A stretch of 64,000 bases of DNA from Phycisphaerales bacterium (GTDB lineage Bacteria > Planctomycetota > Phycisphaerae > UBA1845). The notes below the pieces were generated by a model. The model was not told the DNA's origin. It saw only the letters and a list, made by a program, of their open reading frames with translations, and ran no database searches. The position numbers and the translations under genes were made by a program. The stretch is taken from contig JADZBE010000007.1 in assembly GCA_020852275.1 (NCBI GenBank), positions 310,001 through 374,000 of the forward strand, written 5' to 3'. This document shows, piece after piece, positions 1-64,000 of this stretch (positions are counted from its first letter, which is position 1; the number at the start of each line of letters is the position of its first letter).

Positions 1-24
1 GTCGAATCGCCGAAGGCTCGAATC

Positions 25-43
25 CCGCGGGCTGTGCCCGCGG
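25..43. repeat. Triloop hairpin repeat (CCGCGGGC-tgt-GCCCGCGG)
   Basis: A perfect 8-bp stem with a 3-nt loop. It has the same plan as the GGCGGGC-nnn-GCCCGCC hairpins at 33046 and 33962, so it belongs to the dispersed hairpin family of this window. Confidence 0.7.
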
Positions 44-75
44 CTATTCACGTATCTCCCCTTCGGGGAACAGAA

Positions 76-155
76 CGATCGGCACCTTCGCAAATCGATC
101 GATGCCTTCACCAATCGGTCGACACCTCCACGAATCGATCGACGCCCTGACCGAT
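76..155. repeat. Four 20-bp tandem repeats with CGATCG cores
   Basis: Units 76-95, 96-115, 116-135 and 136-155 share the pattern CGATCGnnnCCTnCnCnAAT with a few substitutions each. Most unit starts carry the palindrome CGATCG or CGGTCG. The array lies in the non-coding leader about 590 bp before the metalloprotease start. Function is unknown; it could be a decayed coding tandem repeat or an operator-like array. Confidence 0.7.
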
Positions 156-729
156 GTTCTCGGGCGTGCCGATCGTTGTGGATGCGCTTTCTTGAAGCCG
201 GGACTGCGGTCCAATCTTGCTGAAGGCCGATCCCGATCGCTTCCCCGAAATCCTTGCTTGCATTCCTTACAGGGGCGGCCCGCCCAAAAGAATCGCCAGA
301 CCCCCTTGCGGCTCGGGCCTGGAGGTGACTGCTTCCACCTCACCCTGCGAACTCGACGAAGGACCGGATGGGTTGAGGTTGGCCGATTCCGAACACACTG
401 TGTCTGAACCCGCAAGTTCGGTGGGAAACCTCGGCTCTCGGACGGTCGCGGCTCAGTCACGCACCGGCGCCGGTGAAACGCCCGATAAGCTGGTCGGACA
501 ATTCCCGACAAATCGCCAAAAGTCCCGCTTCGACCCTCCACCCACACGCGGTATCATTAGATGGAGTGATGTGCCGCACCGGGTTCTCCTCCTTGCAGGG
601 CGCGCCTGCACGAGATCGGGTGTTGTCGCATTGCTTTGCCGCCGGGGGATTTTCGCGGCATGGGGAGTGGTCGTACGGCACCTTGCAGGAGCCTCATCAG
701 GGGATGAGGGCGGGGCCGGGGGAACTTTC

Positions 730-735
730 AGGAGG
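730..735 (+). promoter_or_regulatory. Ribosome-binding site deciding start 742
   Basis: A full AGGAGG lies 6 nt before the ATG at 742. The in-frame ATG at 736 directly abuts the site and is too close, and the upstream open frame (from 217) has no family-like sequence, so 742 is preferred. Confidence 0.7.
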
Positions 736-741
736 ATGCAC

Positions 742-3606
742 ATGTTTGAGATGACCAGCAGGGGGCGATTGCGCGAATCACTGAGGTTGTGGGTGATTGT
801 CGGCCTGGTGCCGACGGCGGTCGCTATGGCGGCGGATCGGGGGCTGGATCGCATTGGCTCGCAGTCCGAAGAGCCGGCGGCGTGGGCGGCCTTCCGAGCC
901 GCGCATCCCGGAGCGGATTTGTTCGCCCTGGAGGGGCGCGTCACGCGTGTGTATGGCCGGGCGTTCAGCTCCGGCGAATCTCCCGAGCAGTCGGCGGCCG
1001 CATTCCTCGGTCAACACAGCGATGTGTTTGGCGTGGAATCGGTGGATCTGGCTCCGGGGGGCATGATCGGCGACGACGAGTTCATCGTGCCGGTCATGTA
1101 TGTTCCCGAAGAAGGGGGCTTCCGCTTCACGCTGGTTTCCTACCGGCAAGTGACGGACGGGATTCCGGTTTTTCGCGCGGATGTTCGACTGCTGGCGCGC
1201 AACGAGGAAGGTTATCCGCTGGTGCTGGTCTCATCCGGACTGCGCGATCTGGGCGGCTTCCATGTATCGAGCTCGCCGATTTCCGAGCTGAACACAGAGA
1301 TGGCCTTCGCCGCGGCGCAGAAGGCCCATCCTGAACTCATCCAGGTCCTGAGTTCTGAGCTGGTCATCTGGGCGGGCGTGAACGACATGACGGTCTCGCC
1401 GGCGCTCGCTATTCAGGTCATGGCCGACAACGGGCTTGCCAATCAGCCCGACTACTCCAAGTGGCTCGTCCTGGCGGATGCGAACACCGGCGCGATCCTG
1501 TATGAGGAAGACCAGATTCGCCATACTGACATCGTGGGCAACGTGAGTGGCATGGCGACGCCCCTGGGCGTAGGCGCGGACATCTGCGGGACGGAAACCT
1601 CCGTGCCTCTGCCGTATGCGCGCGTGCTTGTTCAGGGCGGAAGCACGGCGTTTGCGGACGCGGCGGGCAACTTCACGATCCCCAACGGCGGCAACACGCA
1701 GGTGACCGTCGAGTCGGGCGTGCGCGGGCGGTGGTTCCGCGTCCGGTATGAAACCGGCGCCGAGGCAACCGTGCTGACGCAACAGGTCACGCCGCCGGGA
1801 CCAGCGAATTTCACACATAACTTGGCGAACAACAACGAGCTGATCCGGGCTGAAGTGAATGGCTATGTGCAGGCGAACGTCGTTCGCGATTTCACCCTGG
1901 TCCAGAATCCCAGTTACCCGACGATCGGCACGCAGCAGGAATTCCGGGTCAATGTGAACCTGTCCTCGACGTGCAACGCATTCTACGATGGCAGCTCGAT
2001 CAACTTCTACCGCTCGGGCGGCGGCTGCGCCAACACGGCGTTCGACACGGTGGTCCACCATGAATACGGCCACCATCTGGTGCAGGTGGGGGGCAGCGGC
2101 CAGGACGAGTATGGCGAGGGCATGGGCGACGTCATGGGCGTGCTCATCACGGATAATTCCGTGCTCGCCTACGGCTTCCAGAACAACTGCAACAACGGCA
2201 TCCGCAACGCGAACAACACGCTGCAGTATCCGTGCAGCGGCGAGATTCACTATTGCGGCCAACTCATCTCCGGATGCGTGTGGAGCACGCGCGATGAGTT
2301 GATCCAGACCAACCCTGATACGTACCTTGAAATCCTCAGCCGGCTGGCGGTCAACGCGATTCTGATGCACACCGGCGGCGGCATCGCGCCGGACATCACG
2401 ATCGACTACCTGACACTGGACGATACGGACGGCGACATCGGCAACGGCACGCCGCACTATTCGGAGATCGCCGCGGGATTCGGCGAGCACAACATGGACG
2501 CGCCGCCGCTGGCGCTGCTGGACTTCAGCTATCCCAACGGCCTGCCGACGACGCTGACGCCGGACACGCCGACGAGCTTCCAGGTGCGTATCCTCGACCT
2601 GGCGGGCACGCTGGACGAGAGCAGCCCGCGGCTGAATTACCGCGTGGACGGCGGCGGCTTCACCGCGGTCGGGCTGGCGAATCAGGGCGACCGTCTGTTC
2701 AACGCCACGATCCCGGGCATCGCCTGCGGCAGCGTGGTGGACTTCTTCCTCAGCGCGACCACCACGAGCGGTGGAAGCGATCGCGATCCAGACGCCAGCA
2801 ACTACACCGCCGGATCCGGCCAGAGCGACGTCTTCACGGACAACTTCCAGACCGACAAGGGCTGGACGGTGGTCAATGAGAACTTGGCGGATGGCGCCTG
2901 GGAGCGCGGCGTTCCGGTTGGCGGCGGCTCGCGCGGCGACCCGGCGAGCGACTTCGACGGATCGGGAAGCTGCTACCTGACGGCGAATCGCTCGGGCAAC
3001 TCGGACGTGGACGGCGGCCCGACGCGCCTGATCTCGCCGACGTTCGACCTGTCGGCGTCCGGCGCGTACACGATCGGCTACGCCCGCTGGTTCAGCAACG
3101 ACGACGGCGACGGCGACCGGCTGGTCGTCGAGGTTTCCAACAATAACGGCACGAACTGGGTGCAGGTCGAGAGCGTCGGCAACACCGGCGGCTGGGTCTA
3201 TCGCACGTTCAACGTGCTCGACTACGTCGCGCCGAGCGCCCAGGTGAAGGTGCGCTTCAGCGCCACCGACAACCCGAACGACTCGGTGACCGAAGCGGCG
3301 ATCGACGCCGTCCGCATCAGCCGTTTCAATTGCGGCGGCGGCGGCAATGAAGTGACCTGCGACGACATCGCCAAGTTCAAGGCGAGGTGCAAGGCCAACG
3401 GGCTGGTCAAGGGCACCCTTGTGCTCCTCGACGACAGCCGCAATGGCGCGACCGTAACGATCTCGATCGACGGGACGCCGTTCGATGTGACCGTGAACGG
3501 GAACAAGGCGATCGTCAAGGATTGCTGCCGCACCGGCCCGCAGACCGTGGAGCTGACGACGCCGTCCGGTTGCCCGGGAACGAGCAAGACTGCGGATTGC
3601 CCGTAG
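742..3606 (+). CDS. Secreted M36/thermolysin-like metalloprotease
   Basis: Predicted secreted zinc endopeptidase of 954 aa. A signal peptide covers about residues 1-30 (hydrophobic LWVIVGLVPTAVAMA). An FTP-type propeptide-like region follows (about 60-200). The zinc site HEYGH is at 440-444, with a downstream acidic EYGEGMGD (456-463) giving the third ligand as in gluzincins of the fungalysin type. Behind the catalytic part lie an Ig-like segment (about 600-690) and a jelly-roll/MAM-like segment (about 695-870, from DNFQTDKGW to the Phe-Asn-Cys boundary). The last 82 residues form a Cys-rich domain (first Cys 873) shared with three other secreted proteins in this window. It stands alone, followed by a strong hairpin at 3646. 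The protease class is well supported; the M36 family assignment is inference from motif order. Confidence 0.85.
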   Translation: MFEMTSRGRLRESLRLWVIVGLVPTAVAMAADRGLDRIGSQSEEPAAWAAFRAAHPGADLFALEGRVTRVYGRAFSSGESPEQSAAAFLGQHSDVFGVESVDLAPGGMIGDDEFIVPVMYVPEEGGFRFTLVSYRQVTDGIPVFRADVRLLARNEEGYPLVLVSSGLRDLGGFHVSSSPISELNTEMAFAAAQKAHPELIQVLSSELVIWAGVNDMTVSPALAIQVMADNGLANQPDYSKWLVLADANTGAILYEEDQIRHTDIVGNVSGMATPLGVGADICGTETSVPLPYARVLVQGGSTAFADAAGNFTIPNGGNTQVTVESGVRGRWFRVRYETGAEATVLTQQVTPPGPANFTHNLANNNELIRAEVNGYVQANVVRDFTLVQNPSYPTIGTQQEFRVNVNLSSTCNAFYDGSSINFYRSGGGCANTAFDTVVHHEYGHHLVQVGGSGQDEYGEGMGDVMGVLITDNSVLAYGFQNNCNNGIRNANNTLQYPCSGEIHYCGQLISGCVWSTRDELIQTNPDTYLEILSRLAVNAILMHTGGGIAPDITIDYLTLDDTDGDIGNGTPHYSEIAAGFGEHNMDAPPLALLDFSYPNGLPTTLTPDTPTSFQVRILDLAGTLDESSPRLNYRVDGGGFTAVGLANQGDRLFNATIPGIACGSVVDFFLSATTTSGGSDRDPDASNYTAGSGQSDVFTDNFQTDKGWTVVNENLADGAWERGVPVGGGSRGDPASDFDGSGSCYLTANRSGNSDVDGGPTRLISPTFDLSASGAYTIGYARWFSNDDGDGDRLVVEVSNNNGTNWVQVESVGNTGGWVYRTFNVLDYVAPSAQVKVRFSATDNPNDSVTEAAIDAVRISRFNCGGGGNEVTCDDIAKFKARCKANGLVKGTLVLLDDSRNGATVTISIDGTPFDVTVNGNKAIVKDCCRTGPQTVELTTPSGCPGTSKTADCP

Positions 3607-3645
3607 TCGGCGTGTCGTTCGTCATCAGCGTTGAAAACTCTCTTT

Positions 3646-3679
3646 GGGCCGCGACGGATGAAACAAGCCGTCGCGGCCC
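3646..3679 (+). terminator. Hairpin after metalloprotease gene
   Basis: Perfect 12-bp stem GGGCCGCGACGG / CCGTCGCGGCCC with a 10-nt loop, 40 bp past the stop codon, followed by GGTTTCGTT. There is no proper T run, so it may be an intrinsic terminator of weak type or an mRNA-stabilising 3' end. Confidence 0.65.
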
Positions 3680-3702
3680 GGTTTCGTTGATGTCACCCTT
3701 GG

Positions 3703-3859
3703 CTTTCAGAACCCGTAGCGCCAGCCAGGGCGATCGGAGCGCCTAGCGCGTGCGAGTGCAGGCAGAACAGGTAGCGCCGGCGAGGGCCGGCCGGAGGCAT
3801 GAGCGGCACAGACATCGCGTCCACGCTCGCCCCCTCGCTTGCGCTACGGGTTCTGAAAG
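3703..3859. repeat. Inverted pair of CTTTCAGAACCCGTAGCGC phrases
   Basis: The 19-bp phrase at 3703-3721 recurs as its exact reverse complement at 3841-3859, framing 119 bp of spacer with no gene. The same phrase with one to three changes occurs as three head-to-head or direct copies at 31634-31710. It is one of the dispersed intergenic phrases of this genome. Confidence 0.7.
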
Positions 3860-3892
3860 ACGCGGACCGATCATCCGCCGATCAGGTTCCTG

Positions 3893-4483
3893 TCACCCGC
3901 GATCAAGCGCAGGAACCACACGCGCCGATTCCGTCATGCGGTCAAGCAGCAGTTCGGTGTTCGCCGCCGAGGCGGGGACGGACTTGAGCACCCAGACGTA
4001 CACCCGGTCGGGGGCGACGGCGCAGGCTCGGGCGATGAGGACGATGTCATCGGAGAACCGCAGCTCCATGCCTTCCGTTCCGCCGATCTGGATACCACGT
4101 CGCTGCCCCGTCCGGGTGCGCTTGGCTTCCAGCGGACCCAGGGCATTGCGGATACAGCGGGTCAAGGCGGCATCGAAATCGACCGCCGTGGCGGGCTGAA
4201 ACTCCTGAACATAAACCAGCGCAAGTACGCCGGCGCCGCGGCGTCCCGGATCGGCGGACGCTTCGTAGGCCAGTACCGTTTCTCGAGTCTGCGGAGCGGC
4301 CGTGAGCCGCAGAGCAGGAGGAACCTCAAACCGAATGAGCCAGCCGAGCCGTGCAGCCGGATCGCGGTTGGACTGCACCAGCAGCATTGCCAATACGCCG
4401 GTCAGGGAGAGGCTGGAAACTGTCACCAGCCACGCCCGCAGAGGTTTGGCCGGCACCCCCGTTGTGTATACCTCATACGCCAT
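3893..4483 (-). CDS. Hypothetical membrane-anchored protein
   Basis: A 196-aa protein that I do not recognise. Starting at MAYEVYTTG (4483), it has one hydrophobic segment at about residues 16-36 (WLVTVSSLSLTGVLAMLLV), followed by a soluble, probably extracytoplasmic domain of mixed alpha/beta character with no clear motif. The reading frame runs open upstream to 4855, but that extension translates the CATTCCCGCG-type repeats (FPRRRES), which is typical of non-coding DNA here, so the shorter start is taken. It faces away from hpf. Confidence 0.55.
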   Translation of the reverse strand: MAYEVYTTGVPAKPLRAWLVTVSSLSLTGVLAMLLVQSNRDPAARLGWLIRFEVPPALRLTAAPQTRETVLAYEASADPGRRGAGVLALVYVQEFQPATAVDFDAALTRCIRNALGPLEAKRTRTGQRRGIQIGGTEGMELRFSDDIVLIARACAVAPDRVYVWVLKSVPASAANTELLLDRMTESARVVPALDRG

Positions 4484-4884
4484 GCCGGTATCCAAACCCG
4501 CGCCAGGCTGTGATGCAAGTCGGCGAGTTGAAGCGCGGCCTTCTGGCGGGTCTGACGGGCAGCACCCCACCTTGGCACCCCCGCGCAGGCGGCGGTTCAG
4601 GGGCGCACAGCGGGACTGCTGGATTCCCGCCGACGTGGGAATGACGAGGCCGGACTCTCGCCGACGCGGGAATGACGAGAGTCGCCTTTCAAAACGAACT
4701 GTCGAACTGAACGCATGCGGGCGTCGCGCGCGGCTGCTTTGGTTGCATCGCCGCGTGAAATGGCTTCGAGGCTGGACAAGCCGGGGCGATTCGGAAATAG
4801 TACGCATCGGAATCAATGAGTCGCTTCCGGGCGCGATCGGCGCACGGATGAGCATCGGACGCGAATAGACGGAGGAGCGCTATC
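4484..4884. other. Divergent spacer with partial palindromic repeats
   Basis: This 400-bp spacer between two divergent genes must hold both promoters, but no clear -35/-10 pair could be fixed by eye. It contains two partial copies of the ATTCCCGCG element (4618-4680). No gene is supported. Confidence 0.5.
4618..4680. repeat. Two partial ATTCCCGCG-type repeats
   Basis: TTCCCGCCGACGTGGGAATG and CTCGCCGACGCGGGAATGACG sit about 30 bp apart. They match one arm of the 130-bp composite element at 6328, 29896, 36201 and 45320. Confidence 0.65.
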
Positions 4885-5190
4885 GTGCAGGTCACTGTCA
4901 AGAGCCGTCATGTGGAGGTGCCGAAGGAAGTCCGGGAGTACGCGGAAGCCAAGGCCGCCCGCCTCCCCCGGTTTCATGACCGCATTTCATCCATCGATTT
5001 CATTCTGGATCAGGAGTCTGACCTTTGGACGGCCGAGCTGATCGTGAAAGCGGACCGAACCAGCGAATTCGTGGCTAAGGAAACGGGGCCGGACCGGTTT
5101 GCATTGATTGATTTGATAATTGACAAAGTAGAGCGTCAGTTGACGAAGCACAAGGAAAAGGCTCGCGACCACCATCGCCCTAAGGAATAG
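4885..5190 (+). CDS. hpf: Ribosome hibernation promoting factor (short HPF)
   Basis: A 101-aa protein of the HPF/YfiA family, which binds the 30S decoding region and stalls or dimerises idle ribosomes. It begins with the family-typical MQVTVKSRHVEVPKEVREY and has the length of the short form, lacking the C-terminal dimerisation domain of long HPF. The GTG start at 4885 is set by GGAGGAG about 10 nt upstream. It leads the run of PTS genes on the same strand, an arrangement reminiscent of the hpf-ptsN neighbourhood of proteobacterial rpoN operons, although no rpoN is present. Confidence 0.9.
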   Translation: MQVTVKSRHVEVPKEVREYAEAKAARLPRFHDRISSIDFILDQESDLWTAELIVKADRTSEFVAKETGPDRFALIDLIIDKVERQLTKHKEKARDHHRPKE

Positions 5191-5372
5191 CCCCGGGCAC
5201 GCGCCGGGGACCGTGGATTGGATGCGTTTGCGGAGGGTGCAGGGCGGACCTGGCTGGCCCGCCGGCGTTGGTCAGCAGGCGGGCTGGGGGTTCCGGCGTG
5301 CTCTTAGGCGATGGCGTCCGGCGCGGGCGCTCAGCGCCAGGAGTAGTCCGGCCCGGGAGCAGCAGCAACACT

Positions 5373-5840
5373 ATGAAACTGGCGGATTTGGTGGTGACGG
5401 AAGCGGTCGTGCCTGAGCTGGAAGCCACCGACCGAACGGGCGTCATCCGGGAACTGGTTCGTTCCCTGGCGAACAGGGGTGTCTTCGATCCGGCGGATGA
5501 GGAAAAGATTGTTGAGAATGCGATCTCGCGTGAGCGGCAGGGCAGCACCGGTTTCGGCAAGGGCGTCGCGGTCCCGCATGTCAAGCATGAGTCGGTGAAG
5601 CGGATGGCGGCGACGGTGGGGCGATCGAGTCGCGGCGTGGATTTCGCCGCTCTGGACCGGGCACCGGTGTACACCGTGTTCCTGCTGCTCAGCCCCGGCA
5701 AGGATCCCGAGGCGCACCTGGCGGCGATGGAGCGGATTTTCCGGCACCTGCAGCGGGATAACTTCCGTCGTTTCCTGCGGCAGGCGGACTCCAAGGAAGC
5801 GATTGTGGACCTCATCAACGAGGCCGACGAGATGGCGTGA
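5373..5840 (+). CDS. ptsN: PTS EIIA, nitrogen/fructose type (PtsN-like)
   Basis: A 155-aa EIIA domain that accepts a phosphoryl group from HPr. The predicted phospho-histidine is His69 in the conserved GVAVPHVKH, at the position typical of PtsN. Start ATG 5373 gives MKLADLV, where the family begins; the longer frame from 5268 is low-complexity. No EIIB or EIIC gene is nearby, so the chain is probably regulatory rather than for sugar uptake. The next gene begins within about 80 bp, which supports an operon with HPr and enzyme I. Confidence 0.88.
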   Translation: MKLADLVVTEAVVPELEATDRTGVIRELVRSLANRGVFDPADEEKIVENAISRERQGSTGFGKGVAVPHVKHESVKRMAATVGRSSRGVDFAALDRAPVYTVFLLLSPGKDPEAHLAAMERIFRHLQRDNFRRFLRQADSKEAIVDLINEADEMA

Positions 5841-5921
5841 ATGGAAGCCGGGATGGCCGTGCGGCGGAAGGCCGCTGCAGGCGCCGAGGGCGCGGCGATG
5901 CGAAGAGACGGCGGCGACAGG

Positions 5922-6227
5922 ATGGGCAGCGCGGTTGTTCGTGAAGTGACCGTCGTTAACGCCGAAGGAATGCACGCGCGTCCGGTGATGAAGTTTGTGG
6001 ATCTGGCGATGCGTTTCCAGGCTGAGGTGACCGTCCGCAACGTCAGCCGCCGGGGCGAAGAGCTGGACGGCAAGAGCGCCATGAACCTCATGCTGCTGGA
6101 CGCGCCGCGCGGATGTGTTCTCGCTATTCGCGCGGAGGGGGAGGACGCGGACCAGGCCGCCGATGCCTTGGCAGCGCTGATAGCCGATGGCTTCCTCGGG
6201 GGCGATTCCGCAACCGCGGCGCGTTGA
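5922..6227 (+). CDS. ptsH: Phosphocarrier protein HPr
   Basis: Passes phosphate from enzyme I to EIIA. With the start at 5922 it is 101 aa; His18 in GMHARP is the enzyme I site and Ser52 in GKSAMNLM matches the regulatory Ser46 site of HPr kinase systems. The frame is open from an ATG at 5841 directly after the EIIA stop, which would add 27 Ala/Gly/Arg-rich residues; neither start has a strong ribosome-binding site. An HPr kinase is not in the window, so use of Ser52 is only inferred from the conserved motif. Confidence 0.88.
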   Translation: MGSAVVREVTVVNAEGMHARPVMKFVDLAMRFQAEVTVRNVSRRGEELDGKSAMNLMLLDAPRGCVLAIRAEGEDADQAADALAALIADGFLGGDSATAAR

Positions 6228-6327
6228 ATGCGCGACCGTTTGAGGCGGAAGGCGGGCCGCAGAGATTGCGGGTCTGTCAGGCCGCCGAAAAGTCGCAACC
6301 TCGCAATTCGTGGTGAGAGGCGATGTT

Positions 6328-6456
6328 CGTCATTCCCGCGAAGGCGGGCATCCATCCGGCGGCTGGCGAGGCCAGACGAGGCCGGCGGTTCTTCCGGGTG
6401 GAGTGGTCCCCCGCCTGCGCGGGGGTGACGGGCGCCATGCTTGGTTTCAAGTTTCG
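6328..6456. repeat. 130-bp composite palindromic element, copy 1
   Basis: Left arm CATTCCCGCGAAGGCGGGC, a spacer of about 55 bp, right arm CCCCCGCCTGCGCGGGGG, then GTGACGG and a tail TTGGTTTCAAGTTTC. The same order occurs at 36201 and 45320, and inverted at 29896. It fills the gap between HPr and enzyme I. Confidence 0.75.
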
Positions 6457-6524
6457 CCCCGCGCGGGTCGCCGATGGTCAAGCCCGTCCCCTGAAGCTGA
6501 ATTTGGTGTCCGCAGCTTGAAGGT

Positions 6525-8267
6525 ATGGATATCCTCAGAGGCATCTCGGTTGCTCCCGGCATCGCCATCGGCGAGGCCGTGGTTCTCGATGCCGAGGACT
6601 TCCGCATTCCCTCGCGCACGGTTCCCTCGCACGCTGCCGCGGAAGAACTCGCCCGCTTCACCCGGGCAATCGAGGACTCGGTCGCGGAGCTGGAACGGCA
6701 GACCCAGTGGATGCTCGGCCACCTCGGTCGTGAAGCGGCGAACGTTTTTTCGTGGCACATCGGGGTGCTGAAGGACGCGAAGCTGCACCGCAACATCGAG
6801 CGGCTGATGGAGGAGCAGGCGTACAGCGCCGCGTACGCCACGAGCACGGTGATGCGCGAGTATCAGCGGCGCTTCCTGCAGATGTCGGACCCGCTGCTCG
6901 TCGAGCGCATCCGCGACGTGCGCGACATCGAGCGGCGCCTGCTGCGGCACATTCTGGGCGAAAGCCGCGAAGATCTCGCCCATCTGACCAAGCCGGTCAT
7001 TCTCATCGCCCACGACCTGACGCCCACTCAGACGGCGCAGCTCGCGGACACGTTGGTGGCGGGCGTGGCGCTCGACGTGGGCGGCGCGACCTCGCACACG
7101 GCCATCTTGCTGCACTCGTGGGGCAGGCCGTCGGTCATCGGCCTCAACGACGTGGCGACGCGCATCAGCGGGGGTGACCTGGTGGTGATCGACGCGGTCA
7201 ACCAGCTCGTCCTCGCGAATCCCGACCCATCCACGCTGGAGGACTACCGCCGCCAGGAAGCCGAGTTCAACCGCTTGTCGGCGGAGCTGGACACGTTGCG
7301 CGACCTGCCCGCGATCACGAAGGACGCCGAGGCGGTGCACCTGCTGAGCAACATCGAGTTTCCTCACGAGGCGCGAACCAGCCTTGCGAAGGGGGCGGAA
7401 GGCGTGGGGCTGTACCGCACGGAGTTCCTGTTCCTTCAGCCGAACGGATTTCCGTCGGAGGAGGACCAGTACCTGGCCTACATGGAGGCGATCCGGGGGA
7501 TGAAAGGCCGCCCGGTGACCATCCGCACGTTTGATCTGGGCGCGGACAAGTACACGCAGGAGAAGCGGTACGAGCAGGAGCGCAACCCGATGCTGGGGCT
7601 GCGCTCGATCCGGTACAGCCTGGCGAACGTCCCGATGTTCAAGATGCAGCTCCGGGCGATCCTGCGGGCCGCGGTGGAAGGTCCGATCCGGCTGATGTTT
7701 CCGCTCCTCATGAGCCTGATGGAGTTCCGGCAGGCGAAGATGACCCTGCACGACGCGATGGAAGACCTGGACGAGACCGGGGTGGCCTACCGGCGGAATC
7801 TGCAGGTCGGGATCATGCTGGAAACGCCGGCGGCGGCGATTCAGGTGAAGGAATTCTGCCGGGAGGTCGATTTTATCAGCATCGGCACCAACGACCTTTT
7901 GCAGTACCTGGTGGCCGTGGACCGGGGCAACGAGGAAGTGTCGAAGTACTATGAGCCGTCGCACCCGGCCCTGCTGCGGGTTTTGACGGAAGTGATCAAG
8001 GCCTGTACGAAGGCGGGGGTGGACTGTAGTCTATGCGGCGAGATGGCGGGGAGTCCGTTGTACACGCTCTTCCTGCTGGGGATCGGATTGCGGAACTTTT
8101 CCATGGCGCCCGCGAACATCCCCGAGATCAAGAAACTGATAAGGCTGGCGACGATGACGCAGGCCCGGCGCGTCGCCCGCAAGGCGTTGACCTTTGAAAC
8201 GGATCGCCAGGTGAACAGTTACCTGCGCGAGGAAACCCGAAAACTTTTGCCACAGGACCCGATTTAG
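6525..8267 (+). CDS. ptsI: PTS enzyme I (PEP-protein phosphotransferase)
   Basis: A 580-aa cytoplasmic enzyme that autophosphorylates from PEP and phosphorylates HPr. Domains run in the usual order: N-terminal His domain with the active His191 in GGATSHTAIL, the HPr-binding helical part, and the PEP-binding TIM barrel with GLYRTEFLF, the metal/PEP region EFFSIGTNDL-like (DFISIGTNDLLQY) and active Cys504 in CSLCGEMAG. There is no N-terminal GAF domain, so it is ordinary enzyme I rather than the PtsP type. It follows HPr after a repeat-filled gap of about 300 bp and overlaps no gene; the next start is 7 bp after its stop. Confidence 0.95.
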   Translation: MDILRGISVAPGIAIGEAVVLDAEDFRIPSRTVPSHAAAEELARFTRAIEDSVAELERQTQWMLGHLGREAANVFSWHIGVLKDAKLHRNIERLMEEQAYSAAYATSTVMREYQRRFLQMSDPLLVERIRDVRDIERRLLRHILGESREDLAHLTKPVILIAHDLTPTQTAQLADTLVAGVALDVGGATSHTAILLHSWGRPSVIGLNDVATRISGGDLVVIDAVNQLVLANPDPSTLEDYRRQEAEFNRLSAELDTLRDLPAITKDAEAVHLLSNIEFPHEARTSLAKGAEGVGLYRTEFLFLQPNGFPSEEDQYLAYMEAIRGMKGRPVTIRTFDLGADKYTQEKRYEQERNPMLGLRSIRYSLANVPMFKMQLRAILRAAVEGPIRLMFPLLMSLMEFRQAKMTLHDAMEDLDETGVAYRRNLQVGIMLETPAAAIQVKEFCREVDFISIGTNDLLQYLVAVDRGNEEVSKYYEPSHPALLRVLTEVIKACTKAGVDCSLCGEMAGSPLYTLFLLGIGLRNFSMAPANIPEIKKLIRLATMTQARRVARKALTFETDRQVNSYLREETRKLLPQDPI

Positions 8268-8274
8268 GGAGACC

Positions 8275-8925
8275 GTGTCAGGACCCTGCGAACGACATCG
8301 ACTGATCTTCACGTTTCGGATCTGCGGCGATGTCAAGTTCATTTCGCACCATGACACGCTCCGCATGTTTCGGAGGGCGCTGGCCCGTTCCGAGTTGCCG
8401 ATTCGCTATACGGAGGGATTCAACCCGCATCCGAAGATGAGTCTGCCGGTTCCGCGCCCCGTGGGACTGTCCAGTGAAGACGAAAGCCTCGTCGTCGAGC
8501 TTGAGCGCCCCGTGGACCCGGGGGAAGCGCTGAAGCGGCTGGGAACGCAGATGCCGGCGGGCGTGGAGCTGCTTGCGGCGCGCGAAGCGCGGACCGGCGA
8601 GAGCCTGCGTCCGGCGCGCGTGCGCTACCGGCTGGATGCCGGAGCACCGACGGATGAACTGCGCGAGCGCCTGGAGCGCCTTAAGATCGCTCCCGCCGCG
8701 CTGGTGGACCGCAAGGATCCCAAAGGCGGACGAACCAAGACCATCGATGTGAAGCGCTTCCTGGAGCGCGTCGAGTGGGTGAATGATGAGATTGAGTTCG
8801 TCCTGCGCATCGACGACGACGGCGCCGCCAAACCTTCCGAGCTTGCCGCAACCCTCGGGTTCGATCCGGATTCGATCATGCATCGAATCCGACGAATGGA
8901 GGTGCAATGGCACTCGACGACATGA
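8275..8925 (+). CDS. TIGR03936/DUF2344 family protein
   Basis: A 216-aa member of the TIGR03936 (DUF2344) family, which is usually encoded beside or fused to a radical-SAM protein and beside RNase E/G. The N-terminus has the family signature FRICGDVKFISHHD..RMFRRALARSELP..YTEGFNPHPK. Molecular role is unknown. GTG start 8275 follows the enzyme I stop by 7 bp with AGGGAG before it. Its 3' end overlaps the start of the RNase E/G gene by 19 nt, so the two are translationally coupled. No radical-SAM partner is present in the window, which is unusual for the family. Confidence 0.82.
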   Translation: MSGPCERHRLIFTFRICGDVKFISHHDTLRMFRRALARSELPIRYTEGFNPHPKMSLPVPRPVGLSSEDESLVVELERPVDPGEALKRLGTQMPAGVELLAAREARTGESLRPARVRYRLDAGAPTDELRERLERLKIAPAALVDRKDPKGGRTKTIDVKRFLERVEWVNDEIEFVLRIDDDGAAKPSELAATLGFDPDSIMHRIRRMEVQWHSTT

Positions 8926-11681
8926 CCGACGTTTTGCAGGATTCCCCTTCCACAACTGAGGGCTTGGAATCATCTTCCGACACCCCCAAATCCCCCCGCA
9001 AGCGGGGACGCCGCGGCGGGCGAAAAACCGCCCGGGCGCGGGAGGCGGCCTCCGCCGTTCCGGCGGCCAAGGCGCCGGCGAAGGAGGAGAAAGGTGCTGC
9101 GGCCGCGGCATCCGAGACTCCTGCCGGCGAGTCTGCCGGGAAACGGCGTCGCCGCCGGGGCAAGTCCCCGCGCGGGGAGCAGACGGGCGAGACTCCGGCG
9201 CGGCGAGAGGACGCGGGAAAGCCCCTCGATGGCGGTGCCGCGGGGGATCGCCCGGCGAACCATCAACCTCCGCCCGGAGCATCCCGCAGCGCCGGCTCCC
9301 CGCCGCCCGGCAGGGAGCTTCCCCAGGCCGCGCATTCGGCCACGCCCGCGAAGTCCAACGACGAGTTCGATGCATTCGGCGCCGGGCTTCTCTTTGAAGA
9401 ACCGGCATTCGCTGTGCCCGTCGGTGCGCGGAGGGATGAGCGTCCGGCGCCCTCGGCGGCCGTTGAACCGAGCCGTGACCGCGACGAAACTCCTCAGGAT
9501 TCGCATGCGGACTCGGAGCCAGGCGGACGCCGAAAGCCCCGTCGCCGCAGCATGAGAGGAGGTCGCGCGGGCAGGGAAGGGGTACCCGAAAGGTCGGCCC
9601 CCCCTGAGCAGACCGAATCCCCCAAGCGGCCCGCCACGCCTGAGCGGACCGCGTCGCGCTCTCAGCAAGGTCCGGATCAGCGGCGCGACTCATCGCGCCG
9701 CAGGCCTCCGCGCGGGCGTGGGCGGGATCGCGACGAGCACGATTGGGCCGAGGAAGAAGTCGTCATCGTTCCCCATGAAGTTTCTGCAGAGGGCGATGCT
9801 CCCGAATGGCTCGATGAGGCCGCTGAAGGCTCGGAGCAGGAAGGCGTCGATCTGGTCGAGCCGCGCGGGGCGACGCCGGCCCGTACGGGGGAGGCGCCGG
9901 GTGAGATGCCGGGAGACGACCGGGGCAAGCCGCGCCGACGCCGTCGGCGCCGTGGCGGCCGGTCCGCCGAGGGTGAAGCGGCGCAGCCGGAAGGTCGGGC
10001 GGGCGCTGCCGCGGCGGCGGTTGACGACGAACTGGAAGATGAATTGATCGAGGCGCCGCTCGAGGAGGAGATCCCGATCGCGCAGCTTCGCGCCACGGGT
10101 CCCGGCGAGCGCGAGATGCTCATCAACGTCTCCGAGTCGGAGGAATGCCGCATCGCCGTACTGCATCAAGGGCGGCTCGAGGAGATTTTCATCGAGCGGC
10201 AAAGCGCGCTGTCCTACGTCGGAAACGTGTATAAGGGGCGCGTGACCAACGTCGAGGCCAGCATTCAGGCCGCGTTTGTGGATTTCGGTCTGCCGAAGAA
10301 CGGGTTCCTGCACATCTCCGACGTGCACAAGAAGTACTTTCCCGGCTCGGACAAGACAAATGAAGACGTGGGTCGCAAGATCGCCAAGCGCGACCGGCCG
10401 TTCATTCAGAAGTGCCTGCGACGGGGGCAGGAAATCATCGTTCAGGTCATCAAGGAGGGGATCGGCACCAAGGGTCCGACGGTCTCGACGTATCTGTCCA
10501 TTCCGGGCCGGTTCCTGGTGATGATGCCGGGGATGAGCAAGCTCGGCGTGTCGCGCAAGATCGAAGACGAAGACGCGCGGCGAGACATGCGCAAGGTGCT
10601 GGAGGAGCTGTCGCTGCCGGACGGCATCGGGTTCATCCTGCGCACGGCCGGTCTGGGGCAGAACAAGCGGGAGCTGCAACGCGACCTGAACTACCTGACG
10701 CGGCTGTGGAAGACGATCGTGGATCGGGAAGGGCGCAACGCCTCTCCGGCGGAGCTGTACCGCGAGCAGGACCTGGTGATCCGCACGATGCGCGACGTGT
10801 ACTCGTCGGACTTCCGCCGCGTGGTGGTGGACGACGTGGAGACGGCGCGGCGCATCCGGGAGTTTCTACGGATTGCCATGCCCCGCGCGCAGCACCGGGT
10901 CGAGCTGTACAACGAGCGGGAGCCGATGTTCCACAAGTTCGGAATCGAGCGCGAGATCGCCATGCTCAATTCGCGCAAGATCCCGTTGCGGTCCGGCGGG
11001 TCGATCGTCATCGACACCGGCGAGGCCATGACGACCATCGACGTGAACAGCGGGCGCTTCCGGCGCCCGGACAACGCGGAAGAGACGGCGCTGGCGATCA
11101 ATCTTGAGGCGGCGGACGAGATCACGCGGCAACTGAGGCTGCGCGACATCGGCGGGCTGATCGTGTGCGACTTCATCGACATGATGCAGCTTTCCAACCG
11201 CCGCAAGGTGGTTCACGCCGTGCGCGAGGGGCTGCGGGAGCACAAGGAGCGCGCCCGCGTGCTGAACATGAGCCCGTTCGGGCTGGTGGAAATCACGCGG
11301 CAGCGGCAGCGACATTCGATCGCGCGCAGCATCTTCACCGTCTGCCCGCTGTGCGACTCGACGGGCTGGGTGAAAACGCCGGAGTCCGTCGCGCTGGAGG
11401 TGGTCCGCCTCATCCGGCACCTGGCGCATCAGCCGCAGGTCCAGCGCGTGCGCTGCACGCTGCCGCCGATGGTGGCGTTCGCCGTGCTGAATCGCAAGCG
11501 CGCCGAACTGACGCGGCTGGAGACAGAGACGGGCAAGGCGCTCGAGTTCCACGGCGACGATCGGCTGCAAGGCGAGCAGATGCGGATTGAATGCGAGGAC
11601 GCGCGGGGCGTGGCGCTGAACCTGCCCGTGCTCAACGAGATGCAGGGCGGCAAGGTGTTCACGGCGCAGAGTCGCGGGTGA
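8907..11681 (+). CDS. rne: Rne/Rng family endoribonuclease
   Basis: A 924-aa RNase E/G homologue acting in mRNA decay and rRNA processing. The first 400 residues are disordered, rich in Arg, Ala, Pro, Gly and Glu, with RRRRR-type clusters that could bind RNA. The catalytic core starts near residue 402: an S1 domain with YVGNVYKGRVTNVEASIQAAF, the metal-binding Asp712 (TTIDVNSG) and Asp755 (VCDFIDM) 43 residues apart exactly as in E. coli RNase E, and a Zn-link CPLC at 813-816. Nothing follows the small domain, so the disordered arm is N-terminal, opposite to E. coli. ATG 8907 has GGAGGTG just before it. Confidence 0.92.
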   Translation: MALDDMTDVLQDSPSTTEGLESSSDTPKSPRKRGRRGGRKTARAREAASAVPAAKAPAKEEKGAAAAASETPAGESAGKRRRRRGKSPRGEQTGETPARREDAGKPLDGGAAGDRPANHQPPPGASRSAGSPPPGRELPQAAHSATPAKSNDEFDAFGAGLLFEEPAFAVPVGARRDERPAPSAAVEPSRDRDETPQDSHADSEPGGRRKPRRRSMRGGRAGREGVPERSAPPEQTESPKRPATPERTASRSQQGPDQRRDSSRRRPPRGRGRDRDEHDWAEEEVVIVPHEVSAEGDAPEWLDEAAEGSEQEGVDLVEPRGATPARTGEAPGEMPGDDRGKPRRRRRRRGGRSAEGEAAQPEGRAGAAAAAVDDELEDELIEAPLEEEIPIAQLRATGPGEREMLINVSESEECRIAVLHQGRLEEIFIERQSALSYVGNVYKGRVTNVEASIQAAFVDFGLPKNGFLHISDVHKKYFPGSDKTNEDVGRKIAKRDRPFIQKCLRRGQEIIVQVIKEGIGTKGPTVSTYLSIPGRFLVMMPGMSKLGVSRKIEDEDARRDMRKVLEELSLPDGIGFILRTAGLGQNKRELQRDLNYLTRLWKTIVDREGRNASPAELYREQDLVIRTMRDVYSSDFRRVVVDDVETARRIREFLRIAMPRAQHRVELYNEREPMFHKFGIEREIAMLNSRKIPLRSGGSIVIDTGEAMTTIDVNSGRFRRPDNAEETALAINLEAADEITRQLRLRDIGGLIVCDFIDMMQLSNRRKVVHAVREGLREHKERARVLNMSPFGLVEITRQRQRHSIARSIFTVCPLCDSTGWVKTPESVALEVVRLIRHLAHQPQVQRVRCTLPPMVAFAVLNRKRAELTRLETETGKALEFHGDDRLQGEQMRIECEDARGVALNLPVLNEMQGGKVFTAQSRG

Positions 11682-11711
11682 CGCCGGCGCATCGCGGGAG
11701 GGGCATCGCCC

Positions 11712-12950
11712 ATGGCGAAGAAGGTCGTCGTGCTTGGCTGCGGCATGATCGGCGCGACGATGGCGCGAGACCTGGCTTACGAGGGCCGGTTCGACGTTGT
11801 CGCGCTGGACGTTGATGAGCGCCATCTCGCCATGCTTGACGGCCTCCGGGGATGTTGCACGGGCCGGGCCGATCTGTCCGACGTGGCCGCGCTGAAACGC
11901 GCCGTCGCGGAAGCCGACGTGGTCGTGGGCGCGATGCCCAGCCGATTCGGCTTTCAGACGCTGCGCGCGGTGATCGAGGCGGGCAAGCCCTTCGCCGACA
12001 TTTCGTTCATGCCGGAGGACGCGCTGCAGCTTGACGCTCTCGCGCGGAAGCGCGGCGTCACCGCGGTCGTGGACTGCGGCGTGGCGCCGGGACTGGCCAA
12101 CCTTCTCATCGGTCGCAGCGCGTCGCTCATGCAGCGCGTTGATCGCGTCGCGTTCTACGTGGGTGGATTGCCAAAGGCGCGGCAGTGGCCTTACCAGTAC
12201 AAAGCGCCGTTCGCTCCGTCGGACGTGGTCGAGGAGTACACGCGACCGGTGCGCCTTCGGGAAGGCGGCAAGCTGGTGGTCAAGCCGGCGTTGTCGGAGC
12301 CGGAGCTGATGGACTTCCCGGGCGTGGGCACGCTGGAGGCCTTCAACACCGACGGGCTTCGCAGCCTTGTCACCACGATCGATGCGCCAACCATGGTTGA
12401 GAAGACGCTGCGCTACCCGGGGCACATCGAGCTGATGCGCGTCCTGCGTGAGACGGGCTTCTTCAGCAAGGAGCCGCTGACGGTCGGCGATCAGCAGGTC
12501 CGCCCGCTGGAGGTCACGTCCAAGCTGCTCTTTCCCATGTGGAAACCCGGACCCGGCGAGGCGGAGTTCACGATCCTGCGCGTCGTGGTGGAGGGCGAGC
12601 CGCGCGATGCGGGCGCGTCATCGGCGGCTCTCTTGCCCGGGGCACGCGATGGGCGGTCCAACGGACGTATTCGACACGTCTACGACCTGTATGATGAAAC
12701 GGATGCCGCCACGGGCACGTCGTCGATGGCGCGAACGACCGGGTTCCCCTGCGCGATCGTGGCCCGGATGCTGGCCACGGGGGATCTGCATCATCCCGGC
12801 GTGCGCCCGCCGGAGCTGATCGCGCCGCTGCCGGGCGTCTGCGATCACATTCTCACCGAACTGGCGCGGCGCGGGGTGTCCGTGCGTACGAACGAGGTCG
12901 CCCTGACGGACGATGGGCGCGCCTCCGCGACGCCGGCGACTCCGGTTTGA
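11712..12950 (+). CDS. Saccharopine dehydrogenase-like NAD(P) oxidoreductase
   Basis: A 412-aa enzyme of the saccharopine/lysine 6-dehydrogenase-like family (short form with N-terminal Rossmann fold). The dinucleotide motif VVLGCGMIGATMA is at residues 5-18. The conserved DCGVAPGLANLL lies near residue 118, and the C-terminal substrate domain contains FNTDGLRSLVTT and RHVYDLYD. The predicted reaction is NAD(P)-dependent amino-acid or imino-acid oxidation, probably related to lysine degradation or carboxyspermidine-type chemistry; the exact substrate is not shown. It lies 30 bp downstream of the RNase gene and just upstream of a glycosyltransferase. A 16-residue Ala/Gly/Arg segment near 300 looks like an insertion. 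Confidence 0.8.
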   Translation: MAKKVVVLGCGMIGATMARDLAYEGRFDVVALDVDERHLAMLDGLRGCCTGRADLSDVAALKRAVAEADVVVGAMPSRFGFQTLRAVIEAGKPFADISFMPEDALQLDALARKRGVTAVVDCGVAPGLANLLIGRSASLMQRVDRVAFYVGGLPKARQWPYQYKAPFAPSDVVEEYTRPVRLREGGKLVVKPALSEPELMDFPGVGTLEAFNTDGLRSLVTTIDAPTMVEKTLRYPGHIELMRVLRETGFFSKEPLTVGDQQVRPLEVTSKLLFPMWKPGPGEAEFTILRVVVEGEPRDAGASSAALLPGARDGRSNGRIRHVYDLYDETDAATGTSSMARTTGFPCAIVARMLATGDLHHPGVRPPELIAPLPGVCDHILTELARRGVSVRTNEVALTDDGRASATPATPV

Positions 12951-12983
12951 CACTCCCCGCGGCCGCTGCTGTCATGCCTCGGC

Positions 12984-14096
12984 ATGGATGTGCGCGTCCC
13001 TCATCTCGAGAGTGCGCCGGTGGACGTGGCGTTGTGCGTGGATGCGGCGGCGCTGGCGAGGCTTCGGGCGACGCTGCGGCATCTGTGCGTGGGGCTGGTG
13101 GACCATCCCGTGCGCCTGCGGCTGCTCAGCTCGACGCCGCAGATCGAGGCGCTCTCGCTGGGGCCGGTGCAGGCGATGCTGCACCCGCGGATCCGCTGGC
13201 CCGTCGCGGGGCGCAGGATCGCGAGGATCGTTGAGTTGCTTTCCGAAGAGCCGCCGGATGTCGTCCACGCCGTCTCCGCGGATTCGTATGATCTTGCGGC
13301 CGGGCTTGCCGAGGCGCTGAATGCCGAGCTGGCGCTGGATGTCTCATCGTGGGATGATTGTCGCCGCGTGGCCGCGCTGCGGGGTCGCGCCGAACCTCAC
13401 GTGATCGCCTTCAGCGCGCCGCTTGCGGACGCGCTGCGCACGCGGGCTTACGTGCCGGAGGACCGGATCGACCTGGTCCGCCCCGGCATCATGAGCGAAC
13501 CGGATGCCGTGGAGTTTGCGCCCGAGGGGCGCGTGCCGACGCTGCTGACGGTCATGCCGTTTCAGCGGGTGAACCGGCTTGAACTTCTCATTCGCGCGCT
13601 GGCGATGCTGCGCGACCGGGGGGTCGCGTTTGCCGCGTTTCTGATGGGGGAAGGACCTCGCGAGGAGTCGCTGCGGGCGCTGGTTCGCGCCAAGAATCTG
13701 CACGCGTGCGTAACGTTCGCCAACATCACGATCGGCGCGGGCGAATTGATGCAGGGCGCGGACGTGCTGGTGATGCCGGCGCCGATCGAGCATGTGTCGA
13801 TCCGCATTCTTCAGGCGATGGCGGCGGGGATGGCCGTGGTCAGCGTGCCCAGTCCCGTGAACGACTCTCTCCGTGACGGCGAGACGTGTTTCATTTCGCA
13901 GGAGGACTCGGCGACGGCGCTGGCGGCCGTTCTGGAGCGCGTCCTGAGCGACCGCGCCGGCGCTCGCCGCATCGCCGAGGGCGGTCTGCGCCATGTGCGG
14001 CAGCATCACACCGTAAGCGGCATGGCGGAGCGCACGGCGGCGACGTATGTTAAGCTGCGGTCGAAGCAGGCGGCGCCTCCATCCGGCGCTGCGTGA
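12984..14096 (+). CDS. Group 1 (GT4-like) glycosyltransferase
   Basis: A 370-aa protein with a GT-B fold layout. The C-terminal half is the recognisable part: a TLLTVMPFQRVNRLELLIRAL segment, the GEGP.EESLRALVR helix, and the nucleotide-sugar loop around PIEHVSIRILQAMAAGMAVVS, where the usual EGFG is replaced by EHVS. The N-terminal acceptor half is divergent. Donor and acceptor are unknown. It follows the dehydrogenase by 33 bp on the same strand. Confidence 0.75.
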   Translation: MDVRVPHLESAPVDVALCVDAAALARLRATLRHLCVGLVDHPVRLRLLSSTPQIEALSLGPVQAMLHPRIRWPVAGRRIARIVELLSEEPPDVVHAVSADSYDLAAGLAEALNAELALDVSSWDDCRRVAALRGRAEPHVIAFSAPLADALRTRAYVPEDRIDLVRPGIMSEPDAVEFAPEGRVPTLLTVMPFQRVNRLELLIRALAMLRDRGVAFAAFLMGEGPREESLRALVRAKNLHACVTFANITIGAGELMQGADVLVMPAPIEHVSIRILQAMAAGMAVVSVPSPVNDSLRDGETCFISQEDSATALAAVLERVLSDRAGARRIAEGGLRHVRQHHTVSGMAERTAATYVKLRSKQAAPPSGAA

Positions 14097-14123
14097 GCAG
14101 ATCGGGGAGGCCCGTCCAGGCTT

Positions 14124-17060
14124 GTGGAAGCGGCGTTCCAGAGTTCCGTGTCGCTGAAGGTGGTTCCGGCGTCGATGCCGGAGCCTGCGATCGCCGCGCG
14201 CCTGCGCGAAGCCCTGCGCGGCGACGTGCGTTTCGACCCGCTCCACCGCACCCTCTACGCCACGGACGCGAGCATCTACGAGATCGTTCCGCAGGGCGTC
14301 GTCATGCCCAAGGACGGAGAGGACGTCGTGCGCCTCGTGCGACTCTGCGCCGAGGCGGGACTGGCAATCACGCCGCGCGGAGCGGGAACGGGGCTTGCCG
14401 GCGGGGCCGTGGGCAAGGGTGTGGTTCTCGATCTGTCGCGCCACATGAATCACATCGGGCGGCTGGACCTTGAGGCGAAGACGGTCGAGGTCGAGCCGGG
14501 CGTCGTGCTCGATCAGCTCAACGCGGCGCTGGCGCCGCACGGTCTGCATTTCGCGCCGGACGTCGCCACCAGCAGCCGTGCGACGATCGGCGGGATGATC
14601 GCCAACAACTCCTGCGGCGCGCATTCAGTTTTCTACGGGCGCACGGTGGATCATGTGCTCGAACTGGACGTTGTCCTCGGCGACGGCGAGCGCGTGAAGT
14701 TCTCGCGCGGCAAGGAGGTCGAGGCGTCGACTTCACCGGATAACCGATCCGGGTCCGGCGCTTGCGGCCGGATTGTGAAGGGGCTTACCGCCATACGCGA
14801 CGCGCAACATGACGAGATCCTCCGGCGATTCCCCAAGGTCATGCGCAGCAACGGCGGGTACGGCCTGGACCGGCTGGGTCCGCCGGGGTCGCCCGTGGAT
14901 GCCACTCGCATCCTGTGCGGCAGCGAGGGTACTTTGGGGATTGTTGTCGGCGCGAAGCTGGCGCTGGTGCCGCTGCCGAAGCACAAGGCCCTGGTCGTGC
15001 TTGGGTTCGGCTCCGTTCTGGATGCCGTCGGCGCGACGCCGCGGGCGCTGGAGCATCGCCCGGCCGCGGTGGAGCTGGTGGACCGCCCGCTGCTGGATGC
15101 GACGCGAGGGCACCCGGCGTATGAGTCGAAGCGCCATTTCCTCGGAGGCGATCCGGAGGCGATCCTCGTGGTCGAGCTCTTCGGCGAGTCCGAAGCTGAA
15201 GTGGCGCAGCAGGTCGCCGCGCTCACGGCCGAATGCGGGCAAATGCCGGAGGCTCGCGCGACGGTCGAAGTGATGGACCCCATCAAGCAGCAGGACGTCT
15301 GGGCGATCCGCAAGGCCGGGCTGGGGCTGCTCATGTCCATTCCCGGCCAGGCGCAGAGCAACTCATTCGTGGAGGACACGGCGGTCGATCCGTCGCGGCT
15401 GCGCGAGTACATCGCGCGGTTCATGCGCATTCTGGAGGAGGAGGACACGCCGGGGGGGGGGTATTACGCGCACGCCAGCGTGGGCGTTATTCACGTTCGT
15501 CCCATTCTGGACCTGAAGCGCGGCGAGCACGTGGACAAGATGCGCCGCATCACGGAGCGTGTCTGCGACCTGGCGCTGGAATTCGGCGGCACACTGACGG
15601 GCGAGCACGGCGACGGCATTGTGCGCTCCGGGTTTCTGGAGCGGCTGTACGGACCCCGCATCATCGAAGCTTTCCGGCAGGTCAAGACCCTGTTTGATCC
15701 GCGCGGGCTGATGAACCCGGGAAAAATCGTCGATCCCTGGCCGATGACCGAGAATCTGCGGCACGGGCCTGCGTTTCACGAGACGCCAATCAAGACGTAT
15801 TTCGATTTCTCGCACCACGGCGGGATGGCGGGCGCGACGGGCATGTGCAGCGGCGTGGGCGAGTGCCGCAAGCTCGACGCGGGCGTGATGTGCCCTTCGT
15901 ACATGGTCACGCGCGAAGAGAAGGACTCGACGCGCGCCCGCGCCAACGCGCTGCGGTCGGCGCTGTCCAACCGGGGATTGATCCGCGACCTTGACGACGC
16001 GCGGCTTGGCGAAGCGATGGACCTGTGCCTGTCCTGCAAGGCCTGCAAGACCGAATGCCCCACGGGCGTGGACATGGCGCAGCTCAAGGCCGAGTGGCTG
16101 GCGCAGCGCGTCCTGCGCGACGGCGCCGACCGGCGGGCGCGGTTCATTGCGGAGACGCCGCGGCGATTGCGGCGGGCGTCCCGGTTTGCTCGCATCACGA
16201 ACCTGCTGACGCAAACGGGGTTCTTTCGGGGACACGTGGAGCGTGCGTACGGGCTGGACCGCCGCTTGCCGGTTCCGCGTCTCGCGCGGCACACGTTCCG
16301 GCAGTGGTGGAGCAGGCAACCGAAGCCCACGACGAGCCGTCCGCGCGGATGGGCCGTGTTCTTCGTGGATACATGGACCAACCACGTTCACCCGGAGGCG
16401 GGCATCGCGGCGGTGAAGCTGCTGGAGGCGGCGGGGTACGACGTGCTTTGCCCGGACGTCGGCTGCTGCGGGCGATCGCTCATCAGTCAGGGCCTGCTCG
16501 CCGAAGCGCGTCAGCAGGCGGAGATGGTCCTGCGGCAACTGCGCGGGTTCGCGGCGCGGCGAGTGCCCATCATCGGCATCGAGCCGAGCTGCGTGCTGAG
16601 CTTCATCGACGAGTACCCAAGCCTGATCAGCGCGCGGATGGCGCGGACCGTGGCGTCGGTCAGTACAACACTGGAGACGTTCCTCGGGCGGCTTCTTGCC
16701 GAGGAGCCGGACGCGCTGCGATTCCGCCCCGCGGCGCGCGACATCCTCTACCACGGGCATTGTCATCAGAAGGCTCTGATCGGCCTGGAATCCGTCGGAG
16801 GTTTGCTGAAGGCAGCGTTCAACGATCGGGCGCGCGTGATCCCCGCGGGGTGTTGCGGCATGGCGGGAGCGTTCGGGCACCTGAAGGAGCATTACGACGT
16901 ATCGCGAGCGATCGCGGAGGACCGCCTGCTGCCAACGGTGCGAGCGAATCCGGAGGCGGTGGTGACCGTTGCGGGATTCAGTTGCCGCCAGCAGATCGAA
17001 CATCACGCAAGGCGCCCGGTGCAGCATGTTGCCGAGGTGCTTGCGGAGGCCCTGATGTAG
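14124..17060 (+). CDS. FAD-linked oxidase / 4Fe-4S dehydrogenase fusion
   Basis: A flavoprotein fused to an iron-sulfur CCG-domain subunit, like the D-2-hydroxyglutarate or D-lactate dehydrogenases of the YdiJ/GlcD-GlcF type (978 aa from the GTG at 14124; 961 aa from ATG 14175, equally plausible). The PCMH FAD-binding domain covers about 25-290 (PRGAGTGLAGG, GGMIANNSCG), the FAD-oxidase C-terminal domain about 300-545, with HEHGD-like GEHGDGIVRSG. Two ferredoxin clusters follow: CSGVGEC...CPSY and CLSCKACKTECP. The C-terminus has two cysteine-rich CCG motifs (VGCCGRS and AGCCGMAG). It oxidises a 2-hydroxy acid and passes electrons to quinone or another carrier; the substrate cannot be told. 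A G10 run sits inside the gene at 15452. Confidence 0.88.
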   Translation: MEAAFQSSVSLKVVPASMPEPAIAARLREALRGDVRFDPLHRTLYATDASIYEIVPQGVVMPKDGEDVVRLVRLCAEAGLAITPRGAGTGLAGGAVGKGVVLDLSRHMNHIGRLDLEAKTVEVEPGVVLDQLNAALAPHGLHFAPDVATSSRATIGGMIANNSCGAHSVFYGRTVDHVLELDVVLGDGERVKFSRGKEVEASTSPDNRSGSGACGRIVKGLTAIRDAQHDEILRRFPKVMRSNGGYGLDRLGPPGSPVDATRILCGSEGTLGIVVGAKLALVPLPKHKALVVLGFGSVLDAVGATPRALEHRPAAVELVDRPLLDATRGHPAYESKRHFLGGDPEAILVVELFGESEAEVAQQVAALTAECGQMPEARATVEVMDPIKQQDVWAIRKAGLGLLMSIPGQAQSNSFVEDTAVDPSRLREYIARFMRILEEEDTPGGGYYAHASVGVIHVRPILDLKRGEHVDKMRRITERVCDLALEFGGTLTGEHGDGIVRSGFLERLYGPRIIEAFRQVKTLFDPRGLMNPGKIVDPWPMTENLRHGPAFHETPIKTYFDFSHHGGMAGATGMCSGVGECRKLDAGVMCPSYMVTREEKDSTRARANALRSALSNRGLIRDLDDARLGEAMDLCLSCKACKTECPTGVDMAQLKAEWLAQRVLRDGADRRARFIAETPRRLRRASRFARITNLLTQTGFFRGHVERAYGLDRRLPVPRLARHTFRQWWSRQPKPTTSRPRGWAVFFVDTWTNHVHPEAGIAAVKLLEAAGYDVLCPDVGCCGRSLISQGLLAEARQQAEMVLRQLRGFAARRVPIIGIEPSCVLSFIDEYPSLISARMARTVASVSTTLETFLGRLLAEEPDALRFRPAARDILYHGHCHQKALIGLESVGGLLKAAFNDRARVIPAGCCGMAGAFGHLKEHYDVSRAIAEDRLLPTVRANPEAVVTVAGFSCRQQIEHHARRPVQHVAEVLAEALM
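15452..15461 (+). repeat. G10 homopolymer inside coding sequence
   Basis: Ten consecutive G in the FAD-oxidase gene encode part of TPGGGYY. A +1 or -1 slip would truncate the protein before its Fe-S half. It could be a polymorphic site or a sequencing risk. Confidence 0.75.
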
Positions 17061-17409
17061 CGGAACCGGGCATCGCAACTCGTCGCCCGCAGGGCCGCGG
17101 GGTTCAGGTCGCACCGTCCCACGGCTGGATTGCCGCTTCGCGGGAATTACGGGCACCGGCTCTCTTCCCGCACGGTCCGCCGCAGTCCTGGGGCGGCATC
17201 CGACCCAGCACCCGACGACATCACACCCTCGTCAACGCCGAAACCCTTGCCACAGCAGCACTTGCGGTTTCACCGCGCCAGACCGCTGCGCCCGCAAGGA
17301 ATGACGGCAGCCAGAACATTGGTTGGGTACACAAGGGGAATCTCGTCGAGGCCGGGGATGGCGCCTCTTCGGGTCGGAGATGGGTTCGTCAGCAGAAAGG
17401 GGATGGGAG
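17061..17409. other. Spacer, no gene recognised
   Basis: 349 bp between the oxidase and the cupredoxin genes. Short open frames have no family character and no dispersed repeat is obvious. It should hold the cupredoxin promoter; no clear box was identified. Confidence 0.4.
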
Positions 17410-18039
17410 ATGCAAAACGGGATGAAGCGGGCCAGGGGATTTGCAGTCGCGGGGGTTGCCGTCGCAGGCGTGGCGGTCGCGATGGCGACAGCGGCCGTGA
17501 TGGCCCGCGAGATCGTGATTGTGAATCAGACGGGGGACAGCTTTGAGCCGGCGGACGTGACGATTCATCCGGGCGACAGCGTCCGCTGGATCTGGTCGAG
17601 CGGAATGCACACGGTGACGCATGGCGATCCCTGCACGCGCGATCCCAACTTTCTTTTCGACGCGCCGCTGAACGCGGACAACCCGCAGTTCGAGTTCCAG
17701 TTTCTCAGCGTCGGCGGCGTGCCGTATTTCTGCGAGCCGCATTGTTTCTTCGGCATGACCGGCACGGTCACAGTCGCCCCGCTGTGCGACGGGCGCGAGG
17801 CCATCACGTCCGCCAAATGTCGCGAGCGCAACGGCATCAACAAGATGACCGTCAAGCTCACCGGCGTTGTCGCGGACACGTTCACCGTTTCCCTGAGCAC
17901 GGGCGAGACGAAGTCGGGCACAATCGGGGATCGCGGCACGGGCAAGGCCAAGTTCAAGAACCTCGCGCCGGGACCGGGCACGGCCACCGCGCGGTACGGC
18001 TGCGGCGCTGAAGTCAGCGCCAATTACGATTGTCCGTGA
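17410..18039 (+). CDS. Secreted cupredoxin with C-terminal Cys-rich domain
   Basis: A 209-aa exported blue-copper protein. A signal peptide (hydrophobic Ala/Val run to about residue 33) precedes a plastocyanin/azurin-like domain (about 36-125): DSFEPADVTIHPGDSVRWIW, first ligand His67 in GMHTVTHG, and Cys108, His111, Met116 in CEPHCFFGM, the complete type 1 copper set with the C-x2-H-x4-M spacing of plastocyanins. The last 84 residues (Cys126 onward) are the Cys-rich domain shared with three other secreted proteins here, in the subtype with GxGKAKF. Likely role is extracytoplasmic electron transfer or copper handling. ATG 17410 is preceded by GGGGATGGGAG; ATG 17422 is an alternative. Confidence 0.82.
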   Translation: MQNGMKRARGFAVAGVAVAGVAVAMATAAVMAREIVIVNQTGDSFEPADVTIHPGDSVRWIWSSGMHTVTHGDPCTRDPNFLFDAPLNADNPQFEFQFLSVGGVPYFCEPHCFFGMTGTVTVAPLCDGREAITSAKCRERNGINKMTVKLTGVVADTFTVSLSTGETKSGTIGDRGTGKAKFKNLAPGPGTATARYGCGAEVSANYDCP

Positions 18040-18109
18040 TAGGCCAACGACGGACACGCCCCACGAACATCACGAGCGTTTGACCTCTGGGGGGCAGGGT
18101 CAAGTGGAT

Positions 18110-18139
18110 GGGGTCCATCTCGCGAACGGGATGGACCCC
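18110..18139 (+). terminator. Intrinsic-type terminator after cupredoxin gene
   Basis: Stem GGGGTCCATC / GATGGACCCC (10 bp, loop 10 nt) followed by GTCTTTGTGTT, 70 bp beyond the stop codon. Confidence 0.7.
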
Positions 18140-18207
18140 GTCTTTGTGTTCAGGGTGAGCGGCTGCAACCGCGCACGAGGGTCAGGCGTGCAGCGCCGAA
18201 GGACGCC

Positions 18208-18618
18208 TTAAACATCCGGCAGCGCCGACGGGCTTATCCCCACCTCCACAATGCTGCAGGCCAGAATGGGATCAAGCCCCAGCGTGCGCGCGGCCTCGAC
18301 AAGCGGATCGCTTTCCGCCCCCGGGTTCACGAAGAACTCGATCGGCCGCAGCTTGGCAATGGCGGGCAGCAGCTTCAGCCCCATAGTGGGCGGAAGGTAA
18401 AGCGAGACGCGATCCACGCGCGCCGGCAAGGTCTCCAGCGACGAATACACGCGCAGCCCTTCGATCTCGCCGCCCTTCGCATTGACCGGAAAGACCTGCC
18501 ACCCCTGAGCCAGATATGCGCGGACAGCCTTGTTCCCATACTTCGACCGATCCGCGGATGCGCCCACAATCGCGACCGTCCGCTGAACATTCATTGCCCT
18601 GTTGTTCTTGGTTTCCAT
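18208..18618 (-). CDS. CoA-binding (YccU-like) protein
   Basis: A 136-aa protein with a single CoA-binding Rossmann domain: VAIVGASADRSKYGNKAVRAYLAQGWQVFPVN at the N-terminus and the later FFVNPGAESDPLVEAA stretch. This is the small stand-alone form (COG1832), whose cellular role is not established. Start ATG 18618 or the internal ATG at 18594 (MNVQRT), which is closer to where homologues start. It is the last gene of a leftward pair with surE, separated from it by a hairpin-rich spacer of 260 bp. Confidence 0.82.
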   Translation of the reverse strand: METKNNRAMNVQRTVAIVGASADRSKYGNKAVRAYLAQGWQVFPVNAKGGEIEGLRVYSSLETLPARVDRVSLYLPPTMGLKLLPAIAKLRPIEFFVNPGAESDPLVEAARTLGLDPILACSIVEVGISPSALPDV

Positions 18619-18669
18619 TGCGCGGCCTCAGGGGGTCCGACAGCGTACAACACCGATTTGCAGCCGGAG

Positions 18670-18802
18670 TCGGTGTGGCACCGGTTTGTCACCGGTGAGT
18701 GTAGCACAAGTTTCCCAACATGGGCATCCTCGACCTGACTGCTGCACCGGCTTCCAACCGATGAGTGCGGCACGGGTTTCCAACCCGTACGGAACCAACC
18801 CT
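18670..18802. repeat. Cluster of CACCGGTTTCCAACCGGTG hairpins
   Basis: Four diverged units in 130 bp, including CACCGGT-ttgtc-ACCGGTG near 18680 and ACGGGTT-tcc-AACCCGT near 18772, mostly preceded by GTGGCA or GCGGCA. The stems differ between units but mostly stay complementary. Similar units occur at 54573. Confidence 0.7.
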
Positions 18803-18878
18803 GCCCACGCAGTTTGAAGACCCTGTGGTTTGGATTGAAGCCCGAGATCCCTCACGGTCGCGGTACGGCTTGAAGCGT

Positions 18879-19646
18879 TCAGGCGGACTCGGACTGGTTT
18901 TCAAGTGAAAAGTCGGCGCTCATGCGCGTGGACAGAGCAATCGGTGAAACCACAATTCCCCCGCCGACCAGAATGGCGAAGTCCGCATTGTCCGCCGTCT
19001 TTCGATCCCAATAATACGCGCCATACCGGAACTCCATCGTCCTCCCGTCCTCGTGATCCACGCGCTCAAACTCCATCGGCATCGGCGCAATCGACGCGGG
19101 CGTGACGTGAATCCGGTGTGCATAGTCGTCTGGAATGTGCGGCGGCAGATTCACGCTCCAGAATCCGGGTTCGGGCAACGCCCACGTGCGCAGCAACCGG
19201 ATGATGTGCTCCGCAGCCTCCGTTGCCCTCCGCCAATCCACCGCTTTGCCGTCGCGCACCGACTGCGAAATGCTGATCGCCGGGATGCCCAGCACCGCCC
19301 CCTCGCGCGCGGCCGCCACCGTCCCCGAATAAAAGGTGTCCACTCCGGCGTTCGCGCCGCGGTTGATCCCCGAGAGCACCAGGTCAGGCCGATGCCCCAG
19401 CAGCTCCGCGCACGCCAGACGCACGCAGTCCGCCGGCGTGCCGGAGACCGTGAAGACTTCACCAAACGGCGAATGCCGCCGCCGCTCCACGATCACGCTC
19501 TCGCGCATCGTGATCATGTGACTGCACGCGGAGCGCTCCCGCGTCGGCGCCACCACGTGAACTTCGCCGAACCGGCATGCCGCCTCGTGCATCGCCACCA
19601 ATCCCGGCGCGTCATAACCGTCGTCATTCGTGATCAGAATTCTCAA
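18879..19646 (-). CDS. surE: 5'/3'-nucleotidase SurE
   Basis: A 255-aa SurE, a metal-dependent nucleoside monophosphate phosphatase. It begins MRILITNDDGYDAPG with metal ligands Asp8-Asp9, has SACSH near residue 40 and the loop SGINRGANAGVDTFYSGTVAAAREG near 90-115 carrying the conserved Asn. The length fits the family. It is transcribed leftward, and the next gene rightward (FHA protein) starts 175 bp away, so the two share a divergent promoter region. Confidence 0.93.
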   Translation of the reverse strand: MRILITNDDGYDAPGLVAMHEAACRFGEVHVVAPTRERSACSHMITMRESVIVERRRHSPFGEVFTVSGTPADCVRLACAELLGHRPDLVLSGINRGANAGVDTFYSGTVAAAREGAVLGIPAISISQSVRDGKAVDWRRATEAAEHIIRLLRTWALPEPGFWSVNLPPHIPDDYAHRIHVTPASIAPMPMEFERVDHEDGRTMEFRYGAYYWDRKTADNADFAILVGGGIVVSPIALSTRMSADFSLENQSESA

Positions 19647-19821
19647 GTTGGAACAGGCTCCGGCTCACGCGTGAAAGGCGCATTCGCGGCGGAGAGACCG
19701 CCTCTCCGCCGAAAGTCCGAAAACCGTTTGGCCCGCGCCGAATTCGCATCGTAGCTTTTCAGGAAGGCACGGATTCTACCGTCTGCCCCGGCGGCGTGCG
19801 ACCGGTAACCGATGCAAGCTG

Positions 19822-21114
19822 ATGATTGACGCGCGTGGAACATCCTTAGAGCCGGGCGAGCTGACGGGGGGCGGACCCACCCTGGTGCTGACCGCGGGCG
19901 CCAAGTCGCCCGGGCAGAAGTCGTGGACCATCTCGCGTCCGATCACGCTCATTGGCTCCAAGCGCCCCGCGCACATCCTCCTGCATCAGCCTGCGATCCA
20001 GCCGGCGCATTGCGTCGTCGTCATGGCGGGAGGCCGTGCCATTCTCCTCGACCTGCTGACGCCCACCGGAACCCGCTGCAACGGCGACATCTGCGTCAAG
20101 CGGGAGCTGCGCAGCGGCGACGTCATCGAGGTGGGTCCGACGCGCATTAACGTCGCCTTCTCGAATTCTCTTGCGGAAGGATCGAAACGACGTGCCGCAA
20201 CGTCCGCCTCGGCGGATGTGGAGGCCAATATCCCCGACGCGTCCGGCATGCTGCTCCTGGAGGAGCCGTCCGGCCGCTCCTGGCGCATCCACGAGCCGGT
20301 CGCGCTCATCGGCGCTCGTTCCGGCGTGGACGTACAACTCCACGGCGCCCTCGTCGCGGATGTGCAGGCCGTTCTCTTCCGCTTTGGCGCGACGTTCGCC
20401 ATCTTCGATGTTTCCCCTCGCGGAGGGGTGCTGGTCAACGGTTGGCCCGCCCGCCTCGGCGCTGTCGCCACCGGCGATCGCATTCAGATCGGCTCCAGCC
20501 AACTGCTGGTCGCGCTGGATGAGGGAGACCCGGTCCGCAAGCCCCTGCCTCGCGCACAGGCCGGCCAGTCTCAGCCAGAGGTGGTGGGCACAACCCCCGC
20601 TTCGGGGTCGCACGCGTCCGCGCGTCCCGCCGCAGACCGTGCGGCCTCCGCGCCATGGCGCGAGCCGCTCCCCGCTCAGATGGCAGGCGGTGACACGCCG
20701 GCGGATCCGGCGTTCTCGCGGGGTTGCGAGCCGGCCGCGGGCTGCGATCAAGGAGAACTCCTTCGCATCCTCGCCGAGGTGCAGGCAAGGCTCGAAGCCA
20801 TCCAACCTCGCCTGGCGTCTTCGTGGCAGCATTTGAACGATCGTCGCTCCTCCCATGCGCTGCCCGCGCGGAAAGGGGAGGACTCAGGCGCAAATCTCGC
20901 CCGCCGCGTCGCGGAGCTGGACGCGCTCGATGCCGCGCTGCGGGGCCACCTCTTCGACCTGACGCGCACCCACGAGGAGCTTGACGCGTGTCGGCAGGAA
21001 TTGCTGACCCTCGCCCACCGCTGGCTTGCGGCTGACGTCGCCTCTTCCTCGAAAACCGCCGCCGCCGCCACCCCGCCCACCGACACTTGCGCTCTAACCG
21101 GCGCGGGGGACTGA
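19822..21114 (+). CDS. Double FHA-domain protein with coiled-coil tail
   Basis: A 430-aa cytoplasmic protein with two consecutive FHA-like beta-sandwich domains (about 18-120 and 140-240), which normally bind phosphothreonine peptides. Repeat 1 shows ITLIGSKRPAHILLHQPAIQPAHC and the TRCNGD turn; repeat 2 shows ALIGARSGVDVQLHG and GGVLVNGW. In both, the Arg/Ser pair that contacts phosphothreonine is altered, so phosphopeptide binding is doubtful. A Pro/Ala-rich linker leads to a helical region (about 310-410) rich in Leu, Glu and Arg, probably a coiled coil. No kinase is adjacent. Confidence 0.7.
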   Translation: MIDARGTSLEPGELTGGGPTLVLTAGAKSPGQKSWTISRPITLIGSKRPAHILLHQPAIQPAHCVVVMAGGRAILLDLLTPTGTRCNGDICVKRELRSGDVIEVGPTRINVAFSNSLAEGSKRRAATSASADVEANIPDASGMLLLEEPSGRSWRIHEPVALIGARSGVDVQLHGALVADVQAVLFRFGATFAIFDVSPRGGVLVNGWPARLGAVATGDRIQIGSSQLLVALDEGDPVRKPLPRAQAGQSQPEVVGTTPASGSHASARPAADRAASAPWREPLPAQMAGGDTPADPAFSRGCEPAAGCDQGELLRILAEVQARLEAIQPRLASSWQHLNDRRSSHALPARKGEDSGANLARRVAELDALDAALRGHLFDLTRTHEELDACRQELLTLAHRWLAADVASSSKTAAAATPPTDTCALTGAGD

Positions 21115-21212
21115 ACCCCGTCTCGATCCTCGCTCTCCCACCCGCGCCTGGGATGTTCCGTTTTCTGCCGATGATGATCGGGAGCGCCGGGATCAGGACC
21201 GCCCGCGCGGGG

Positions 21213-21310
21213 CGGACGGCGAGCGGGGAATCGCACTGCTCGCAGAGCAGTGGCACGCGGGCGGACGGCGAGCGGGGAATCGCACTGCTCACAGAGCAGT
21301 GGCACGCGGG
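21213..21310. repeat. 49-bp tandem duplication containing hairpin units
   Basis: Two copies (21213-21261 and 21262-21310) that differ by one base. Each contains the triloop hairpin CACTGCTC-gca-GAGCAGTG (or aca loop) followed by GCACGCGGG. The same hairpin plan, with other stem bases, is found in the aldehyde dehydrogenase gene (41104) and in clpB (42901). Confidence 0.85.
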
Positions 21311-21376
21311 CATGGACACTTGCCTTGCGGTACGATGAGGCATTCCTGAGGGGCGACTTCGAGACGGAGCTGAAGC

Positions 21377-22225
21377 ATGATGAAACGCATCCTCGCTTCT
21401 TGCGGGTTCCTGCTGCCGCTGGGCCTCCTTGGCGGCTGCGGAAACGTCCTGCCGCCGGCGCCCGCACACCTCTTCTACCTGCCCCTGGAAATCGAAGGGC
21501 GCCCGACGGATCCCGCCTTCATCGACACCGGCGGAGAGTTCGAGGTCCTGCTCAAGGATGCGCACGGCTTGGCTATCCGCGATGAGATCGACATCCTCGC
21601 CTTCACCGGCACGGAGCGCGTTCCGCTGACCGAGCCGTTCTCTTACCGCGTCGGCGACATCGAACTGCAGACCCAGGGCGCCATCGTCGGCCTGTCCGCC
21701 TGCGTCTGCAACGGCGTGGGCCTGGCGTTCCTGAAGAAGTCCAATCGCGTGCTGCACTTCGACTTCCCAGCGAAGACGGCCTCGTTGGTGGACAGCGTGC
21801 CCGTCGAGGCCGCGGTCGTTCCTCTGTCCAGACCGACCGGGAGGCTTGCCACGTTTCAAGGCATCTTCGCCGAAGTTGAAGTCACCGGACCGGACGGCGT
21901 CAGCGTTCTTCACGGTCTGCTCGATTCTGGCGCGACGCGCACCGTCTTGCGCAGCGGGCTGGTCGGCGCCGGCGACGCGGTCAATGCTGACCAGATGGAA
22001 ATCACCATCGGCAGCGACTACCTCGGCACCGCCCGCCTCACCGCCGCGCTGTTCGACACCGAAGGTTTGCCCGACCTCATCATCGGCACCGACCTGATGG
22101 GCGCCTGGGCCGACCACTGGTACATGAACTTCGACGACGCATCGGGCGTCATGTGGGTCTCATGGAGCGGCGCGGACAGCTCCGGCGGCGGTTCCGTGGC
22201 CAACGGCGTGCGCACGTCCGACTGA
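21377..22225 (+). CDS. Retropepsin-like aspartyl protease lipoprotein
   Basis: A 282-aa predicted lipoprotein: the signal ends with lipobox LGGC (Cys21). Two protease-fold halves follow, each with an aspartyl-protease motif: AFIDTGGEF at about residue 50 and GLLDSGATRTVL at about 180. A typical retropepsin-like bacterial protein has one such motif and dimerises; two in tandem resemble a pepsin-like internal duplication. The second is a textbook DSGAT motif, the first has DTGGE. It sits downstream of the FHA gene, separated by a tandem duplication. Substrate unknown. Confidence 0.72.
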   Translation: MMKRILASCGFLLPLGLLGGCGNVLPPAPAHLFYLPLEIEGRPTDPAFIDTGGEFEVLLKDAHGLAIRDEIDILAFTGTERVPLTEPFSYRVGDIELQTQGAIVGLSACVCNGVGLAFLKKSNRVLHFDFPAKTASLVDSVPVEAAVVPLSRPTGRLATFQGIFAEVEVTGPDGVSVLHGLLDSGATRTVLRSGLVGAGDAVNADQMEITIGSDYLGTARLTAALFDTEGLPDLIIGTDLMGAWADHWYMNFDDASGVMWVSWSGADSSGGGSVANGVRTSD

Positions 22226-22231
22226 TCGCGG

Positions 22232-22879
22232 TCACCCGGGCGTCCGCGGCGTGCCGCACTCCGGGCAGATGCCGGACACGTTCCCTGTCAAGTCATACTC
22301 GCACTGCGTACACAGCCCGCGCGCTCGCCGACGCTCGGCCCGAGTCGGGATGTACAGGCGCTCGCTCACGAAGCGCGCGAACCGGAATGCCAGGACAATC
22401 GCCGCCACCAGGGGCACGGCCAGCCACGGCAGGTCGAACCCGCTCATTTGGATCCCATTCGGAAACGCATCCCACAGCTCCCATGTCCGCCGGTAATCGC
22501 CGCGCGTCTTGATCAGGAAGGCCCGCCCGCGATCAAACATGTCCAGAAAGCCGTCAAACTCCGGCTGACTTGCGCCCCTCAGCCACAGCACGGACACCCG
22601 GCCCTCGCGCCAGCTCAACTCCAACCAACCGCGCGAGGAAGTTTTGCACGACGCTCGAAACGGCGTCACGGTGGTGACCACGCCGGAGAGAACCAGCGCC
22701 ATGGCGATCAGCGTGCTCCGACGGATTCGCGGAGGTCGCTGCGGCGGCGCGGAGATCACCGCGGCCGGCCCGTTTGCGGACGCAGGCTCGGTACTCATGC
22801 GGATATCAGACGGTCCACGATCCACGGAGTTCGCGCCCCGCACGGCGTTCGATGGCTTGAACGTCCGTGATACACGCAT
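22232..22879 (-). CDS. Membrane protein with C-terminal zinc ribbon (copy A)
   Basis: A 215-aa protein (188 aa if it starts at ATG 22798, MSTEPAS, which I prefer on sense). It has a hydrophobic segment near the N-terminus (STLIAMALVLSGVVTTV), a central extracytoplasmic domain rich in Trp and Arg, a second membrane segment (LPWLAVPLVAAIVLAF) and a C-terminal four-Cys ribbon CTQCEYDL..GICPECG. The same architecture and ribbon occur in the protein at 39114. Proteins of this type are common and functionally uncharacterised in planctomycetes. It converges on the retropepsin-like gene with 6 bp between stops. Confidence 0.65.
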   Translation of the reverse strand: MRVSRTFKPSNAVRGANSVDRGPSDIRMSTEPASANGPAAVISAPPQRPPRIRRSTLIAMALVLSGVVTTVTPFRASCKTSSRGWLELSWREGRVSVLWLRGASQPEFDGFLDMFDRGRAFLIKTRGDYRRTWELWDAFPNGIQMSGFDLPWLAVPLVAAIVLAFRFARFVSERLYIPTRAERRRARGLCTQCEYDLTGNVSGICPECGTPRTPG

Positions 22880-23116
22880 CCCACCATCGACTTAGACACT
22901 TCTAACCTTGCTTCGCCGGGATTTCTCCCATATCATCATCATCAAGGTTTCCGCACGCATGGCGAGCATGGGCGCATCAGGGGGCACGAGCGTCCGGACA
23001 TGCGGCGGGACGGGTTCTTCTCATCGACGTCGGGGGGCGTCGAATCCGTGCTTGGGTGGAGCATGCTGCGGGTTGCGCGGCGGGGGACCACGGTTTCTCT
23101 TTCTCAGGAGGTTCAC

Positions 23117-24634
23117 ATGATTCGGGTATCAGGTCTGGCCTGCGGTGTGGTGTGCGGGCTTGTGGCGGCGACGGCGCGGGCTGAGCGCCAGCCGCAGTAC
23201 GACGCAATCGCCGGCGTCCGCGAATTCTCCGGGCGCATCATCGCACGACCCTTGCAGAGCGAGCAGCTTAAGAACCTCGGCATCGAAGGCGCGGCCGCGG
23301 CGCAGCGCGATTCCGACGCCCGCGCGGCCATCAACGCCTACGTTGTCATCGAATACGTTCCGCAGACCGACGAGTACATCATCGAGGTCCCCGCCGGCTC
23401 AGACGAGAACCAGGTTTCCGCGGCGCTCGTGGCCGGCGGCAACATCCAGTACGCCGAGCCGGACTGGATCGTCTTCCCCATCGGTTGCCCGAACGACTCG
23501 CGGTTCAGTTCGCAGTGGCATCACAACGCCACGCACATGGAATCCTGCTCGGCGTGGGACCTCTGGACGGGAACGTCCGCCACGGGCGTGGGCATCTGCG
23601 ACACCGGCGTGCGCACCACGCATGAGGACCTGCTGCTTAACCGCCTCGAAGGCTACAATGCGGTGAACCGCCTGTGGGAATCCAACGGCGGGCAGATCAA
23701 CGACATCAATGGTCACGGCACCGCCACCACCGGCTGCGCCGCCGCCAATGGCAACAACTCCAAGGGCGTCTCGGGCGCCGGCTGGAACCTGAGTCACCGC
23801 ATGTTGCGCGTCAGCAACGACAGCGGCGGCAGCTCGTCGCTCTCGACCCTCCAGCACGCCGCCCGGACCTCCATCGAGGCCGGCGACCGCGCCGCCAACG
23901 TCAGCTACAGCGGCGTGGACAGTTCGTCCAACCTCACGACCGCGACGTACATCAAGGGGCTCGGCGGTCTGCTCGTCTGGGCGGCGGGCAATGAAGGGCG
24001 CCAGCTCAACCTCAGCCAGCGCGACGCGGACGATATCATCGTGGTCGGCGCGACGAACAGCGGCGACGGCAAGCCGAGCTGGTCCAACTACGGGCCGATG
24101 GTGGACGTGATGGCCCCGGGCGACAACGTGTACACGACCTGCTCCAGCAGCAACACCTGCTACGGCGGCGCCAGCGGAACCAGCTTCTCCGCGCCGATCA
24201 CGACCGGGCTGCTCGGACTGATGTTCGACAAGAACCCGTTGCTTACGCCTGACGACGCCGACACGTTTCTCAAGCAGGGCGCGGAGGATCTTGGCGCGGG
24301 CGGTCCGGACAACACCTACGGCTACGGGCGCATCAACTCGTTCAACAGCATCCAGCTCGTCGGCGGCGACGGCGGCAGCATCTGCGATCAGATCGCCCGG
24401 CACACCTTCAAGTGCCGCAGCAATGGCACTCTCAAGGGCAAGGTCATCTTCCAGGACAGCAGCCAGAACGGGCGCATGATCACCATCGAAATCGACGGCG
24501 GCACGACGGTGACGGCGACGGTCAACGGCGATCGCGCGCCGTACGACACCTGCTGCTTCGCCGCCGGGGCGCACACTTCGTCCATCGTGTCGCCAAACTG
24601 TCCGGACTTCGACCGCTCGACATCCTGCCAGTAA
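23117..24634 (+). CDS. Secreted subtilisin-like serine protease (S8)
   Basis: A 505-aa exported subtilase. The signal peptide covers residues 1-22 (MIRVSGLACGVVCGLVAATARA). An I9-like propeptide follows (about 70-115), then the catalytic triad Asp162 (GICDTGVRTTHEDL), His200 (NGHGTATTG) and Ser356 (GGASGTSFSAP). The last 83 residues (first Cys 423) carry the Cys-rich C-terminal domain, in the CC-containing subtype that matches the metalloprotease at 742. Start 23117 is fixed by AGGAGG eight bases earlier. It is followed by a hairpin at 24709. Confidence 0.92.
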   Translation: MIRVSGLACGVVCGLVAATARAERQPQYDAIAGVREFSGRIIARPLQSEQLKNLGIEGAAAAQRDSDARAAINAYVVIEYVPQTDEYIIEVPAGSDENQVSAALVAGGNIQYAEPDWIVFPIGCPNDSRFSSQWHHNATHMESCSAWDLWTGTSATGVGICDTGVRTTHEDLLLNRLEGYNAVNRLWESNGGQINDINGHGTATTGCAAANGNNSKGVSGAGWNLSHRMLRVSNDSGGSSSLSTLQHAARTSIEAGDRAANVSYSGVDSSSNLTTATYIKGLGGLLVWAAGNEGRQLNLSQRDADDIIVVGATNSGDGKPSWSNYGPMVDVMAPGDNVYTTCSSSNTCYGGASGTSFSAPITTGLLGLMFDKNPLLTPDDADTFLKQGAEDLGAGGPDNTYGYGRINSFNSIQLVGGDGGSICDQIARHTFKCRSNGTLKGKVIFQDSSQNGRMITIEIDGGTTVTATVNGDRAPYDTCCFAAGAHTSSIVSPNCPDFDRSTSCQ

Positions 24635-24708
24635 GTCGCAGGCGGCTTGATGAGCCCGCAAGCCGCAACTCGCGCCGGTGACGAGTTTGACAATCAGAGC
24701 GCCTTCCC

Positions 24709-24737
24709 CCCTCCCCGCAGCAGGGGTCGGGGGAGGG
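24709..24737 (+). terminator. Hairpin after subtilase gene
   Basis: 8-bp stem CCCTCCCC / GGGGAGGG with 13-nt loop, 75 bp beyond the stop. It has no T run, so terminator activity is uncertain. Confidence 0.45.
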
Positions 24738-24802
24738 CTTCCCTGTGCGGTGCGAGCGGCGGTCAGACCAAGCTGGCTTGACGGTCCTTGGTGAATGTTG
24801 GC

Positions 24803-24950
24803 ACTCATCTTTCCCGCACAGGCGGGGAACTCGTTGCGTCATTCCCGCGCAGGCGGGAATCTAGTCTCGCCATTCCCGAGCAGGCGGGCATCCCGCGTCC
24901 TGGCGATGCGCCTTGACCCCCCGCTTGCGCGGGGGTGACGGCTCTCATTC
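24803..24950. repeat. Four partial ATTCCCGCG / CCCCCGC repeat arms
   Basis: Successive arms TTTCCCGCACAGGCGGGGAA, CATTCCCGCGCAGGCGGGAA, CATTCCCGAGCAGGCGGGCA and CCCCGCTTGCGCGGGGGTGA. They are the building blocks of the 130-bp composite element, here without its tail. Confidence 0.7.
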
Positions 24951-25158
24951 CCTGCCTTGAACTCCACTCCCATCTGTCGGGCGCTAGCCCTACGCGGCCA
25001 GCCAACTCCGCCGGCCCTCGTCCCCTCAGGCCCCCGTTTCATCCGCGAACACCCCCCACATCCGTTCAGCGAACCGGGCGGTCACGAACTTGAACGGGGG
25101 GCTTGACAGGATGATTCGGGTTCTGTAAGGTATCCACAGCACTGGGATCGGGCTTTTC

Positions 25159-25169
25159 TTTTTTTTTTT
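25159..25169 (+). repeat. T11 run in the VOC gene leader
   Basis: Eleven T, preceded by TTTTC, end about 6 nt before the AAGGAG ribosome site of the VOC gene. It may be a slippage-prone tract affecting leader length, or the tail of a short terminator. Confidence 0.7.
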
Positions 25170-25185
25170 CGCAAGGAGAACGGAG

Positions 25186-25647
25186 ATGGGGAGCAAAGTG
25201 CCGACGACGCCGGCGGGTTCGCATACGATTACGCCTTCGATCATCGTCAAGGACGCAAACGCCGCGATCGAGTTTTACAAGAAGGCCTTCGGGGCGGAGG
25301 AGGTCATGGTCCTGCGGATGCCCAACGGCGCCGTCATGCACTCGGAACTCCGGCTCGGCGATTCAGTCTTCATGCTCGGCGGCGAATGGCCTGACCACGG
25401 CATGAAAGCCCCGCTGCCGAATCATTCCAGTGGCGGATTGCATGTGTACGTGGCCGAGGTGGACAAGGCTTTTCAGCGCGCAGTGGATGCCGGGTGCACG
25501 GTCCTCATGCAGCCCGCGGACATGTTCTGGGGCGACCGGTACGGCAAGGTGCTCGACCCGTTCGGGCATCAATGGGGCTTGGCGACGCACATCGAGGACG
25601 TCTCGCACGAAGAGTGCGCCCGCCGCGCGGCCAACTGGAAGCCGTAG
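25186..25647 (+). CDS. VOC (glyoxalase/PhnB-like) family protein
   Basis: A 153-aa protein of the vicinal oxygen chelate superfamily, PhnB/YdhR-like branch. It begins with SHTITPSIIVKDANAAIEFYKKAFGAEE and contains GAVMHSELRLGDSVFMLGGE and DRYGKVLDPFGHQWGLATH, the paired beta-alpha-beta-beta-beta units. Likely metal ligands are the His of MHSEL and the acidic residues of the last motifs. The reaction is unknown; annotations such as glyoxalase or bleomycin resistance would be overcalls. Single gene with a strong AAGGAG site. Confidence 0.85.
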   Translation: MGSKVPTTPAGSHTITPSIIVKDANAAIEFYKKAFGAEEVMVLRMPNGAVMHSELRLGDSVFMLGGEWPDHGMKAPLPNHSSGGLHVYVAEVDKAFQRAVDAGCTVLMQPADMFWGDRYGKVLDPFGHQWGLATHIEDVSHEECARRAANWKP

Positions 25648-25714
25648 CGATTCGCCCGGCGCCGGGCGTGCTTCGCGGTACGGTAGCGCCCCGGGATGAT
25701 CGCATCGCTTGCCT

Positions 25715-25800
25715 TTCAGAGCCGCGACCGAAAGGGAAGGAGTCCTTGCCTTTCAGGGCGGTGACCGCCAGGGAGCGAATCCCGAGGCTCGGAAGCGGAT
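25715..25800. repeat. Diverged GAGCCGCGACCGTGAGGGA phrases
   Basis: AGAGCCGCGACCGAAAGGGA near 25720 and GGGCGGTGACCGCCAGGGAG near 25757, each preceded by GCCTTTCAG. The phrase is found intact in reverse inside clpB and at 48915. Confidence 0.6.
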
Positions 25801-26046
25801 ATGCTTCCCTGACGGTGGCGGCGCGGACGCGGATCATGAGGTGCAATTGCCACGAGGCACTACAATAGAATGCGATGAAACGCGGATTCGCTGGATCGAA
25901 AAACCGGGGAACGTGCAGCGGTGGCGGCGCGCGCATGAGGAAGCGGGCGGGGCATCCGTGCCGCGGCAGGGGGGCGGATCGCGTCTGGGTGGATCGAAGC
26001 ACTGTTTCCCTATGGGCTCATGGTGATAGCAAATCTCGGGTGGGGA

Positions 26047-26064
26047 ACTGGCTTTCCAGCCAGT
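26047..26064. repeat. Hairpin ACTGGCT-ttcc-AGCCAGT
   Basis: 7-bp perfect stem, TTCC loop. Resembles the TTTCCAA hairpins at 18670 and 54573, with different stem bases. Confidence 0.6.
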
Positions 26065-26204
26065 GATTCGTCGGCGTTCAGGCGGAGGCAGTTCGGCAGG
26101 AAGTCCAAACCAGGACTTGCATCACAGGCTGTTACGGTCGCCGCCCGGTCGCCGGCGCGCCTGGGGTGCGTGTGTGCGCTGCTGCGTGTCCTCGTCGCCG
26201 GGAG

Positions 26205-27422
26205 ATGTTGGGTTTGGGAGCGAAGAAGGTTGTTGTCGCCATGAGTGGGGGGGTGGACTCCTCCGTGACCGCCGCCTTGCTGGTTGAGCAAGGTTATGAG
26301 GTGGTGGGTTTGTTCATGCGCCTGGGCGGCGCGACGGGGGACGCCCCGGCGGGGGTCGCACCCCACGGCGCGGAGCCACTCTCGCGGCGGGCGCATCAAG
26401 GTTGCTGCAGCGCCGCCGACGCGGCCGACGCGCGGTTCGTCGCGGGCATGTTGGGCGTTCCGTTCTACGCGCTGAACTTCCGCGAGGATTTTGACCGCAT
26501 CATCGAGGGCTTCGCCGACGAGTACGCCGCCGGGCGCACGCCGAACCCGTGCGTCGAGTGCAACAACCAGCTTAAGTTCGGCCGGCTGATCGAGTACGCG
26601 GACGCTGTCGGCGCGGAGTTCGTCGCCACCGGGCACTACGCGCGTCTGGGGCGCAGGGATGGGCGCAACGTCTTGAGTCGCGCCGCGGATGCCGCCAAGG
26701 ACCAGTCGTACTTCCTGTTCGGTTTGGATCGCCGCGCGCTGGATCGCGTGGTGTTTCCGCTGGGCGGCATGACCAAGGACGAGGTCCGTCGCGTTGCGCG
26801 CGAGCGAGGTTTTCCCAACTGCGACAAGCCGGACTCGGTGGAGATCTGCTTCGTCCCGGAGCGCGATTACGCGAGCGTCGTCCGCCAGCGCCGCCCGGAG
26901 AGTTTCCGCGAAGGGGACGTGATTGATTCGGAGGGGCGGGTCATCGGGCGTCATTCGGGCATCCCGGGCTACACCATCGGCCAGCGTCGCGGGCTGGGCA
27001 TCGCCCTCGGCGAGCCGGCCTACGTGACGCGCCTCAACGTGCTCGACAACACGGTGACCCTGGGGCCGCGCGGGGACTTGCTGTCGCGCGGGCTGCTGGC
27101 CGACCGCGCCAACTTCCTGATTGACGCGCCGGACGCGTTCCGCGCCGACGTGAAGATCCGTTATCTGCACCGCGCCGCGCCGGCAAGCGTGGAGCGCCTC
27201 GATGAGTGCCACGTGCGCGTCACCTTCGACGAGCCGCAGTCCGCCGTCACGCCCGGCCAGGCGACCGTTTTTTATGAAGGCGGCGTCGTGCTGGGCGGCG
27301 CGTGGATCACCGCCGCCACGGGGTCCGGCGCTGCGAATGGCGGCAGCGCCGACAGCGCCCCCGGCAACACTGGCAGCGGCGCTGACGCGGCGGGAACGCA
27401 CTTTTGCCCGTCCTCATCATGA
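26205..27422 (+). CDS. mnmA: tRNA-specific 2-thiouridylase MnmA
   Basis: A 405-aa enzyme that thiolates U34 of Lys, Glu and Gln tRNAs. The P-loop VVVAMSGGVDSSV begins at residue 8. The catalytic Cys lies in NPCVECN (about residue 115), and the second active Cys in VEICFV (about 222), where the family usually has SQDICF. GIPGYTIGQRRGLG marks the tRNA-binding middle domain. The last 35 residues are a Gly/Ala/Ser-rich tail beyond the family's usual end. Start ATG 26205 has GGGAG before it. Its stop overlaps the ATG of the next gene (ATGA), which implies translational coupling. Confidence 0.93.
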   Translation: MLGLGAKKVVVAMSGGVDSSVTAALLVEQGYEVVGLFMRLGGATGDAPAGVAPHGAEPLSRRAHQGCCSAADAADARFVAGMLGVPFYALNFREDFDRIIEGFADEYAAGRTPNPCVECNNQLKFGRLIEYADAVGAEFVATGHYARLGRRDGRNVLSRAADAAKDQSYFLFGLDRRALDRVVFPLGGMTKDEVRRVARERGFPNCDKPDSVEICFVPERDYASVVRQRRPESFREGDVIDSEGRVIGRHSGIPGYTIGQRRGLGIALGEPAYVTRLNVLDNTVTLGPRGDLLSRGLLADRANFLIDAPDAFRADVKIRYLHRAAPASVERLDECHVRVTFDEPQSAVTPGQATVFYEGGVVLGGAWITAATGSGAANGGSADSAPGNTGSGADAAGTHFCPSSS

Positions 27423-28507
27423 CCGCGCGGTCCGCGCCACCGCCGCACGAACGCGCGAGTAGCCCTCGACTGCTCGTGCTTCACGCCGGCGCGCTGGGCG
27501 ACCTGATCCTGACTCTGCACTTTCTTGATCGAGCTCGTTTGGAGGTTCCGTGTGCGATCACGCTGGTTGCGCGCTCCCCGTGGAGTCTCTGGGCGGCGAG
27601 GCAAGGGCTGGTCGATGCCGCCTGGCTGATGGATCGCCTGGGATTCCACGCCGTCCACGGCGAGCCGCAGGACGTTCCAAGCTCGCTGCGGGAGTTTCTT
27701 GGCGCTTTTGATCACGTGCTGAGTTTTCTGGGCAGCCCCGAGGAATCCGTCTCGAAATGTCTCGGCGACATCGTCGGGCGCCGCCGGCTCACCTGCATCG
27801 ACCCGCGTCCCACCTTGCGCACGCTGCAATGGGGGACGCACATCGTCGAGCAGTGGAGGCAAAAGTGGCACAGTGCCACCTCTTTTCTGGAAAACGACTG
27901 GCATAAGCCTGCGAACTCAAGCGAGCGGCCGCATGGTGGTCTGCTCGTAGAAGCAAATACAACCGGCCATGAGACGAATGCCGAAGTTCCGCAGGAACCT
28001 ACATATTCCCTCTCTTCTTCTGCGAAACCCGCGTCATCTGCGGATAAATCTTGCCTTGGTGATCGGCGGATCGTGCTGCTGCATCCGGGCAGCGGGGGAT
28101 TGGCCAAGTGCCTACCGCTTGAAGTATTGGAACAGGTCGCGTCTGCGATCAGCGTGTGCGGCAACAGTTTCCATTGGATGATCGGACCGGACGAGATCGC
28201 GCGATTTGGCGAAGGCTTTGCGGACAGGCTCAGGAAAACAGCGCCGCTCGTGTTGGTAGCGCACCCTGACAAGGCCGCCGACGCAATTCGAGGGGCATCG
28301 GCATACATCGGGATGGACGCGGGGATGACGCACGTGGCCGCATTGCTTGGCGTGCCGACCCTGGCGCTGTTCGGCCCGACTGATTCGCGCGTGTGGCGTC
28401 CGCTGGGACCGTCGGTGCGGTGCGTAAGGTTCCCTCAGGAGGCGGAAAGTCTCGCTTCGTGGATGGAGAAGCTCTCTGCGGAATTGCAGGCGATGCAACT
28501 CACTTGA
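27419..28507 (+). CDS. GT9-family (heptosyltransferase-like) glycosyltransferase
   Basis: A 362-aa GT-B transferase of the lipopolysaccharide heptosyltransferase family. N-terminus LLVLHAGALGDLILTLHFL is the canonical GALGD motif; the C-terminal half has VLLHPGSGG.AKCLPLEVLEQ and the nucleotide-binding GMDAGMTHVAALLGVPTLALFGPTD. The ATG at 27419 overlaps the mnmA stop as ATGA. Between the two domains, about residues 150-215, is a Ser/Asn/Glu-rich insertion with lower GC than its surroundings and an internal GTGGCAC-a-GTGCCAC palindrome (27865), which I take to be a repeat-derived insert. Supports an LPS-like outer membrane. Confidence 0.82.
   Translation: MTARSAPPPHERASSPRLLVLHAGALGDLILTLHFLDRARLEVPCAITLVARSPWSLWAARQGLVDAAWLMDRLGFHAVHGEPQDVPSSLREFLGAFDHVLSFLGSPEESVSKCLGDIVGRRRLTCIDPRPTLRTLQWGTHIVEQWRQKWHSATSFLENDWHKPANSSERPHGGLLVEANTTGHETNAEVPQEPTYSLSSSAKPASSADKSCLGDRRIVLLHPGSGGLAKCLPLEVLEQVASAISVCGNSFHWMIGPDEIARFGEGFADRLRKTAPLVLVAHPDKAADAIRGASAYIGMDAGMTHVAALLGVPTLALFGPTDSRVWRPLGPSVRCVRFPQEAESLASWMEKLSAELQAMQLT
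27865..27879. repeat. GTGGCAC-a-GTGCCAC palindrome in GT9 gene
   Basis: Perfect 7-bp inverted repeat around a single A. GTGGCAC is the flank of many hairpin units elsewhere in the window. It lies at the start of the low-complexity insert of the glycosyltransferase. Confidence 0.6.
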
Positions 28508-28963
28508 GGCCCGGCGCGGCGCTGGTGGCGGGAAGTGCGCGCGGGTTGGAAGCCTGCGTTAGCGACCCCCATCGGCAATCGGAGACACAGCCAGGCTCGA
28601 CTCGCATTATTCTCAAAAGTGCGAAACAGGGGCTTCGCGGTGAAACCAAGCACTCCTGAGTCTTGAGACTCCCAATTGTCTCGTGCGGGCCTCTCAAAAG
28701 CAAGACCCAGTTTCGAGAATGCGGCGTGACGCCGGGGCCTCTTGAATCCCATGAACCGGAGAAGTCGACGCCCTGTCGCACACAACCGGCCTTGGTCAGC
28801 CTTTGATATCCGGACAACCTCCCGAGCGGTGATTTCACTCAGGAAGGCGAAAAACTGTACAATGGCGACAGTGATCGGGCAGGTAAGCCCGGCGATAGCA
28901 ATCCATGCAAAGTCGGCGAGGGAGTTGGGTTCCAACTCGAACGCCGAACCAAGGAGTGAGGTT
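28508..28963. other. Spacer, no gene recognised
   Basis: 456 bp between the GT9 gene and a secreted-protein gene. The frame is open through part of it but without family-like sequence. A GAGTTGG-gtt-CCAACTC hairpin (28922-28938) lies just before the ribosome site of the next gene and might affect its translation. Confidence 0.45.
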
Positions 28964-29884
28964 ATGGACCGCGCGGCATCCATGGCGATGCGCACCTGTG
29001 GGACGCATCAGAGCATCACATGCAAGAGTCTTGTCACAAGTCAGAAGAGAGCTTGCGGATGGGTGGTGAGTGTCTGGCTGGTGGTGGGAAGTGTGTGCGG
29101 CGGCGGCGCCACCGCCTCCACGTCGACATTCGACGAATTCGTTGAGGGAGCGCTGGATACCAGCTTTACTTCCGGGGGCGTCACGTTTTTTGACTTGGAC
29201 GACCGTGCGGGCGGGACAGGCATATTCACGATTGAACAAGCCGACGGCACGCTGTCGGGTCCGGGGTTCTCGCCGCCCAATGCCCTGGGCTTTGGAGGGT
29301 GGGTCCCCGGCCCGGACGCGGCCTTCAGCCAGTGCGGATCGTTCAAGTTCACGACGGGAAGCGTCCAGGACTACGCCTCGGTGGAGGTGTTCGAGTGGAT
29401 GAGTTACGCCGGCAACACGATCTCACTGGAGGCCTATCGCAACGGCGTGATGGTCAACAGCATGACCGTCGACATTCCGGGAAACTTCCAAATCAACCAC
29501 TGGAGTTTGACCGTTTCCGGCGTGGCGTTCGACACCCTCCGCGTCAACGGCGCGGGTCCCACCGACCGAGGCGTCTTCTTCGGCCTGGTGGACAATGTGC
29601 TCGTCAGCGGGTCCGGGGTGGTGTGCACCGGCAACGAGCAGATCAAGAAAGCGCGATGCGAGGACAGAACAGGCGCCAACCTGCTGAAGGTCATCCTGGT
29701 GGGAGGCCTCGCTGGCGACACCTTCACCGTGCGGCTCACCGACGGTTCCTCCAAGTCGGGCCTCATTAACTCAAGGGGGAAGGGCAAGGCGAAGTTCACC
29801 AACCGGCCGGCAGGGGACGCTGGAACGGTCACGGCGGAGTGGGGCTGCGGAGCGGTGGATGAGAGGACATATTCCTGCCCCTAG
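28964..29884 (+). CDS. Secreted protein with shared C-terminal Cys domain
   Basis: A 306-aa exported protein of unknown function. The signal sequence has a long charged n-region then ACGWVVSVWLVVGSVCGGGATAS (about 30-52). The central domain (about 55-220) is all-beta in look: FDEFVEGALDTSFTSGGVTFFDLD and later GNTISLEAYRNGVMVNSMTV and GVFFGLVDNVLVS, resembling jelly-roll domains of exported planctomycete and PEP-CTERM-type proteins. From Cys221 to the end it carries the Cys-rich domain of the cupredoxin at 17410, subtype with GKGKAKF. ATG 28964 follows AAGGAGTGAG. No copper or catalytic motif is visible. Confidence 0.72.
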   Translation: MDRAASMAMRTCGTHQSITCKSLVTSQKRACGWVVSVWLVVGSVCGGGATASTSTFDEFVEGALDTSFTSGGVTFFDLDDRAGGTGIFTIEQADGTLSGPGFSPPNALGFGGWVPGPDAAFSQCGSFKFTTGSVQDYASVEVFEWMSYAGNTISLEAYRNGVMVNSMTVDIPGNFQINHWSLTVSGVAFDTLRVNGAGPTDRGVFFGLVDNVLVSGSGVVCTGNEQIKKARCEDRTGANLLKVILVGGLAGDTFTVRLTDGSSKSGLINSRGKGKAKFTNRPAGDAGTVTAEWGCGAVDERTYSCP

Positions 29885-29895
29885 CTGCCTGAGGT

Positions 29896-30021
29896 GAAAC
29901 TCGAAACCGGTCAAGGCGCCCGTCACCCCCGCGCAAGCGGGGGTGCGGTTCGCCTTGGAAAGCCGTTTGATTCGTGCCTGCTCGCGCGCTACGGACTGGA
30001 TTGCAGCCTGCGCGGGAATGG
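29896..30021. repeat. 130-bp composite palindromic element, copy 2 (inverted)
   Basis: Reads tail first: GAAACTCGAAACCGG, then CCGTCACCCCCGCGCAAGCG, a spacer, then GGATTGCAGCCTGCGCGGGA. It lies between two convergent genes. Confidence 0.75.
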
Positions 30022-30047
30022 CTGGCGCTGCCATTCACGGCGGAACG

Positions 30048-31406
30048 TCACCCGACCAGTCGACGATACACAAGACCCAGCAGCGCGCTTCCCAGAATGA
30101 CGGGGATGAGATTCCACTTGAGCCGGGTCAAGGCGAGCAGCGCCGCCGCGCCAACCAGGATGGCGAAGACATCCACGCCGCCGGCTTTCGGGAGCACGAC
30201 CTGCAGGGCGAACCAGACCGCCAGGTTGAGGACCACGCCCACGACGGCGGCCGTGATCGCCGAGAGCGCTGCGCTGAGCGTGGCGCTGCCGCGCAGGCGC
30301 TCGATGTACGGGGCGCCCAGGAAGATCCACAGGAAGCAGGGCGCGAAGGTGACCCACGTGGTCATGAGTGCCGCAAGCGTGGCATTCAGCAGCGGCGGCG
30401 CGACGCCGGGCTGATGATACCCGCCGAGGAAGCCGACCCACTGCACCACCATGATGAGCGGTCCCGGCGTCGTCTCCGCAAGCCCCAGCCCATCAAGCAT
30501 CTGAGGTCCGGTCAGCCACTCAAACCGCTCCACCGCCTGCTGCGCGACGTAGGGCAGCACGGCATATGCGCCGCCAAACGTCACCATTGCCGCCTTGCTG
30601 AAGAACAGCCCCACCTTCACCAGGACGTCGTCCCATCCGCGCCACCCCGCAGCGGCCAGAACCGGCGCCCACCACAGCGCCCCCGCGACCAGAATGACTC
30701 GGGCGGCTCGACCCAGCGAAGGGCGCGCATGGTCGGGCGACTCGTGGTGATCGGCAAGGACCGCCGCGCCCGGCGATGCCCCGCCGTGTCCGCGGATGAC
30801 CACGAACAGGTCCGCTCGGACGCGCGATCCGATCAGCCCGATCAAGCCCGCGCCGAGAACAATGACGGGAAACGGAACTCTGAAGAAGTAGATGGCCACG
30901 AACGCCAGCCCGGCGAGGCTCCACATGACGCCGTTCTTGAGCGCCTTGCCGCCGATGCGCCACACGGCCGCCGCGACGACGGCCATGACCGCCGGCTTCA
31001 ATCCGTAGAAAAGCGACTCCACCCAGGCGACCTGCCCATAGGTGACATACACGTACGACAACGTCCAGAGGATGAACACCGCGGGAAGCACAAAGAGCGT
31101 CCCCGCCACGATCCCGCCGAGGGTGCGGTGGAGAAGCCAGCCGATGTAGATGGCGAGCTGCTGCGCCTCGGGACCGGGGAGCAACATGCAGTAATTCAGC
31201 GCGTGGAGAAAGCGTGATTCGCTGATCCAGCGTTTCCTCTCAACCAGCTCCTCGTGCATGATGGCGATCTGCCCCGTCGGTCCGCCGAAGCTGATGAACC
31301 CGAGCTTGAGCCAGAAGCGCAAGGCCTCGCCGAAGGAGGGATGCGACGCGCTCGGGTTCGTTCCGGCCACATCCATATGGACTGGTTCGGTCGGAGTTAG
31401 AGTCAT
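30048..31406 (-). CDS. chrA: Chromate transporter (ChrA, long-chain)
   Basis: A 452-aa polytopic membrane protein with two CHR domains in tandem. Domain 1 opens with FWLKLGFISFGGPTGQIAIMHEELVERKRW and domain 2 with LFFSKAAMVTFGGAYAVLPYVAQQAVERF, each with the family FGG motif, followed by TPGPxAxQ-like sequences (LLPGPEAQQLAIYIG and TTPGPLIMVVQWVGF). About ten to twelve membrane segments are visible. The family is known for chromate efflux, though many environmental members have no proven substrate. Start ATG 31406 (MTLTPTEP) is preferred; the far longer open frame upstream runs through the neighbouring gene and is spurious. The gene ends next to repeat copy 2. Confidence 0.88.
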   Translation of the reverse strand: MTLTPTEPVHMDVAGTNPSASHPSFGEALRFWLKLGFISFGGPTGQIAIMHEELVERKRWISESRFLHALNYCMLLPGPEAQQLAIYIGWLLHRTLGGIVAGTLFVLPAVFILWTLSYVYVTYGQVAWVESLFYGLKPAVMAVVAAAVWRIGGKALKNGVMWSLAGLAFVAIYFFRVPFPVIVLGAGLIGLIGSRVRADLFVVIRGHGGASPGAAVLADHHESPDHARPSLGRAARVILVAGALWWAPVLAAAGWRGWDDVLVKVGLFFSKAAMVTFGGAYAVLPYVAQQAVERFEWLTGPQMLDGLGLAETTPGPLIMVVQWVGFLGGYHQPGVAPPLLNATLAALMTTWVTFAPCFLWIFLGAPYIERLRGSATLSAALSAITAAVVGVVLNLAVWFALQVVLPKAGGVDVFAILVGAAALLALTRLKWNLIPVILGSALLGLVYRRLVG

Positions 31407-31799
31407 GCAGGAAGTGTATTGTCCGCGCAGGGCGACAGAAAGCTCATGGCAAGGCTTGGGGGCTGCACGAAAACCAGACCTGTCAGGAAATCCCACCTGA
31501 TGTGATTCGCATGTGCCCGGAAATCCAGTCATGGCGGCCGACACGCCGGCACCGGCGATGGTCCCGGCAGCGCTATCCGTGGTCGGCGCTTTGATACCGC
31601 CGATTTTCCCGAATCCAGGCGCGAACGCATTCGCCCTCGCTTGCGCCTCGGGTTCTGAACCCGCAGCGCAAGCCAGGGATCGCGCTCTGAACCCGCAGCG
31701 CGAGCAAGGGTCCGCCGCTTGCCTGCTTGCTCCTGCTCCGCGTCGAATGCAGAATGGCGTCGTTCGGGAAGCATCCAAGTGAAACCGGAAGGAGCCATC
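31407..31799. other. Divergent spacer with CGGGTTCTGAA phrases
   Basis: 393 bp between chrA and the PQQ-type gene. Includes the phrase cluster at 31634-31710 and presumably two promoters. No gene is supported. Confidence 0.5.
31634..31710. repeat. Three TTCTGAACCCGCAGCGC phrases
   Basis: One inverted and two direct copies packed in 77 bp: CCCTCGCTTGCGCCTCGGGT, then TTCTGAACCCGCAGCGCAAG and CTGAACCCGCAGCGCGAGCA. They match the inverted pair at 3703-3859. Confidence 0.75.
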
Positions 31800-33005
31800 A
31801 TGTCGCACGGTCGAATTGCATTGTGCCGGGGATTTCTGCTGCTCGCGGGCGTGGCGCCCTCCGCGATGGCGGAGGACTGGCCCAACTTTCGGGGTCCGCG
31901 TTTCGACGGCAAGAGCGTGGAGACCGGGCTGAAACTCGCCTGGACGGAGCCGATCCCAATGCTCTGGGAGCAGAAGCTCGGGCCGGCGTACAGCTCGTTC
32001 GCCGTGGTGGGCGACCGCGTTTACACGTGCGGCCAACTTGAAAAGCAGCAGACGCTCGTGTGCCTCGACGCGGCCACGGGGGCGACCAAGTGGCAGTTTC
32101 CGATCGAGAAGGAGTGGGTGCAGAACACGTGGGACGGGCCGCGCGCCACGCCGACGGTGCATGAGGGAAAGGTGTACGTGGTCGGCGCGCATGGGCGACT
32201 CGTGTGCGTCAGCGCGGAAGACGGCAAGCTCGTCTGGGAAAAGCAGTTCAACCACGTGCCGCAGTGGGGTTACGCCGGCTCCGTGCTGATCGAGGGCAAT
32301 CTGGCGGTCACTTCGGGCGGCAAGGACCAGGGCGCGCTGCTCGCGCTGGACAAGAGCACGGGCAAGGAGGTGTGGAAGGCGGGAGACGACCCGTCCGGCT
32401 ACGCCACGCCGTACCCGTTTACGTTTGCTGGCAAGCGGTACATCGTGAGCATGACCGGCGCTTCCGCGATGATCGTCGAAGCCGCATCCGGCAAGCTTGC
32501 CTTGCACATGCCGTGGAAGACGGCCTACGACGTCAACGCCGCGTCGCCGATTTTCCACGATGGCCACCTGTTCCTCTCATCGGGTTACGACACCGGGTGT
32601 GGCGTGTTCAAGCTCGAAGCCAAGGGAGAGGAGCTTGCGGCTAGCGAGGTATGGCGCAGCAAGGTGCTGCTCAACAAGTTTCAGACGTGCCTGCTGCACG
32701 AGGGGAAGCTCTACGGCAGCGACCAGAACTCGCTGGCGTGCGTGGACTTCATGACCGGCAAGGAAGATTGGCGGATGCGGGGGCTGAAGGACGGCACCCT
32801 CATCCTGGTCGAGGGTCATCTCCTGTTCCTCGGTTCGGATGGAACGCTGAAGATCGCCAAGGCGTCCGCCGAGAAGTTCGAGCCGGGCACGAGCGCGCAG
32901 GTGCTGGCCGCCCGGTGCTGGACGGTCTCGGTGCTGAACAACGGACGCCTGTTTGCCCGGGACAATGTGGATCGGGTGGTTTGCTTCGACCTGAAGGCGA
33001 AGTGA
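31800..33005 (+). CDS. Exported PQQ-type beta-propeller protein
   Basis: A 401-aa protein with signal peptide (about 1-24, GFLLLAGVAPSAMA) and an eight-bladed PQQ/WD-like propeller. Repeated blade strands of the form VYVVGAHGRLVCVSAEDGKLVWEK and LLALDKSTGKEVWKA are visible. It opens with EDWPNFRGPRFDGKS, the typical start of planctomycete outer-membrane-assembly-like propellers. No PQQ-binding or catalytic residues of alcohol dehydrogenases are evident, so it is probably a scaffold or binding protein. ATG 31800 has GGAAGGAG upstream. Confidence 0.8.
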   Translation: MSHGRIALCRGFLLLAGVAPSAMAEDWPNFRGPRFDGKSVETGLKLAWTEPIPMLWEQKLGPAYSSFAVVGDRVYTCGQLEKQQTLVCLDAATGATKWQFPIEKEWVQNTWDGPRATPTVHEGKVYVVGAHGRLVCVSAEDGKLVWEKQFNHVPQWGYAGSVLIEGNLAVTSGGKDQGALLALDKSTGKEVWKAGDDPSGYATPYPFTFAGKRYIVSMTGASAMIVEAASGKLALHMPWKTAYDVNAASPIFHDGHLFLSSGYDTGCGVFKLEAKGEELAASEVWRSKVLLNKFQTCLLHEGKLYGSDQNSLACVDFMTGKEDWRMRGLKDGTLILVEGHLLFLGSDGTLKIAKASAEKFEPGTSAQVLAARCWTVSVLNNGRLFARDNVDRVVCFDLKAK

Positions 33006-33454
33006 TGCACTGGGGCGATCGGGCCGGCCAGAATTCATGCCGTAGGGCGGGCTATGCCCGCCGGTCCAAGTGAGGAACCGTCGGCGGCGGGCATAGATCA
33101 CCGCACCCGGTAGAGGGAGCGGAGAGATCGCGGAGCAGGGCGCGGCTTCCGTTCCACGCTGGGCTGGTTGACACAGACGCCTTCCCCCTGCCCGCTCCCG
33201 AGGGGAGGGGGGATTGCCTCGCGCGTTTAGCCTCCTGCGTCTGGCCCCACGAGGGCAGCCTCCCTTCGTCACCTGCTTACGCACTTGGCAACACGCTCAC
33301 GCTGAGTGCAGCGAGAGCATGCCACCCGGCCATCAGACCGGATGAAAAAATTCAGCCGGACCGCGAAGGGCCGTGCTTGACGGGAGGAGGCTGGGGGGTA
33401 AACTGCCCGGTCTTTAGCGAATCTGGAACGAAGCGAGATCGGAGCGCAGGGAAC
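33006..33454. other. Spacer before rplM
   Basis: 449 bp with a GGCGGGC-tat-GCCCGCC hairpin (33046-33062) and no supported gene. It should contain the promoter and leader of the ribosomal protein operon; I could not recognise a known L13 leader structure. Confidence 0.45.
33046..33062. repeat. Triloop hairpin GGCGGGC-tat-GCCCGCC
   Basis: Perfect 7-bp stem preceded by CGTAG. Same family as 25-43 and 33962-34006. Confidence 0.7.
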
Positions 33455-33898
33455 ATGCCCGCGGGCAGACAATCATCGTATCTGGCGAAACCGGCGGAAG
33501 TCAGCCGTGAGTGGTTGCACGTGGACGCCGAGGGAAAGGTCTTGGGGCGGCTGGCGGTGGACATCGCCAACGTGCTGATGGGCAAGCACAAGCCCACGTA
33601 CACGGCGCACGTGGACACTGGCGATTTCGTCGTCGTGACCAATGCCCACAAGTTCAAGCTTACCGGCCGCAAGGCGGACGAGATGAAGTACGACCGGTAC
33701 ACGTACCACTACGGCGGCGGTCGGTCGACGAGCTTTCGGGAAATGATGGCGCGGCACCCGGAGCGCGTCATCCGCTTCGCCGTGCAGCGCATGCTGCCCA
33801 AAACGGCGATGGGCGACCGGATGCTCAAGAAGCTGAAGGTGTACGCGTCGGACACGCATCCACATACGAATCATGACTTGAAGCCTTGGCGGTCCTGA
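33455..33898 (+). CDS. rplM: 50S ribosomal protein L13
   Basis: A 147-aa ribosomal protein of the large subunit. The conserved WLHVDAEGKVLGRLAVDIANVLMGKHKPTY opens the domain, with DFVVVTNAHKFKLTGRKADE and the C-terminal RMLPKTAMGDRMLKKLKVYA. Start ATG 33455 (AGGGAA before it) matches family length; the longer frame adds spacer sequence. It is followed by rpsI in the usual L13-S9 order, but the two are separated by 206 bp carrying repeats rather than the usual short gap. Confidence 0.97.
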   Translation: MPAGRQSSYLAKPAEVSREWLHVDAEGKVLGRLAVDIANVLMGKHKPTYTAHVDTGDFVVVTNAHKFKLTGRKADEMKYDRYTYHYGGGRSTSFREMMARHPERVIRFAVQRMLPKTAMGDRMLKKLKVYASDTHPHTNHDLKPWRS

Positions 33899-33961
33899 AA
33901 ATCGTCCCGCTGCGACTCTTGCGGGAGGACCATGCCTGTCGCGAAACGCTGCGGGGCAAGA

Positions 33962-34006
33962 GGCGGGCACAGCCCGCCCTACGACCAGAGGCGGGCACAG
34001 CCTGCC
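33962..34006. repeat. Two GGCGGGC-aca-GCCCGCC hairpins
   Basis: 33962-33978 is perfect; 33990-34006 has one change (GCCTGCC). They are 11 bp apart in the rplM-rpsI gap, so they would fold in the co-transcript. Confidence 0.75.
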
Positions 34007-34104
34007 TTGCGAGAGGGTTTGGCTCACGAGTGGGAGTCTGAAGCGCCGTGAAAGACGGTGCGGCGGATTGCGCCCCTGACGACGAAGGAAGGAGATACGG
34101 CACG

Positions 34105-34644
34105 GTGGCGATGGATTTCAAGAAGCGTGGTGATCGACGTGACGGTCGTCGCGGGCGGGATTTCGATTCCGATCGCTCCGGTCCTCCGCCGGTGGTGGAG
34201 CACGCACCGATTCCGGTGCCGGCTTTCAACGGCGCCGCGTTCGATGCGGCCAAGAAGTATGGATATGTGTGGGGCACGGGGCGTCGCAAGACGTCGGTGG
34301 CTCGAGTTCGCGTCCGCCCCGGCACGGGTACGGTGAAGATCAACGGGCGCGAGGTGGAGGAGTACTTCCACGTCGAGCGCGACCGCCGTGCCGTGTGGAT
34401 GCCCCTGGAAGTGACCGAGACCAAGAAACACCTCGACGTGTTTATCAGCGTGGGCGGTGGCGGGACCACCGGGCAGGCCGGCGCCATCCTGCTGGGCATC
34501 GCGCGGGCGATCCGCACGGGCAACCTGGAGTATGAACCGCTGCTGCGCGACAAGGGGCTGCTCACGCGGGATTCGCGGAAGGTGGAACGCAAGAAGTACG
34601 GGCGTCCGGGCGCGCGTAAGCGGTTCCAGTTCTCCAAGCGCTAG
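34105..34644 (+). CDS. rpsI: 30S ribosomal protein S9 with N-terminal extension
   Basis: A 179-aa S9 from GTG 34105 (AGGAAGGAGA 10 nt upstream); ATG 34111 is an alternative. The normal S9 domain begins near residue 55 at YVWGTGRRKTSVARVRV and ends with the canonical KKYGRPGARKRFQFSKR, whose C-terminal Lys-Arg tail reaches the P-site tRNA. The first 50 residues are an unusual charged extension (KKRGDRRDGRRGRDFDSDR, then Pro-rich) not present in typical bacterial S9 of about 130 aa. It might bind rRNA on the solvent side of the 30S head. Confidence 0.95.
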   Translation: MAMDFKKRGDRRDGRRGRDFDSDRSGPPPVVEHAPIPVPAFNGAAFDAAKKYGYVWGTGRRKTSVARVRVRPGTGTVKINGREVEEYFHVERDRRAVWMPLEVTETKKHLDVFISVGGGGTTGQAGAILLGIARAIRTGNLEYEPLLRDKGLLTRDSRKVERKKYGRPGARKRFQFSKR

Positions 34645-34812
34645 ACGGCCCAGGCCGGCGGTTGGGACTCTCGCGGCGCGGATGGGAACGCATCCGTTCT
34701 CGGAGGGGAAGAGCGCTTCCCCGGCCTTTCCATTACGGGGAGGGCGGCACGCGACAGATTGAAGAATTCAGGGCAGGCCTCGCGTCTGCCCTTTTTCATT
34801 TGAGGGTCATCC

Positions 34813-36177
34813 ATGAAGACGCCTTCGATGTTGCAGGACGTTCGGGTTTCGCGGCGGCGGTTTGTGCAGTCCGCCGCGGTGGGGGCCGGTCTGGCGCTGA
34901 GCCGACCCGCCTGGGCGCAGGACGCAGCGCCTGAAGGAGCAGCAGAAGTGCCCGCGGAGAAGGTTGACGAGCTGCGCATCGCCATCATCGGTCCCGGCAG
35001 CCAGGGGCGCAACCTCGTCACCAACTGCCTGAAGATCCCGGGCATTCGCTTCGCCGCCGTGTGCGACATCTGGCCGTATCATCAGAAATACTGCGCCAAC
35101 CTCCTGAAGAAATACGACCAGGAGGTGACCGTCTATTCCGACTACCAGGAGATGCTGGCGAAGGAGAAAGACCTCGACGCCGCGATCGTGGCGACGCCGG
35201 ACTGGATGCACGCGGAGCAGTCCATCGCCTGCATGAAAGCCGGGCTTCACGTGTACTGCGAGAAGGAGATGTCGAACACCATCGAGAGCGCCCGGCAGAT
35301 GGTGCAGACCGCGCGGGAAACGAAGAAGCTGCTTCAGATCGGGCATCAGCGGCGCAGCAACCCGCGCTACTGGCACGCCATCAAGCTGATCGAAAAGGAT
35401 AAGGTGCTGGGCCGCATCACCCATTTCTACGGGCAATGGAACCGCGGCAAGCGCTACGAGATCGGCTGGCCGGACGGGCAGGATCTCGTCGAAGCCGACC
35501 TGAAGAAATACGGCTACGACACCATGGAGCGGTTCCGCAACTGGCGCTGGTGCCGCAAGTTTTCCGGCGGCGCGCTGGCGGATCTCGGCTCGCACCAGAT
35601 CGACGTGTTCAACTGGATCCTCAAGACGCCGCCGAAGTCCGTGCTCGCGGCCGGCGGAGCGGATTATTACAAGAACAGCGAGTGGTACGACCACGTCATG
35701 GCGATTTATGAGTACGACGTGGCGGGCAGCACGGTGCGCGGCGTGTACCAGGTTCTGAACACGACGAGCTTCGGCAACTTTTATGAAGTGTTCATGGGCG
35801 ACGAAGGTTCGATCGAAATGTCAGAGGACACGCGCCGCGGGCAGATGCTCCGCGAGCCGGAGGCCAAGCGCCGCGAGTGGGAAGACATGTCCGAGAAGAT
35901 CGAGAGCATGGGCCGCGACGCGATCGAGCTGAAGATCGGCGAAACGCTGGCGCCGGACGGAACCAAGGACGCGGAAGGTCAGCGCCTGCTCGAGGAGAGC
36001 AAGAAGCCCGTTCACCAGCTTCACCTGGAGAACTTCTTCAGCGCCATCCGCAACGGCACACCGCTGTCCTGCCCGCCGGAAGTGGGCTTCGAGACCTGCG
36101 TGTCGGTGCTGATGGCCAACGACGCGGTGGCAAGCGGCGCGCGGCTGAACTTCAAGCCGGAGATGTTCAAGGCCTGA
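34813..36177 (+). CDS. Tat-exported Gfo/Idh/MocA oxidoreductase
   Basis: A 454-aa NAD(P)-dependent oxidoreductase with a twin-arginine signal (SRRRFVQSAAVGAG, about residues 13-36). The Rossmann motif is IAIIGPGSQGRNL, then ATPDWMHAEQ, the catalytic Lys in HVYCEKEMSN where the family usually has EKP, and GGALADLGSHQIDVFNW in the substrate domain. Export of such enzymes with bound cofactor is a known planctomycete trait, in sugar or inositol metabolism. The long C-terminal part (about 380-454) has charged helices. It stands alone after rpsI. The substrate is unknown. Confidence 0.88.
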   Translation: MKTPSMLQDVRVSRRRFVQSAAVGAGLALSRPAWAQDAAPEGAAEVPAEKVDELRIAIIGPGSQGRNLVTNCLKIPGIRFAAVCDIWPYHQKYCANLLKKYDQEVTVYSDYQEMLAKEKDLDAAIVATPDWMHAEQSIACMKAGLHVYCEKEMSNTIESARQMVQTARETKKLLQIGHQRRSNPRYWHAIKLIEKDKVLGRITHFYGQWNRGKRYEIGWPDGQDLVEADLKKYGYDTMERFRNWRWCRKFSGGALADLGSHQIDVFNWILKTPPKSVLAAGGADYYKNSEWYDHVMAIYEYDVAGSTVRGVYQVLNTTSFGNFYEVFMGDEGSIEMSEDTRRGQMLREPEAKRREWEDMSEKIESMGRDAIELKIGETLAPDGTKDAEGQRLLEESKKPVHQLHLENFFSAIRNGTPLSCPPEVGFETCVSVLMANDAVASGARLNFKPEMFKA

Positions 36178-36481
36178 CGGCCCGCGGTGAAAGGCGGCGC
36201 TCGTCATTCCCGCGCAGGCGGGAATCCAGAGCGTGGTTTCAGACCAGGCGCGAATCCACCGGGTTTCCGGAGCGCACTGGACCCCCGCCTGCGCGGGGGT
36301 GACGGTCCCCGTGCGAAGTTTCGAGTTTCAACAGGACTGCCAGCGACGCGTTCGCAGGCGCGCCTTCCTTGCTTCGCGCGTGGGTTGCCAAACGAACCTG
36401 TTGGCCGCGCCGCTGCGCGCTGAGGACCGTGCAGGCGCGGCCTGGGGGTGGAAGCCGCCGCTCCCGCGCGATCGCACAACC
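36178..36481. other. Spacer holding composite element copy 3
   Basis: 304 bp between the oxidoreductase and HD genes, nearly half of it repeat (36201-36331). No gene is supported. Confidence 0.55.
36201..36331. repeat. 130-bp composite palindromic element, copy 3
   Basis: CATTCCCGCGCAGGCGGGAA, about 55 bp, CCCCCGCCTGCGCGGGGG, GTGACGG, and tail AAGTTTCGAGTTTCA. The most regular copy in the window. Confidence 0.8.
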
Positions 36482-37666
36482 ATGCCAAGCAAGCGATTGA
36501 AACACGCCATTGCGATGGACGCCGCCCGGCTGCTGTACGAGCGGCAGGAAACCGATGTCCACAGGGCCCGGCTGCGCGCGGCGGTGATGAACGGCGTGCA
36601 TCCGAAGCGCCGGCCGCGGGACCTTCCTTCCGGGCGGGACATCCGCGAATGCGTGGACGAAATCACGCTCGAGCGCGAAGGGGACGCGCAGCCCGCCAAC
36701 GCCCGCGAACGCCACCTCGCCACCCTGAAGCTGATGTGGCTGCTCGAACGCTTCGAACCGCGGTGGATCCCTGCCGAAGGCGAAGAAGGCAAGGACTCCT
36801 CGCTGGTCGAGCTGGAGCTTGTCGCCGCGAGCGCGGATGACGTGAGGTCAGTGCTCGACGCTGAGCGGTTTCCGTACGTGCTAGTCGGATCAGGTGAGCA
36901 TACGGCGGACGCTGATGAGGCGCGCGGCCAGGTCCCGAGGGGTGGGGGGGCGGCGTTCCGGTTCCATCTTCGTTCGGCGAGGGGGCACGTGCTTGAGTTC
37001 AGGCTCGTCGTTAACGCCGATCGCAGGGGGTCGCATGGAAGTCAAGGTGCCGCCGGGAGCTCGCACGGAGATCAGCCCGCTGCTGGATCGAGCTTCGGCG
37101 GCGACTCGATCCCGTCCTCGATGACTTTGCCCCAGGTCGAGTCGTGGGTGCCGCTGCAATACCCGGACGCCAACCTGGGCGAATTGCGTGCCGGGGAGGA
37201 GACCTGGGCCGATCCTTACATCGTGTTTGAACTTCTGCTCCAGCGGCTCGAAGGCGTCAAGCAGAAGGCGGAGTATCATCCTGAAGGCGACGCGCTGTAT
37301 CACAGCCTCCAGGCGTTCGACCTTGCCCGCGAGCAGTTTTCGTATGACGAGGAGTTCTTGCAGGCGGCGCTGCTGCACGATGTGGGGAAGGGGATCGATC
37401 CCGCTCGTCACATCGACGCGGCGCTGGCGGCGCTGCGCGGCTTGATTTCACCGCGCACCGTTTTCCTGATCGAGTTCCATTCGGCTGCGCGCCACCTGCG
37501 CGATGGGACGCTGACCGGGCGGCTTCGCCAGCACCTGCTGGAAAGCGAGTGGCGCGAGGACCTCATGGCCCTGCTGGAAATCGACGACGCAGCCCGGCGA
37601 CCGGGCGTGCCGGCGCCCACGGTGGGCGAGGCGATTGCCTACCTGCGTTCGCTGAACGAGTGGTAG
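36482..37666 (+). CDS. HD-domain protein, function unknown
   Basis: A 394-aa cytoplasmic protein. The N-terminal 150 residues are helical and charged, without a recognised domain. Residues 150-220 are low complexity (Gly/Ser/Ala/Arg). The C-terminal part (about 245-390) is an HD-type phosphohydrolase domain: EYHPEGDALYHSLQAF gives the first His, AALLHDVGKGIDPARH the HD pair, and later Asp/His residues (FHSAARHL) fit the metal site. It resembles the HD part of tRNA nucleotidyltransferase-type proteins but has no nucleotidyltransferase motif. Start ATG 36482 is chosen because the upstream frame reads through repeat copy 3. Confidence 0.68.
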   Translation: MPSKRLKHAIAMDAARLLYERQETDVHRARLRAAVMNGVHPKRRPRDLPSGRDIRECVDEITLEREGDAQPANARERHLATLKLMWLLERFEPRWIPAEGEEGKDSSLVELELVAASADDVRSVLDAERFPYVLVGSGEHTADADEARGQVPRGGGAAFRFHLRSARGHVLEFRLVVNADRRGSHGSQGAAGSSHGDQPAAGSSFGGDSIPSSMTLPQVESWVPLQYPDANLGELRAGEETWADPYIVFELLLQRLEGVKQKAEYHPEGDALYHSLQAFDLAREQFSYDEEFLQAALLHDVGKGIDPARHIDAALAALRGLISPRTVFLIEFHSAARHLRDGTLTGRLRQHLLESEWREDLMALLEIDDAARRPGVPAPTVGEAIAYLRSLNEW

Positions 37667-37799
37667 TCAGCCGGGCGGCAAGGCGGCTTCACTCCTGACC
37701 TGCCACGGCCTGGCGAGTAGGCCAGAGCGTGCCACCTGCTGCCGCGCTGCACCGGACCCGGTCCACGGTGGTATAATCAGACACCGGGGAGGGGTCCTG

Positions 37800-38936
37800 A
37801 TGCCCCTCGACCACGTGGAGGCAGCCATGTCGATCTACAGCGTGAAGCGGGCGGCAGCGTGTTCGGTGCTGGCGATGATGCTGGGGTGCTATCCGTTCAG
37901 GACTGCTGCGGCGCAGGAATCGGGTCAGCCGGCCGCGCCGACTGAGGCGAAAAAAGCCGACGGCGAGGCGCGCCTGCCGGGCACGGTTCGTCCGGAGGCG
38001 GCGGGACTGGATCCGCTGATGTCGCCCTATGATGACGAGCGCCCGGAGCGAGATCTCCCGCCTGGGCTGCGACGCGACTTCCAGCGCCCCGATCCGCATC
38101 TACCTTTCGGCTACCGCAACAGCCCGCCGGTGGCGCGATACTACCAGTGGGGAGGCCGGCCGTATGGATACTCTGCCTACAACCGGTATCCGAACCACGA
38201 CTACTCTTACGATTACGGCTACGGCGCCTACTGGCGCGGATTGGATGCTGCTGATCCGTATCTGTACGAGCGGGCGTATCGCCAAGGCGTGACCGACGGG
38301 CGGCGCTTCGAGCAGTATGAGCGCGAGGCCGAGCTGGGGCTGAAGTCCTATCTCGACGCGATGGAGGCGGGGCAGGCCGCCTTCGCCTCGGGGAACTACG
38401 GCAAGGCCTCGCAGTTGTACATCTTGGCCGCGCGCATGAGCCAGGGCGACCCGGCCAGCCGCGTGTGCGCGGGGAACTCGCTCATCGCGCTGGGCCGGTA
38501 TGACGAAGCGGCGCAGATCCTCCGCCGGGCGTTCGAGCTTCAGCCTAAGCTGGCTTATCTGCCGCTGGACATTCGGGGGGAGTATCAGGTGGCCGGGGAC
38601 TTCGAAACACACCTTGCCGCGCTGCAGGCCGCCGCGGAGCGCGAGAGCCTGGCAGCGCCGGGCGGCGCGCCGGGCGTTGCGCTGACGGGGAATGCCGCGC
38701 CAACGGGTTCAGGCGCGCCCGGCGCCGCGGTGCAGGTTACGGGCACCGAAACGAGCGCTGATGAGCCGAATGCGGAGCCGGCCGACCTGTGGGCGCTGCT
38801 GGGCTACATGAACTTCTTTGGCGGCAATCCCGCGGACGCGAAGCCCGCGCTCGACCGCGCACGGAAGCTGCGCCCCGACGACGCCTGGATCCGCACACTG
38901 CACGAAGCGGCACGGACGACAAGCCCGGCGCGCTGA
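37800..38936 (+). CDS. Exported TPR-like protein
   Basis: A 378-aa protein with a signal-like N-terminus (RAAACSVLAMMLGCYPFRTAAAQ; cleavage near AAAQE or lipidation at the Cys of LGC are both possible). A Tyr/Gly/Arg-rich low-complexity stretch (about 100-160, PYGYSAYNRYPNHDYSYDYGYGAYW) is followed by two or three TPR-like helix pairs (about 185-260: GQAAFASGNYGKASQLYILAARM, RVCAGNSLIALGRYDEAAQILRRAFELQP), an Ala/Gly linker and one more repeat at the C-terminus (DLWALLGYMNFFGGNPADAKPALDRARKLRPDDA). It is probably a periplasmic scaffold. Start 37800 or 37827; both have GGAGG sites. Confidence 0.65.
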   Translation: MPLDHVEAAMSIYSVKRAAACSVLAMMLGCYPFRTAAAQESGQPAAPTEAKKADGEARLPGTVRPEAAGLDPLMSPYDDERPERDLPPGLRRDFQRPDPHLPFGYRNSPPVARYYQWGGRPYGYSAYNRYPNHDYSYDYGYGAYWRGLDAADPYLYERAYRQGVTDGRRFEQYEREAELGLKSYLDAMEAGQAAFASGNYGKASQLYILAARMSQGDPASRVCAGNSLIALGRYDEAAQILRRAFELQPKLAYLPLDIRGEYQVAGDFETHLAALQAAAERESLAAPGGAPGVALTGNAAPTGSGAPGAAVQVTGTETSADEPNAEPADLWALLGYMNFFGGNPADAKPALDRARKLRPDDAWIRTLHEAARTTSPAR

Positions 38937-38979
38937 GGCACGAACTTCGCTCGATCTCGGTGGAATCTCGGTCCACTTC

Positions 38980-39153
38980 GTGAATGAAAGGGAGTTCAGA
39001 GCGGCTTGGGAGCTGTTTCGGGACAATCCGGGACGAGATTGGAGCTTCACGGATTGCACGAGCAAGGCGGTGATCGACGCGCTGCACATCAAGCGGGCGC
39101 TCACCTTCGACCGTCATTGTGCGGAGTTCGGGGCGTTGGAGCTTTGCGCCTGA
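38980..39153 (+). pseudogene. VapC-like PIN-domain remnant
   Basis: About 57 residues matching the C-terminal end of VapC-type PIN toxins: WSFTDCTSKAVIDALHIKRALTFDRHCAEFG, with the TDCTS motif and final Asp. The first half of the domain, with its leading Asp and Glu, is missing, and no antitoxin frame precedes it; the TPR gene ends 44 bp earlier. Its 3' end overlaps the stop region of the opposite-strand zinc-ribbon gene. Confidence 0.65.
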
Positions 39154-39836
39154 TCCGATTCGGTTGATGTCCCTTCCGAGCCTGATTCTGCGATCTTCTG
39201 ACCGCACTCGGGACAGGTTCCTGATACGTTCCCCATCAGATTGTATCCACAAACGGCACACAACCCACGACTGGGACGGCGCAAAGGCCGGGTCCATCGC
39301 CTGTAAAGCAGTATCGCCGGGTACACGAGAGGCAGAAGGGCCAGGGGGCTGAGAGGGGAGGATGTCTCCACGACCCAAGAGAGCGCCAAGGGTCCATTCA
39401 AGTTGAAAGGGGACCAGTATCGTACTTGGCATGGTCCAAGGTTCCAATCAAACCCGTCCCCGCCGGGCTCCGATTCATAATCGAGGGTGAACCTCAACGT
39501 CAGAACGCCGCGTTCAACGGTGACATACGGACCACGCCGTTCGCGCGTCGCGTAGCCGATCGCGAACCTTGATGTGTCGCCCCGCCACCACCAACACGGG
39601 TACCCAGGTGGATGATGCTGAACCAGGGGCAGCCATCCACGACGTGACGCATCATCGAGCACCACCAGGCAAAGCCCCGCCAGCACCAGGAAGAACGCGA
39701 ACCCGGTAGCCAACCTCGAATGTCGTCGAGATGGGCGCTGGCGTTGGTTGTCTGGGTCTGACTTGGCGTCTACGGAGCGTGCCGAATTCCTCTGTCGCGG
39801 CCAGTGGGGCGGATTGAGTTTGTTCACGTCAGCCAT
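39114..39836 (-). CDS. Membrane protein with C-terminal zinc ribbon (copy B)
   Basis: A 240-aa protein from ATG 39836 (MADVNKL); the frame stays open to 39929. It has one membrane segment near residue 45 (LATGFAFFLVLAGLCLVVLDD), an extracytoplasmic domain with PPGYPCWWWRGDTSRFAIGYATRERRG, a second membrane segment (PLSPLALLPLVYPAILLY), and the ribbon CAVCGYNLMGNVSGTCPECG. It is a clear paralogue of the protein at 22232: same layout, same NVSG-CPECG ending. It is divergent from the aldehyde dehydrogenase gene with about 80 bp between starts. Function unknown. Confidence 0.68.
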   Translation of the reverse strand: MADVNKLNPPHWPRQRNSARSVDAKSDPDNQRQRPSRRHSRLATGFAFFLVLAGLCLVVLDDASRRGWLPLVQHHPPGYPCWWWRGDTSRFAIGYATRERRGPYVTVERGVLTLRFTLDYESEPGGDGFDWNLGPCQVRYWSPFNLNGPLALSWVVETSSPLSPLALLPLVYPAILLYRRWTRPLRRPSRGLCAVCGYNLMGNVSGTCPECGQKIAESGSEGTSTESDQAQSSNAPNSAQ

Positions 39837-39918
39837 GAGACCCTGTATCATTGCGGTGTATTGGCGCAGTGGGGAGTCGCCACTCGCCTGAGATTCAAGC
39901 TCGTTGCCGAGGCGTTTC

Positions 39919-41532
39919 ATGCTAACCACCTACCGTCCCGAACCTTACGTCGATTTCACCCAACCCGAGCCCCGCCAGCGCATGCTCGACGCCTTGGCGC
40001 TGGTCGAGTCGCAGCTTGGCCGCACGTATCCGCTGTGGATTGCGGGCGAAGCCGTGACCACGAAGGAGACGTTTACGTCGGTCAGTCCGGCGGACCCGAA
40101 CCGCGTCGTCGGGGTCATGTGCAAAGCCGACGCGGCGCTGGCGGATCGGGCGGTGCGCGCGGCGGCGGAGACGTTCAAGAGGTGGAGCCGGGTCGACCCG
40201 GACGTGCGCGCCCGCGTGCTCATCAAGGCGGCGGCGATCATGCGCCGGAGGGTGTACGAACTCTCCGCGTGGATGTGCTACGAGGTGAGCAAGAGCTGGA
40301 TCGAGGCCTACGCGGACACGTGCGAGACGATCGACTTCCTCGATTTCTATGGGCGGGAGATGATGCGCCTCGGCGGGTCGCAGCCGGTGACGCCCTACCC
40401 CGGCGAGGAGAACGAGCTGCGGTACATGCCGCTCGGGGTGGGCGTGGTGATCCCGCCGTGGAACTTCCCGCTGGCGATCTGCACGGGCATGACCTCCGCG
40501 GCGCTGGTCTGCGGAAACACCGTATGCGTCAAGCCGGCCAGCGCCTCGCCGGTGATCGCGGCGAAGATGCTTGAATGCCTCCACGAAGCGGGGATGCCGA
40601 AGGACGTGGTCAACTTCGTGCCCGGCCCGGGGGCGAGCGTCGGTGACACGATGGTGACACATCCGCTGACGCGGTTCATCTCGTTCACCGGTTCGCGCGA
40701 CGTGGGGCTGGAGATTTACGAGAAAGCCTCCAAGGTGCAGAAGGGGCAGATCTGGCTGAAGCGCAGCGTGCTGGAGATGGGGGGCAAGGACTGCATTGTG
40801 GTGGACGAGACGGCGGATGTCGAGGCCGCGGCGGAGGGCGTCGTCGCGGCGGCGTTCGGGTTCCAGGGGCAGAAGTGCTCGGCGTGCAGCCGGCTGATCG
40901 CGCACCGGGACATTTACGCGGACCTGCTGGAGCGCGTCGTCGCGCGGACAAAGAAGCTGACGATCGGGGATACGGTGCTGCCGGACAACTTCTTCATGGG
41001 CGCGGTGATCGACCGCGGCGCGTTCGACAAGATCAACGAATACATCAAGGTTGGGCGAGGGGAGGGCAAGCTCGCTTACGGTGTGGAGATGGCGTCCTCC
41101 CAACACGGCTCGCAGAGCTGTGGCACGCAGACGGGTGATTCTCAGCATTGCGGGGTTCCTTCACAAGGCTACTTCATTCATCCGACGATCATCGAGGGCG
41201 TCGCGCCGAATGCCCGCATATCGCAGGAGGAAATCTTCGGCCCCGTGCTGGCGGTGATTAGAGCGAAGGATTTCGACGACGCGCTGGCGATCGCCAACGG
41301 CACCGAGTACGGCCTGACGGGGGCGCTGTTTTCTCGCGACCGCTTCCGCCTCGAACGCGCGCGCCACGAGTTCCACGTCGGCAACCTGTACCTCAACCGC
41401 AAGTGCACCGGCGCCCTCGTGGACGTGCAGCCCTTCGGCGGTTTCAACATGTCCGGCACCGACAGCAAGGCCGGCGGGCGCGACTACCTGCTGCTGTTCT
41501 TGCAGGGGAAGAGCATCACGGAGCGGTGGTAA
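39919..41532 (+). CDS. rocA: 1-pyrroline-5-carboxylate/aldehyde dehydrogenase
   Basis: A 537-aa NAD-dependent aldehyde dehydrogenase, closest in look to the L-glutamate gamma-semialdehyde dehydrogenase branch of proline catabolism (RocA/PutA). NAD-binding IPPWNFPLAI and FTGSRDVG, general base Glu286 (LEMGGKD), nucleophile Cys320 (GFQGQKCSACSR), and EEIFGPVLAV and QPFGGFNMSGTDSKAGG at the C-terminal half. Between about residues 392 and 416 there is a Ser/Gln/Cys-rich insertion, encoded by a hairpin repeat (see 41104). Start ATG 39919. No proline dehydrogenase is nearby. Confidence 0.86.
   Translation: MLTTYRPEPYVDFTQPEPRQRMLDALALVESQLGRTYPLWIAGEAVTTKETFTSVSPADPNRVVGVMCKADAALADRAVRAAAETFKRWSRVDPDVRARVLIKAAAIMRRRVYELSAWMCYEVSKSWIEAYADTCETIDFLDFYGREMMRLGGSQPVTPYPGEENELRYMPLGVGVVIPPWNFPLAICTGMTSAALVCGNTVCVKPASASPVIAAKMLECLHEAGMPKDVVNFVPGPGASVGDTMVTHPLTRFISFTGSRDVGLEIYEKASKVQKGQIWLKRSVLEMGGKDCIVVDETADVEAAAEGVVAAAFGFQGQKCSACSRLIAHRDIYADLLERVVARTKKLTIGDTVLPDNFFMGAVIDRGAFDKINEYIKVGRGEGKLAYGVEMASSQHGSQSCGTQTGDSQHCGVPSQGYFIHPTIIEGVAPNARISQEEIFGPVLAVIRAKDFDDALAIANGTEYGLTGALFSRDRFRLERARHEFHVGNLYLNRKCTGALVDVQPFGGFNMSGTDSKAGGRDYLLLFLQGKSITERW
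41104..41126. repeat. Hairpin repeat inside aldehyde dehydrogenase gene
   Basis: CACGGCTC-gca-GAGCTGTG followed by GCAC (one G-T wobble in the stem). It is the same unit as the intergenic hairpins at 21213, in an extra loop that encodes QHGSQSCGTQ between lysine-rich sequence and the conserved GYFIHPTII. Confidence 0.75.
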
Positions 41533-41549
41533 GCGGGTACAATTGCTCG

Positions 41550-41801
41550 ATGCAGGATGATCCTATGCCGTCAGTCAAGCGGATCGGTCCGTACCGATTT
41601 TTCTTTTTCAGCAATGAGAATGACGAGCCGCCGCACATTCACGTTCAACGCGAGCGATGTCTCGCGAAGTTCTGGCTGGATCCGGTCGCGATGGCCCGAT
41701 CGAAGCGATTCGCCGCGCATGAGTTGACTCGAATCGAGAAACTGATCGTTGATCACCAAAACGAATTTCTGGAAGCCTGGAATGAATACCACAAGCATTG
41801 A
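41550..41801 (+). CDS. DUF4160 family protein
   Basis: An 83-aa protein with the DUF4160 signature: PSVKRIGPYRFFFFSNENDEPPHIHVQRE followed by AKFWLDPVAMARSKRFAAHELTRIEKLIVDHQNEFLEAWNEYH. DUF4160 genes are regularly paired with a DUF2442 gene, as here, and such pairs are suspected toxin-antitoxin modules without established activity. The start ATG 41550 follows the dehydrogenase stop by 17 bp; a second ATG (MPSVK) lies five codons in. Its last 20 nt overlap the next gene. Confidence 0.85.
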   Translation: MQDDPMPSVKRIGPYRFFFFSNENDEPPHIHVQRERCLAKFWLDPVAMARSKRFAAHELTRIEKLIVDHQNEFLEAWNEYHKH

Positions 41802-42033
41802 AGTAGCGGCCCTGGCGATGGACGTGCAGTTTACAGACGACGAGATGACGGTCGCCCTCGCTGACGGGCGACGGCTCTCCGTCCCGCTGGCGTGGTTCCC
41901 GCGCTTGCTCCACGCGACCCCGCAGCAGCGGCAGAAGTGGGAGCTTCTCGGCGACGGAGAAGGCATCCACTGGCCGGACGTCGATGAAGACTTGAGTGTC
42001 GAGGGATTGCTGCGCGGCGCGAGAGCAAGCTGA
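41782..42033 (+). CDS. DUF2442 family protein
   Basis: An 83-aa partner of the DUF4160 gene, overlapping it by 20 nt. Residues 1-80 match DUF2442: VQFTDDEMTVALADGRRLSVPLAWFPRLLHATPQQRQKWELLGDGEGIHWPDVDEDLSVEGLL. The family is a small alpha/beta fold, often linked to plasmid- or TA-type cargo. Start ATG 41782 (MNTTSIEV). Biological role unknown. Confidence 0.85.
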   Translation: MNTTSIEVAALAMDVQFTDDEMTVALADGRRLSVPLAWFPRLLHATPQQRQKWELLGDGEGIHWPDVDEDLSVEGLLRGARAS

Positions 42034-42375
42034 GCGGAGTGAGAGCATTGCGGGGCGGTGGCAGGATCTTTGTTGATCGCCGGAACGAGAGTGTATCCCT
42101 TTGCGTGGCAGAGCCGCGACCGTCAGGAAACGAACCGCCGTCGCGCTGTACCGGAACCCGTCCTGGAGGTCGCCGGAGGCATCAACCCTTGCGCGGGCCG
42201 ATTGCGCACATGCGCGGCTTTCAAGAGCACGCGCCCGCGCGTCCAGACTGAGACACTACGACCGCAACGGACACGCTCACAGGCGTCGGCGCAATCGAAT
42301 GATATCAGGACGGGTCGCCTGGCCGCACACGCCGGCCGGTGAGCCCTGCAGCGCATGGCGATCGCTTTCATTCAC
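42034..42375. other. Spacer with phrase remnant
   Basis: 342 bp between the DUF2442 stop and the clpB stop. Contains one GAGCCGCGACCGTCAGGAAA phrase near 42110 and otherwise nothing recognised. Confidence 0.45.
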
Positions 42376-45132
42376 TCATCGCCTGGCGAATGCATAGAGG
42401 TCTCCCGCCACGTCCAGTTCGATTCGATCCCCCGGCGCGAACTCCCCCGCGAGCATTCTGCGCGCCAGCGGGTTTTCGATTTCCTGCTGGATCAGGCGCT
42501 TGAGCGGTCGAGCGCCGTAGGCCGGGTCGTAGCCGTCGGAGGCGAGTTTGCGGCGGGCGGCGTCGGTGAGAGTGAGCGTGATCTCACGCGCAAGCAGACG
42601 TTGCTGGAGGTGGCGGAGCTGGATGTCCACGATGCGCGCGAGGTCTTCCCGCGTGAGGCGGTGGAAGATGATGGTTTCGTCGATGCGGTTGAGGAACTCC
42701 GGACGGAAGTGCTGCTTGAGGACTTCCTTGACTTTCATTTCGATTTCGATGTCGGGGACGGAGTCTTCGTCTGTCGCCGGGGAGGATTCGGGGTGTGATG
42801 AGTCGCGCGGGCTGAAGTCCGCGGCTCGGGAACCTGCTTCCTCACGGTCGCGGTGCGAGTGGGAGGAACTCGCTCCCTTACGGTCGCGGCTCGGTTCAGA
42901 ACGGCTCGGAGAGCCGTGCCACCGGGTGGCCATGCGAGCGATGTATTCGCTGCCGATGTTGCTGGTCATGGCGATGAGGGTGTTCTTGAAGTCCACGACG
43001 CGTCCGTGGCCGTCGGTGAGGCGGCCGTCGTCGAGCACCTGGAGCAGCACGTTGAAGACGTCGCGGTGCGCCTTCTCCACTTCGTCAAAGAGGATCACGC
43101 AGTAGGGCCGGCGGTGAACGGCTTCCGTCAACATGCCGCCTTCCTCGTATCCCACGTATCCAGGCGGCGCGCCGATGAGCCGCGCGACGGCGTGCTGCTC
43201 CATGAACTCGCTCATGTCGATGCGGACGAACGCGGCCTCGTCGTCGAAGAGGAACTCCGCCAGCGCCTTGCACAACTCGGTCTTGCCCACGCCGGTGGGA
43301 CCGAGGAAGAGGAATGAACCGACCGGGCGGTTGGGGTCGCCCAGTCCGGCGCGTGAGCGGCGCACGGCGTCCGAGACGGCCCGCACGGCTTCCTCCTGGC
43401 CGACGAGGCGCTCGTGCAGGCGCTCCTCCATGTGAACGAGCTTCTGCTTCTCGCCTTCCATGAGGCGGGTGACGGGCACGCCGGTCCACTTGCTGACCAC
43501 TTCGGCGATTTCCTCCGCGGTGACTTCCTCGCGCAGCAGCGCCTGCCCGCTGCGGTGCAGCTCCGCGAGCTTCGATTCGCGCGCTTTCAGATCGCGCTCC
43601 AGCTGCGGAATCTCGCCGCGCTCCAGCTTCGCGGCCTCGCCCCAGTCGTAGCGGCGGCGCGCCGCGTCGAGGTCGGTCTGCTTGCGGGCGAGTTCTTCCT
43701 TGATGGCCTTAATCCCCGCGATGGCGTCCTTCTCGCTCTGCCACTGCGTCTTGAGGCGGTTGAACTCCTCCTTCTGCTCCGCAAGCTCTTTTTCAGTCTG
43801 GCGAAGCTGCTTGCGGCTGGCGTCGTCCTTCTCCTTCTTCAACGCTTCGCGCTCGATTTCAAGCTGCATGATGCGCCGGTGCAGGGCATCAACTTCCGCC
43901 GGCATGGAATCATTCTCGATGCGCAGACGCGAGGCGGCTTCGTCGATGAGGTCGATCGCCTTGTCCGGCAGGTGGCGATCGGCGATGTAGCGATGGGAGA
44001 GCGTGGCGGCGGCGACGAGCGCGGCATCCTGAATGCGCACGCCGTGGTGCGTGTCATAGCGCTGCTTGAGACCGCGGAGGATGGCGATCGTGTCTTCGAC
44101 GGTAGGCTCGGTGACGTAGAGGGTCTGGAAGCGGCGCTCCAGCGCCTTGTCCTTCTCGACGTGCTTGCGATACTCATCGAGCGTCGTGGCGCCGATGCAG
44201 CGCAGCTCCCCGCGGGCCAGCGCGGGCTTGAGCAGATTGCCCGCGTCCATCGAGCCTTCGGCCTTGCCCGCCCCGACCACGGTGTGCAACTCGTCGATGA
44301 AGAGGATGACGCGACCGTCGGACTCAACCACCTCGCGCACCACGGCCTTGAGACGCTCCTCGAATTCGCCCCGGTACTTGGCGCCGGCGATCAAGGCTCC
44401 CATATCCAGCGCAACCACGCGCTTTTCTTTCAGGACTTCCGGCACGTCGCCCGCGAGGATGCGCTGGGCGAGACCCTCGACAATCGCCGTCTTGCCCACG
44501 CCCGGCTCGCCGACGAGCACGGGGTTGTTCTTCGTCCGCCGGGCGAGGACCTGCATCACGCGTCGGATTTCGTCGTCACGTCCGATCACGGGGTCGAGCT
44601 TGCCCTGCCTTGCCATCTGCACCAGATCCCGCCCATATCGCAACAGCGCTTCGTAGGTGGCTTCGGGATCCTGTGTGTTCACGGAGGCCGAGCCGCGGAT
44701 GTCCTTCATGGCTGCCAGGAGGTCCGCCCGCTTCACGGCGCAGAGCTTCAGCAGCTCACTTGCCTCGCCTGGGGTCTCAACGAGCGCCAAGAGCAGGTGC
44801 TCCACGGAGACATATTGGTCCTTCAGCCGAGCGGCCTCTTTTTCGGCGGTGGCCAGCACATCCAGGAAACCGCGTGAAGGAGCGAGCGAGCCGCCCGTCA
44901 TTCGCGGCAGGCGGGCAAGCTCCGCGCCGAGCAACGCTCGGACTTGTGAGACGGAAGTGCCGACGCGCTCGAGCATCGAGACGGCGATGCCCCGCTCGCC
45001 GGCGTCAGACTCGCCCATCAGCGCGCAGAGCAGGTGGAGCGGGGTCAGCTCCGGGTGGCCGGCGGAGCGGGCTTGCTGCTCGGCGCTTTGAATCGTTGCC
45101 GTTGCTCGGACCGTGCATCGTTCGAGGTTCAT
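42376..45132 (-). CDS. clpB: ClpB disaggregase with repeat-encoded insert
   Basis: A 918-aa AAA+ chaperone that, with DnaK, pulls apart protein aggregates. Two Clp N-repeats (about 1-145) precede AAA-1 (Walker [11 protein letters not shown] near 200), a full ClpB-type middle coiled coil (about 390-520, [17 protein letters not shown] on), and AAA-2 ([19 protein letters not shown], later TSNIGSEYI and [11 protein letters not shown]). ATG 45132 (MNLERCTV) is chosen; the frame is open to 45186. Between the AAA-2 sensor region and [10 protein letters not shown] it carries about 45 extra residues rich in Ser, Arg, Asp and Pro, encoded by four copies of repeats found between genes elsewhere (42804-42920). 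Family length is about 860-870 aa. Confidence 0.95.
42804..42920. repeat. Block of four dispersed phrases inside clpB
   Basis: In order on the plus strand: GGGCTGAAGTCCGCGGCTCG (42804-42828), CCTCACGGTCGCGGTGCG (about 42840-42857), CCCTTACGGTCGCGGCTCGG (42874-42893) and the hairpin ACGGCTC-gga-GAGCCGT-GCCACC (42901-42922). All have counterparts outside clpB: in metH (60475), in spacers (18850, 48915, 42110) and in other hairpin copies. Confidence 0.85.
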
Positions 45133-45540
45133 GCGGTTCCCCATGCCCCACTGGTAGCGGTGGGCGTCAAGGAGACAAGCGGGCAACCTTCGTGCCGGGG
45201 CGCCAATCGCAGTATAAGTGGTTGTCTTACAAAGCGTTATGTGGGTTCAAGTGCGGGAGGGGGAGTCATGGCGAACTGACGAAACGGCATGGCATGTCCA
45301 GCTTCAAGGATCGCGCTCTTCATTCCCGCGCAGGCGGGAATCCAGCTTCGTCACCCCCGCGAAGGCGGGAATCCAGCGATACCTTGAGAAGAGCCACGAA
45401 TCCAGTGGTGCTTCCGGGGTGACTGGACGCCCGCCGGCGCGGGGGTGACGGGCCCTATGTCTGGTTTGGATTTCCACCGCGAACCGCCAAGAGAAGGTGG
45501 AAGGGTTTGCGCGGCTTTTCAGCAGGGATTCAGCGTGGGA
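45133..45540. other. Spacer with composite element copy 4
   Basis: 408 bp upstream of clpB and downstream of the ABC-2 permease. The element takes 45320-45477. The clpB promoter should lie at 45133-45300; a CIRCE or heat-shock sigma site was not recognised. Confidence 0.5.
45320..45477. repeat. Composite palindromic element, copy 4 (expanded)
   Basis: CATTCCCGCGCAGGCGGGAA, an extra ACCCCCGCGAAGGCGGGAAT arm, a spacer, CGCCCGCCGGCGCGGGGG, GTGACGGG, and tail TGGTTTGGATTTCCA. It has one more arm than the other copies, as if a partial duplication had occurred. Confidence 0.75.
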
Positions 45541-46518
45541 TCAGCCCACTTCGCGCCGGTTGAACATCGCGATGCCGAGGCTTACGAACGCGGCAGTTAT
45601 CAGCGAGCTGTAGGCGAAGGCGTAGAGGAGGTAACCCCCGGTCACGGTTGTCTCCGCTTTTTCCGCGAAAAGTCCGTCAATCACCCAGAATGGGCTGAGG
45701 TTCGGAACTACGTGGTACAACCAAGCTGCGAGCTGGGACTTTTCGGCGTACTGACCGAAGGCGTAGTCGGCGATCACCGCCATGCAGACGAACAGGACGC
45801 AGATGGTCAGCGTCATGAGCTGCCCGAAGCGGGTCGAGGCCGCGGTTGCGACGGCCGCGAGCATGAGGTTGAACAGCAGAACCAGGAGGGTGGCGATCAT
45901 CACCTGCCCTCCCGGAAAGTTGGACGCGAACGGGATGGCGTTCCACTTCTCATCAAAAAACGCCACGAGCACCAAGGAGCAAGTGAGGGCGGGGGTGGTC
46001 AGCACGAGCGCGGAAAGCGGGAAGTCCTTGCCGTAGAAATAGTTAGCGAACCCGGCCAGCGCGAGCGGGACGATGACTCCCAACCCTCCAAAGAGCAGGA
46101 CCGGCATGTCCCAAGGTTGCGCCGTGGTCTGCATGACCCCATGTCTTTGGGCAAGGAGGAAAACCAGGGTATTGAGGTAATGTGCCAGCAGGATCGCCCC
46201 GAGCAACCCGGCGAATTTCCCCAGCAGGAAGACGGGCCTGCCCACCGGCTTGGACACCACGGTCAAGACGGTCTTGTTCTCAATCTCCCGGCTGAGGACG
46301 CCGGTGGCGCTGAAGGAAGCCAAGAACAATCCGCTCAGCAGGAGCGTAGAAAGACCTAGCTCCAGGAGGAGTTTGTTGTCGTCGCTCATGGTGAACGCCG
46401 CCAGGGAGACGTTGAAGATCAGCATGAGGGCGGTGCAGATCAGCAGGACCCCGTAGATGGGCTGCCGGACCGTTTCGAGAAACGACACTCTGGCGATGGA
46501 TAGAAAACGTGTGAACAT
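45541..46518 (-). CDS. ABC-2 type permease
   Basis: A 325-aa polytopic membrane protein of the ABC-2/NosY-like permease type. It starts MFTRFLSIARVSFLETVRQPIYGVLL, a typical cytoplasmic-helix entry, with LLSGLFLASFSATGVLSREIENKTVLTVVSKPVGRPVFLLGKFAG, the conserved amphipathic stretch. Six membrane segments are visible. No ATPase gene is on its own strand; the nearest ATPase (51594) lies across the divergent promoter and already has its own permease. ATG 46518 preferred; the frame upstream is Arg-rich and low complexity. Confidence 0.78.
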   Translation of the reverse strand: MFTRFLSIARVSFLETVRQPIYGVLLICTALMLIFNVSLAAFTMSDDNKLLLELGLSTLLLSGLFLASFSATGVLSREIENKTVLTVVSKPVGRPVFLLGKFAGLLGAILLAHYLNTLVFLLAQRHGVMQTTAQPWDMPVLLFGGLGVIVPLALAGFANYFYGKDFPLSALVLTTPALTCSLVLVAFFDEKWNAIPFASNFPGGQVMIATLLVLLFNLMLAAVATAASTRFGQLMTLTICVLFVCMAVIADYAFGQYAEKSQLAAWLYHVVPNLSPFWVIDGLFAEKAETTVTGGYLLYAFAYSSLITAAFVSLGIAMFNRREVG

Positions 46519-46776
46519 CAGCGGTTCTGATCGAGTCGGCAGACGACCGGTCTGCTTGCGCGCCGGTTTCCGATGCGCTCCCGTCGTCCGCCGGGGATCG
46601 CGCCGGTGCGCGGTCTTGACGCCAAACGACTCCGCTTGGCAGCGTCCGCGGCGGATTGTAAGCTTCCGGGCTCGCGCCACAACCGGACGCAGGAGCGGAA
46701 CGCGGTCCCTCCATTAAGACGGTTGCCGCGCAGCAAGGGTTCGGGAATCCCCGACGATTTCGATGGGTTGACGTGC
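46519..46776. promoter_or_regulatory. Divergent promoter region of ABC permease and SPFH run
   Basis: 258 bp between divergent start codons. It must serve both directions; no unambiguous sigma boxes or operator palindromes were found by eye. Confidence 0.4.
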
Positions 46777-48876
46777 ATGATGCAGACAGCGGTGCCGAAA
46801 GACCGGCAGGCGACGCACAACGCGGTTCTCGGGCTGATCGCCCAGGCGATCGTGTTCGCCTGCCTGATGGGGGTTGCGTACTGGGCGAAGTCGGATGTGT
46901 GCTTTGCGGCCGCCCGGTTTGTCGCGCCGGGGCTGCTCATCTGGCTGTCGCTGATCCTGGTGTTCAAGCAGGTGCAGCGCGTCAACGCGGAGGCGCTGGA
47001 GGCGGAGGAGCTTCGCCGAGCGCGGACCAGCGGTGCGGACCCGGCGCTGTTCGAGATCGACGAGGAGGCGCTGCACATCGAGCGGCGCAAGTTCGCGGGG
47101 CTGATCCGCTGGCTGCTGCCCGGCGCGACGCTGGTCCTGGCGCTGGTGGGGATTCTCGGCTCCTTCCTCTACTGGACCTGGCCGTTTGCATCCGTTCCCG
47201 CCGCGGACCTTTTTCACAGGACGCTGAACCCGCTGCGGTGCGTGTGGTTTGTCGTGGCCGCGGGCTTGATTTGCCATTTCTTCCGCGCTCATGCGATCGG
47301 ATTGGCGCGGCAGCGCGAGTGGAGCCTGATGCGCGCGGGCGCGGCGTACATGGCCGGCTGCTCGATCGTCTGTGCCATTGCCATGCTGGGGATGGTGGTG
47401 TCGGAGCGAAGCTTCCCGTGGGTCGAGCCGCTGGCGGCGCAGATCATCCGCCTGCTGATGTTTCTGCTGGGCATCGAGTTTCTGGGCAATTTCATCGCGG
47501 ATTTCTACCGCCCGCGCACGCCCGGCGTGGTTCCGCGCCCGGCGTTCGACAGCCGTCTGCTGGGGCTGGTGACCGAGCCGGGCGGGATCGCCAAGTCGAT
47601 CGCCGACGCGATTAACTACCAGTTCGGCTTCGAAGTCAGCAAGACGTGGTTCTACCAGCTTCTGGCGGCGACGGTCCTTCCGCTCACGCTGGTGACGATG
47701 CTCTTTGTCGTGCTGCTGTCCAGCGTGGTCATCATCGACGCGGACGAAGCGGCCGTGATCGAGCGCTTCGGTCGGCGCGTTCACGCGGAAGGCGAGCAGC
47801 TCGGGCCGGGTTTTCACTGGAAGCTGCCTTGGCCTATCGAGACCGTCCGCCGCGCGCCGGTCAAACGACTCAGCACGCTGGTGGTGGGGGACGCGCCAAC
47901 GGAACCGGCCAAGTCGGAAGAGACAGGCCGCGAGAAGGCCGTCCTCTGGACGGAGGAGCATAAGTTTCAGGCGGAGATGCTGCTGATCGTCGGGCATTCG
48001 AGCAACGCCGAGAATCTGCCCACGTCCGCGGATGAGTCCGAGTCGCAGAAGGGCAAGAGCGTGGCGGTCAACGCGGTGATGGCCTCGGTGCCGATCCGCT
48101 ACCACATCACCGACCTGCACAAGTACCTCTACAGCTACGCGGAACCGGACCGCGTTCTGGAGTCGCTGGCGTTCCGCAAGCTTTCGGAAAGCGCCAGCCG
48201 GGTCGATCTGGAAACATTGATGGGTCCGGGGCGGCAGGCGTTCAACGACCGGCTTAAGGACGGGCTGCAGGCGGAAATCGACGCGTTCGGGCTGGGGATC
48301 AAGGTCGTGTTCTGCGGCGTCGAGAGCATCCATCCGCCCAACGAGGCCGGCGTCGCCAAGGCGTTTCAGGAGGTCATCGCCGCGGAGGGCAAGAAACTCG
48401 ACGCGATCCACACGGCCGAGGGAGAGGCAGAGCAGATTCTCACGGCCGTCGCCGGCAGCGTGGCGCGGGCGACGCTCGTGGATGAGGCCATCCAGGCGCG
48501 CGAGGTTATCGCCAAGCAGCCGGATGCGGATGCCAAGGCGCTGGCGGATGCCGAGGCGCGCGTGGAGCGGTTGCTGACGGGTGATCCGAGAACGGGACTT
48601 CCACCCATCGGCGGCGACTCGGCCGTGCGGCTTTCCATGGCTCGACTGCGGGCGCAGCAACGCCTGACGGATGCGGCGGCGAAAGCCTCGGCTTTTCCGA
48701 GTGAAGTTGCGGCCTACAAGGCTTCGCCAAGGCTGTATCAAACCCGGAAGGTGCTGGAAGTTCTTGAGGGACTGGACGGCGTCCGCAAGTATTTGATCGT
48801 GGGGGATCCGTCCAACTTTCTGTTCGAGTATGAGAACGTCGAGCCGACGAGGATCGATCTCGGGGAGAAGAACTGA
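46777..48876 (+). CDS. HflK-like SPFH protein with polytopic N-terminus
   Basis: A 699-aa protein. The N-terminal 320 residues contain about seven hydrophobic segments (for example AVLGLIAQAIVFACLMGVAYWA, LLPGATLVLALVGILGSFLY, LLAATVLPLTLVTMLFVVLL), far more than the single anchor of ordinary HflK. The SPFH/band-7 domain follows: DADEAAVIERFGRRVH..GPGFHWKLPWPIETVRR. A coiled region comes next, ending near 690 (YLIVGDPSNFLFEYENVEPTRIDL). SPFH proteins form ring-like membrane cages; HflK and HflC modulate the FtsH protease, which is not in this window. First of a six-gene co-directional run. Start ATG 46777 or 46780. Confidence 0.82.
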   Translation: MMQTAVPKDRQATHNAVLGLIAQAIVFACLMGVAYWAKSDVCFAAARFVAPGLLIWLSLILVFKQVQRVNAEALEAEELRRARTSGADPALFEIDEEALHIERRKFAGLIRWLLPGATLVLALVGILGSFLYWTWPFASVPAADLFHRTLNPLRCVWFVVAAGLICHFFRAHAIGLARQREWSLMRAGAAYMAGCSIVCAIAMLGMVVSERSFPWVEPLAAQIIRLLMFLLGIEFLGNFIADFYRPRTPGVVPRPAFDSRLLGLVTEPGGIAKSIADAINYQFGFEVSKTWFYQLLAATVLPLTLVTMLFVVLLSSVVIIDADEAAVIERFGRRVHAEGEQLGPGFHWKLPWPIETVRRAPVKRLSTLVVGDAPTEPAKSEETGREKAVLWTEEHKFQAEMLLIVGHSSNAENLPTSADESESQKGKSVAVNAVMASVPIRYHITDLHKYLYSYAEPDRVLESLAFRKLSESASRVDLETLMGPGRQAFNDRLKDGLQAEIDAFGLGIKVVFCGVESIHPPNEAGVAKAFQEVIAAEGKKLDAIHTAEGEAEQILTAVAGSVARATLVDEAIQAREVIAKQPDADAKALADAEARVERLLTGDPRTGLPPIGGDSAVRLSMARLRAQQRLTDAAAKASAFPSEVAAYKASPRLYQTRKVLEVLEGLDGVRKYLIVGDPSNFLFEYENVEPTRIDLGEKN

Positions 48877-48880
48877 CAGT

Positions 48881-48951
48881 CTGTTGCAGTACCCGCGTGT
48901 TCGGGGGGGAATCCCTCGCTCCCTCACGGTCGCGGCTCAGATGTGCAACAG
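48881..48951. repeat. 71-bp module with inverted ends and phrase repeat
   Basis: CTGTTGCA (48881-48888) and its reverse complement TGCAACAG (48944-48951) frame a copy of the CCCTCACGGTCGCGGCTCAG phrase (48921-48940). It lies in the gap between the first two SPFH genes, four bases after the stop. Confidence 0.6.
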
Positions 48952-49060
48952 CGTCTGAGGCGTGGCAGCGGGCGCCGCGGACCGGCGGGTGCCGGGGAGT
49001 TCGAAGTCTGAAGCGGTCGCGCGACGAGAAATCGCGACGCATGTTTGGAGACGTGAACGG

Positions 49061-50104
49061 ATGAAACGACTGCCAACCTACATCGCGGTTGCGGTGCTGG
49101 TGCTCGTCTTGGGCACGTACATGTGTACGTTCCAGGTGCGCTCGACCGAAGTGGCGATTCTCAAGCTCTTTGGCCGACCCACGGGAGAGCCGATCGCCAC
49201 GGCGGGGCTGAAGTGGAAGCTCCCCTGGCCGATCCACAGCGTCGTGACGTACGACAGCCGCAAACGTGTCCTCGAGGACAAGACCGAGGAGACGAGTACG
49301 CGCGACGGCAAGAACGTCATCCTCACGACCTACACGATCTGGCGCATCTCCGATCCGCGCAAGTTCCATGAGAACTTCCAGGTGGAGGAGAACGGCGTGA
49401 AGGAGCTGCGGTCTTCGATCCAGACGATGAAGAACGCCGAAGTCGGGCAGCGGGATTTTTCCGAGTTCGTATCCGTCGGCGAAGGCGCGACGGCTCCCGC
49501 CGCGCCGGGCAGCGCCCCGGAATCCGGCGCACCCGAAAGCTCGCTCCGCACGATCGAGCGATCGATCCTGGCGCGGATTCAGGCGGTGGACCAGGACTAC
49601 GGCCTGGAGGTCGTCGAGTTCGGCATCAAGAAACTGGGTCTGCCGCAGTCGGTGACCAGCTCGATTTTCGGCAGCATGAAGTCGGCCCAGGAAAGCAAGG
49701 CCGGCATCTACACCACGGCAGGCGAAGCCCAGGCGCGGGACATTCACGCGAAGGCGGAAGCCGCGAAGGAGCGGATTCTGTCAGTGGTCACCGCGAAAGT
49801 CTCGCGCATCGAGGCCGAGGGCCAGAAGAAGGTCAACGAGTATTACACGCTGTTCAACGAGCATCCAGAGCTGCGGATATTCCTTGACAATATTCGCGCG
49901 CTGAAGAAGGCGCTGGCGACGCGGACGACGCTGATCTTCGACACCAACGGGCTGCCGTTCAGCGTGATGGTGCCGGAGGGGCGCGAGGCGGCGATGCGCG
50001 GCGATGCAGAGCCGGCCCTGCCGACGCCGCGAGATGTCAGCGGGGGCGCGGGGGCTTCGGCGGAGCAGGCGCCGGGTGAAGCAGGGTCCGGTTCGAGGGG
50101 ATGA
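49061..50104 (+). CDS. HflC-like SPFH protein
   Basis: A 347-aa protein with one N-terminal membrane anchor (IAVAVLVLVLGTYMCTF, about 7-24) followed by the SPFH domain: VRSTEVAILKLFGRPTGEPIATAGLKWKLPWPIHSVVTYDSR. Helical C-terminal half with an Ala/Glu-rich coiled coil (AGEAQARDIHAKAEAAKERIL) typical of HflC. A Pro/Ala/Gly insert near residues 145-160 and a low-complexity tail end the protein. ATG 49061 follows GGAGACGTGAACGG. Likely partner of the preceding HflK-like protein. Confidence 0.85.
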   Translation: MKRLPTYIAVAVLVLVLGTYMCTFQVRSTEVAILKLFGRPTGEPIATAGLKWKLPWPIHSVVTYDSRKRVLEDKTEETSTRDGKNVILTTYTIWRISDPRKFHENFQVEENGVKELRSSIQTMKNAEVGQRDFSEFVSVGEGATAPAAPGSAPESGAPESSLRTIERSILARIQAVDQDYGLEVVEFGIKKLGLPQSVTSSIFGSMKSAQESKAGIYTTAGEAQARDIHAKAEAAKERILSVVTAKVSRIEAEGQKKVNEYYTLFNEHPELRIFLDNIRALKKALATRTTLIFDTNGLPFSVMVPEGREAAMRGDAEPALPTPRDVSGGAGASAEQAPGEAGSGSRG

Positions 50105-50110
50105 AGCACG

Positions 50111-51463
50111 ATGCCGCAGCACGATCACGACCATCCTCACGATCACGACCATGACCACGTGCACGACCACGGTCAGGGGCTGGGTCTCTTCGAGCATTAC
50201 CACGGCCCCGCCGGCGAGCCGGGCGACGCGGACCTGCCGCTCGATGCGGCGAACCAGTCGCTGGCCGACGCGCTGCACCAGAGCTTTCGCATCCTGAAGG
50301 GGATCATGGTGCTGCTGGTGGTCTTCTACCTCGGCTCGGGCATCCGCTTCATCGAGCCGACGGAAGAAGCGGTCGTGTTCCGGTTTGGCGAGCTGCTGCC
50401 CACGGCGCATGCCTCCGGGGCGCTGTTCGCCTGGCCGTTTCCGGTGGACGAAGTGGTTCGCCTTCCGGTGCGCCAGTCCAGCGACATCATCATCGACAGC
50501 CATATGCTGTGGCTCTCGGATGACGACAAGTCGAAGGGGCTGAAGTTTGTGGATCGCGGGCACGAGGGGCTGGACCCGAACCGCGACGGGGCGCTGCTCA
50601 CCGGCGATAAGGGGCTGGTGCACATTCAATGGGTGGTGACGTACAAGATCACAGACCTCGTGGAGTACATCCGCAACCTGCACGGAAAGAAGATGGCGCC
50701 TGCGGAGGAGCTGATCCGCGTGCTGGTGGAGAACGCGGGGGTTGAGGTGGCGTCGGGCATGAAGACCGAGGAGGTGTACCGCGAGCGGCTCGACGACGTG
50801 TGCGCGAAGGTCAAGGCGCTGGTGAACGCGAGGCTTGCGTCGCTGGCGACCGGCATGACGTTGACGCAGGTGAAAGCACCGGTGTCGATCGTGCCGGTTC
50901 AAGTCCGTGGGGCGTTCGAGGAAACGCAGCAGGCGGAAAACAACAAGGTGAAGCTCGTGCAGGATGCGCAGAAAGCGCGCACCGAGATGCTCAGCAACGC
51001 CGCCGGCCGCGTCTTCGAGGACATCCTGGCGGTGCTGGAGCGGAAGGACATCAGCGACGCAACGGGCGACACGGCGGCCGCGGCGAAGCTGGAGAGCGAG
51101 CTGGACCGGCTTCTGACCAGCGACGCGGCGGGAGAGGCGGGGCAGCGGATCAAGGCGGCCAGCGCGCATTACTCGACGCTCGTCGGCGAGCTGGAGGGCG
51201 ACCTGGGGCTGTACCGCTCCCTGCTGCCGGAGTTCAAGCGCAATCCCCGGCTGTTGTTTGAGCGCCTGTGGGACGAGACGCGCAACGAGCTGCTCAGCAA
51301 CCGCGAGGTCGTGAAGATCTACCGCCCCGCGGGCCTGGCACAGATGCGCATCCGCATCGGACCGGATCCGCAGCAGAAGAAACTGGACGAGATCGAGTCC
51401 AACATCAAGAAGATCGGCGGCAAGCCTCCTGAGTTTCACGCGGTGGACACGGGGTTTGAGTAG
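50111..51463 (+). CDS. Third SPFH protein with His-rich N-terminus
   Basis: A 450-aa SPFH-domain protein (HflK-like). The first 21 residues are an alternating His/Asp tract with nine His, as in metal-binding tails of zinc and nickel transporters. A membrane anchor (ILKGIMVLLVVFYLGSGI, about 62-80) leads into the band-7 domain IEPTEEAVVFRFGELLPTAHASGALFAWPFPVDEVVRLPVRQ. Helical part with Gln/Glu/Ala-rich coils follows (about 265-400). Starts 6 bp after the HflC-like stop, so same operon. It also has a longer domain region than HflC, with insert GLKFVDRGHEGLDPNRDGALLTGDKG. Confidence 0.82.
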   Translation: MPQHDHDHPHDHDHDHVHDHGQGLGLFEHYHGPAGEPGDADLPLDAANQSLADALHQSFRILKGIMVLLVVFYLGSGIRFIEPTEEAVVFRFGELLPTAHASGALFAWPFPVDEVVRLPVRQSSDIIIDSHMLWLSDDDKSKGLKFVDRGHEGLDPNRDGALLTGDKGLVHIQWVVTYKITDLVEYIRNLHGKKMAPAEELIRVLVENAGVEVASGMKTEEVYRERLDDVCAKVKALVNARLASLATGMTLTQVKAPVSIVPVQVRGAFEETQQAENNKVKLVQDAQKARTEMLSNAAGRVFEDILAVLERKDISDATGDTAAAAKLESELDRLLTSDAAGEAGQRIKAASAHYSTLVGELEGDLGLYRSLLPEFKRNPRLLFERLWDETRNELLSNREVVKIYRPAGLAQMRIRIGPDPQQKKLDEIESNIKKIGGKPPEFHAVDTGFE

Positions 51464-51593
51464 GGCCCGCGTGCGGCTCCTTTGCCCCTGGGTTGAGCTG
51501 GGAGGCGGGGCGAGTTTTCCGCGGCGAAGCTGTCTCTTTTTTGCCCTCCTTGGCAGAGCGGGGGCGCTTCTCGGCGGGTGAGACGCGTTTGAG

Positions 51594-52832
51594 ATGGTCA
51601 CAACGACGGAAAAACAGATCGCCGTGGTCCAGATGGCGGGCGTGTGCAAGACGTTTCGCGATTTCTGGCGGCGTCCACGCGTGCCGGCCGTCACCGACCT
51701 GACGATGGACATCCACTCCGGCGAGATCTTCGGTCTGCTGGGACCCAACGGTTCCGGCAAGAGCACGACGATCAAGATGCTCCTGGGCCTGCTGTATCCA
51801 ACCAAGGGACGCATCGCGGTCTTTGGAAAGTCGCCGACGGATGTGGCGGTCAAGGCGCGCATCGGCTTCCTGCCGGAGGAGTCGTATCTGTACCGTTTTC
51901 TCGATGCGCGCGAGACGTTGGATTACTTCGGACGGTTGTTTCATCTGCCTCCGCTGGTGCGCGGCAAGCGGACGGAAATGCTGCTGGAGATGGTGGGTCT
52001 CAAGCACGAGGCCCGCCGCCCGATCGGCGAATACTCGAAGGGCATGGCGCGGCGGATTGGGCTGGCGCAGGCGCTGATCAACGATCCGGAGTTTCTTATT
52101 CTCGACGAGCCGACCTCCGGGCTGGACCCGATCGGAACGCGGCAGATCAAGGACCTGATCCGCGAGCTGGGCAAGCGCGGCAAGACGATCCTGCTGTCCA
52201 GCCACATGCTCGCGGATGTCGAGGACGTGTGCGACCGCGTGACCATTCTGTACGGCGGCCGTCAGCGCGCGGCCGGGCACATGGATGAGTTGCTCAGCGT
52301 GACGGACCGGACGCAGTTCATCACCGATCGGCTGTCGCACGCGACGGTCGAGGAGCTGCGGAAACTCGTGCGGCGGCTGGAAAACAAGGATATTCTAGAC
52401 GTTTCGGCGCCGCGCACCCGGCTGGAAGACTTCTTCGTTCAGATCGTGGAGGATGCGCGGCGCGCCAACGTGGCCACGTCGGGCGTGGCCGGCGCGGGCG
52501 AGGTTCCGGATTTTCTGGGATCGGGCGACGAGGACGACGGTCGTCAGGTGGTGGAGTCGCTCGTGTCCGCCTCCGCCGATCGTCTGGCGCCCGCTCCGGT
52601 GGCGCCGGCGGCGGCGAAGCCGGGATCGCATGAGGAGGGATCGAAACGCGTGCTGCAGGGTTTGATCGAAGCTTCCGATTCTCGCGCGACCGCACCTGGC
52701 GTGCCTCGTCCGGTTCAAGCAGACGAGACGGCACGGCCCGCTCCGCCACCGCTCAACGCCGACGCGGACGTGCTTGAGCAACTGCTGCGCGGCCGCCCCT
52801 CGCCTTCGCGGGAGGACGGGCCCAAGCCGTGA
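51594..52832 (+). CDS. ABC transporter ATPase with C-terminal extension
   Basis: A 412-aa ATP-binding subunit of the ABC-2 exporter class. Walker A GPNGSGKST (about 52-60), Q-loop FLPEESYLY, signature YSKGMARRIGLAQ, Walker B LILDEPTSGLDP, switch His in LLSSHML. About 150 residues past the domain form a Pro/Ala-rich, probably disordered tail ending DADVLEQLLRGRPSPS. Its TGA overlaps the ATG of the permease gene (TGATG), giving translational coupling. The Nod-I/Ccm-like exporter fold suggests substrate export across the inner membrane, substrate unknown. Confidence 0.9.
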   Translation: MVTTTEKQIAVVQMAGVCKTFRDFWRRPRVPAVTDLTMDIHSGEIFGLLGPNGSGKSTTIKMLLGLLYPTKGRIAVFGKSPTDVAVKARIGFLPEESYLYRFLDARETLDYFGRLFHLPPLVRGKRTEMLLEMVGLKHEARRPIGEYSKGMARRIGLAQALINDPEFLILDEPTSGLDPIGTRQIKDLIRELGKRGKTILLSSHMLADVEDVCDRVTILYGGRQRAAGHMDELLSVTDRTQFITDRLSHATVEELRKLVRRLENKDILDVSAPRTRLEDFFVQIVEDARRANVATSGVAGAGEVPDFLGSGDEDDGRQVVESLVSASADRLAPAPVAPAAAKPGSHEEGSKRVLQGLIEASDSRATAPGVPRPVQADETARPAPPPLNADADVLEQLLRGRPSPSREDGPKP

Positions 52833-54532
52833 TGGACGCCGCTTCAGCTCCGGTTCCCTCCGCTTCCTTGAGCCCGCTTCGAGCCGTATCCGGCGCGTGG
52901 AACGGCGCTGCGCGATGGGGGCGCCGCGTCGTGGATTCTACGCCGCTGGGTCGCACGGCCGCGGGGAGCGTGGCGCTGCACATGATCTCCGAGGGGCTGC
53001 GCATGAAGATCGCGCTGGTGTTTCTGGCGCTGATCGGCATGATCGTGCTGGCGCTTCCCTTCGCGGTGGAGGGGGACGGGTCGCTGACCGGCGCGGTGCA
53101 GAGCTACCTGTCCTTCAGCCTGGAGTTCACAGGCTTTTTTCTCGGCGTGCTGACGATCTTTCTGGCCCGCTCGATTTCGGACGAGCTGGTGAACCGTCAG
53201 TCTTTCCTGGTTTTCTCCAAGCCGATCGCGCGCTGGCAGTACCTGCTCGGCAAGTGGCTGGGCATTGCGCTCTTTAATTTCATCTTCCTGGGTTTCTCCT
53301 TTGGCTGCGTCTATGGGATGATGAAGTATCTCATAGCAACAAAGCCTCCCATTGAGGACAGTTATGCGATCGGCCTGACGCCCACGAGCAAGACTGATCT
53401 GGAGATTCTCAAGCAGAGGAAGGCAATTATCGAGACGAAGACGGATGAGAAGGCCAGTCCGGACCGACTGCGGCTGGTGAATGAGGTGCTGGTGGCCCGC
53501 CATGCGACGATGTTCAAGCTCCCGGACTTTGTGCCGTATGCGGAGGCGGAGTATGAGCAGCGGCTGCGGGAGGGGTTTTACAACAACATTGCCGAGCCGG
53601 TGGACCGGGCGACTGAAATTCAACGATTAACGAAGAAGCACGAGGCGCAATGGCGTATCGTGCATCCGCTGGACTCGCGCACGTTTGAGTTTGAGAACAT
53701 CTTGTGCAGCCGCTCTCCAGACGATTACATCCAGTTGCGCTACCGCACCGAAGTGCTCGACTATGCGCCGGACGAGGTCTTCCGGTCGATCTGGGTGTTT
53801 GGCGATCCCGACAAGGGCGGCACGCGGTACATGACGATGCCGCGGCACATGGTGGGGCGGTACCAGATCATTCGCGTGCCGTCCGATTGCGTCGCTCCCG
53901 ACGGGACGCTGACGGTGCAGTTCCAGAACGTCAATCCTTACGCCAACCCCGAATGGTACGAGGATCCTGAGCCGATCTTCTACAACTCGCTTGAAATCAC
54001 CAAGGACGGCATCAAGTGCTTGTTTGTCGTCGGATCGTTCGAGGGCAACCTGCTGCGGCTGTTCCTGTTGATGTTCTGGAAGCTGCTTTTTCTCGGCGCG
54101 CTGGCGGTGCTGATGACGAGCCTTTTTTCCTACCCCGTGGCGTGTTTGGCGTCGTTCGTGGTGTATGCGCTGGCCGGGCTGCGGGCGTTCATGTCCGAGT
54201 CGCTGGACCTGATGGACAAGAGCACTGCGCCGGTGTTCGGCGTGCTCGGATCGTTCCTCAAGGAGCTTTTCGGGGGAGATTTCGTCAAGGCTTCCGCGTC
54301 GTTTCAGACGCTGGCCATGGAATTTCTCAACGGTTTTCTCGGGCTGATGTTCAAGATCGTGCCGGATTTCAATGCCTTCGACGGCGTGGAGACGCTGGTC
54401 AATGGAGAGAACGTGACGCTCAAGTGGGTGCTGCTGGGCTTTTCGCAGCTTGTGCTCATTCAGGGCGGAATTGTGTTGGCTTTGGGGATGCTGTTGTTCT
54501 ATCGACGCGAGGTTTCCGAGACGTCGTTCTAG
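52832..54532 (+). CDS. ABC-2 permease with large periplasmic domain
   Basis: A 566-aa permease partner of the preceding ATPase. A cytoplasmic N-terminal stretch leads to membrane segments IALVFLALIGMIVLALPFAV (about 70) and LEFTGFFLGVLTIFLARSI then WLGIALFNFIFLGFSFGCVYG. About 220 residues (about 175-395) form a soluble, presumably extracytoplasmic domain. Then come four more membrane segments (LLFLGALAVLMTSLFSYPVACLASFVVYALAGL, LGFSQLVLIQGGIVLALGMLLFY) and RRE near the end. The large inserted domain separates it from plain ABC-2 permeases. The 45541 permease, on the other strand, shows the same type of opening and ends FNRREVG, like RREVSETSF here. Confidence 0.8.
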   Translation: MDAASAPVPSASLSPLRAVSGAWNGAARWGRRVVDSTPLGRTAAGSVALHMISEGLRMKIALVFLALIGMIVLALPFAVEGDGSLTGAVQSYLSFSLEFTGFFLGVLTIFLARSISDELVNRQSFLVFSKPIARWQYLLGKWLGIALFNFIFLGFSFGCVYGMMKYLIATKPPIEDSYAIGLTPTSKTDLEILKQRKAIIETKTDEKASPDRLRLVNEVLVARHATMFKLPDFVPYAEAEYEQRLREGFYNNIAEPVDRATEIQRLTKKHEAQWRIVHPLDSRTFEFENILCSRSPDDYIQLRYRTEVLDYAPDEVFRSIWVFGDPDKGGTRYMTMPRHMVGRYQIIRVPSDCVAPDGTLTVQFQNVNPYANPEWYEDPEPIFYNSLEITKDGIKCLFVVGSFEGNLLRLFLLMFWKLLFLGALAVLMTSLFSYPVACLASFVVYALAGLRAFMSESLDLMDKSTAPVFGVLGSFLKELFGGDFVKASASFQTLAMEFLNGFLGLMFKIVPDFNAFDGVETLVNGENVTLKWVLLGFSQLVLIQGGIVLALGMLLFYRREVSETSF

Positions 54533-54572
54533 GAGCCGCTCCACCGCCACCTGCGGCACCGGCATTCGATTG

Positions 54573-54636
54573 GCGTGTGTGTGGCACCGGTTTCCAACCG
54601 GTGTGTGAGTGTGGCACCGGTTTCCAACCTGTGCGG
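54573..54636. repeat. Two CACCGGTT-tcc-AACCGGTG hairpins
   Basis: First unit is perfect; the second has one stem change (AACCTGTG). Both are preceded by GTGTGGC or TGTGGC. They lie between the permease and TPR-like genes and would be in the shared transcript. A reading frame through them (from 54575) is not part of the gene. Confidence 0.8.
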
Positions 54637-54673
54637 ACAGGAATGGGCTGATCGGCAGGATTCGAAATTGGCA

Positions 54674-56653
54674 ATGTCATCGGGCGCGTCCATTCATTAC
54701 GTCCTGCCGGAGTACCTTGCGGCCCGCCGCGCGGCGCAGCGGAGGGACTGGCGCGTTTTGGCGCTGAGCTTGACCACCGCTGCGGCGTGCCTGATCGGCG
54801 CGGGGTTCGTCCTGGATCCGATTAATCGCATCCGCCGTGAGCGTCAGCTTGTATTGGACCAGGACTCCGTGCGCGGATTGCCCCCGGCGCTGGAGCTGGC
54901 CAGCAAACTCGGGCCGGTGCGGGCGCTGGCCATTGATGTGGCGTTCATCCGCTATGAGCGGCTCAAGGAGCAGGGCAAGAATTACGAGGCTTTCCAACTT
55001 GCGCGGATTCTGACCAGTCTCCAGCCGCGGTTCCCAGGTGTGTGGGCGTATAACTCATGGAACATGGCCTACAACATTTCCGTCGCGTATTACGCTCCCG
55101 AGGCGCGGTGGAAATGGGTGACCAACGGCATTCGGGAGCTGCGGGACAAAGGTCTGCAATACAATCCGCGCGAGATCACGCTTTACAAAGATCTGGCGTA
55201 CATCTATTGGCACAAGATCGCGGATTTTCTGGACGACGAGCACCTGGCGTACAAGCGCGCCCTGGCCGTGGAAATGGAAAGAGTGCTCGGCGAGCCGCCG
55301 GTGATGCTGTCGGCGGAGGAAGAGGCGGGGCTGTTCAAGAAGATCGCGGATGCGCCGCATGACTGGAATGCGTTTCTGCAGTCTGACCCTGAGGCTGCCG
55401 CCTTCGTTGCCCGTCTGAGTGACAAGGATATCGCTCTTTCGCCCGATCGCGTGCTGCTGGATTTCGTGGCGCGTCATCTGCGAAGGCAACGACGACTTTT
55501 TGAAGTGGCCGCGGAGAAGCCGGAAGCGGACGAGCAGTTTGTTAAGCGCCTGGCGTTCCTCACGGATCCGGCCCACGAGGGGGTGCTGAATCGCGTGCTG
55601 GCGGTCATACGCTCGCGCGTGCTGCGGGAGGAAATGCGACTGGATCCGCAGTGGATGCTGAAACTCATGGAGGAGTTCGGTCCGGTGGACTGGCGCGCGG
55701 CCTGGGCGCACGCGCTGTACTGGTCGAGTTACGGCGACATGAAAACGGAAGGGCGGTTCAACCTCAATCCGAACGATTCGATGAACACCGTCCGTTTTAT
55801 TTTTTTCGCGTTGCGATATGGTGAGACGCGCGGACGGCTCATCTTTGTTCCGAATTTTGACAAGCCGTTTGACTCGTATATCGACTTTCGGCCGGATACG
55901 CGGTTTATTCCTTACACGTTTCGTGCTTACCTCAAATACGGCGAAAAGCAATTCAAGGACGATCCGAGGTTTGAGGAAGGCACGGCGGGTCCGCAGTACC
56001 GCTCGGGATTCTTCAACTGGATCGAAGATTCGATCGGCAACCTGTTCCGCGAGGGTGGTGAATCCAACCTGAAGCTGGCGCAGGAGTTTCTCGATTACCT
56101 CCGTGAGCACAACCGCCACCCCAACGGCGGCATTCAGGAGCGATACATCCTTCCGCTGCGCGACTTCGTGTTCGGCAATATCAAAGAAGAACTGATGACG
56201 TACAAGCAGTCGGACGTCATCGTGCGCGGATTTATGGACTCAGCACTGGACAAGCTGGGCGGCGGAGATGTGGTGGGTTTCGAGGGCGACATGGACGCCG
56301 CGCGCATTTGTTATGACCACTACATGGCCGAAATGACCAGTGACGTGAAGGACCGCCGTCGTCTTCAGGCCTATGAGTTGATGTTCGCCGAGGAGACGCT
56401 GGGCTACTTCCAGGATACGCGGCGGCACGTGCTGATGAAGAAGTGGCTGTGGGATCGGATCGATCTCCGGTTGCAGCAGATGATCTGGGATGAGGCGCAG
56501 CCATACCTGGCTGAATGGTGCAAGCGGAACGATCCTCCGCTGGACGCGGCGAAGATGTTCCCGGAGCCGCCCGGCATGGAAGAGTTCCGCAAGGACGAGA
56601 TCTACCAGCGGTTTCGGCGGAACCCGACCGTGGAGGAGGGCGAGCGCAAGTAA
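54674..56653 (+). CDS. Membrane-anchored TPR-like protein of unknown function
   Basis: A 659-aa protein that I do not recognise by name. One N-terminal membrane segment (VLALSLTTAAACLIGAGFVL, about 28-47) is followed by an all-helical soluble region with TPR-like pairs, such as YERLKEQGKNYEAFQLARILTSLQPRFPGVWAYNSWNMAYNIS and later IYWHKIADFLDDEHLAYKRALAVEM. Many Tyr, Trp and Arg. No active-site motif. It closes the co-directional SPFH/ABC run, 141 bp after the permease, so it is plausibly the scaffold or substrate-recruiting part of that module. ATG 54674 (GAAATTGGCA before it is weak) is chosen to exclude the hairpin-encoded frame. Confidence 0.68.
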   Translation: MSSGASIHYVLPEYLAARRAAQRRDWRVLALSLTTAAACLIGAGFVLDPINRIRRERQLVLDQDSVRGLPPALELASKLGPVRALAIDVAFIRYERLKEQGKNYEAFQLARILTSLQPRFPGVWAYNSWNMAYNISVAYYAPEARWKWVTNGIRELRDKGLQYNPREITLYKDLAYIYWHKIADFLDDEHLAYKRALAVEMERVLGEPPVMLSAEEEAGLFKKIADAPHDWNAFLQSDPEAAAFVARLSDKDIALSPDRVLLDFVARHLRRQRRLFEVAAEKPEADEQFVKRLAFLTDPAHEGVLNRVLAVIRSRVLREEMRLDPQWMLKLMEEFGPVDWRAAWAHALYWSSYGDMKTEGRFNLNPNDSMNTVRFIFFALRYGETRGRLIFVPNFDKPFDSYIDFRPDTRFIPYTFRAYLKYGEKQFKDDPRFEEGTAGPQYRSGFFNWIEDSIGNLFREGGESNLKLAQEFLDYLREHNRHPNGGIQERYILPLRDFVFGNIKEELMTYKQSDVIVRGFMDSALDKLGGGDVVGFEGDMDAARICYDHYMAEMTSDVKDRRRLQAYELMFAEETLGYFQDTRRHVLMKKWLWDRIDLRLQQMIWDEAQPYLAEWCKRNDPPLDAAKMFPEPPGMEEFRKDEIYQRFRRNPTVEEGERK

Positions 56654-56710
56654 CGCCGACGCGCAATTTTCGCGCATGGATGCCGGGTTGCCCGTTGCTC
56701 CGCGACGAAA

Positions 56711-56740
56711 CTGGATTCCCGCCTGCGCGCGAATGACGAG
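56711..56740. repeat. Single ATTCCCGCG-type arm
   Basis: TGGATTCCCGCCTGCGCGCG with following AATGACG. A lone arm of the composite element after the TPR-like gene. Confidence 0.6.
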
Positions 56741-56895
56741 GTTGGGCGTGAACCGCGCATTGCCGGCGATTGAAGCAACGCCCCGCCTGGCTCAGGCACC
56801 TGCCGGCACAAGCTGCGCCCCCGCCGCCGAAACCTGCCGGATCGCGGCCTGAGCAACTGAAATCAAGCCCTGCCCCTTCCGATAGATGAGGCGAC

Positions 56896-57345
56896 ATGGC
56901 CGCCTCCTCGCACGCACAACACTACCTGCGCGAAGCCGTCCTGACTGCCACGCAGGAGCAGCTTCAGCTCATGCTCTACGACGGGGCGATCCGGTTCACG
57001 ATGCAGGGTCGTGATGCCCTGACGAAGAAAGACTTCGAGCGCGTCTTCGAGCATCTTTCGCGGGCCCAGAACATCGTGATGGAGATGTACAACGGGCTTA
57101 ACCACAAGGTGAACCCGGAGCTGTGCGAGCGCGTCGGGGCGTTGTACATGTTCATCTACCACAAGCTCGTTGACGGCAGCGCCCGCCACGACGTTCAGGC
57201 ACTGGACGACGCCCTGAAGATCCTGCGCATGGAACGCGAAACGTGGCAGATCCTCGTGGACAAGGTGGCCTCGGAGCGAGGGGAGGCGAACGCCGCCTTC
57301 GGGTCGGCGGCGCACGAACCCGGTAGCCTGTCAGTGGAGGTGTGA
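56896..57345 (+). CDS. fliS: Flagellar export chaperone FliS
   Basis: A 149-aa four-helix protein that binds the C-terminus of flagellin and keeps it unpolymerised. The signature YLREAVLTATQEQLQLMLYDGAIRFTMQGRDAL is at residues 10-42, and FEHLSRAQNIVMEMYNGLN, ALYMFIYHKLVDGSARHD and ILRMERETWQIL follow as in the family. The last 20 residues are an extra low-complexity tail. No other flagellar gene (fliD, fliC, flgM) is in the window, which is unusual because fliS normally follows fliD. Confidence 0.85.
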   Translation: MAASSHAQHYLREAVLTATQEQLQLMLYDGAIRFTMQGRDALTKKDFERVFEHLSRAQNIVMEMYNGLNHKVNPELCERVGALYMFIYHKLVDGSARHDVQALDDALKILRMERETWQILVDKVASERGEANAAFGSAAHEPGSLSVEV

Positions 57346-57769
57346 GCTGAGCAGCGGGGAGACGGAGCGTGCCTCCGCGCATTTCCGGCGTTTCTCGGCG
57401 GGGACCCAAGGCAACCGCACTCTGACCTCGGATCCTCGTGGCTGGGTCCGGTTTGCTTGCGGAGCCGTGGCGAGCCGGCGACTTCGGCGCACCCGGGTCG
57501 TCCACGGGTCCGCTGCTGCGGACCCGTGCCACGCGATGCGGATCCGTGACACCCGATGCGGATTCAAGGCAATCGAGTTCTTGTTTGACCGGCCTTGTTT
57601 TCCGCGGTAGCATCATTTCAATGATCCGCGCCATCGCCGCATTTCGGGTCCTCCTCATGGGCATGTGACCCGTCCTCCGTCGGCGTTCACGCCGAAATCG
57701 CGTATCATTCCCGCACTCGATCGTTGAAACAGGACATTCATGCTCTCCTTGCGCAGGAACGGCGGCCAC
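57346..57769. other. Spacer before metH with a strong hairpin
   Basis: 424 bp. Holds the 11-bp hairpin at 57503 and no supported gene. I looked for a SAM-I or cobalamin riboswitch before metH and could not recognise a conserved core. Confidence 0.5.
57503..57528. repeat. Hairpin CACGGGTCCGC-tgct-GCGGACCCGTG
   Basis: Perfect 11-bp stem, 4-nt loop, flanked by CCACG. The longest stem in the hairpin family, 240 bp upstream of metH. Confidence 0.75.
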
Positions 57770-60700
57770 ATGGAATCCAAGCTTCTTTCAACACTTCAGC
57801 AGCGCGTGCTCGTGCTGGACGGTGCAATGGGCACGTCCATCCACGCGCGCGACCTGACGCTGGCGGACTACGACGGGCATGAGAACTGCGTCGATGTCGT
57901 CTCGCTGACGCGCCCGGACGTGCTGCTGGACATTCATCGCTCGTTTCTGTCCGTCGGCTGCGACGCGGTGATGACCAACACGTTCGGCGCGAGCAAGCTT
58001 ACGCTGGGCGAGTTCGGCATCGCGGGGCAGACGTTTGAAATGAACCAGGCCGCCGCGCGCATCGCCCGCCGCGCCGCCGACGAGTTCAGCAAACCCGCAC
58101 AGCCGCGCTTCGTCGTCGGCTCGATGGGGCCCGGCACGCGGCTCATCACCCTCGGGCAGACCCACTGGGACGAGATGCTGGACAGTTACACGGAGCAGGC
58201 GCGCGGGCTGCTCGACGGCGGCGTGGACGCGCTGCTCGTGGAGACGTGCCAGGACATTCTGGAAGCGAAATGCGGCATCGTGGCGTGCATGGACGCGATG
58301 CGCGCGACAGGCCGCGCGGTCCCCATCTTCTGTACCGTGACCATTGAGACGACGGGGACGATGCTGCTGGGCACGGAAATCGCCGCGGCGGTGACGATGC
58401 TCAACGCGTACGATTCCGTTGCTGCCATCGGTCTGAACTGCGCCACCGGTCCGCAGGAGATGAGCGAGTACGTCCGCTACATTTCGCGCAACACGGACAA
58501 GCTGCTGCTCGTGCAACCCAACGCCGGGCTGCCGCAGCTCGTGGGTGGCAAGCCGCATTACGCGCTCACTCCGGCGGAGCTTGCTCGGTGGCTGAAGGAG
58601 TTTGTCGAGGCCGACGGCGTCAACCTGGTCGGCGGCTGCTGCGGGACGACGCCGCAGCACCTTGCAGCGGTGGTGGACGCGATGGGCCGGCGCGCGCCCG
58701 TGCCCCGCACCTTCGTGGTCGAGCCGTCGGTTTCGAGCCTGTACCAGTCCGTGACCCTGCGGCAGGACAACGACATTCTCGCCATCGGCGAACGCACCAA
58801 CGCCAACGGCTCGAAAAAATTCCGTGAGCTGCTCGCCGCGGGCGACCTCGACGGCATGGTGCAGATGGGCCGCGAGCAGGTGAAGCACGGGAGCCACTGC
58901 CTCGACGTCTGTGCGGCCTACGTGGGGCGCGACGAGACGGCGGACATGACGGCGCTGCTGCGGCGGTTCGTCACGGATGTGACGGTGCCGCTGGTGATCG
59001 ACAGCACGGAGACGAACGTGCTGGAGGCGGCGCTGAAGCTGGCGGGCGGGAAGTGCATCATCAACTCGATCAACCTCGAAGACGGCGAGCATCGCGCCGA
59101 TGGGGTCTGCGGCCTGGCGAAGCGTTACGGCGCGGCGCTGATTGCGCTGACGATCGACGAGGAGGGGATGGCCAAAGACGCGGAGCGCAAGGTCGCGGTC
59201 GCCCGCCGGATCCACGACATCGCGGTGAATCGGCACGGCGTGAAAGCATCGGACCTGATTTTCGACCCGCTGACGTTCACCGTCTGCACGGGCAACGAGG
59301 ACGACCGCAAGCTCGCGCTGGAAACGCTCAACGGTCTGCGGCGGATCAAGGCGGAGCTGCCGGGCGTGCACACGGTGCTCGGCGTTTCCAACGTCAGCTT
59401 CGGCGTCGCGCCGCCCATCCGCAAGGTCATCAACAGCGTCATGCTGCACCACGCGCGCGAGCACGGGCTGGACGCGGCCATTCTGCACGCGGCGGGCATC
59501 GAGCCGCTGTTCAAGATTCCGGAGGATCAGCGCCGCGTGGCGGAGGACCTGCTGTTCGATCGCCGGCGCGAGGGCTACGACCCGCTCACCGAATTGCTGA
59601 AGATGTTCGAGGCGAGCCGCGGACTTCAGTCCGCACGATCCGGCGAATCTCAGCGCGCCTCCGAGTCTGAAAAGCCCAAAGACATACGCGATCGCTTGAA
59701 GCGGCGCATCATCGACGGCGACCGCGTTGGGCTGGAGGACGACCTGGACGAGGCCATGACTACGTATCGCCCGCTCGACATCATCAACGAGATTCTCCTC
59801 GACGGCATGAAAACCGTGGGCGACCTGTTCGGGGCCGGGCAGATGCAACTGCCGTTCGTGTTGCAGTCGGCGGAGACGATGAAGGCGTCGGTCAAGCACC
59901 TCGAGCCGCACATGGACCGCGTGGATGGCGAGCAGAAAGGCACGATGGTGCTCGCCACGGTGCGCGGCGACGTACACGACATCGGCAAGAATCTCGTGGA
60001 CATCATCCTGACGAACAATGGCTACAAGGTCGTCAACCTCGGCATCAAGCAGCCGGTGGCCGCGATTATCGAGGCGTATGAGCAGCACAAGGCCGACGCG
60101 ATCGGCATGAGCGGGCTGCTGGTGAAATCGACAGTGGTGATGCGCGAGAATCTGGAAGTGCTCAACGAGCGGGGGCTGTCGCCGCACGTCATCCTGGGCG
60201 GGGCGGCGCTGACGCGCAAGTATGTGGAGGACGACTTGCGCGGCGTGTACGCCGGCGCCGTGGCGTATGCGAAGGATGCGTTTGAGGGTCTGCGACTGAT
60301 GGAGGAAATCGTCGAAGGGCGCTTCGAGGGGGCTGCGAAGCGATCGACCGAGTTCAGTGGGCGCGGGGGGTTGCCTTCGAGAGAGGTCGTGATTCCTTGC
60401 GCGGGGTCGCGCGGCGGGGGACTGCCACGAGGTGCGGACTTGCGTGATGCGGCATTGGCCGGGAGCGGCGAGCCCGCGCGGGCTGAAGTCCGCGGCTCGC
60501 TTCCGCCCATATCCGACATTTCGCGCGTCGAACCGGTTCCTCTCGCGCCATTCTGGGGATCGCGCGTCCTTGAGCATATTCCCATCAAGACGGTGCTCGC
60601 CTGGATCAATGAGAACATGCTCTTCCAGGTGCAATGGGGTTACAAGAAAAACCGGCGCAGTCCGGAAGAGTTCGCGCGCTATGTGAATGACGTTGTGAGA

Positions 60701-61363
60701 CCCGTCTATCGCGATCTGGCCGAGCGCTGCGAGCGCGAGGAGATTTTGCGCCCGCAGGCGATCTATGGTTTCTGGCCTTGTCAGGCCGAGGGCGATGAGC
60801 TTGTGGTATTCGACCCTGCGAGTTTCGACGCGGGCCGGCCCCGCCCGGCGCGGGCGCTGCGCGAGCTGGCTCGGTTCGACTTTCCGCGGCAGGGCAAGGC
60901 GCCGTACTGGTGCCTGGCGGATTTCTTCCGACCCGTGGAGAGCGGCGAGTTCGACGTGATCGCTTTTCATGTGGTGACCATGGGTCGGCACGTCAGCGAC
61001 GTGGCGCGGGAGTGGTTCGCGCAGGACCGCTACCAGGACTATCTGCATTTGCACGGACTGGGCGTGGAGGGGGCCGAGGCGCTGGCGGAGTTCATCCATA
61101 AGCAGATCCGCGCGGAATGGGGCATCGCCGGCGAGGACGCGCGCGACAAGCAGGAAATCTTCAAGCAGCGCTACCGGGGCTCGCGCTACTCCTTCGGCTA
61201 CCCCGCGTGCCCCAGACTCGAAGACCAGCTCAAGCTCTGGCCTTTGCTGGAGCCGGAGCGCATCGGCGTGACGCTGTCGGAGGAGTTTCAGTTGGAGCCG
61301 GAGCAGACGACGACGGCGCTGATCACGCATCACCGGCAGGCGAAATATTTCGCGGTGGCGTGA
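57770..61363 (+). CDS. metH: Cobalamin-dependent methionine synthase
   Basis: A 1197-aa enzyme moving a methyl group from methyltetrahydrofolate via methylcobalamin to homocysteine. Modules in order: homocysteine domain (about 1-315; zinc Cys in NCATG and GGCCGT), pterin domain (about 340-600; AIGERTNANGSKKF), cobalamin cap and domain (about 635-860; DVHDIGKN with Co-ligand His736), and the SAM-dependent activation domain (about 925-1195; WPCQAEGDE, RYSFGYPACPRLED). The longer frame start at 57740 adds 10 residues; both starts have purine-rich sites. Linkers near residue 620 and 860-920 contain the dispersed phrase GGGCTGAAGTCCGCGGCTCG or its inverse (59614, 60475), and the second linker is about 20-40 residues longer than usual. 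Confidence 0.96.
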   Translation: MESKLLSTLQQRVLVLDGAMGTSIHARDLTLADYDGHENCVDVVSLTRPDVLLDIHRSFLSVGCDAVMTNTFGASKLTLGEFGIAGQTFEMNQAAARIARRAADEFSKPAQPRFVVGSMGPGTRLITLGQTHWDEMLDSYTEQARGLLDGGVDALLVETCQDILEAKCGIVACMDAMRATGRAVPIFCTVTIETTGTMLLGTEIAAAVTMLNAYDSVAAIGLNCATGPQEMSEYVRYISRNTDKLLLVQPNAGLPQLVGGKPHYALTPAELARWLKEFVEADGVNLVGGCCGTTPQHLAAVVDAMGRRAPVPRTFVVEPSVSSLYQSVTLRQDNDILAIGERTNANGSKKFRELLAAGDLDGMVQMGREQVKHGSHCLDVCAAYVGRDETADMTALLRRFVTDVTVPLVIDSTETNVLEAALKLAGGKCIINSINLEDGEHRADGVCGLAKRYGAALIALTIDEEGMAKDAERKVAVARRIHDIAVNRHGVKASDLIFDPLTFTVCTGNEDDRKLALETLNGLRRIKAELPGVHTVLGVSNVSFGVAPPIRKVINSVMLHHAREHGLDAAILHAAGIEPLFKIPEDQRRVAEDLLFDRRREGYDPLTELLKMFEASRGLQSARSGESQRASESEKPKDIRDRLKRRIIDGDRVGLEDDLDEAMTTYRPLDIINEILLDGMKTVGDLFGAGQMQLPFVLQSAETMKASVKHLEPHMDRVDGEQKGTMVLATVRGDVHDIGKNLVDIILTNNGYKVVNLGIKQPVAAIIEAYEQHKADAIGMSGLLVKSTVVMRENLEVLNERGLSPHVILGGAALTRKYVEDDLRGVYAGAVAYAKDAFEGLRLMEEIVEGRFEGAAKRSTEFSGRGGLPSREVVIPCAGSRGGGLPRGADLRDAALAGSGEPARAEVRGSLPPISDISRVEPVPLAPFWGSRVLEHIPIKTVLAWINENMLFQVQWGYKKNRRSPEEFARYVNDVVRPVYRDLAERCEREEILRPQAIYGFWPCQAEGDELVVFDPASFDAGRPRPARALRELARFDFPRQGKAPYWCLADFFRPVESGEFDVIAFHVVTMGRHVSDVAREWFAQDRYQDYLHLHGLGVEGAEALAEFIHKQIRAEWGIAGEDARDKQEIFKQRYRGSRYSFGYPACPRLEDQLKLWPLLEPERIGVTLSEEFQLEPEQTTTALITHHRQAKYFAVA
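59614..59634. repeat. GAGCCGCGGACTTCAGTCCG phrase inside metH
   Basis: Inverse of the phrase at 60475 and 42804, with C to T changed at one site. It encodes SRGLQSA in the linker between the pterin and cap domains. Confidence 0.75.
60475..60499. repeat. GGGCTGAAGTCCGCGGCTCG phrase inside metH
   Basis: Identical over 25 bp to the copy in clpB at 42804, here encoding part of ARAEVRGS in the cobalamin-activation linker. It lies in the sense direction of metH, whereas the clpB copy is antisense to that gene. Confidence 0.85.
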
Positions 61364-61421
61364 CCCGTGGTATTGGCGGGCACAGGAACGTGCTATAGTG
61401 AGCAGGTGAAGCGCTACCTCC

Positions 61422-61712
61422 ATGCTGAACATCCGCAAGCAAATTGTGACCGATGAATCGAACCGCCCCGTGGCTGTGCAGATCGGCTACGAGGACTGGT
61501 GCCGGATCGAGGAATTGCTTGACAGCGGCGAAAGCTGCCAAGCGGAAGGCGGCGACGACTCCCGGTTAATCGGCTCGGTTCAGGGGGGTGAAGACGCGGT
61601 CCATTACCAGCGCCGCGTTCGCGATGTACTTCGCGGTACGCCGCCCAGCCCAGGAACCCAGCGAGGTCAGAACGATTCCCCTCCCCGGGGTGCCCTGCTA
61701 CAATTCGGATGA
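61422..61712 (+). pseudogene. Phd/YefM-like antitoxin remnant
   Basis: The first 33 residues (MLNIRKQIVTDESNRPVAVQIGYEDWCRIEELL) match the DNA-binding start of prevent-host-death antitoxins. After DSGESCQAEGGDD the frame loses family character and runs Arg/Gly-rich to the stop, which suggests a frameshifted or truncated 3' half. 96 aa in total. It lies 58 bp after metH and directly before a toxin-antitoxin pair. Confidence 0.55.
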
Positions 61713-61752
61713 GGCGGGCATCGGGGGAACTGCGGCGCGGCGGGTACAGCGG

Positions 61753-61998
61753 ATGCTATCAACCGGAGCGCATTCTATCATCGAGCAGGTCAAGGCGTTG
61801 CCGGGCGACCAGCAGTTGGAGGTTGCCGAGGCCATCGATCGCCTGACTTGGGCACGGCGTTGGCGTCTGATCTGCGAACGGATCGAGGCGGGATACGGCG
61901 CCGGCCACAACGCCGTGGATGACCAGATTGATGCGGAAGTCCGCGCCGTTCGCCAGGAGAAGCCCCTATCCACGCGATCCTCGATACGTCCGTCCTGA
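61753..61998 (+). CDS. Putative antitoxin of PIN toxin
   Basis: An 81-aa protein starting MLSTGAHSIIEQVKALPGDQQLEVAEAIDRLTW. The helical, Glu/Leu/Gln-rich opening (EQVKALPGDQQLEVAEAI) is typical of short antitoxins that precede PIN toxins. A longer frame from 61588 exists but its first 55 residues have no such character. The gene overlaps the toxin frame by about 31 nt. It probably neutralises the toxin by binding its active site. Confidence 0.55.
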   Translation: MLSTGAHSIIEQVKALPGDQQLEVAEAIDRLTWARRWRLICERIEAGYGAGHNAVDDQIDAEVRAVRQEKPLSTRSSIRPS

Positions 61999-62396
61999 TC
62001 AGCGCGCTGCTCGGCGGCTGGTGGCGCCGGATCGCGGAGGGCGTCGAGGGGGGCGCACTGTCGCTCGTCGCCTCGCCGGACCTGATCGACGAATTCACCG
62101 AGGTGGTCGCCCGACCATACTTCGAGCGGCTCATTCACGCCGACGATGCGATGGCCGTGGCGGACCTGCTTCGTCGAGCTGCACTTCACAAGCCGATTCA
62201 CGTGAAACTCGTCTGTCGAGACCCAAGCGATGACTATCTTCTTGCCTTGGCGGAGGTCTCCACGGCGGAGGTCCTGGTCACGCGAGACGAGGATCTGCTC
62301 GTGATCGGGAAATATGGTCGAACGGCCATGATTCACGTCGCGGAGTTCCTGGCGCGCATCGAGCGGGAATTGCAGCGAACCAAACCGTCACTGTGA
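61968..62396 (+). CDS. PIN-domain toxin (COG1569-like) with no standard start
   Basis: A PIN RNase domain of about 142 aa, with all four acidic residues in place: Asp in AILDTSVLISALL, Glu in LIDEFTEVV, Asp in CRDPSDDYLLALA, and Asp in VTRDEDLLVIG. The frame opens at 61932 and contains no ATG, GTG or TTG before the domain's first Asp. AGGAGA at 61955-61960 sits 7 nt before an ATC codon (61968), suggesting initiation at ATC or loss of the start by mutation. The next ATG (62103) lies too far inside. Toxin of a type II pair with the upstream gene; RNA target unknown. Confidence 0.62.
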   Translation: MHAILDTSVLISALLGGWWRRIAEGVEGGALSLVASPDLIDEFTEVVARPYFERLIHADDAMAVADLLRRAALHKPIHVKLVCRDPSDDYLLALAEVSTAEVLVTRDEDLLVIGKYGRTAMIHVAEFLARIERELQRTKPSL

Positions 62397-62583
62397 CGCC
62401 GGAGTCGCTCGATGAGTTGCCGAACCACGGGACACACTCCATGTTCGCAAGGGCGCGCCGGGTGCAGCCGAGTTTCTTGCATCCTCGTGTCCACGCTGGA
62501 AGCGAGCGCATCTCCTGATCCACTTTGCGGTTTCGATAACCCGCGATAGCGTACTGCGGCTCACGGGAGCTGGAGGTTACGCG

Positions 62584-64000
62584 ATGACTCGATGCGGGCG
62601 ACGGGTGGCGGGACGTAGGGTGGGCGCGGCGACGGCGGCATTGCTGGTGTTCACCGGGACGGCAGTGTTCAGTGCGGGCTGTCGGACGATTCCGCGGGCT
62701 ACGGAAGCGGCGTCGGCGGACGAGGCCGCAAACTCTTCGGCACCGCCTTCGCCCGCGTTATCAGCAACGTCCACTTCCCCATCCACACGATCGGCCGCGC
62801 CTGCGTTGCAAGTATCGGGTGAGATGGATGTAAGCCCGGCACGTCCGGCAGCGACCGGCGCTGCGGGCGGTTCCGCGGTGACTAACACCACCCCGGCCAA
62901 TGGCGCACCCGCAACTACTGCTGCGCCCGGGGCGACTGAACGCGATATGCAGGCGTCTGTTCGCGCGCTGACCGCCGATGATCTCAAAGGGTTGTCGTGG
63001 CGCAGCGTCGGTCCGGCGAACATGGGCGGGCGCGTCGCTGATATCGCGCTGGCGCCGGGAAACGCCAAGACTTTCTACGTCGGCTTCGGCACCAGCGGGC
63101 TGTTCAAGACGACCAACAACGGCACGACCTTCGCCCCGCTTTTCGACAAGGAGCCTACTGCCTCGATCGGATCCGTTGTCGTGTGCGACGCGCCGCCGGA
63201 TTGGCCCGGATGGAAGGACGAGCCGGAGGTCGGCCAGTCGAAGGGTCCGGACCAGGATGAAGACAAAGGCAAGGCCAAGATCGTCTGGGTCGGCACGGGC
63301 GAAGGCAACGGGCGCAACTCGTCCTCCTACGGCAACGGCGTCTATCGCTCGACCGACGGCGGAGCGACTTTCGTTCATTGCGGGCTGCCCGACTCGCATG
63401 ATATTCCGCGGCTGGCCGTCGATCCGCGCAACCCCGACGTCTGCTACGCGGCCGCGCTCGGGCACCTGTGGGGCCCGAACAAGGAGCGCGGGGTGTGCAA
63501 GACGACCGACGGCGGCAGGACATGGAAGCCCGCGCTGCAGACGGATGAGGACACCGGCGCGATCGACGTGCTGCTGGACCCGCAGAATCCCGACATCGTT
63601 TACGCGGCCATGTACATGCGCCGCCGCACGCCGTACAGCTACCGTAGCGGCGGGCCCAAAGGCGGGCTGTACCGCTCGCTCGATGGGGGCCTGTCGTGGA
63701 GCCGGCTGGGCGGCGGACTTCCGGGGCAGACCGGTCGCATCGGGCTGGACATCTACGCGAAAGACACGCGCATCCTCTACGCGATTGTCGAGTCCGACAT
63801 CGGCGGCTTCGGCGTCGAACCGTTCGACGATCGCAGCAAGGCCGGCGGGCTGTTCCGCACCGAGGACCGCGGGGAGACATGGACGCGCGTGCACGATCAC
63901 TCACCCCGCGCCTTCTACTTCTCGAAGGTCCGCATCGATCCCACGGATGATCAGCGCATCTACGTGCTCGGCTGGGGACTGAACATCTCCGACGACGGCG
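62584..64000 (+). CDS. Sortilin/BNR-type propeller protein (partial at window end)
   Basis: The 5' part of a large exported protein; 472 residues are seen and the frame is open at 64000. The N-terminus (Arg-rich then AALLVFTGTAVFSAGC) is a signal with a possible lipidation Cys33. A Ser/Ala/Thr/Pro-rich linker of about 90 residues follows, then a beta-propeller of VPS10/BNR type from about residue 135: SWRSVGPANMGGRVADIALAPGNAKTFYVGFGTSGLFKTTNNGTTFAPLF and further SxDGGxTW blades (STDGGATF, TTDGGRTW, SLDGGLSW, TEDRGETW). Such proteins are abundant and poorly understood in planctomycetes. ATG 62584 follows GGAGGTTACGCG. Confidence 0.8.
   Translation, partial: MTRCGRRVAGRRVGAATAALLVFTGTAVFSAGCRTIPRATEAASADEAANSSAPPSPALSATSTSPSTRSAAPALQVSGEMDVSPARPAATGAAGGSAVTNTTPANGAPATTAAPGATERDMQASVRALTADDLKGLSWRSVGPANMGGRVADIALAPGNAKTFYVGFGTSGLFKTTNNGTTFAPLFDKEPTASIGSVVVCDAPPDWPGWKDEPEVGQSKGPDQDEDKGKAKIVWVGTGEGNGRNSSSYGNGVYRSTDGGATFVHCGLPDSHDIPRLAVDPRNPDVCYAAALGHLWGPNKERGVCKTTDGGRTWKPALQTDEDTGAIDVLLDPQNPDIVYAAMYMRRRTPYSYRSGGPKGGLYRSLDGGLSWSRLGGGLPGQTGRIGLDIYAKDTRILYAIVESDIGGFGVEPFDDRSKAGGLFRTEDRGETWTRVHDHSPRAFYFSKVRIDPTDDQRIYVLGWGLNISDDG

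Follow-up and report, generated by a model that had tools for sequence, protein, structure and literature searches.

The Rickettsia palindromic elements (RPEs) are the classic case of repeats residing within protein genes, and one enzyme tagged in this way has been shown to be active (review PMC2229807). Opitutus terrae, Rickettsia conorii, and other hosts likewise have intragenic copies of GTAG- and CGTC-tagged REPs, with some genes hit twice (PMC3733652). Here, we describe a family of short palindromes indicating that such in-frame repeats, best known from Rickettsia and from some REP-rich proteobacteria and verrucomicrobia, also occur in Phycisphaerae. In this lineage, short DNA repeats remodel the linkers of essential enzymes (MetH, ClpB, AlaRS, GlnRS, and TypA) within one genus.

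The window, by which we mean the whole 64,000-nucleotide stretch analyzed (C7:310001-374000 of a 5.05-Mb, 43-contig genome), contains CGCGCGGGCTGAAGTCCGCGGCTCG twice, as an exact 25-bp identity between positions 42804-42828 and 60475-60499. A sequence-only reading of this DNA had singled out this phrase as shared by metH and clpB in opposite sense, placed it in linkers that tolerate change, and attributed it to spread at the DNA level, since different frames and strands are read. These statements hold. Pfam bears out both gene assignments. Read in sense, the phrase gives ARAEVRGS in metH; read in antisense, it gives the unlike peptide RAADFSPR in clpB. Both copies found in metH sit between Pfam domains—those flanking linker 1 being the pterin-binding and B12-binding_2 domains—and the clpB copy falls within the second AAA domain, in a stretch whose length varies. 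What the earlier reading missed is the identity of the phrase as a hairpin repeat (hereafter F1), the presence of a third copy, with one mismatch, also in metH, the spread of the repeat across the order, and the insertion of a second family (F2) along with it. For the 20-bp core, allowing up to three mismatches, the window holds 3 matches against 0.02 expected from shuffles. The features concerned are as follows:

42376..45186, minus strand: clpB, with a composite F1+F2+hairpin insert at about aa 752-805 (Pfam)
42804..42828, plus strand: F1 copy in the D2-domain loop of clpB (gene on the minus strand); antisense translation RAADFSPR
42837..42856, plus strand: degenerate F2 copy CTTCCTCACGGTCGCGGTGC in clpB, with the F1 copy on one side and the F2 copy on the other (by eye)
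42873..42892, plus strand: F2 copy CTCCCTTACGGTCGCGGCTC in the clpB insert; translated SRDRKGA
42901..42922, plus strand: third hairpin type, ACGGCTC-GGA-GAGCCGT then GCCAC, at the far end of the clpB insert (by eye)
57740..61363, plus strand: metH, cobalamin-dependent methionine synthase, with two F1 copies (Pfam)
59613..59632, minus strand: third F1 copy GGACTGAAGTCC, a variant with a fully paired stem, in metH linker 1; translated SRGLQSAR
60475..60499, plus strand: F1 copy in metH linker 2, between the B12-binding and activation domains; translated ARAEVRGS

Alignment of 67 copies gave the F1 consensus, in tag orientation, as 5'-CGAGC-CGCGGRC-TTCA-GYCCGCG-CGAA-3', a unit of about 27 nt comprising a CGAG 'tag', a 7-bp stem, and a TTCA loop, with random flanking sequence. 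Individual stem pairs are preserved in 61-66 of the 67 copies. At pair (4,11), GC occurs in 37 copies and AT in 13, and the two sides are associated (Fisher p = 0.0014); this association was not built in, because the search pattern allowed both letters independently at both positions. The consensus copy folds with a hairpin energy of -9.6 kcal/mol (z -2.1). The energy of the exact 25-mer is not significant (z -0.6), because it contains, according to the strand, either a G-T wobble or an A-C mismatch pair. Genome-wide, the F1 20-mer with at most one mismatch has 29 matches distributed over both strands, compared with 0 for the reversed control, and a slightly wider pattern with up to three mismatches recovers 74 copies, compared with 5. 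The counts thus lie well above the composition expectation, at which the earlier interpretation would have fallen.

For gene context, 54 regions were fetched around copies, and genes were predicted with a home-made codon-usage caller, giving a coding fraction of about 0.70. Thirteen of 55 F1 loci fall inside ORFs against 70% coding (p = 2e-12), a count that is approximate because of the home-made caller, and the remaining 42 lie outside called ORFs; with 13/55 so far below 70%, F1 is found chiefly outside genes. Within ORFs, each of the five stop-free frames is used and the TGA frame zero times, and the host ORFs include those encoding ClpB, MetH, AlaRS, GlnRS (two copies), TypA, kynureninase, aldehyde dehydrogenase, Cas1, and AMP-binding enzyme(s). 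The copy in the Cas1-like protein (L257, 3929-4948, plus strand) is located near the N-terminus, at residues of about 27-36. Besides its F1 copy, AlaRS (L236, 1794-5087, minus strand) carries the stretch NAECGMRNAE...SAFSIQHSAF, which resembles the translation of short ATTC/GAATGC-type repeats in tandem.

The stable stem, the conserved loop, and the mostly intergenic location would all suit a conserved functional hairpin, such as a terminator or an mRNA stability element, placed by selection and only incidentally present within genes. We consider this explanation improbable, as the primary sequence is strictly kept, including the tag outside the stem, and copies are found inside ORFs of essential genes and in tandem arrays. 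Moreover, an Rfam search of 56000-64000 (the metH region) returned no match, and the copies have no U-tract consensus downstream. Nor are intergenic copies enriched between convergent genes (7 convergent, 8 divergent, and 24 same-direction, versus an expected 22%, 22%, and 55%), which argues against a terminator role. Terminator function, specifically, was rejected on the missing T-tract consensus together with this lack of convergent-gene excess.

To follow the two sites across relatives, orthologues were aligned from the genus, the family, and the order, with four draft genomes representing the genus: our own and G001, G002, and G003. Each species has a single genome in GTDB, so the comparison is between congeners, which are much diverged; no strain-level empty site and no target duplication was seen among them. 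In metH linker 1, our genome has F1 alone, G003 and G002 have an F2+F1 composite with 27-bp (9-codon) spacing, G001 has F2 alone, and other genera have neither. In linker 2, G003 possesses a counterpart of the copy at 60475, identically placed and read in the same orientation and frame, and one more F1 copy lies 150 bp from it; G001, G002, and the orthologues from outside the genus have no F1 there. The clpB loop carries F2+F1 and the third hairpin in our genome, F2+F1 in G001, and F1 in G002, whereas G003 has six tandem 30-bp repeats of another hairpin, GGCGACTC-TCC-GAGTCGCC, which is related to the third type. This G003 array (L185) keeps the frame, occupies the ClpB loop where F1 and F2 sit here, and is translated as DSPSRQSSR repeats. 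Outside the genus, orthologues lack the inserts at both the metH and the clpB sites. Since the same genes hold different repeats in each congener, the same few tolerant sites have been colonized repeatedly within one genus, and misassembly is an unlikely source of this pattern because it appears in four independently assembled genomes. The metH of G002 and G003 (L154, L156) additionally contains a large in-frame insert in the activation domain, at about aa 1031 (window protein numbering), which is absent from our genome and from outside the genus.

That the same linkers hold repeat-derived inserts in all four genus genomes could also be taken to mean that the F1 peptides improve the MetH and ClpB linkers and are kept for that reason. 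This proposal fares no better than that of a functional hairpin, and we likewise give it little credence: the encoded peptide varies with frame, strand, and repeat family, most F1 copies are intergenic, and orthologues from outside the genus do without any insert. For annotators, repeat-derived peptides such as RAADFSPR in planctomycete proteins are not conserved motifs.

Direct recombination or gene conversion between metH and clpB, which lie 17.7 kb apart, would account for the identity of the two 25-mers; however, this identity stops at the borders of the repeat itself, and one further exact 20-mer and 26 one-mismatch copies occur elsewhere in the genome, making such an exchange very improbable. 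Weakest of all is the idea that the two genes came to resemble each other through convergence of their proteins, or through biased codon usage and composition in low-complexity linkers: both sites are indeed GC-rich, change-tolerant linkers, but the two genes read the phrase in different frames and from opposite strands, the third copy gives SRGLQSAR, identical letters are also found between genes, and reversed controls yield 0 to 5 matches against 29 to 74 for the true pattern, leaving this idea with a negligible chance of being right. Chance or composition as such is ruled out by the reversed-pattern controls and the shuffles.

We therefore favor, with a probability of roughly 0.85, the reading that the phrase common to metH and clpB represents a single unit of F1, a dispersed REP-like palindromic repeat that spread at the DNA level and survives in frame in tolerant linkers. 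Within this reading, the spread of F1 at the DNA level is itself shown: the genome-wide copies, the insert-free orthologues outside the genus, and the differing repeats of the congeners mean that such spread, and not protein convergence, explains the phrase. F1 would then be a REP-like element, mobile or copied and non-autonomous. New copies would arise through DNA-level transposition of a single-stranded hairpin, most plausibly driven in trans by a RAYT-type Y1/HUH transposase. Insertions that keep the frame in tolerant linkers would survive, and others within genes would be removed by selection, with in-frame survival possible because five of the six F1 frames are stop-free. The peptides themselves would have no selected role, and the metH and clpB linkers would serve as repeated landing sites. 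Tandem arrays may grow or shrink locally by recombination between the GAGCCGCG heads common to F1 and F2; as this head is common to both and their spacing in metH is 27 bp, the loss of one by head recombination would probably keep the reading frame.

The F2 family, CTCCCTYACGGTCGCGGCTC, is more abundant than F1, with 235 genome copies at up to two mismatches and 0 for the reversed control. In tag orientation, both families start with CGAGCCGCG, and CAGAGCCGCG is also common in F2. Within the window, F2 occurs at 42873-42892, 48909-48935, 18837-18863, 420-469, 25709-25778, and 42101-42133, with the translation SRDREGA, and copies of this family also lie inside ORFs. Further hairpins populate the same DNA. 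The family CGTCATTCCCGCGMAGGCGGGAATCCAG is present at 6309-6354, 24808-24897, 36183-36228, and 45299-45375, with inverted arms at 4618-4679, 29895-30050, and 56704-56757, and its CGTC tag and CCA tail fit the published CGTC-tagged REPs. Separate from F1, the window has a genuine CGTC-like family, CGTCATTCCCGCG-AAG-GCGGGAATCCA. Planctomycetes are not among the hosts given for CGTC-tagged REPs (PMC3733652). Hairpins with differing stems stand before or after GTGGCAC/GTGCCAC at 18666-18701, 54572-54637, 21210-21307, and 42901-42922 (examples being GTGGCACCGGTTTCCAACCGGTG and GCACTGCTC-GCA-GAGCAGTGGCAC), and possibly form a third tag-sharing repeat group.

Beyond our genome, F1 is spread through the order (Phycisphaerae). 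It is carried, at up to one mismatch, by 35 of 60 relatives, ranging from single copies to 253 per genome, and the reversed control is 0 in every one of the 60 genomes. An exact 22-mer scan of named genomes hit almost only Phycisphaerae or unclassified Planctomycetota. In relative G049, many F1 copies are paired in inverted orientation at a distance of about 70 bp, their CGAG tags facing outward; our genome contains mainly single copies and direct tandem arrays with periods of 30, 34, and 42 bp.

Two strong RAYT-type (Y1_Tnp) genes were identified in our genome (L246 and L264), and both were rejected as partners of F1, being flanked by other hairpins, namely the GTTGCC-tagged CCAGTGACTTCAGTCACTGG at C6 and CCGCCCCGGAGGGGCGG at C26. 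None of the 24 RAYT or Y1_Tnp genes examined in our genome and its relatives is directly flanked by true F1 copies. Hairpins do occur on RAYT flanks, and some of them have the F1 loop and inner stem (GRC-TTCA-GYC), with a GTTGCC tag in our genome and a GTAGCC tag in relative G031, where they flank a RAYT gene (L268) on its sides. Both tag types coexist in G031 (51 GTAGCC-type and 261 CGAGCC-type matches), and our genome has 0 exact GTAGCC-type hairpins with the F1 loop and 53 of the CGAGCC type. Because the RAYT-flanking hairpins of G031 and our genome match the loop and inner stem, and because both tags coexist in G031, F1 looks, at the sequence level, like a tag-variant cousin of the GTAG REPs. 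Over the 60 genomes, the correlation of F1 copy number with RAYTs is weak, whether these are counted (rho 0.20, p = 0.13) or represented by the best RAYT score (rho 0.28, p = 0.03). We lean slightly toward mobilization of F1 by a RAYT, a step we infer rather than observe since none of the RAYTs examined is flanked by F1 and the copy-number correlation is weak. With GTAG- and CGAG-tagged hairpins of the same loop side by side, G031 offers a concrete system for asking which transposase mobilizes tag-variant REPs. More speculatively, and with the odds clearly against it, a CGAG-tagged REP lineage might have arisen in Phycisphaerae from GTAG-tagged REPs: loss of the TAG stop from the tag would have left five of six frames open, allowing coding genes to be colonized and the same protein linkers to be remodeled repeatedly together with the CGAG-tagged F2.

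Searches of open-access papers for the F1 core palindrome produced chance or GTAG-tagged matches only, and no paper on such repeats in Phycisphaerae was found among them; the family and its tag thus appear to be undescribed, the phenomenon itself being known. Set against described systems, F1 resembles the REP/BIME/REPIN repeats of the GTAG superfamily (PMC3733652, PMC3116915, PMC2817692), which are likewise high-copy, mostly intergenic hairpins of 20-40 bp, and it shows the general REP features of a palindrome in this size range with tens to hundreds of dispersed, predominantly extragenic copies. As in GTAG REPs, an unpaired tag stands at one end and some copies lie in ORFs; in contrast, the F1 tag is CGAG rather than GTAG, and no RAYT flanked by its own repeat was found for F1 among the 24 genes. 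The inverted pairs of G049, with tags outward, have the geometry published for REP dimers (PMC3733652), whereas our own genome shows mainly singles and direct tandem arrays rather than inverted dimers. With CGTC-tagged REPs (PMC3733652), F1 shares a similar size, a 4-nt loop, the lack of a known dedicated transposase, and, as in Rickettsia conorii, intragenic copies, but its consensus has neither the CGTC tag nor the CCA tail. Opitutus terrae, a verrucomicrobium of the PVC group, also carries REP-like repeats in the ORFs of conserved genes, sometimes twice per gene as in metH, although these are GTAG-tagged (PMC3733652). In its mode of working, F1 comes close to the RPEs (PMC2229807), selfish palindromic repeats that lie in frame in conserved housekeeping genes and are tolerated in several frames: it, too, sits in frame in conserved protein genes whose orthologues in relatives have no insert. 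RPEs, however, are 105-146 bp long and Rickettsia-specific, whereas F1 measures about 27 bp, belongs to Planctomycetota, and coexists with a co-inserting second family that shares its head. Working like REPs and RPEs, yet differing from GTAG and CGTC REPs in tag and from RPEs in size and host, F1 is best placed among the intragenic REP-like palindromes.
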